Virus record (IMG/VR): IMGVR_UViG_3300043464_002758
Span: 1-24,136 of that record
Origin: a virus
Length of the DNA stretch: 24,136 nucleotides
Direction: 5' to 3' (one strand)
Shown here piece by piece: positions 1 to 24,136 of this stretch. A program made the position numbers and the translations under genes. Positions within the stretch are counted from its first letter, which is position 1, and every line of letters starts with the position of its first letter. The notes under the pieces are model-generated. The model was not told the origin of the DNA, did no database searches, and saw only the letters and a list, made by a program, of their open reading frames with translations.

Positions 1-113
1 CCCCAAGCGTCCATGATTTTAGCCCTGGACGCACATTGGCAGCCGGCCTCTTCCTGGAGTTTGAACCAGGAGAGGAGTTGTTTCAGGGCTGTTCCTGGGA
101 GGCAGGGGGTCAT
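1..113 (-). CDS. Partial small cysteine-containing protein (GTxLKxLL / CxC / MDxWG type)
   Basis: The gene runs off the left edge; 37 codons are visible. Its ATG (113-111) overlaps the TGA of the giant upstream gene by four bases (ATGA), so it is probably translationally coupled to it. The peptide begins MTPCLPGTALKQLL, continues with an amphipathic helix, then a CQC pair, RAKIMDAWG, and leaves the window. From memory this pattern matches short proteins of unknown function seen in planctomycete genomes and phages, where further cysteines follow the visible part; metal binding would be an inference. The alternative is chance, since only 113 bases are seen. The exact 4-bp overlap and the sensible composition argue for a real gene. 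Confidence 0.6.
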   Translation of the reverse strand, partial: MTPCLPGTALKQLLSWFKLQEEAGCQCASRAKIMDAW

Positions 114-3100
114 GCGGGGGGCACGCGAACGGCCGCCGAATCGCTGAAGTACGGCGACCACAACACAAAGCTCGAATGTGCCGCTGCGCCGCCGCCGCCG
201 CCGCCGAGGGAAAACGAGATTAGTGGAGGTGAGCTAAATTCGTAGGTCCGAGCCTGTTCTGGGTAATCGATCCAGGCATATGAAACGCTTCCGTCCCACC
301 AATGCCTGTAAAATTTCCACTGGCCGATCTGCGTTTGAGAATAAGGGCTCGGAACCGGATACGCGTCGCCAACTATCGTGGCCTCCGTGGGCCTGGAGAC
401 CACCGACTCTGGCCTTGCTGGAGACAATGAAAGCGAAATGTTGCAAGCAATTGCCTCGTTGAGCGACAGCGTCCGAAACGCAGCGTTCGGCCAAGCTCCG
501 ATGTAGTATTGACTCGTCATTCTGTGCGAAGGCTTTTCTCTGCTAACAACTACAACCCTCGGAGCAGAAGAAAATTTTCTTTTGTTAAAATCCTCGCTTG
601 GAGTGAACAAAAATCCGGGCGGGCTGTCCGTGGAAATAAACGTGCCGGCCGGCAAGACGGCTCCACGATCTTCTCTGCCGCCGTCGAGGTACACGTCGGC
701 AGCGGCCAAGTTGTTTCCGCTGCCTAAAGTTGACCAAATAACGGTTCCTGAAATTGTTCCCGTGGTCGAGTTGATTGCAACATTACCAACTGGCGGAAAG
801 TCCCAAGACTCTGGACGACCGCCCCTGAGGTAGAAGGTTGTGTCCAGCGTGTACCCACCCCCCGGCGATGAAACAACGATCTCTTCTGTCGAACTTGCGG
901 AGGCAGCGGCCCCCTCGCCGGAGGTGTCGACGACAAAAACTTCAGGCAGCCCGCCGGGCGAGTAGCGAACAATCGGCAAGGCAGTAACGCCGATGGGCGA
1001 TGTAATGAAAATGCCGCTTGACCAGGAATACTTTGTAATGTAATTGCTTTTTCCGAGCCACACCGGCCCAATCATTTTTAGTTCAAGCGAATCTCTTTCG
1101 TAGGCTCCTACTCCTTCAGTCCATGTGTCACCGGCCATGAGTGCTGGCCTGTAGTTCGCGCGAAAAGCAGCGTCGCCGTTTGGGGGCGAGGCCTGCATGG
1201 GCGGCCCGTCGCCGGACGCCCCGACGTCCACGCTAAAAGCGCCAGAAAGGCACGACAGTTCAACGTGAGGAACAATTGAGTTTTCGAGATAGACTTCTTG
1301 AGGCGAGGAGAATTCGCCCCCAGACGCAGCCTCCGGAGGGACAGACTCAATCGGGCCGCCGAGCGAAGTGCTCTCGCTGGAGCCCCAGCCCGTGCCGCCC
1401 GGTAAAGCGAAAGTGTTGAATCTCCTGTCCGACAACAGGGCGTAGTTCTGCCCTGGGTCAACGATGTTGGCGCCGCTCTTTGGACCGGCGATCCGCAGTT
1501 GAATGTACGGCAAGAAATCTGGGTCAGACGGGTTCTCCGCCAGGAAATTGTTGCTCATGTCGACGGAAACGGACGGCGATGTCTGGTATCCGCTGCCCTG
1601 GGAGGTGATCTTTACAGCGACAACCGATCCGTTGATCCTGGCAGTGGCAGCCGCGCCCGCCCCTGTCGTGGAAATGGACGCAGTCGCCGCCGCCCCGTCG
1701 CCGCCCCCGCCGCTGAAGAAAACAAAAACTGGCTCTCCTGGCTCAAAGCCGTACCCGCAGTCCGTAATAGACACCGACGAGACTGCCCCAGATATGCTTG
1801 CAGCCGCACTCGCGCCCGTGCCGATGCCGCTTACAATCAGGCACTTTGCGTCGCCTGAATAGCCCGAGCCGCCAGCGGTCAATGTAACTGATTGAATTCT
1901 CCCGCCAGAAACGCTCGCCGTAGCCGTTGCGTCACTCCCTCCCGTGAAGTATAGAGTCGGCGCAGCGGCATATCCATAGCCCCCAGAAACAATCTCAACG
2001 TCCTCAATGGCACCGTCCGAGACCGTACATTTGAGAATTGCTTCGACGTACTTCGCAAAGGAGACTGTCGGTGGCTGAAAATATCCGGCACCCCCGTCGT
2101 CTATGGCAATTGACGAAACGACACCCCCGGAAACAACGGCGTGAGCCTTCGCTTGCCTGCCGCTTGCTGGGTCGTAGCCGCCGACAAGCTCGACCAGGGG
2201 CGGATTGACATACCCCTGCCCTCCGCTCAGTACGGAAATGGATGCTACGGATGCTGAAATCCTGCACTCCGCTTTCGCACCCCCCCCGCACGGTGCGACT
2301 ACGCCGACTAGGGGCGAAGACGAATAGCCGCTGCCTCCGTTTGTGAGCGAGATCGACTCAATGTGCCCAAACGGCTGCAACGAGACCGTAGGCTGCCGCC
2401 GATATCTGCCGCCGTACTGAATATCAATCGAGTCGACTGCCATCGAGAGCGTGACGCCAAGTTTTGCGTTCCCGGCGGAGGCGGAAGTCCCTGTTGCGTA
2501 TCCCGAGCCTCCAGACGTTACTTGAACCGAAGTTATTGCGGCGTCGAGCGTAGCGGAGGCGGATGCCCCCGATCCGCCTCCGCCTGAAAACGACACGCTC
2601 GGCTCTGACGTATATTCGGAGCCTCCGGATGTCACGATGACCCTCGCGACCTTGAACTTTCCTTGGCCGTCTCCCGAGAGCACGGGAATTGCCGTGGCCC
2701 CGGAGCCGCCGCCGGAAAAAGACACGACGGGCTCCGAGGTGTACCCAGAGCCGCCGTTGGTTACCGTGACGTACTGAACGTATCCCTTGATTTGCGCTGT
2801 CGCCGCTGCGCCGCTGCCGCTTCCGGAGAATGAAATTGCTGGCGGCGACCGGAATCCGCTCCCCCCGTCAGCAACAGTCACTGAGCCGATTGCCCCAGAG
2901 CACGACGCGGAGGCAACGCCGGGGACTCCGTTCTTTGAAAACAGCACTTCCGGAGGACACCTATACCCTGAGCCACCAGACGTCACTTTCGTATCGTAGA
3001 CGGGCCCCTGAATGACTGACTCCAATGAGGCGCCGTCGCCGGTGCCGTCATTTGCCGTCACCGTGAGGGCCGGAGGCGAATGAAACCCGGCACCAGGGCG

Positions 3101-6100
3101 TATGATCGCCGCGCCTCTCGCTTTTCCATTTATGGGATTTCGGATAATCGCCGTGCCGGGCGGCTGACCAATCGAAATGACGGGCGGCTCCGTGTACCCG
3201 CCCCCAGGAGAGTCAAGGCTAATTTCCAGATCGACCGCGTGCCTGACTCTGCCAGGCGCCGATCCTGTCCCCTCCACGTTTGACGGCGCAGTGTAGAGCT
3301 TATTGGTGGAAGACAGCCTCCCGACTGCCCTTGATTGATTTGTCGGCCTATCGAGCGTCAGGAGCGGGTCGATGATTGCAATGTTGTCAAAGTAGTGGCC
3401 GACCGATCCGTCGTTCATCCAGACGATGTCGCCTCTTGAGTCAACAACTCCTGGGGCTTTTCTAAACTGGGCCTCCTCAATTTCGCAAAGCTCAAGCGAG
3501 CCATTGCCTTCAAGCACACACAGCGGGGGCGATACCGAGCGAGGGAAAACGAAATATTGCCAGTACGAGAAGGGGGCCCTCCTGCTTAGCCTGCCATCCG
3601 CAAGAGATGGAATAGAAAATGCAGAGCTATAAGGCAGCGGTGGCTGGCGGGCCCTCGAAATCTTAGTCCGAAAGCTGTCGTATACTTTATTCGAGCCGCC
3701 GTTGCATAGTATTTCAAATCTCTCGTCAAAATCCTCTATGTCAGAGGAAATCGTTGTGAATCCCCAGGTCGGGCTAGTTCCGCTGATGCTGCAAGGGGCA
3801 GCCTCGCTGTTGCCCGTCCCCGGCCTGAAGACAGAAACCCGATACGTTAAGGCTTCTTCCGAAAATTCTGGATCGGAGGCTTTGTATGAGTATTCTGTGT
3901 TGAAAAATGAACCCCCACCGGCAGTTATCCCACCGGCAGTTTTCCGCTTTGTCGTTTCTTCTACTTCAATACTTGTAAGAAACCTTTGAGATCGCGGATG
4001 AGAGGCTTCTGGATAAGGCAACGATTGATAGCCAGCAAAAAAAGGGTGGACGAAAGTGGTGTACTGCCCAGCACCGGCGTGCCCAAAAGGGTCCCACGCC
4101 ATGCCGTCGGAGTCGATGAAAAATCTTCCGGAAACTCTCTCAAATCCATCTGGCCCAACAAGCTCGGCGGACAGCCCGGGGAGCACCGGATTTTCCGGGT
4201 CTAGCTCAACATGAGTGAGCCTTGGAACTTCTGTGTAGCCCCACCCAAAATACGTCTGACGGCAGTCATAAATCCGAAATTGCGGAGGCTCCCCGGACGC
4301 TGAGTCGCTCTGCTCTTCAAAAGTCACTATTTGAGGGATGGCGGGCTTCACGCCAAAAACCGGCGGATCAACCAGTATTTCGCTCACAAACATGTTTGAC
4401 TGCGAAGACCCGGAGTCGGCGTAGCCCCAAAAGTTAGCATACGCTACCCCAAGTGTTAGGTAAGACACCGGCCCTCCTGGAGAAGCCGGAACTGAGCACG
4501 TTTCTCCTGCCGTAATCTTCACCCCCCTGCCGACAGGAATCTGGTTGTCTCCAAAAAGGAAGTACCCCTTGCCGTCCGAAACTCCAATCTGCGCGAATGT
4601 TCCGTTCGGCAGAAAATTCGCGTAGCTGCTTACGCTGCTCCAGGTTTTTTCTCCCACCCTCTCCGGCACGAGCCGTGATTGTGTCGCAAAGAAAACGCCG
4701 GGCTCCTGCGTGTACCCGCTCCCCCCGGACAGGAGTGACACAGACTGATAGCCGCCGTTTCCCGTCAAGGAAGCAACGCCTCTGGCAATCGTGCCGATGC
4801 CGTCTTCTGCACTTCTTTGGCCGTCTGGGCACCACACGTTCGCATACTCGCTGACCGGAGGTCGCCAGTACATCGAGATGTCGGGCTCAGGAGAGGTGCC
4901 GACAAATGGGGCGTCGCTGTACTCAATCTCCAGATCAACCGAGCCGTTTGGAGGGAGGGGCGGCACTTCCGAAATGTTCGTAACTGGCCCGGACGAGTGA
5001 ATGGCCGAATTGGATTCAAACAAAACGAGCCCGTTGTAGTTTTTCCAGTTTAAAGTCGAGCCGCTCGGACCCTCGGCGGACATTGATTTTACGCTTGATG
5101 TGGCGTTGGTAATACCAAACGGGTCAGGCGTTGCATAGCTTATGAGTTCATGGAATTGCCACGAAGTTGGGCAGCTTGCATTCGGAAGCCAGCTTCTTGC
5201 ATAGGACACGACGCCTTGGGGTGCCGGATTCGGTCTTCTTCTTTTGAAAAAGGTGCGAAGTGTTGGCGGCGTAATTCCAAACCCACCAGCGGGCGAACTA
5301 AGGGTCCATGTGCAAGAAAAACCCGGGCTCGCTCCAGCCCCGGGAGGCGGCGGCTGCGGCGGGGCGCCCGTATCGCCTGTCCCCGACCCCGGGCCTGTCC
5401 CCGACCCGGGGGGCGGCGAGGGGGGGATTAGGGCAGAAGAAACATCCAACGGAACCTCTCTTCCCCCACCGCCGACTAGCACGGCTGAGTGAATTTCAAA
5501 CGGGCCAGCGCCGGATAATGAGAACGGCATCACTATTCCGTCGCTAAACAAACGCCTTCCTGTCTGCACTGGCGAGGGTGGGCCCTCGATCCTCACAACC
5601 GGCCCCGGCCCCAGGACGACGCCCCCGACAACCGCTCTTTGCGAAATCGCGTCATCGCCAGCCGGTGTGGCGACGACCACCAGCGGATATGCTCCCCAAC
5701 TCGGCGTCCCGCTGTACCCGCTGCCCGGCTGAACAACATCAATGGCAATCACGGGGCCGTGCAAATTGTCGACCACGGCCGAAGCGCCGGTGCCGCCTCC
5801 GCCGGATATGCTTATCAGCGGAATGTTTTCCCAGCACACCGGATTGTCTGAATGACTCCACGTTATGTTAGTTGACGGCTGATCTTTCCACGCGTCGCCG
5901 TCGTACTGCCAGGGCAGCCAACCGACAACAACTTTCTGTATTGATGAAGCCGACGGCACGCACTTTGCCGCAGCGCCGGAGCCGTCTCCAGACACTTGCG
6001 CCGACTCGCTCGGGGCGTTGACATACGGAGAGGTTTTCATCCGCCTCGCGGCCGCCCCGCTCGATGTCATTGTCCATGAAACAATCTCGCCGTTTTCGAC

Positions 6101-6883
6101 GACCGCATTTGCGGTCGCGCCAGTGACGGGGTCCGTGGCGGTGGCTGCCGTATAGCCAGAGCCGCGACTAACAACCTCAAACCGAGCCGTTGTCGTGGGG
6201 GACATTATCGCCCACAAAACCGCTCCCTGGTCCACGTCGCCCCCTTGAGGGACAGCGTTAATCACTGGCGGAGAGGTGTACCCGGAGCCACCAGACACAA
6301 GCCGGATGTCCCTGATCTGCCCCTTCCAGGTCAGCGATAGCTCCGCGCCGCTGCCGGTAACCGGAACCGGCGATTCCTGGCCGCCCGACAGTTTCCTTGA
6401 TTCGATCGAGAGGGAAGGTTTCCTGGTAAATGCAGGGGGATAGCTTACAAGCTCTACGGACCTGACCGGGCATGAAACAACCGCGCGAAAAAATTCCCCA
6501 CCGTAAAAATCTCCGCCGTTTTCGTACTTTGGCAGAAGCGACCACAGAGAGCCATCGGTTTTAAGTATGTAATTTCCGGAAAAACTGGCCCAGTCTGTGT
6601 CTTCGCCAATTTGGTGCGGCATTGGACCCCCCGCCCAGCCCGCCGTCGGGAAAAAAAGGGGGCTATCAGCAAGCTCCCAAAGCGTGCCGTCGCTCTTGAT
6701 TGCGTGCGTCGGCGCGTAGGGTTGATAAGGATTCGTGCTATTAAAATCAACCCAGTTTCCCTGCCTATCAACCCAACTAGCGTAGGAAATGCCCTCCGGG
6801 ACGGCGCCCGTCCACCACCAAGCTGAAAAGCCCAGGCCGTGAGTAAAGTAATCTTCGTATTTCTTGCTGTACAGCCAATACAT
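110..6883 (-). CDS. Giant repeat-rich tail fibre/spike-like protein (2257 aa)
   Basis: The last large gene of the tail module, seven bases after the preceding gene, so probably a fibre, spike or other receptor-facing protein; this role rests on position and architecture. Residues about 59-120 hold two RCC1-like signatures (AIKSDGTLWE and LKTDGSLWSLL, with QIGEDTDW between), too few for a full propeller. About twenty copies of a unit built on GGSGYTSPPxVxFSGGGGSGAxAxA occur: fifteen in near-tandem between about 3217 and 1550, the others scattered near 6280, 6160, 5720, 4720 and 850. Such Gly/Ser/Ala-rich beta units are common in phage structural proteins, and a repetitive beta fold is likely. 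A Pro/Gly-rich linker lies near 5300-5430. No enzymatic motif, signal peptide or membrane segment is obvious. Codon third positions look more A/T-rich than in the head genes. Confidence 0.85.
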   Translation of the reverse strand: MYWLYSKKYEDYFTHGLGFSAWWWTGAVPEGISYASWVDRQGNWVDFNSTNPYQPYAPTHAIKSDGTLWELADSPLFFPTAGWAGGPMPHQIGEDTDWASFSGNYILKTDGSLWSLLPKYENGGDFYGGEFFRAVVSCPVRSVELVSYPPAFTRKPSLSIESRKLSGGQESPVPVTGSGAELSLTWKGQIRDIRLVSGGSGYTSPPVINAVPQGGDVDQGAVLWAIMSPTTTARFEVVSRGSGYTAATATDPVTGATANAVVENGEIVSWTMTSSGAAARRMKTSPYVNAPSESAQVSGDGSGAAAKCVPSASSIQKVVVGWLPWQYDGDAWKDQPSTNITWSHSDNPVCWENIPLISISGGGGTGASAVVDNLHGPVIAIDVVQPGSGYSGTPSWGAYPLVVVATPAGDDAISQRAVVGGVVLGPGPVVRIEGPPSPVQTGRRLFSDGIVMPFSLSGAGPFEIHSAVLVGGGGREVPLDVSSALIPPSPPPGSGTGPGSGTGDTGAPPQPPPPGAGASPGFSCTWTLSSPAGGFGITPPTLRTFFKRRRPNPAPQGVVSYARSWLPNASCPTSWQFHELISYATPDPFGITNATSSVKSMSAEGPSGSTLNWKNYNGLVLFESNSAIHSSGPVTNISEVPPLPPNGSVDLEIEYSDAPFVGTSPEPDISMYWRPPVSEYANVWCPDGQRSAEDGIGTIARGVASLTGNGGYQSVSLLSGGSGYTQEPGVFFATQSRLVPERVGEKTWSSVSSYANFLPNGTFAQIGVSDGKGYFLFGDNQIPVGRGVKITAGETCSVPASPGGPVSYLTLGVAYANFWGYADSGSSQSNMFVSEILVDPPVFGVKPAIPQIVTFEEQSDSASGEPPQFRIYDCRQTYFGWGYTEVPRLTHVELDPENPVLPGLSAELVGPDGFERVSGRFFIDSDGMAWDPFGHAGAGQYTTFVHPFFAGYQSLPYPEASHPRSQRFLTSIEVEETTKRKTAGGITAGGGSFFNTEYSYKASDPEFSEEALTYRVSVFRPGTGNSEAAPCSISGTSPTWGFTTISSDIEDFDERFEILCNGGSNKVYDSFRTKISRARQPPLPYSSAFSIPSLADGRLSRRAPFSYWQYFVFPRSVSPPLCVLEGNGSLELCEIEEAQFRKAPGVVDSRGDIVWMNDGSVGHYFDNIAIIDPLLTLDRPTNQSRAVGRLSSTNKLYTAPSNVEGTGSAPGRVRHAVDLEISLDSPGGGYTEPPVISIGQPPGTAIIRNPINGKARGAAIIRPGAGFHSPPALTVTANDGTGDGASLESVIQGPVYDTKVTSGGSGYRCPPEVLFSKNGVPGVASASCSGAIGSVTVADGGSGFRSPPAISFSGSGSGAAATAQIKGYVQYVTVTNGGSGYTSEPVVSFSGGGSGATAIPVLSGDGQGKFKVARVIVTSGGSEYTSEPSVSFSGGGGSGASASATLDAAITSVQVTSGGSGYATGTSASAGNAKLGVTLSMAVDSIDIQYGGRYRRQPTVSLQPFGHIESISLTNGGSGYSSSPLVGVVAPCGGGAKAECRISASVASISVLSGGQGYVNPPLVELVGGYDPASGRQAKAHAVVSGGVVSSIAIDDGGAGYFQPPTVSFAKYVEAILKCTVSDGAIEDVEIVSGGYGYAAAPTLYFTGGSDATATASVSGGRIQSVTLTAGGSGYSGDAKCLIVSGIGTGASAAASISGAVSSVSITDCGYGFEPGEPVFVFFSGGGGDGAAATASISTTGAGAAATARINGSVVAVKITSQGSGYQTSPSVSVDMSNNFLAENPSDPDFLPYIQLRIAGPKSGANIVDPGQNYALLSDRRFNTFALPGGTGWGSSESTSLGGPIESVPPEAASGGEFSSPQEVYLENSIVPHVELSCLSGAFSVDVGASGDGPPMQASPPNGDAAFRANYRPALMAGDTWTEGVGAYERDSLELKMIGPVWLGKSNYITKYSWSSGIFITSPIGVTALPIVRYSPGGLPEVFVVDTSGEGAAASASSTEEIVVSSPGGGYTLDTTFYLRGGRPESWDFPPVGNVAINSTTGTISGTVIWSTLGSGNNLAAADVYLDGGREDRGAVLPAGTFISTDSPPGFLFTPSEDFNKRKFSSAPRVVVVSREKPSHRMTSQYYIGAWPNAAFRTLSLNEAIACNISLSLSPARPESVVSRPTEATIVGDAYPVPSPYSQTQIGQWKFYRHWWDGSVSYAWIDYPEQARTYEFSSPPLISFSLGGGGGGAAAHSSFVLWSPYFSDSAAVRVPPA
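1550..3217 (-). repeat. Protein-level tandem repeat: 15 GGSGYTSPP-type units in the giant tail gene
   Basis: Fifteen imperfect units of roughly 30-45 codons follow one another. Each has a beta-like strand (for example ITSVQVTSGGSGY), a Gly-Gly-x-Gly-Tyr/Phe turn, a proline pair, a strand such as VSFSG, and a Gly/Ala tail. Cores visible in order include GGGYTEPP, GAGFHSPP, GGSGYRCPP, GGSGFRSPP, GGSGYTSEP, GGQGYVNPP, GGAGYFQPP, GGYGYAAAP and GSGYQTSP. DNA conservation between units is only moderate, so this is an old, diverged array and not a recent expansion. Confidence 0.85.
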
Positions 6884-6890
6884 TATCTCG

Positions 6891-7289
6891 TCACACTTGA
6901 GCGCTCAGAAGGACCCACTCTATCGTAAGCTCCGACAGTTGCCTCTTGTAAATGTAGCACGTCCTGGCGGCGGCCCACTGCGCGGGCGGTATTATCCCGA
7001 GCTTGTTGTATACCAATAAGGTTGTGGCGGCCGTAAAAGAGCCTTGAACTGCCACGTTTACGTTTTTGGAACTTCCGTTTTGCCAGACCCCGTAAAAGGT
7101 TGCCTCAATGATCTCCGCTCCATCGCCCCCACCCCCGCCCGCCGCCCTCGGCAGCGTACTGCCTTTCCTCCCACGCCGCCCACGCTCATGCGCCTGCACC
7201 GCCGCGTTGATCCGCTCGGCATCCTGGAGCTTGAACTGAACAGGCCTCTGCCCCCAGTTCCCGCCCGATTTGTAATTGCCTGAACTCAT
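6891..7289 (-). CDS. Small distal tail protein, unknown function (132 aa)
   Basis: Starts in an ATGA overlap with the stop of the 289-aa gene and ends seven bases before the giant gene, so the three form a coupled distal-tail unit. The N-terminal half has a helix (FKLQDAERINAAVQAHERGRRGRK) of a type I associate with small linker proteins just upstream of phage fibre genes. A Gly/Ala-rich hinge follows (residues about 48-57), then a beta-rich C-terminal domain (ATFYGVWQNGSSKNVNV ... CYIYKRQLSELTIEWVLL). It could be a baseplate or fibre-attachment protein; the evidence is only position and size. No catalytic motif or signal peptide is visible. Confidence 0.7.
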   Translation of the reverse strand: MSSGNYKSGGNWGQRPVQFKLQDAERINAAVQAHERGRRGRKGSTLPRAAGGGGGDGAEIIEATFYGVWQNGSSKNVNVAVQGSFTAATTLLVYNKLGIIPPAQWAAARTCYIYKRQLSELTIEWVLLSAQV

Positions 7290-8155
7290 ACCGTATCTGG
7301 AATTACGGGGAACGTGCCGTTGAACGTCAAAGACTTGTAGATGCGGAAACTCAGCATGTCCGGCGGCTGTCCCGGGGCCTTCGCGCGGCCGTTACTCAAC
7401 GCCGCCGGCTCGCTTACGGGGTCCTTGCCGGCAAGAATCTTCTTGCGTTGCCCGCCGACGATCTCGTTGAAACCCACGTCCCAGGTCTGGAGGTCCCAGC
7501 CCGTTCCACGGTAAGCGAGCGTCGTGCTTACCTCGTAGTATAAATACTGAAGCCCGAGTACCCCTTCGATTTTTCTGTTTCCGGTGATCGAAAGGCACTT
7601 CCACGTCCCCGCCGCTCCGCCGCTCCATGAGTCGCTGTTGATAGCTCCGACGTAATTCTGGGCTTTTACATACGGGAACGGGGCAGGGGTATTCGCAGAG
7701 ATCGTGACCGTAAACTCGCCCTCGTCCCTGTCGAGGCCGCCGATCGGGTCGCCTGCGGTGTTGATGATGATCCGCTTCGTGTTGTTGTCGCCTGAGGTTG
7801 GGTAGTGCCAGAAGCACGGCGCGGAGGCGAGCGAACCGGAGAAGGAGAACTGCGGAGGCCTTGCCGTCGGGTCCGGGTTTGCGTCCTCCGGGACGAGGCC
7901 CTTGTAGGTGAACGTGACCCGATAGTGAAACGGCGAGTCGCCTTCCTGCTGAACGCTCGAATCCGTGAGAAAGGCGTACTGGTTCTCGGGGTGTGGGTCG
8001 AGCCACGCAATTCCGGGGGCGGCACTGATTTCGTCATACGCGTTTGCGGCGTCGTCGACCGTGACCATCCAGATTCGCGTGTACGTCGGCATGTCGCCGA
8101 ACGTCGCCGAACGCGACCGGCCTCGATACATCTCGCGAACTGAAACGACTGCCAT
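7286..8155 (-). CDS. Distal tail / baseplate-type structural protein (289 aa)
   Basis: Follows the tape measure gene by three bases, the position where siphoviruses encode distal tail or hub proteins. A plausible ribosome binding site (GCGAGGTAG) sits in the last codons of the tape measure gene. The protein is beta-rich throughout. Its C-terminal half contains GTGWDLQTWDVGFNEIVGG, then PVSEPAALSNG and a closing LSFRIYKSLTFNGTFPV. From memory this ending recurs in structural proteins of planctomycete-type and metagenomic phages without an assigned role. No lysozyme or peptidase motif and no membrane segment are seen. Distal tail protein, hub or a minor tail protein are all possible. Confidence 0.7.
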   Translation of the reverse strand: MAVVSVREMYRGRSRSATFGDMPTYTRIWMVTVDDAANAYDEISAAPGIAWLDPHPENQYAFLTDSSVQQEGDSPFHYRVTFTYKGLVPEDANPDPTARPPQFSFSGSLASAPCFWHYPTSGDNNTKRIIINTAGDPIGGLDRDEGEFTVTISANTPAPFPYVKAQNYVGAINSDSWSGGAAGTWKCLSITGNRKIEGVLGLQYLYYEVSTTLAYRGTGWDLQTWDVGFNEIVGGQRKKILAGKDPVSEPAALSNGRAKAPGQPPDMLSFRIYKSLTFNGTFPVIPDTV

Positions 8156-8158
8156 GTG

Positions 8159-11100
8159 CTACCTCGCCGAAAGCTGCGCGATCACTGGCGCAGCGTCTGG
8201 GTTTCTCGCTGCATCGGCGAGGAACCGGGTGTTCTTGGCGACCTCAAGCTGTGCCTTGAGCGACGGATTATCGTTGCCGCGAAGAATGCGGAAGAACGTG
8301 TCGACGCCAGACTTACTGCGAACGTCGGAGCCCTCGATGCCACGGCGGTCTGGCTTGAGATTGTCGAGGGCGGGGCCGAGCGACTCTTGAAGCTCGGCTT
8401 GGAGATTTTGCTTTCGGTCGGCAAGCTCCTTGTCGTCGATCAGGCCTTCGCTGTTGGCCTTCTGGAGCGTCTCCAGGTCTCGCTGGAACTTCTTGACGGG
8501 GCTCTCCTCCTCGCCGCCAGGGAGGAACGACTTCTTGGCCTCTTCCTGGCCCCGCTTGAACTCCTCGTCGGTGATCGCACCCGATGCGAGGGCCTCGTCC
8601 AGGTTCTTCATTCGCTCGGCCAACTGCGTGACCGGGTCGAGCGGAATGCCGAGCGACTGGAGCAGCGTGTCCTTGGCCTTTTGCGACCCCTTCGCAAACT
8701 CCTCGGCGCTGATCTGGCCCTTTTTGAAAGCCTCCCTAAGTTTGTCCATCTGCTCGGAAGCTGCCTGCACCGGAGATTTCTCGATCCCGAGGCTGGAAAG
8801 CAGCTTGTCTCTTGCTTCTTTCAGGCCCTTGACAATCTCATCGAAAGAAAGCTCGGAGGCATTCTCCGCGATCTTATTGACGGCGTCTTCAAAGTCCTGG
8901 GCCGGAGTCTTGGGAATTCCAAGCGAGGACAGAAGCGCGTCTCGCTGTTCTTTGACGGCCTTGTTCTTCTCCTCTTCCGTAACGACGCCGTCGCGGACAG
9001 CCTTTTCCAGCTTCTCACGAGACTTTGCGAGCTTCTCCGCGCCGGATTGCTCGACGCCCAGGCTTGCCTTGACCTTGTCGGCGTTCTCCTTGATCGCCTC
9101 CTGGTACTCTGCGAACTCCGACGGTGAGAGCGTGGCCTGAATCTCGGCCATCGACTTGCCTGTCACGCCGAACGCGTCGTTGACCTTGTCGATACCGGCC
9201 TTGAGGGATTGCGACGCGGTGGCGTCGAGACCGGCGGCCTGACGGCGGTCAATGGCGAGGTTGTTGTTGGCGGCGGCCAGTTTGGCCGGGTCCTTTCCGC
9301 CTCCGAATGCCTCGTTGATCTTCGCTTGGCGTTCAGCAAACTGTCCCCCGAGGTCCTCCCCGGCACCGAGGGCCGAGTCTCGCTTCCGTGTCGCCGCAGC
9401 CCTCGCCTGAGTGGCCTCCTCTTCGGTGATCTTCTTCGACGGATCGGTCGCATTGACCGCCTCGTCGATCTTCTTCATCTGCTCTTCAAAGACCTTCTGC
9501 GGGCTCTTCTCAACGCCGAGAGACGCGAGCAAGTTGTCGCGGGCCTCCTTCACGGCCCGATCGAACAGGGCAAGCTGCTCGGCGTTGCCGGCGAGCTTCC
9601 GCCGGACCTCTTCGAGCGGCTGTCCGGCGAAGCCGAACTGCTTGGCGATGTTATTGAGGCTGGACGAGAACGCCTCGAACGGAGTCTTCGTGACGCCGAC
9701 GGCGGAGGCGAGGTCGTCCATCGCCTTCTTCATCTCGGCGCCGAACTCGTCGCCGGAGATGAGGCCTGAGTCTCGGGCCTGGGTCAGGTCGCGAGTCCGC
9801 TCCTGGAGTTGCGACTGAGCGTCCTTCCCTACGAGCCCTTCGCGTGCCTGCTTCCGTGCCAGGAAAGACGCAGAGGCCTTCTCGCTCGGGTTCAGGTCCG
9901 GGTTGTCGGCGATCTTCTTGAGTTCCTTCTCCAGCTTCTGGACCGGAGACGTGAACGCGTCTTCGAGCTTCTTGCGAATGTCGTCGGCGAAGGAAATGTC
10001 GGCCTTTATCTTCGCCCGCTTCCGATCTAGCTCGCGATTAACCTCCTCGACAGCCTTAGTCGCTTCCTCCTGGGCGTTGGTGGAGTCGAGTTCAGCCGTG
10101 ATCGCCGCAAAACCTGCCGAGTCGATCTTGCCGGAGTCGAAGTCCTCCTGGGCCTGAATTCTCCTCTGATCTAGTTCTGCCTGGAAGCCGCCAGTCGCCT
10201 GCTTCTTCTTGATGGCCTCAAGGGCGGCGGAGTATTCCGCCTGCAACTCGGCGGCACGCCTCTTGACCTCGTCGGAAGCCGGCAGCAAATCGTCGCCGAC
10301 CAAACGGACGGCGGTCAGGTCGCGGAAAGACTTTTCGGAAGACTTGACCGCATCGTCGAGTTGCTTGAAGAGTTCCAGGTTTCTCGCAAGCGTCTCCTCG
10401 GGGCTCGACTTTGCGATCTCGTCGAGACCCTTGCTGAGATTCTCTGCAATGCCGGCGGCGCCTTCGTTGAACTGCTCGATGTTGATTTTATTGGAGCCGA
10501 GCGCTCGCTGTAGTTCGTTGAACTCCTCCGTGCTCCTGGAAGCAGCATCGGCCCCGGCCTTCCCGAACTTGGCGGCCCGGATGGATAGCTCGGCCATCTC
10601 GTCCCTGGCGGATGAGATGCTCGACATGATCTCTTCCTTTGACGGCCCCTTGAGCGACTCGGCCACGCGGGCGGCCTGGGCAGCAATGCTTGCCGCCCAC
10701 TGGCTCGCCTGCTCTTCGCTGGCCCCGAACGACATGCCGAACTGCACGACCGCTTCGCGAGCCTTTCCAAAATCGGCTTCCGCGACCCTCCCGTCGTCGC
10801 CGAAATCAACACTGGCCGTGCCAGAACTTCCGCCGGCTGGGGCGAACGCGTCGGCCACCGCCTTCGCGTCCTTTGCGAGCCCTGTTTCCTGGTTCTTCTC
10901 GACCGCCGCAGTCAGTTCCTCGACGCTGGCGGTGGCGCCGTCGATTTGCTTGGCGCCGTCGCCCCAGTTGCTGAAGAAGTCGACGATGCTCCCCCCGAGT
11001 GCATACAGGGCGACGGCGCCCACGACGAGGAGTTCGAGGCCACCAATCAGCAACCCGAGCGGCCCGAGGGCGAACAGCCACGCGACGTGCATGGCTGCGC

Positions 11101-13777
11101 AGGAGGCAATGGTGGCCGCAGTGGCCGCAGTGAGCGAGGCGACATAGACCGTGAGCGCCGCGACCGCGACGCCGATCAGTGCTGCGGCGATTGCAGCGCC
11201 TGCGGCGACCCAGGCTGCGGCCGTCGTGACTGCGCTTGCAATCGCAGTGCCGGCCGAGGTCGCCATGACGGCGCTGTAAATAGCCGAAGCGGACGTTACG
11301 GAAAAATAGGCGACTGCCACTGCGCCGAGCGCGGTCGTTATTGCCCCGAGGGCGGTAAGCGTCTCCTTGTCTCCTTCGGTGTTGATAAAAAGCCCGCCAA
11401 GTCCAACCAGTTCCGCAACCGCCTCAAGCAGGCCGGTCACTGCTTCTCCGAGAGAATTAAAGAATTCAATACTTGGCCGCAGGGATTCTTCAACGGCCGA
11501 CGCGAAACCCTCCAGCGCGCCAACAAGATATTCAACTGGCTTCAAAACGGCATTGATCGCATCTCCAAGTAGCTCGAAAAGAATGGCTATCGAAGCCACA
11601 GGCAGGAAAGCCGTGACGATCTTCGCGACGGCCGCCGCGACCCTCGCGAAGATGCCGATCACTCTGCCTGTCACCTCGACGATCACCGCGAGCGGGGTGG
11701 ACAGGTCTGCGATGACCTCGCCGACAGCGCCGACGAGCGGCGCGAGACCGCCGATGATCTCGGCCGACGCGTTGTTCCACGCCTCCTGCATCCTCGTGAA
11801 AGGAATGACGAGGTCGTCTGTCATGGCCCCGGATGCTGTCCGCAGCCTGTCGAAGGACTGGTCTACGGCCAGAAACCTCTCGAAATCGAGGTCGCTGATC
11901 GTCCCGCCGAGTCTTCCGATGTCTTCGTTGACCTGTTCGAGATTCTTGAGGAGCGGAAGAAGCTGAGGGCCGGTTCGCCCGAACAGGTCCATCGCGACCT
12001 GAGTCTTCTTGGTGGCATCAGGCAGCTTGGAGATTTCGCGAGCCACGTCAAGAAACAAGTCTTCGGGCTTCTTGCTCCGGAGGTCCTCGACGCTGATGCC
12101 CAACTGATTCATGGCCCCGCTCGCCTCGCGAGTCTGAGCCACGCCCAGGTTGCCGATCTTGATCTTGCTGACGTTCTGGCTGAAAATCTGCTGCGCACGA
12201 ACGACGGAGTTGAGGGCGACTCCCGATTGCTCGGCGGCGATCTTGAGCTTCTCGATCTCCTGCACGGGCTGGCCGAACCTGTCGGCGAGGTTGCCCATCA
12301 TCTCGGCGTTGTCGCCGACGTGTTGCAGCGCGTGAGCAACGCGACCCGTGGCAACGGCCGTGGCAACGGCCAGGGCGGTCGCGACCGGAAAGATCGAGGC
12401 AAGGCCGCCAATAGCTGTTGCGGCACCGGCGGCGGCACCGGCCATGATCGAAGTGCCCGATGCTGCGGCAGTGATGGCGCCGGTTGCTGCGCCCACGGCG
12501 GCAGTTTGCGCCACCGCGCCGGCTGCGACCCTAAAAAACCCGGCCGCAGTTTCTCCTGACGCCGCAGAGACTACAGAAAACACCGTCGCCAGCAAGCTGA
12601 AACTGCCGACAAGCCTCGCCGCCGGAGCGACGCCCGCCGCGATGCTCTTCATTGTCGCGGCAATTACTGGGGCCGCAGACTTCGCCGAAGCAGACAAGCT
12701 CCCAATCGACGCCGAAAACGCGTTGATCACGTCCGAGGCACTCTTTGACGACGCAACGGACGACGCGAAAGAAGAAACGAGCGAAGCGGCTTTGTCAAAA
12801 GCCGTTCCGACAGTCGCAGACACTCGCCCGACTATGTTGAAGTTTTGGGCGAACTTGGCGATAGCACTGACGGCGGTGTCGAAGTCCTTGTTCAGAAACT
12901 TCACGTCGGCCGAGAGGCTTTTCAGCGTGTCCGCGAGAGACTTGCCTGCGGCGAGAGCCCGGTCGGAGCCAGTAAAGTATTTAGCAGCGGAGACGGCGAG
13001 AGACTCGTAACCCTTCGCGAGAAGATCGGAAGCCCTCTGCGAAACGCGAAACACTCCCGCAGTCGCGATCTGATTGGTGGCGAACTGAGAGAAGAACCCG
13101 ATAGACCTCACTACGGCTTCGTCAGATATCCCAAAAGCTCTGGCGGTTGCCAGCACGACGCTCTGTAGTGCTGCCTGCGCTCCCTCGACCGTCAAAAAAG
13201 ACTTCGCGTAGTCCCGGACGGCCTGCGATGTAGCCTGGATAACAACCTTTATGGCTGTTCCGTTCCCGCGAAGGGCTTCCTGAATAACAACCAGCGACTT
13301 CTGCGTTGAATTAAGTCCGGTGATTGCGCTGATGTTTCGTACTGTCGCTTCTCGCAATTGCGAGTACGCCGAGGCCCCGGCAATCGCGGCCGAGGACAGC
13401 CTTGCCGTGGTCACGAGAAGTGACGCCAAGGGGCCACGCCCGCCGGAGGCTGCCTGCGAGGTCGCATTTATGGAGTCGCCGAGGTCTTCTACTGCCCCGC
13501 TGGCCTCTTCGACCTGCGACGAATCGGCGTTGATGGAAACATTCTTCGCAGTTTTTCCCGGGATGTCCGCGATCTGAGACTTCGCCTTTTCGACCCCAGA
13601 CGACTCCACCGCTACCTTGAGCGACACCGACTTCGACGTGATCGAATCAAGCTGCTCGGCGAGCTTCTCAGCCTTCTCGGATACTCGATCGAACATGCCG
13701 GCAATGGAGTCGATGCCCTCGCTCAGCCCGCGAAGGTCGGCCCCGAACGCGACGGTAATGTTGCCGATCGTTGCCAT
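8159..13777 (-). CDS. Tail tape measure protein (1872 aa)
   Basis: The longest internal tail gene, starting one base after the chaperone stop. It sets tail length and is expected to lie in the tail lumen. The N terminus is helical (GNITVAFGADLRGLSEGIDS...). Residues about 485-670 carry the tape-measure family region recognisable from GNLADRFGQPVQEIEKL, GISVEDLRSKKPEDLFLDVA and MDLFGRTGPQLLPLL. Residues about 800-940 are strongly hydrophobic and alanine-rich, probably the segment that inserts into the host membrane during DNA entry. The C-terminal third (about 1270-1830) is highly charged, helical and repetitive with a (S/A)SLG(V/I)xKSP core. If about 1.5 angstrom per residue applies, the tail would be roughly 280 nm long. 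No peptidoglycan hydrolase motif is visible. Confidence 0.93.
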   Translation of the reverse strand: MATIGNITVAFGADLRGLSEGIDSIAGMFDRVSEKAEKLAEQLDSITSKSVSLKVAVESSGVEKAKSQIADIPGKTAKNVSINADSSQVEEASGAVEDLGDSINATSQAASGGRGPLASLLVTTARLSSAAIAGASAYSQLREATVRNISAITGLNSTQKSLVVIQEALRGNGTAIKVVIQATSQAVRDYAKSFLTVEGAQAALQSVVLATARAFGISDEAVVRSIGFFSQFATNQIATAGVFRVSQRASDLLAKGYESLAVSAAKYFTGSDRALAAGKSLADTLKSLSADVKFLNKDFDTAVSAIAKFAQNFNIVGRVSATVGTAFDKAASLVSSFASSVASSKSASDVINAFSASIGSLSASAKSAAPVIAATMKSIAAGVAPAARLVGSFSLLATVFSVVSAASGETAAGFFRVAAGAVAQTAAVGAATGAITAAASGTSIMAGAAAGAATAIGGLASIFPVATALAVATAVATGRVAHALQHVGDNAEMMGNLADRFGQPVQEIEKLKIAAEQSGVALNSVVRAQQIFSQNVSKIKIGNLGVAQTREASGAMNQLGISVEDLRSKKPEDLFLDVAREISKLPDATKKTQVAMDLFGRTGPQLLPLLKNLEQVNEDIGRLGGTISDLDFERFLAVDQSFDRLRTASGAMTDDLVIPFTRMQEAWNNASAEIIGGLAPLVGAVGEVIADLSTPLAVIVEVTGRVIGIFARVAAAVAKIVTAFLPVASIAILFELLGDAINAVLKPVEYLVGALEGFASAVEESLRPSIEFFNSLGEAVTGLLEAVAELVGLGGLFINTEGDKETLTALGAITTALGAVAVAYFSVTSASAIYSAVMATSAGTAIASAVTTAAAWVAAGAAIAAALIGVAVAALTVYVASLTAATAATIASCAAMHVAWLFALGPLGLLIGGLELLVVGAVALYALGGSIVDFFSNWGDGAKQIDGATASVEELTAAVEKNQETGLAKDAKAVADAFAPAGGSSGTASVDFGDDGRVAEADFGKAREAVVQFGMSFGASEEQASQWAASIAAQAARVAESLKGPSKEEIMSSISSARDEMAELSIRAAKFGKAGADAASRSTEEFNELQRALGSNKINIEQFNEGAAGIAENLSKGLDEIAKSSPEETLARNLELFKQLDDAVKSSEKSFRDLTAVRLVGDDLLPASDEVKRRAAELQAEYSAALEAIKKKQATGGFQAELDQRRIQAQEDFDSGKIDSAGFAAITAELDSTNAQEEATKAVEEVNRELDRKRAKIKADISFADDIRKKLEDAFTSPVQKLEKELKKIADNPDLNPSEKASASFLARKQAREGLVGKDAQSQLQERTRDLTQARDSGLISGDEFGAEMKKAMDDLASAVGVTKTPFEAFSSSLNNIAKQFGFAGQPLEEVRRKLAGNAEQLALFDRAVKEARDNLLASLGVEKSPQKVFEEQMKKIDEAVNATDPSKKITEEEATQARAAATRKRDSALGAGEDLGGQFAERQAKINEAFGGGKDPAKLAAANNNLAIDRRQAAGLDATASQSLKAGIDKVNDAFGVTGKSMAEIQATLSPSEFAEYQEAIKENADKVKASLGVEQSGAEKLAKSREKLEKAVRDGVVTEEEKNKAVKEQRDALLSSLGIPKTPAQDFEDAVNKIAENASELSFDEIVKGLKEARDKLLSSLGIEKSPVQAASEQMDKLREAFKKGQISAEEFAKGSQKAKDTLLQSLGIPLDPVTQLAERMKNLDEALASGAITDEEFKRGQEEAKKSFLPGGEEESPVKKFQRDLETLQKANSEGLIDDKELADRKQNLQAELQESLGPALDNLKPDRRGIEGSDVRSKSGVDTFFRILRGNDNPSLKAQLEVAKNTRFLADAARNPDAAPVIAQLSAR
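8290..9970 (-). repeat. Imperfect helical SLG(V/I)xKSP repeats in the tape measure protein
   Basis: About eight diverged units share a core such as ASLGVEKSP, SSLGIPKTP, SSLGIEKSP, QSLGIPLDP or SAVGVTKTP. Each core is followed by a helix (VFEEQMKKIDEAV, AASEQMDKLREAF, QLAERMKNLDEAL), a turn like GQISAEEF or GAITDEEF, and a second helix ending in AKDTLLQ or ARDKLLS. Spacing between cores is mostly around 55-60 residues, with longer intervals in the older copies. Repeat gain or loss here would directly change predicted tail length. Confidence 0.75.
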
Positions 13778-14080
13778 TTACTTCTGCATCACCGCTGCGA
13801 CTTTCATCAGTTCGCCCATCATCTGGCCTGCCGACTGGGCCGGCTTCCTGTGGCTCGGCATGATCATCTCTTCCTCAAGATTCTTGCTTCCCCAGGCAGT
13901 GCAAAGAGCCGTGGTGAGACGAGCGATTTGTCGCCACTCGTCCCCCCACGGCTCGATGAGCCAGAAGGCTTCCCACTCTGCAAGTTCTTCAGCATCGCAC
14001 TCCTCAAGGAGTTGCCTGTGCGTCTTGCCGAGTGCCAACGCCAGCCGATACTCGAATCGCCGCCTCGGACGGCTTAGGAG
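13778..14080 (-). CDS. Tail assembly chaperone T extension, expressed as G-T fusion by -1 frameshift
   Basis: This is the second half of the tail assembly chaperone. It reads in the -1 frame relative to the G gene and begins after the slippery heptamer at 14086-14080 with LLSRPRRRFEYRLALALG, then THRQLLEECDAEELAEWEAFWLIEPWGDEWRQ, ending MMGELMKVAAVMQK. The helical content, the aromatic E-x-F-W stretch and the place directly before the tape measure fit the T domain of lambda-like G/GT chaperones, which coats tape measure protein before tube polymerisation. An ATG at 14134 would give the same frame, but its first 18 or so codons only shadow the G gene and it has no good ribosome binding site. 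The predicted fusion is 220 aa. Confidence 0.85.
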   Translation of the reverse strand, partial: LLSRPRRRFEYRLALALGKTHRQLLEECDAEELAEWEAFWLIEPWGDEWRQIARLTTALCTAWGSKNLEEEMIMPSHRKPAQSAGQMMGELMKVAAVMQK

Positions 14081-14439
14081 TTTCCCGCGAGTTCCTCCAC
14101 GTCGTCCTTGGTGAACCTGTTCAGCTTCATGCACTGCGTGAAGAGCCGGTCGAGGACGGCTGCCGACTTCTCGCCGAGTGCAGGGATTTCCTGCTCGGTG
14201 AAGAGACGGTTGCCTTCCGAGTCACACAGGCACTTCGCCACGAGCTTCGCACGGACCATGTCCACGCTCTTGTTGCCGCCCACGAACTCGGCCTCGAAGC
14301 GATCTCGCTCCGTGCCTGTTAACACGCGAAGGCAGACCACGCCGGGCTGTCCCGCATCATCGGGCCACTCGGGAACGGTGACCTCGACCTGCTTCTTGTC
14401 CTTCGCCGCCAGAATCGCCGCTTTGTTGAGAAACGCCAT
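14074..14439 (-). CDS. Tail assembly chaperone, short form (gpG-like, 121 aa)
   Basis: Lies between the tail-tube-like genes and the tape measure gene, as gpG does. The sequence MAFLNKAAILAAKDKKQVEVTVPEW, followed by LRVLTGTERDRFEAEF and a helical C-terminal half (KLVAKCLCDSEGNRLF, IPALGEKSAAVLDRLF, CMKLNRFTKDDVEELAGNS), matches the usual pattern of siphovirus tail assembly chaperones. A GGAG about nine bases upstream of the ATG is the likely ribosome binding site. The stop TAA (14076-14074) follows the slippery sequence by one codon, so most ribosomes should make this short form and a minority the G-T fusion. Confidence 0.85.
   Translation of the reverse strand: MAFLNKAAILAAKDKKQVEVTVPEWPDDAGQPGVVCLRVLTGTERDRFEAEFVGGNKSVDMVRAKLVAKCLCDSEGNRLFTEQEIPALGEKSAAVLDRLFTQCMKLNRFTKDDVEELAGNS
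14080..14086 (-). other. Programmed -1 ribosomal frameshift site GGGAAAC
   Basis: On the minus strand the G frame reads GCG GGA AAC TCC TAA, so the bases form the canonical heptamer G GGA AAC (X XXY YYZ). Slipping back one base continues as CTC CTA AGC CGT, in frame with the T domain. Lambda uses the closely similar GGGAAAG at the same gene junction. The shift happens one codon before the stop, and no other mechanism is needed to express T. Confidence 0.85.
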
Positions 14440-14489
14440 GCCTACCTACTCCATGAAAGAAAAAGAAACCGTATCCGGACAAATCGATT

Positions 14490-14912
14490 CTAAAACTCCG
14501 TGAGCTTGAACGTACAGTTGCCGCGAATGAACTCGCCCGCCTGCATCTGCGCAGAGAATTGGGTCAGTATCCCTTTCCAAGTCACTGTAAACCCGCTGGT
14601 CCCGCCCGGGGTGGCGGGAGCGTCTTGGAAGGTAAGCTGCCGCTTGTGGCCGACGAAGCCCGGCAAAGCCATTGCCGCAGTATTGGCAATGAACTCCATC
14701 TGCACCTCGCCTGGGTCGACGACGCTGTACTCCGTCGACTTGTAAACTAGCTTTCTCGAAGACCAGTTAGGGTCTGCGGCAGTGCCAGAGCCTATGAATG
14801 TGACGTCAATCTCTCCGGACGCGGACGCGTTGTACTGAAGAGACGTGACGCTAAACGACGTCGTTCCCCAGGTACACGAAAGCCCGTGCGAGGAGAGGCC
14901 GTTGAAAGCCAC
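14490..14912 (-). CDS. Tail-tube-like protein 2 (140 aa)
   Basis: A beta-rich protein related to its upstream neighbour. Both end alike (GEFIRGNCTFKLTEF here, GELIKGSATFRLTQN there), both have an early SGEIDVT / VSEIDVS strand, and both carry VQMEFIAN / LQIEFVGM in the middle. This fits the tail-tube fold of stacked-hexamer siphovirus tubes. The start is a GTG at 14912-14910, fifteen bases after the preceding stop, with a weak GCGAGG upstream. It could be the main tube subunit, a minor tube-tip subunit or a decorating paralogue; the sequence alone does not say which. Confidence 0.8.
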   Translation of the reverse strand: MAFNGLSSHGLSCTWGTTSFSVTSLQYNASASGEIDVTFIGSGTAADPNWSSRKLVYKSTEYSVVDPGEVQMEFIANTAAMALPGFVGHKRQLTFQDAPATPGGTSGFTVTWKGILTQFSAQMQAGEFIRGNCTFKLTEF

Positions 14913-14927
14913 CCGGGCCTCGCTGTC

Positions 14928-15299
14928 TTAGTTCTGCGTCAGACGGAACGTCGCCGAGCCCTTGATCAACTCGCCGACAGCGGCCGTTACGCTTGCCTGA
15001 GTGCAGAGCGCCACGGTCGGCATGCCGGTCGTGAAGCCCGCGTTCGAGCCGCTGGCGGCGATCGTCCAGACGATCTGGCCGGTAGAGGTCATTTGGGGGA
15101 GCGTCATGCCGACGAACTCGATCTGAAGCTCGGGAGCCTCGCGGATCGGAGCAGGGCGGAAGCTGCGGAAAGCGCCGGTCGGATCAGAGAGCGACGAGAC
15201 GTCGATCTCGCTGACCTGCTGCGACACCTGAATGCTGTTGGCCGTGAAGGACTGGCCCGAGAACTTGAAGTCGATTCCCTGCGAAGACTCGAAAGGCAT
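14928..15299 (-). CDS. Tail-tube-like protein 1 (123 aa)
   Basis: Beta-rich protein located just after the tail terminator gene, the usual place of the major tail (tube) protein. It begins MPFESSQGIDFKFSGQSF, has VSEIDVSSLSDPTGAFRS followed by LQIEFVGMTL, and closes with GELIKGSATFRLTQN. It has the strongest ribosome binding site in the tail block (AAGGAGGGA), as expected for an abundant virion protein. The next gene is a paralogue. Assignment as major tube protein is inferred from this signal and from position. Confidence 0.85.
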   Translation of the reverse strand: MPFESSQGIDFKFSGQSFTANSIQVSQQVSEIDVSSLSDPTGAFRSFRPAPIREAPELQIEFVGMTLPQMTSTGQIVWTIAASGSNAGFTTGMPTVALCTQASVTAAVGELIKGSATFRLTQN

Positions 15300-15306
15300 T
15301 TTTTCG

Positions 15307-15315
15307 TCCCTCCTT
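15307..15315 (-). promoter_or_regulatory. Strong ribosome binding site of tail-tube protein 1
   Basis: The minus strand reads AAGGAGGGA seven bases before the ATG at 15299, in the short gap after the tail terminator stop. It is the best Shine-Dalgarno match in the tail block and suggests high expression of the first tube paralogue. Confidence 0.8.
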
Positions 15316-15320
15316 GGACG

Positions 15321-15716
15321 CTAAACAGTTTCTTGAAAGCGGACGTCGTAGACCTGATCAACCCTGTACAGCGGTTTTGACTGGCCTTCGGGAGGACGCT
15401 CCATGTTGTCGCTCTCGGCGGTCAGTGCCGTTGAAATGATTTTCACGCCTGAAAAATCGCCCGTAAAGTTGTCGATCTCCAGGCGGATCGAGTCGGCGAT
15501 GTCCTTGGCCTCGGAGTAAGACTCCGAGACGATCGACACTGAGAAAGTCGCCACGGGGACCCCGAAATTGCCCCCGAAGCCGCGTTCCCGGCGGGTGGAG
15601 GACCGGCGGTAGACCACAAGGGGGAACGGAGCGGTCTGCGGGGCCAGCACCGGATGGACGCTCGCCTCTGTCGCTTTGGTGAGAGAGTCCTTCAGCCACG
15701 TTTCAGGCGCTGGCAT
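15321..15716 (-). CDS. Tail terminator / tail completion protein (131 aa)
   Basis: Length and position fit the small minor tail or tail terminator proteins (DUF3168 / gpU-like group) that cap the tube at the head-proximal end. The N-terminal part (TEASVHPVLAPQTAPFPLVVYRR) followed by a beta-rich core (VPVATFSVSIVSESYSEAKDIADSIRLEID) is typical: the SYSEAKDIADSIR helix is the most recognisable element, and the C terminus VYDVRFQETV is a characteristic last strand. The gene overlaps the preceding one by 14 bases and has GGAG seven bases upstream of its ATG. Specific capping function is inferred from the family. Confidence 0.82.
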   Translation of the reverse strand: MPAPETWLKDSLTKATEASVHPVLAPQTAPFPLVVYRRSSTRRERGFGGNFGVPVATFSVSIVSESYSEAKDIADSIRLEIDNFTGDFSGVKIISTALTAESDNMERPPEGQSKPLYRVDQVYDVRFQETV

Positions 15717-16101
15717 TTAGCTGCTCCAAAAATGACGACTCCAGAACAGAGGTCGCGGTGGCCTCGAAGTCCTCGAATTCCTGGGCCAGAAGCTCCTCCA
15801 GGTCCTTCGGCGGAACCCAGAGAACGCTTCGCCCTCGCGTGCGGGGGCGGGTGACGCTGTCGAGCTTTGGGTTTCCGGCCTTCTCGACGCCTTCCTCGTA
15901 GCCGACCATCGCCTCGTCTTCGTCGACTCTCGCGATGACTGATTTCTGGAGCTTGCCGCTGTAGCCGGCAGGAGTCACGTCCGACACGCGGGCCTGGAAT
16001 TGCCCCGCGACTTCCGTGAGGGCCTTCTTCCGGTCGAGCACCGTTGGAAGGGCCCGGATGGCGTCAACGGTCTCGCGAAGCCCGACTATCTCAACGCTCA
16101 C
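15703..16101 (-). CDS. HK97 gp10-like tail completion protein (132 aa)
   Basis: Matches the HK97 gp10 family: an N-terminal VEIVGLRETVDAIRALP segment, a helix, the VSDVTPAGYSGKLQKSV core (family form is usually xAPxxTGxLRxSI), then VGYEEGVEKAG and a C-terminal helix. It acts at the head-tail joint or tail proximal end. I chose the GTG at 16101 over the GTG at 16107. The first lies five bases after a perfect AAGGAG (16112-16107) and gives the 4-bp GTGA overlap with the preceding stop, a pattern repeated in this operon; the other start sits inside the ribosome binding site. Confidence 0.85.
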   Translation of the reverse strand: MSVEIVGLRETVDAIRALPTVLDRKKALTEVAGQFQARVSDVTPAGYSGKLQKSVIARVDEDEAMVGYEEGVEKAGNPKLDSVTRPRTRGRSVLWVPPKDLEELLAQEFEDFEATATSVLESSFLEQLNASA

Positions 16102-16427
16102 GGCCACTCCTTGCAGACCAACTGGTGCTCTTCTCGGTTGCCCTTCTCAGTAACGGCGACGATGTCGAGGGTCTTGGCGGGGCTCCTGGAGTTCCAGATC
16201 AGCCGCATTCCCGTCGACAGGCCGGGCAGATAGCGGAACCGCACGTTGTATGCGCCACTCGTGTACATATACAAAGCGCCAGTCGCCTCGGTGATCGTCC
16301 GACCATCGACAGCGGCCCGGCGAGTTGCAAACGTCGACCACGTCTGAACGGTTTCGCCGTAGGCGTTCGTCGACTCCGACGCCACCTGGATGGTCACCGA
16401 CTCGCGAAGGTCGCCGGCATTGATCAC
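16098..16427 (-). CDS. Phage head-tail adaptor / head closure protein (109 aa)
   Basis: Fits the head-tail adaptor family (SPP1 gp16-like, Pfam Phage_H_T_join). It begins INAGDLRESVTIQ, the usual opening of this family (xAGxLRxRVTIQ), continues with TWSTFATRRAAV and ends as a small beta barrel (MRLIWNSRSPAKTLDIVAV, QLVCKEWP). It closes the connector after DNA packaging and receives the tail. The start is GTG in a GTGA overlap with the stop of the preceding connector gene. Neighbours on both sides are the expected partners. Confidence 0.88.
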   Translation of the reverse strand: MINAGDLRESVTIQVASESTNAYGETVQTWSTFATRRAAVDGRTITEATGALYMYTSGAYNVRFRYLPGLSTGMRLIWNSRSPAKTLDIVAVTEKGNREEHQLVCKEWP

Positions 16428-17068
16428 CGGTACTGCCCCCAGTTGACAGTGCCGAGTAGCGTCTCGGCGGACATGGGCACGGGAGCGAATCGGACCTCAG
16501 AAACGCTCTCGCGAGTGCGATACCAGTGGGACAAGATGAGAAGCATCGCGTGGCGGGCGGGGACCGGCACGTCGGCTCCGGTGGTTCCGTAGCCCGCCCA
16601 CCACGAGATGACGACGTCGTTCTCAGCGCCGCGCGATGACGGCCATGTTCCGTTCCACTGCGGGCGGATGACGGCGGGGGTCGAGTCGCGGTCCGTCCGA
16701 AAGTTCGTGAACGCCACTGGCGAGAAGTTGTCCGACGGGATGTACTCGACGACGACCGCGTCCGCCATGACAGGAGGGCGGGGGAGTGGCAGGTCCCAGG
16801 CGGGGAAGTAGTCGAGCTTCATCCGAAGCTGGGTCCGCAGGAGAGTGCGGTCGACGTAGTTCTCGACGTAGTGTCTCGCGGCCGTGATCAGGGAGGCGAC
16901 GTACAGGTCGTCGTCGGTGAAGTCTGAGTCGATCCTGAGGTGCTGCTTCGCCTCGGCAACGGACACGGGCTCGACGAGCGGCTCCGTGACCCGAACGAGA
17001 GATCGGTATCTCAGGTTGACGCGAGAGATAATCTCGATGGAGCGGCTGAAGCGAGAGGGGTACGTCAT
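16424..17068 (-). CDS. Head-tail connector protein, gp6/gp15-like (214 aa)
   Basis: The segment PLVEPVSVAEAKQHLRIDSDFTDDDLYVASLITAARHYVENYVDRTLL (about residues 29-77) is the standard signature of the HK97 gp6 / SPP1 gp15 connector family, an all-helical protein forming a ring below the portal. A beta-containing insertion and a C-terminal helical segment (PARHAMLLILSHWYRTRESV) complete the usual layout. At 214 residues it is somewhat longer than the roughly 100-residue minimal family members, but this longer type with a C-terminal domain is common. It overlaps the neighbours by four bases at each end. Confidence 0.9.
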   Translation of the reverse strand: MTYPSRFSRSIEIISRVNLRYRSLVRVTEPLVEPVSVAEAKQHLRIDSDFTDDDLYVASLITAARHYVENYVDRTLLRTQLRMKLDYFPAWDLPLPRPPVMADAVVVEYIPSDNFSPVAFTNFRTDRDSTPAVIRPQWNGTWPSSRGAENDVVISWWAGYGTTGADVPVPARHAMLLILSHWYRTRESVSEVRFAPVPMSAETLLGTVNWGQYR

Positions 17069-17268
17069 TTCGCCCGCCGCTTCTCTGTGACGACCGCTCG
17101 CTCGGCCCGCGAGGTGTCCTGGTCGGCTCGGTCGACGGCAACCGAACGCTCCTCGCGGGCGGGCTCGGCTGCGCCCTCGGCGATCCAGTTCTTGGCGAGC
17201 GGGTCATGCACGTCAGCCACCTGCCCGGCCTTGTACCAACTCCAGTCTCGAAGCATTCTGATTTTCAT
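17065..17268 (-). CDS. Small head-region protein, unknown function (67 aa)
   Basis: ATGA overlaps at both ends bind it to the glycosyltransferase gene before it and the connector gene after it. The first 37 residues (MKIRMLRDWSWYKAGQV then HDPLAKNWIAEGAAEP) match a small family I recall in phage head modules, where it usually sits right before the connector gene. The last 30 residues are charged and probably disordered. A role in head completion or as a capsid accessory is only inferred from place. Confidence 0.72.
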   Translation of the reverse strand: MKIRMLRDWSWYKAGQVADVHDPLAKNWIAEGAAEPAREERSVAVDRADQDTSRAERAVVTEKRRAK

Positions 17269-18038
17269 TGCGGCGCCCTTTTGATTGATTTCTCTGCGTG
17301 ATCTTCACTGCCCCAGGCCTCTGGCGGCCGCTTGCCTCCGGCCTCCCAGAAATGCGTCGGGTACTGATGCATCGCCTTCAACCGCTGGTCGGGCCAAGTG
17401 ATCACAAGCTCCGCGTGACCGATCGCGACCTGCGGGCACACGGCAACGGTGTTGCCAGCCTTGCGGAATCGATGCCAGAATTCGATGTCCGGGTCTCGCC
17501 TTCCGTCCCCCCAGTCTCCGTCTGGGCCAGGGATGCCGATGAACCACGGCTTCTCCATTCGTCGCAGGGCCGCCGTGCGGATGATCGTGAGCCCGAAGTG
17601 TGCCGTGTCGACGGGCTGGGCCGGGCTCTCCCACCACTCGGACGGCAGGGTCACGGTCACGGGCCCCTTGTCTGTCGCGAGGCCCTCCGGAGTGAACATC
17701 AGCGTCTGGTCGTCACGCTTCGTCTGAAGTGGAGCCAGAGCGTCGACGCCGCTGATCAGCATTGCGCCCATCAGCCGGTTCACGCAGTCGGGCTCGAACA
17801 CAGAATCGTAATCAATCGTGATCACGAACTGGTTGCCGGCCTCCTCCTTAGAGAGGTCCGTGAGGAGCCGTGACATGGTCTGGTCCCAGAACGCGCCGGT
17901 CCCCTTATGGATTTTGATTCCATGAGGGGCGAGCGCCGAGAAGACCGTGAAGAAATTGTCCTGGAACCCCAGGCGGGGCACCGAGAAACAGGCGGCTACC
18001 TGAACGTCATGCTCGACGTTGCCAACGAGGACTCGCAT
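17265..18038 (-). CDS. GT-A-type glycosyltransferase embedded in the head module (257 aa)
   Basis: The sequence shows a short GT-A-type core. FVITIDYDSVFEPDCVNRLM carries the DxD motif (D76-x-D78) that binds a metal-coordinated sugar nucleotide. HFGLTIIRTAAL (about 147-158) is the usual second conserved segment. DPDIEFWHRFRKAGNTVAVCPQVAIGHAE (about 182-210) supplies an acidic residue, the FWxxxxxxG helix and a conserved His. It has no membrane segment or signal peptide, so it should act in the cytoplasm. The donor and acceptor are unknown. Placed between a head protein and the connector genes, it may modify a virion protein or host surface material. Start: ATG at 18038 with GGAG about nine bases upstream. 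Confidence 0.82.
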   Translation of the reverse strand: MRVLVGNVEHDVQVAACFSVPRLGFQDNFFTVFSALAPHGIKIHKGTGAFWDQTMSRLLTDLSKEEAGNQFVITIDYDSVFEPDCVNRLMGAMLISGVDALAPLQTKRDDQTLMFTPEGLATDKGPVTVTLPSEWWESPAQPVDTAHFGLTIIRTAALRRMEKPWFIGIPGPDGDWGDGRRDPDIEFWHRFRKAGNTVAVCPQVAIGHAELVITWPDQRLKAMHQYPTHFWEAGGKRPPEAWGSEDHAEKSIKRAPQ

Positions 18039-18071
18039 TCATTCGCTCCAAGCCCTCCGGTGAAATAGGCT

Positions 18072-18087
18072 TGGGCATCCATGCCCA
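18072..18087 (-). other. Small inverted repeat in the gap before the glycosyltransferase gene
   Basis: TGGGCAT-CC-ATGCCCA forms a near-perfect palindrome in the 66-base gap between two head genes. In the transcribed direction it is followed by a weakly U-containing stretch (AGCCTATTTCA). It could be a weak terminator, an RNA stability element or chance. Confidence 0.35.
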
Positions 18088-18104
18088 GACGAGTCGTCCT
18101 TGAC

Positions 18105-18533
18105 TCAGCCGGAAACGTAGCTGTTGACACCGGCGGTCGCGGCGTTGTACGGCATCTCGTGAGCCTTCGAGAGGCGAGCAGCCGTCACAACGGGAACCGT
18201 GTTGCCGGGGGTCGTCACGACCGTGATGTACCGCTTCTTGGCACGCAGGTCGAGGTTGAGCCGAGCCACGGCGCCGTTCTTGCCGGTCGTCGCACCGGCA
18301 GCGGCCGTGACCGTCATGCCGGTGATGTCCGTCTGGCCGCTGCCGGCCGTGTCGCTCTCCTGGAGCTTCAGCACGGTGGCGTAGCTGGACGTTGCCGCCG
18401 AGAACGCGCCGTAGCAGACGTCGACCGAGAGGTACTCGTGGCCGATCGTGTCGATCTCGTGGCTGTGGGTGGCGTTGGACGCGACCGAGGCCGTCACGCG
18501 AACGTCGGACTTCGTGGCTTCCAGATGGTTCAT
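18105..18533 (-). CDS. Head-associated structural protein, possible decoration protein (142 aa)
   Basis: First gene after the major capsid gene, separated by 46 bases, with GGAG ten bases before the ATG. The protein is beta-rich: YLSVDVCYGAF, a strand SYATVLKLQESDTAG, then NLDLRAKKRYITVVTTPG, ending HEMPYNAATAG. From memory, proteins of this length and with the DLRxKKRYITV strand recur directly downstream of capsid genes in GC-rich phages and are annotated only as structural or hypothetical. Capsid decoration or stabilisation would fit the position. No helix-rich, enzymatic or signal sequence is seen. Confidence 0.65.
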   Translation of the reverse strand: MNHLEATKSDVRVTASVASNATHSHEIDTIGHEYLSVDVCYGAFSAATSSYATVLKLQESDTAGSGQTDITGMTVTAAAGATTGKNGAVARLNLDLRAKKRYITVVTTPGNTVPVVTAARLSKAHEMPYNAATAGVNSYVSG

Positions 18534-18579
18534 GTTCTATCTGCTCCGGGAAAGGTTTGGGTAAGTGTGTCCGTACAAA

Positions 18580-20052
18580 TCAGGAGAGGGCCGTGCGGAG
18601 ACCGACGAGCGGGCCAGCCTTCGTGTTGTCGCCGCAATCGTGGGTGACCGCATCGAACCTTGTGGTCGCCACGATCAAGGTCTGGTCGAGTTCCGCGTAG
18701 CGGTCGACCGAGGTCTTGATCTGGAGGCCACGACGGGTCGCGTACATCGTCGAGAGCGACAGGTCGCCCAGGAGGAACTTGACCTTGCCGGCGTCGACGC
18801 CGAGGTTCGCGTCCATTGTGTGGACGAAGTTCACTGGATATCCCAACAGACGCATTTCGGGAGCTTCAGCAAGGTTCGAGGCGTTGTTGCCGCCCGTCAG
18901 CTTGCCCTGGTTGGTCAGGCCGAGACGCTGCACGCTGGCGGCGAACACGGCCGGCGAACAGTACCATGCTGCGCGAGCGCGACTGTAAACCGGAAGCCGA
19001 GCGGCCGCGTTCACGAAGTCGTCGATCGTCAGGCTGGTCACGGCCGTGTTGCCGGTTGCGGCGGTCACGAGGCTACCGTTGTGGTTGCCGTCGGCAACCT
19101 TCACCGCAGCACCCACGATCCCGCCGTCTTCGCCCGAGCCCGTGCCCACGAAGCCCACGCGATCCGTGAGAATCGCGATGGACCGAGCGATTTCAGTCGT
19201 CAAATAATCGGCGAGATTGATGACGGTCGCGTCTTGAAGGAGTTCCGAAGACATGCGGTTCGAGACCGCCACCTTCTTCGCCACAAGCTGCACGCGGTCC
19301 CACGAGGCGTCCGAGTCCGGAATGCTCGTGTTCTCGCCAATAAAATAGGCCTGGAGGCCGCCGACCCGGCGAGGCACCACGAGGGTGTCCGAGTTCATGT
19401 TGACGTTGCGAGCGTTCGCGGCGAACACTCCATACTGCTCGACCAGCACGACGATTTCGTTGAGGACCTCCTCCGCCACGAACAGGCCGCCGAGCGAATT
19501 GACGCCCTCGCCCTGAGCGCGGCTGTCGACCACGCCGTGGTCCGTACACCACCGAGTGGCGTCGCGGTCGCCGAACAGGGTCGACTTGAAGTACATGCCA
19601 GCGCGATAGGCACGCTCTTCGGCGTTGGGACCCTTGAAGCCACGGAGACGGCCGGCACCGGGAAGGTTGTGGTAAATCTGCGTCACGGATCGGCCCTCCT
19701 TGGCCGGGGTGTTGTTAACTGCGGCCACCGAAGCGGGGGTCGCCTTGTCCAGGACAGTGCGAAGTTCGAGTTCCTTCGCGGCAACAGACTCATAGAACTT
19801 GATGCGGTCGCGAATCTTCTCGGCCCGCTCACAGAGGCAGCGAATCTTCTTCTCCTTCGACTCCTCCTCCTCGTACTCCTCTTCGGGAGACTCGGACTTG
19901 GTCTCATCCTCTTCCATGCCGGCCTTCTCGGTCGTCTTCTCGGTGTCGACCTCGGTGTCCTCGATGCCACCCTCTTCCTGGAGGGCGCCCATCTCGGCGA
20001 GGACGGCGGCGAGTTCGTCGAGCAGTTGCTTGACCTTGGACGAGGCTTCCAT
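18580..20052 (-). CDS. HK97-fold major capsid protein with long N-terminal delta domain (490 aa)
   Basis: Builds the icosahedral shell. Residues 1-115 form a helical, very acidic scaffold-like delta domain (KVKQLLDELAAVLAEMGAL, then a Glu-rich tract at about 56-66, then CERAEKIRDRIKFYES) that the prohead protease should remove. The shell domain contains GVNSLGGLFVAEEVLNEIVV (about 183-202), the family's GGxLVPxxV-like motif, then DTLVVPRRVGG, SWDRVQLVAKKVAVSNRMSSELLQDA and the C-terminal FLLGDLSLSTMYATRRGLQIKTSVDRY. I start it at ATG 20052, preceded by AGGAAG. An upstream in-frame ATG at 20100 would add 16 residues (MAPVCHHTHTNQEANH) that look like untranslated leader. Neighbours (protease before, connectors after) agree. 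Confidence 0.95.
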   Translation of the reverse strand: MEASSKVKQLLDELAAVLAEMGALQEEGGIEDTEVDTEKTTEKAGMEEDETKSESPEEEYEEEESKEKKIRCLCERAEKIRDRIKFYESVAAKELELRTVLDKATPASVAAVNNTPAKEGRSVTQIYHNLPGAGRLRGFKGPNAEERAYRAGMYFKSTLFGDRDATRWCTDHGVVDSRAQGEGVNSLGGLFVAEEVLNEIVVLVEQYGVFAANARNVNMNSDTLVVPRRVGGLQAYFIGENTSIPDSDASWDRVQLVAKKVAVSNRMSSELLQDATVINLADYLTTEIARSIAILTDRVGFVGTGSGEDGGIVGAAVKVADGNHNGSLVTAATGNTAVTSLTIDDFVNAAARLPVYSRARAAWYCSPAVFAASVQRLGLTNQGKLTGGNNASNLAEAPEMRLLGYPVNFVHTMDANLGVDAGKVKFLLGDLSLSTMYATRRGLQIKTSVDRYAELDQTLIVATTRFDAVTHDCGDNTKAGPLVGLRTALS

Positions 20053-20082
20053 GTGATTCGCTTCCTGGTTTGTGTGCGTGTG

Positions 20083-20100
20083 GTGGCAAACAGGTGCCAC
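20083..20100 (-). promoter_or_regulatory. Hairpin in the capsid gene leader
   Basis: GTGGCA (20083-20088) and TGCCAC (20095-20100) form a 6-bp stem with a 6-base loop, just upstream of the capsid ribosome binding site. The segment 20094-20102 (GTGCCACAC on the plus strand) is also a perfect 9-base inverted copy of 20159-20167, so alternative pairing with the terminator-like hairpin is possible. Confidence 0.4.
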
Positions 20101-20152
20101 ACGTTCAAACTATTTGGAAGCGATCACTCACCCAAAGAAGGGCAAAAGAGAA

Positions 20153-20173
20153 AGTGTTGTGTGGCACAACACT
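20153..20173 (-). terminator. Terminator-like hairpin between zinc-finger gene and capsid gene
   Basis: A perfect 9-bp stem AGTGTTGTG / CACAACACT with a 3-base loop. In the direction of transcription it is followed by TTCTCTTTTG, a U-rich tail; on the opposite strand it is followed by ATTTTTG, so it could work both ways. Its first arm overlaps the stop of the zinc-finger gene. It separates early head genes from the capsid gene and may either terminate partly or protect a processed capsid mRNA. The tail is not a pure U run, so strength is uncertain. Confidence 0.6.
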
Positions 20174-20363
20174 ATTTTTGATGGGCTCGACGCCAGCAAA
20201 TCGAACGCACGTCGGTCGCCGTGACCACGGAGCGGGCAGGGTTGCCGCACACTTGGCACTTGAGATACCGGACTTGAAACTCGCCGCTCTGCCGCGAGCT
20301 TCTGGTTGCCATGAGGCCACAACAGCCAGGGCGGGAACACTTATCACCACTGCGAAGAGACAT
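20172..20363 (-). CDS. Small zinc-finger protein, Ogr/Delta- or Com-like (63 aa)
   Basis: A four-cysteine zinc-binding pattern is visible: C9-x4-C14 (with an extra C15) and C36-x2-C39, with a basic stretch (ATRSSRQSGEFQVRYLKCQVCG) between. This spacing and the RYLKCxVCG end resemble the small Ogr/Delta and Com zinc proteins of phages, which act as transcriptional activators (Ogr) or translational activators (Com). A ribosome binding site AAGGAG (20372-20367) lies three bases before the ATG and overlaps the stop of the preceding gene, so it is coupled. A hairpin covers its stop codon. A regulator of the downstream capsid operon is an attractive but unproved reading. Confidence 0.7.
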   Translation of the reverse strand: MSLRSGDKCSRPGCCGLMATRSSRQSGEFQVRYLKCQVCGNPARSVVTATDVRSICWRRAHQK

Positions 20364-20370
20364 AGGCTCC

Positions 20371-22152
20371 TTACCTTCTGGAAAACTTACCCTTCACCGT
20401 CTGCACGGCATCGTGCGCGAACGAATGCACAGGGGCCGTGAGATACGTCGCCACGAGGACGTCCGACGCATGCCCTGCGGCGAGCGTGAATCCATTCCGA
20501 ACTAGCTTCGAGACATAGGCGGAAGAGCTTTTCTTCACGACCACCGAGATCGACTTCGGCGTGGACTTATCAGCGATTTCTTTGACGCGGGAGATTTCCT
20601 TCGTTGTCAGTTCGCCCGTGGCTCGCCTGGGGTAGACGGTGATCGTTTTCTTGTCGACCTCGACGCTGAAGGTCTTCTTGCCGTCTTTGTCGCGGATCGT
20701 GAGGCGTAACGAGTTCCCCTTCGTGTCGGCCGACGACTCCGGAGCGCCCCCGAGCTTCTGGACAAGGTCACCGACCTGCTTCGTGTCCATCCCGAGCTTC
20801 TCGATCGTCTTCTTCACTCGCGTCGGCCGCATCTGGTTGTCGTAGATGCCCTTCACCGCGCCGGTGGTGGCGCCGATGGCGGCGGCCGGCTTGACCACGG
20901 CAGGCCCCCCGGTGAGAAGGCCAGTGATCGCGCCCTTGATCCCGCCCTTGACGGCGCCGGATGCGGCGGCGGCGACGACTCCGGAGGCGCATGTGTTGCC
21001 AGAAGAGAACTTCCCGCCCTCGTCTCGCCCGCAGTCGCGTGCCTCCGCGAACGCGAGCAGGCTGGCGTAGCGGGCGTCGAGCTTCGCCTTGAGCCTTTGC
21101 TTCGACGAAAGGCCGTCCCATGATTTCTTCGTTTGATCCGGATCGTTCACGACCTCGATGTCGTACTTTTTCCCGCCGGCGAAGAGCCTCTTGGCAATCG
21201 TCTTCGGAAACGCTTCTTTGGCAAAGCCCTTGATTTGCTTCGCCTCTTTGTCCGAGACCTTGTCGCTCGTGTAGATCGTGGCCCCGTAATAGCCCATGTG
21301 GATGAAGTGCGTCTCGTTGTTGTTCCGGTCGCGGATGAAGATGTTCACGCCCTCATCGCCGCGAGTGGAGTCGATCTCGACGATGGAGTTGCTGACCTTG
21401 CCACCCAGGTCGCGGATCAGCTTCTTGATCTGCTTCTCCGTGGTCCTCATCTGGTAGAGCTTGCGGGCCACCTTCGTCTGCACCTTGTCAGACTTCGTGC
21501 GGACGTTGCGGATTCGCTCGCCCTTGCTGTTGGAGATGCCGCACGAGTTGTCGACCCCACCGCCGTCGCCGGTTGCACAGAATGCTCGCATCTCCACGCC
21601 GTCGAGGTCGTACTCAAACTCGTCGCTGCGGCTCGACTTGTTAATGACCCTGCCGATGATCCCCTTCGTGTCGAGCACAACCGGCGAGACGGGCGTCACA
21701 TCCGAGACCGGGTATCCGTACTTTCCGGCGGGCGTGACGTAGTGCGGGCTGCCTGGGGCAACGTGATGCTTATCGCGATCCGCGTCGAAGTCCTTCTTCG
21801 TCTTATAGAACTTCGGCTCTCCGATCTTCATCGTTCCGACGAGCGTTGCCTTGCCCTTGCCGGTTCGCACAATGCCAACCGTCTTGCCGACATAAGGGCG
21901 AAGCGAATCTGTAGGGCGAGTCTCGATCGTTTTCTTGCCGGCCAGAATCTGCCCAGTGAAGTCCTGTGTCGAATCGTTGATGTTGATGCCGATCCGACAC
22001 TTGTTCCCGTCTCCGAACTTCCCGTCCGGAGTACGGCCGCAATCCGCCGCTCCAGTGACGGCGCCACCGCCAGCGTTCGTCCCCGCACCCATGGCGCGGG
22101 CCTGCGAGAACGCGACCAGGGCTGCGATACGGCAGTCTGTCGAGAGGCTCAT
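20371..22152 (-). CDS. Modular protein: Cys-motif, ASCH-like domain, two related alpha/beta domains, glycine zipper (593 aa)
   Basis: Starts at the ATG 22152-22150, sharing one base with the protease stop (TGATG). In order: a short helix, Cys motif 1 (C38-x13-C52, CGRTPDGKFGDGNKC); an ASCH-like domain at about 55-165 (GQILAGKKTIETRP, YVGKTVGIVRTGKG), a fold often tied to RNA binding or nuclease activity; Cys motif 2 (C192-x11-C204, CATGDGGGVDNSC); an alpha/beta domain at about 235-335; Cys motif 3 (C374-x13-C388, CGRDEGGKFSSGNTC); a glycine-rich zipper at about 390-436; and a second alpha/beta domain at about 440-570. The two domains are related to each other and to one in the protease extension. 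Function is unknown. It may be an internal head protein carrying injected or regulatory modules. Confidence 0.75.
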   Translation of the reverse strand: MSLSTDCRIAALVAFSQARAMGAGTNAGGGAVTGAADCGRTPDGKFGDGNKCRIGININDSTQDFTGQILAGKKTIETRPTDSLRPYVGKTVGIVRTGKGKATLVGTMKIGEPKFYKTKKDFDADRDKHHVAPGSPHYVTPAGKYGYPVSDVTPVSPVVLDTKGIIGRVINKSSRSDEFEYDLDGVEMRAFCATGDGGGVDNSCGISNSKGERIRNVRTKSDKVQTKVARKLYQMRTTEKQIKKLIRDLGGKVSNSIVEIDSTRGDEGVNIFIRDRNNNETHFIHMGYYGATIYTSDKVSDKEAKQIKGFAKEAFPKTIAKRLFAGGKKYDIEVVNDPDQTKKSWDGLSSKQRLKAKLDARYASLLAFAEARDCGRDEGGKFSSGNTCASGVVAAAASGAVKGGIKGAITGLLTGGPAVVKPAAAIGATTGAVKGIYDNQMRPTRVKKTIEKLGMDTKQVGDLVQKLGGAPESSADTKGNSLRLTIRDKDGKKTFSVEVDKKTITVYPRRATGELTTKEISRVKEIADKSTPKSISVVVKKSSSAYVSKLVRNGFTLAAGHASDVLVATYLTAPVHSFAHDAVQTVKGKFSRR

Positions 22153-23969
22153 CAGCGGCGGCCCTTGAGGAACCTCAGCGTGTCGTCGATGACTTGGCGG
22201 GGGTCGACGGATCGCTTCTTGATTCGTCCCTTCACCTCTTCCGAGAGCTTCTTGAATGCCTCGGTCGTGTCGCCGTTCGTAAACGGATACTGCTCCGTCT
22301 TGCTGCCGTCCGGGTGCTGGCCCTGGACGTAGCCTTCCTTGTCTCCAACCTGCTTGGCAGTCCACGGATAATGCTCGCCCTTGCTCCAGGTCTGGACGCC
22401 ACCGCCGTCGTCGGCCTTGCCTCCGTCCTTGCCTCCACGGGCAAGCTGACCCTCGCGTGCCTTGTCGAGAAACTCCTGGGCGTCCTTCTCTTTGGACTTG
22501 TCCTTGTGGTCGCCCTTGCTCCACTCCTTGTAGTCGCCCTTGCCGCCGCACGAGTTGTCGAGCCCGCCGCCTGGGCCGGTGGGGCAGAAGCCGCGACGCT
22601 CGCGGTAGAAGTCGAGGAATTCGTCGTAACGCTTGGACGACTTCTTTCCGAAAGACTTGATCATTGTGACGCGAGTTGCGTCGTCGGCTGCGATCGAATG
22701 CGTGAAGCCGGCGTCGACAAACGTGTCTTCTTCGAGCCGGTCCATCGTGTCGAGGGCGACCATGATGTGATCGACCCCGAGATCGCGCCCGGCCTTGATC
22801 AGCGTCTTCGCGAGTTGCCCGACGCTTTCAGTTCCCTTGCCGCCAATTGTGCTCGTGGCGCCTTCGACGAAAGCAACTCGCCCGGAGAGGCGACTTCCTA
22901 CCTCATCCTTGCCGTACCTCTGAATCGACAGCTTGACGCCGCCGCCCTCCGCTTCGACGCCGCCGTTTTTGCCTGCCGTGATCGACATGGACTTCCCAAG
23001 CGTTCTTGCGAAAGAGTCGATTTTCTTGACAGAAGAACCGAACTTCTTGAGAGCTTTCTCGACCTTTGCAACATAGCGGTCGACGCTGACGGCGCCTGCG
23101 ACAAGGCCAGCGAACCCGCCAACAATTGCCCCGGGCACTCCGGCGATTGCGCCTATCGCCGCGCCGGTGGCCGCGCCTGCAACGGCCGGCAGTGAGTCGG
23201 CGTGAATATTGGCGCCGACGTCGTCGGCGGGCTTGTCGCCGCCTTTGCCCCCACACGAGTTGTCGACGCCGCCGCCTGGGCCGGTCGGGCAGAAGCCGCG
23301 ACGCTCAGCGATGAACTCCTGGCACTTCCGCATCTCTTCGCCGATGTCGATCTTCGGCTTCGGCGGCTCGGCCACGGCGGCCGGCGGATCGCTCGCCAGG
23401 AACTGCTCGTAGCTCCGCTTCGCGACGGCAACGGAAGAATCCCTGTACGCCGGGTAGGTCACCGGGCCGCAGTCCAGGAGCGATTTAATTTTTGTGACAA
23501 GCCGACGGCTTCTGCCGCCCTCGCGGCTCCACTTCTCGCCGCCTTCTGCCACGACGAAGCTGAAGCTCGATCCCTTCAGGTCCCCGCGAGCCACCATTTC
23601 GGCCAAATCTTTGCGGCTCTCTGGAAGGAGAATTTCGTACTTGAGGCCGATCTTGTCGACCACGAGCTTCATCGTGTTTGGATAGCGGCCGATGAGGTGA
23701 TTCGGGTCGTGGTTGAACAGGCCACGAGTCTCCAGGGGGCGACCTTCGAGGTCCTTGCCCTTCTCGACGATCTCGAATGCCGACGGCGCAATTTGCTCGA
23801 CGAAATCCCCCAAGAGCAACGAGTCGGTGCGGAACTTGGCCGCGTACCCGACAAGGTACGTCTTCCGCTCTCCGGTCTCCGGGTCGGCACGCTCCTCGAC
23901 GCCGAGTGCGCCCTCGGTGGCGTTCTCCGATCCCGTGGTGGCAAGATACCGACGTTCGACGTTGTCCAT
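22152..23969 (-). CDS. HK97-type prohead protease (S78/U35) with long modular C-terminal extension (605 aa)
   Basis: Residues 1-190 are a prohead protease: LVGYAAKFRTDSLLLGDFVEQIAPSAFE, the catalytic His region GLFNHDPNHLIGRY (H87), the Ser region LKGSSFSFVV (S135) and LLDCGPVTYPAYRDS, whose acidic residue (D166) may be the third member. Family enzymes average about 200 residues, so some 400 residues are extra. That extension holds Cys motif 4 (C227-x11-C239, CPTGPGGGVDNSC), a glycine zipper (about 262-294), an alpha/beta domain (about 297-440, perhaps GNAT-like), Cys motif 5 (C462-x11-C474) and a Lys/Asp-rich tail. The start chosen, ATG at 23969, has AAGGAGA five bases upstream. The frame also stays open upstream to the window edge. 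Confidence 0.9.
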   Translation of the reverse strand: MDNVERRYLATTGSENATEGALGVEERADPETGERKTYLVGYAAKFRTDSLLLGDFVEQIAPSAFEIVEKGKDLEGRPLETRGLFNHDPNHLIGRYPNTMKLVVDKIGLKYEILLPESRKDLAEMVARGDLKGSSFSFVVAEGGEKWSREGGRSRRLVTKIKSLLDCGPVTYPAYRDSSVAVAKRSYEQFLASDPPAAVAEPPKPKIDIGEEMRKCQEFIAERRGFCPTGPGGGVDNSCGGKGGDKPADDVGANIHADSLPAVAGAATGAAIGAIAGVPGAIVGGFAGLVAGAVSVDRYVAKVEKALKKFGSSVKKIDSFARTLGKSMSITAGKNGGVEAEGGGVKLSIQRYGKDEVGSRLSGRVAFVEGATSTIGGKGTESVGQLAKTLIKAGRDLGVDHIMVALDTMDRLEEDTFVDAGFTHSIAADDATRVTMIKSFGKKSSKRYDEFLDFYRERRGFCPTGPGGGLDNSCGGKGDYKEWSKGDHKDKSKEKDAQEFLDKAREGQLARGGKDGGKADDGGGVQTWSKGEHYPWTAKQVGDKEGYVQGQHPDGSKTEQYPFTNGDTTEAFKKLSEEVKGRIKKRSVDPRQVIDDTLRFLKGRR

Positions 23970-24136
23970 CGCGGTCTCCTTGCCATCGATGCTACGGGCT
24001 GGCGTATCCAGACTATAAGAGCGGCCTTCCTTCTCGTCGGCAGCGTTCATCTGCTCGACGACCTTCTTGGCCCACGAGTAGCCGCTCTGGAATCCGCCCC
24101 ACAACTTCGCGGCGATGTAGCCGTTCGAGGGCCAGC
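23970..24136 (-). CDS. Partial upstream coding segment, in frame with the protease (YIAAKLWGG type)
   Basis: The protease frame continues upstream to the right edge without a stop and reads WPSNGYIAAKLWGGFQSGYSWAKKVVEQM, then a low-complexity linker. I recall a similar IAxxLWGGDAGxxWA motif at the C terminus of small phage proteins encoded near portal and protease genes. The other two minus frames stop within about 120 bases and look non-coding. So either an N-terminal domain is fused to the protease, or the upstream gene has no stop of its own before the internal start at 23969. A TTG at 24104 is a possible but weak start. Confidence 0.55.
23975..23981 (-). promoter_or_regulatory. Ribosome binding site supporting an internal protease start
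   Basis: Minus strand AAGGAGA lies five bases before the ATG at 23969, inside an open frame. The match is strong enough to suggest initiation here even if a longer fusion is also made. Confidence 0.65.

What the first reader, a model, noticed from the sequence alone, without database searches (positions are those of the whole stretch)
20371..23969. Five two-cysteine motifs punctuate a chain of mobile-looking domains attached to the prohead protease
Seen: motifs CPTGPGGGVDNSC and CPTGPGGGLDNSC (protease residues 227-239 and 462-474), CATGDGGGVDNSC, CGRTPDGKFGDGNKC and CGRDEGGKFSSGNTC (593-aa protein residues 192-204, 38-52 and 374-388). Several are preceded by a similar short helix ending in AFAEARDCG, YRERRGFC or EFIAERRGFC. 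Each motif sits exactly at a domain boundary, followed by an unrelated segment (ASCH-like, glycine zipper, Lys/Asp-rich tail). Inference: the helix plus Cys motif is a transferable tag, perhaps a capsid-lumen targeting, maturation-cleavage or metal/disulfide element, that lets a phage string cargo domains behind its head-maturation enzyme. I know no described system of this form.
Basis: partly seen in the sequence, partly recalled or inferred. Interest (0 to 1): 0.85.

Follow-up and report, generated by a model that had tools for sequence, protein, structure and literature searches.

The report
Portable junction for phage head cargo
Some uncultured phages string effector-type proteins behind their portal and head-protease proteins, using one short repeated junction (a likely head-protease cut site followed by a two-cysteine loop) at which related phages swap whole cargo units, which suggests an undescribed plug-in way of loading proteins into virus heads.

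Summary
The five motifs are exactly where reported. They belong to a recurrent protein element with three length classes: C[PA]TGxGGG[IV]DNSC, CGTGxGGFxxGNxC and CGRDxxGKFxxGNxC. Several hundred instances occur in phage contigs; shuffled proteins give none. The element lies C-terminal to portal domains (HK97-, lambda- and Mu-type) and S78 prohead proteases (207 of 208 instances), never in capsid proteins, almost always ahead of a domain-sized segment. Cargo includes ADP-ribosyltransferases (ART-PolyVal, Alt-like), zeta-toxin, RelA/SpoT, Ntox46 and GNAT-like domains. Related phages swap cargo exactly at the motif, also within the window's own two proteins. Many DNA spellings encode the same peptide and neither cysteine is ever lost, so selection acts on the protein. 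In HK97-type phages the motif directly follows [ED]xR, resembling the predicted maturation cut in the capsid protein; Lys or Arg matches between the sites in 60 of 60 cases, but on one evolutionary switch. Best reading: a composite junction (head-protease cut site, Cys loop, Gly linker) for head-packaged, probably injected effectors. Cleavage, packaging and injection are inferred. Head-fused effectors ("polyvalent proteins") are known; this junction and cassette grammar appear not to be. The preceding helix is not part of the general element.

The parts
22152..23969 (-). Prohead protease chain (P0001, 605 aa as read from the ATG at 23969; the ORF is open to the window end)
   Evidence: PF04586 Peptidase_S78 E=1.7e-29, residues 31-190; PHROG head maturation protease E=3.3e-33; fold match to T4 gp21
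23400..23879 (-). S78 protease domain (residues 31-190)
23292..23306 (-). Predicted cut site ERRGF before motif 1 (residues 222-226)
   Evidence: [ED]xR rule; inferred
23253..23291 (-). Motif 1 CPTGPGGGVDNSC (class 13)
   Evidence: DNA homology to L008 and L006 ends at 23251
22587..23252 (-). Cargo unit: Gly linker, Gly-zipper segment, GNAT-like domain, terminal helix
   Evidence: Gly-zipper E=0.0014, below the curated cut-off; AF2 and Foldseek GNAT-like; absent from L008
22587..22601 (-). Predicted cut site ERRGF before motif 2 (residues 457-461)
   Evidence: DNA homology to L008 resumes at 22602
22548..22586 (-). Motif 2 CPTGPGGGLDNSC (class 13)
22155..22547 (-). C-terminal unit of the protease chain (cargo cluster 1), natural C-terminus ..RFLKGRR
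20371..22152 (-). 593-aa cargo chain (P0002); its ATG overlaps the protease stop (TGATG)
22042..22152 (-). Leader of P0002 (residues 1-37, helix 5-21)
21997..22041 (-). Motif a CGRTPDGKFGDGNKC (class 15); no basic residue directly before it
   Evidence: homology to L009 and L014 ends at 21998
21580..21996 (-). Cargo unit, ASCH-like (weak), exchanged for another unit in L009
   Evidence: ASCH E=0.085, below cut-off
21580..21594 (-). Predicted cut site EMRAF before motif b
21541..21579 (-). Motif b CATGDGGGVDNSC (class 13)
   Evidence: homology to L008 ends at 21537
21034..21540 (-). Cargo unit (cluster 6); its relatives also sit directly behind portals
21034..21045 (-). Predicted cut site EARD before motif c
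20989..21033 (-). Motif c CGRDEGGKFSSGNTC (class 15)
20374..20988 (-). Cargo unit (cluster 2): Gly-rich segment plus GNAT-like domain
   Evidence: AF2 443-570, Foldseek to acetyltransferases prob 0.94-1.0, E about 1e-3
18580..20052 (-). HK97-type major capsid protein (no motif)
   Evidence: PF05065 E=9.8e-34
19513..19530 (-). Predicted capsid maturation site VDSR/AQ (residues 175-180)

Best explanation
The motif is the conserved core of a portable junction with three parts: a cut site for the phage's own head-maturation protease ([ED]-x-R or -K, then A, G, D or N), a two-cysteine loop, and a flexible Gly/Ser linker. Phages use it to attach effector-type domains, one after another, behind proteins that sit inside the head (portal C-terminus, S78 prohead protease) or behind short leaders of about 8-37 residues. 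The cargo is thus carried into the prohead. When the protease is activated and trims the capsid protein, it also cuts the chain just before each Cys loop, freeing single cargo units that leave with the DNA and act in the host. Because every unit begins with the same junction, recombination swaps, adds or deletes whole units in frame. Shown: junction identity, polarity, anchors, cargo exchange at the junction, protein-level conservation. Inferred: cleavage, packaging, injection, and that the Cys pair forms a closed loop (disulfide or metal) that presents the cut site or caps the unit.
For: Anchors: 71 of 109 portal and 54 of 112 S78 ORFs in the fetched loci carry it, 207 of 208 instances C-terminal of the anchor, 0 of 96 capsid proteins (loci were fetched by motif, so these are not population rates). 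Lambda-type portals: 19 of 27, 24 of 24 instances after the domain. Mu-type portal, and a Singulisphaera HK97-type portal. Polarity: in 292 of 295 ORFs closed at the 3' end, at least 80 aa follow the last motif; inter-motif median 243 aa, minimum 106. Cargo: ART-PolyVal 1.5e-31, Zeta_toxin 5.9e-22, ADPrib_exo_Tox 2.9e-16, RelA_SpoT, Ntox46, GNAT; Alt-like ART; XopAD-family effector. Swapping: phages 94-98% identical over 1.8-2.5 kb diverge 24-32 nt after the motif and carry unrelated cargo; window versus L008, L009 and L014 break at motif ends; 3' homology breaks at motif ends 18% versus 1.6% by chance. Protein-level selection: 33 copies of one peptide, 32 DNA spellings; neither Cys ever lost. 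Cut site: [ED]xR before 81% of class-13 and 66% of class-15 motifs in HK97-type loci against 3% background, 2 of 23 in lambda-portal loci; capsid site [ED]xR[AV] in 55 of 76, at the place aligned with other HK97-fold capsids; HK97 itself is cut K103/S104 (PMC10275583). Lys/Arg match 15 and 45, none discordant, 36 of them in loci fetched to test the prediction.
Against: No direct evidence of cleavage, packaging or injection. The Lys/Arg match is one evolutionary switch on the capsid tree, so its Fisher p-value is not valid evidence of repeated covariation. Class 14 in HK97-type loci has [ED]xR in only 29% (basic residue in 84%), one protein group has no basic residue before the motif although its capsid has the R site, and motif a of the window also lacks it. 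Lambda-portal phages keep the Cys loop without [ED]xR, so the loop has a role not explained by this protease site. The window's own cargo units have only weak family assignments, from low-confidence models. The natural hosts are unknown.
Confidence: 0.58

Rival explanations
1. Uncut chain: the junction is only a flexible, Cys-closed spacer. Portal and protease carry intact polyvalent chains into the head and the whole chain is injected, the Cys loop (disulfide or metal) keeping neighbouring domains apart.
For: Lambda-portal phages keep the Cys loop and Gly linker without [ED]xR; both Cys are invariant; N4 virion RNAP is a precedent for a large packaged chain that is not processed (PMC5512222).
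Against: It does not explain why [ED]xR precedes the loop in HK97-type phages and resembles the capsid cut site, or why Lys/Arg matches between them. A 1600-aa extension on each of 12 portal subunits would be hard to keep intact through packaging (inference).
Confidence: 0.22
2. Capsid-targeting tag: the motif itself binds the inside of the prohead (capsid, scaffold part or portal) and recruits any protein that carries it, as the capsid targeting sequence of T4 internal proteins does; cutting is secondary.
For: Free-standing proteins with unrelated leaders of about 8-37 residues share only the motif and the last residues before it; T4 internal proteins are diverse with only a conserved targeting sequence (PMC3012670). 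This is compatible with the best explanation.
Against: A chain already fused to portal or protease would not need up to seven tags; the motif works with three unrelated portal families and different capsid families, so a conserved binding partner is not obvious.
Confidence: 0.15
3. DNA-level element: the repeat is conserved because it is a recombination target (homology patch or site-specific), not because of the peptide.
For: Swaps break at the motif and motif copies within a genome share 80-92% DNA identity over 44-76 bp.
Against: Third codon positions vary freely, and degenerate codons are widely used at invariant residues. Peptide classes of different length interchange at homologous positions. 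The motif is always in frame and N-terminal to cargo.
Confidence: 0.04

Closest known systems
Polyvalent proteins of phages (Iyer et al. 2017, PMC5512222)
   Same: Large multidomain polypeptides with ARTs and other effectors, encoded with portal/terminase genes, predicted to be packaged and injected; ART-PolyVal and LPD1 domains occur among the cargo here.
   Different: A uniform Cys-loop junction between units, with a predicted head-protease site and cassette exchange at it, is not described there (no mention of cysteine or linker in the text).
Effectors fused to MuF, portal or capsid-processing serine peptidase (PMC9503650; MuF polymorphic toxins, PMC5576092)
   Same: The same anchors (portal, head protease) and the same kinds of effector; predicted delivery from the head.
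   Different: Described as single fusions; here long chains and free-standing proteins share one junction sequence. The window proteins have no MuF domain.
T4 internal proteins and Alt with the capsid targeting sequence (PMC3012670)
   Same: Diverse injected proteins share only a short targeting tag; proteolysed mature forms occur; Alt-like ARTs are among the cargo here.
   Different: Here the element is repeated within chains, carries two invariant Cys and is fused to portal and protease.
SPN3US ejection proteins cut by the prohead protease gp245 after A-x-E (PMC10052503)
   Same: A head protease with a three-residue motif trims head-packaged proteins that are thought to enter the host.
   Different: Propeptide removal at N-termini, not separation of units in a chain; different motif.

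Membership tests
Polyvalent proteins | Two or more effector domains in one polypeptide | tested here: met
   Chains of up to about eight segments in one ORF; ART, zeta-toxin, GNAT and other domains among cargo representatives
Polyvalent proteins | Encoded with virion/packaging genes of phages that use a portal-terminase system | tested here: met
   Portal, S78 protease and HK97 capsid genes adjacent; 145 of 150 motif ORFs without an anchor domain lie within 3 kb of such a gene, all on the same strand
Polyvalent proteins | Known effector families in the window's own proteins | tested here: inconclusive
   Only weak ASCH and GNAT-like assignments in the window; relatives are clear
Polyvalent proteins | Packaged in the head and delivered to the host | not testable with these tools
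   Needs virion proteomics
HK97-type (S78) prohead protease | Peptidase_S78 domain next to portal and capsid genes | tested here: met
   PF04586 E=1.7e-29, fold match to T4 gp21
T4 capsid targeting sequence | Short N-terminal position ahead of diverse cargo | tested here: met
   Leaders of about 8-37 aa ending in the motif; also internal copies
T4 capsid targeting sequence | T4 CTS sequence removed by gp21 | not tested
   No direct comparison with the CTS sequence was made; the junction has its own conserved sequence and is not filed as a CTS
MuF polymorphic toxins | N-terminal MuF domain with C-terminal toxin | tested here: not met
   No MuF match in the window proteins; one cargo representative elsewhere matches PF04233
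Polymorphic toxins | Cognate immunity gene next to the toxin | not tested
   Not examined

The most novel reading that the evidence does not exclude
A general load-and-cut grammar for virus heads: any domain placed behind [ED]xR plus Cys loop is built into the head, cut free by the head protease during maturation and injected, and unrelated phages trade effectors as cassettes at this junction.
Probability: 0.42. Interest if true: 0.88.

Novelty: new variant of a known kind. Interest (0 to 1): 0.76.

Why it matters
If true, the motif gives a simple sequence rule for finding head-packaged effectors and the edges of each unit in uncultured phages, where most such domains have no annotation. It would also turn an open question (how phages choose and free the proteins they inject) into a direct test, and offer a natural plug-in tag for putting proteins into phage heads.

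Tried and rejected
Helix as part of the tag: rejected as general, since conservation stops about five residues before the motif. Natural C-termini ending in RR as a family-wide sign of cut ends: mainly in protease chains (24 of 31; portals 9 of 39, others 40 of 143). E-x-R-A-Y in the capsid protein (AEERAY) as the cut site: set aside, because the second site (VESRA) lies at the position aligned with other HK97-fold capsids. Lys/Arg match as statistical proof: downgraded after the tree showed one switch. Host assignment: class-13 pattern 0 hits in 84,980 genomes; class-14 only a few, one of them a Singulisphaera portal; 1 of 343 genomes of its phylum; no class-13 hit there. INPHARED tblastn with a motif peptide gave nothing, but BLAST's low-complexity filter makes that search unreliable; P0002 also had no match there. 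No solved-structure match to the motif. Paper search for the motif strings found nothing relevant.
Full report
WHAT WAS CHECKED. The window is a 24,136-base uncultured virus record holding a head/tail module on the - strand: an S78 prohead protease chain, a 593-aa chain, an HK97-type capsid protein, connectors, a long tape-measure-like protein and tail genes. The five motifs are exactly at the reported residues and nowhere else in six frames. Shuffling never produces them.

THE ELEMENT. Three length classes share C, G, a hydrophobic residue and N-x-C: 13 residues, ExR[AG]F-C[PA]TGxGGG[IV]DNSC; 14 residues, R[DN]-CGTGxGGFxxGNxC; 15 residues, CGRDxxGKFxxGNxC; each is followed by a Gly/Ser-rich stretch. 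Classes 13 and 15 replace each other at homologous positions of the protease chain, so they look functionally equivalent. Thirty-three copies of CPTGEGGGIDNSC use 32 DNA spellings, and no copy with one or both Cys lost was found, although many of these contigs hold extra copies that did not have to match the search pattern. Selection therefore acts on the peptide and on the Cys pair.

WHERE IT SITS. Within fetched loci it occurs behind 71 of 109 HK97-type portal and 54 of 112 S78 ORFs, with 207 of 208 instances C-terminal of the anchor, and in none of 96 capsid ORFs. It is also behind lambda-type portals (19 of 27), a Mu-type portal and an HK97-type portal in Singulisphaera acidiphila. Because loci were fetched by the motif, these counts are not population frequencies. 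In nearly all long records (44-97 kb) all copies lie on one strand within one block of 5-13 kb; G005 has two distant copies. Motif ORFs lacking an anchor domain lie within 3 kb of a portal, protease or capsid gene in 145 of 150 cases, always on the same strand. The motif precedes cargo: of 295 ORFs closed at the 3' end, 292 have at least 80 residues after the last motif, and units between motifs have a median of 243 and a minimum of 106 residues. Free-standing proteins with unrelated leaders of about 8-37 residues also end their leader in the motif.

CARGO. Post-motif segments fall into about 136 clusters, and many clusters occur behind different anchors and different motif classes. Among 71 representatives: ART-PolyVal, ADP-ribosyltransferase exoenzyme, zeta toxin, RelA/SpoT, Ntox46, GNAT, MuF, LPD1, XopAD-family effector, Alt-like RNA polymerase ADP-ribosyltransferase. 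In the window, AlphaFold2 (low mean confidence) with Foldseek suggests GNAT-like units in both proteins; an ASCH-like unit is only a weak profile hit.

SWAPPING. Phages 94-98% identical over 1.8-2.5 kb, including the portal region and a shared 35-aa leader, stay identical through the motif and 24-32 nt of linker, then carry unrelated cargo; in pairs examined homology returns roughly 90-110 nt after the cargo stop. Two of those cargoes carry ART-PolyVal. In the window's own proteins, homology to L008 ends at 23251 (motif 1 ends at 23253), resumes at 22602 (just before motif 2, one whole unit missing in L008) and ends at 21537 (motif b ends at 21541). Homology to L009 ends at 21998 (motif a ends at 21997) and resumes at 21588, nine bases before motif b; L014 breaks at the same motif a and resumes before motif c. 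Over the data set, 18% of internal 3' homology breaks fall at motif ends against 1.6% for random positions, and 21% of 5' breaks just before motif starts against 3%. Pairs are not independent, and the shared motif itself can pull an alignment to its end, so the exact crossover base is not resolved; that units change at the junction is.

CUT SITE. In HK97-type loci the motif directly follows [ED]xR in 81% (class 13, R at -3 in 147 of 148) and 66% (class 15), background 3%; in lambda-portal loci the Cys motif persists but [ED]xR is nearly absent (2 of 23), and no S78 hit was found in those stretches. The capsid proteins carry [ED]xR[AV] 4-12 residues before a conserved GG (55 of 76; window VDSR/AQ, residues 175-180). 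A capsid profile aligns this place with LEGKAL of the RcGTA capsid and ETRAL of 9gyi, and HK97 is cut at K103/S104 (PMC10275583). The basic residue before class-14 motifs matches that of the capsid site: 15 Lys-Lys, 45 Arg-Arg, no mismatch, 36 of these in loci fetched as a test of the prediction. The capsid tree shows that Lys is one clade, so this is one switch, not many. Four of the five window junctions have the site (ERRGF, ERRGF, EMRAF, EARD); motif a does not.

MECHANISM. The simplest account is a composite junction: a cut site for the head protease, a Cys loop, and a linker. Portal C-termini face the head interior and S78 proteases work inside proheads (established knowledge, from memory), so fused cargo would end up inside; maturation would cut units apart; they would leave with DNA. 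The Cys loop's own job is unresolved: presenting the scissile bond, capping the unit or docking are all possible. Its persistence without [ED]xR in lambda-portal phages shows that it does more than accompany this protease site.

KNOWN OR NEW. Effectors fused to portal, MuF or the capsid-processing peptidase and multi-domain polyvalent proteins are described (PMC5512222, PMC9503650, PMC5576092), as are a shared targeting tag on T4 internal proteins (PMC3012670) and trimming of head-packaged proteins by a prohead protease (PMC10052503). The junction motif, its cassette grammar and its link to the capsid cut site were not found in the literature that could be searched. I therefore call it a new variant of a known kind.

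Noticed in passing
L034 (IMG/VR 3300033993_001760): A second contig is 100% identical to window 20562-24136 (3,575 bases) and continues beyond the window end, with a 2,223-aa open frame holding six motifs next to the protease gene.
   Followed up: partly
window 23970-24134 (- strand): The protease frame stays open to the window end with a segment like WPSNGYIAAKLWGG..SWAKKVVEQMN; a similar segment is the C-terminal unit behind the motif of a Mu-type portal (L158), so it may itself be a cargo-like domain.
   Followed up: no
window 110-6883 (- strand): A 2,257-aa tail-end protein with many SGGSGYxxxP-type repeats and no Pfam match.
   Followed up: no
window 17265-18038 (- strand): A weakly glycosyltransferase-like protein (PF13632, E=0.0016, below cut-off) lies between capsid and connector genes.
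   Followed up: no
window 20374-20988 and 22587-23252 (- strand): Cargo units in both chains open with Gly-zipper-like, alanine/glycine-rich hydrophobic stretches, possibly membrane-inserting.
   Followed up: no
L164:2179-4986 (- strand): A Singulisphaera acidiphila portal carries a class-14 motif followed by a long NASTKP repeat and a C-terminal domain with no Pfam match.
   Followed up: partly
L167, L186, L193, L275 and relatives: About 570-aa proteins have an N-terminal class-14 motif after RRPAKMGPSAG with no basic residue at the cut position, although their capsid proteins have the R site.
   Followed up: no
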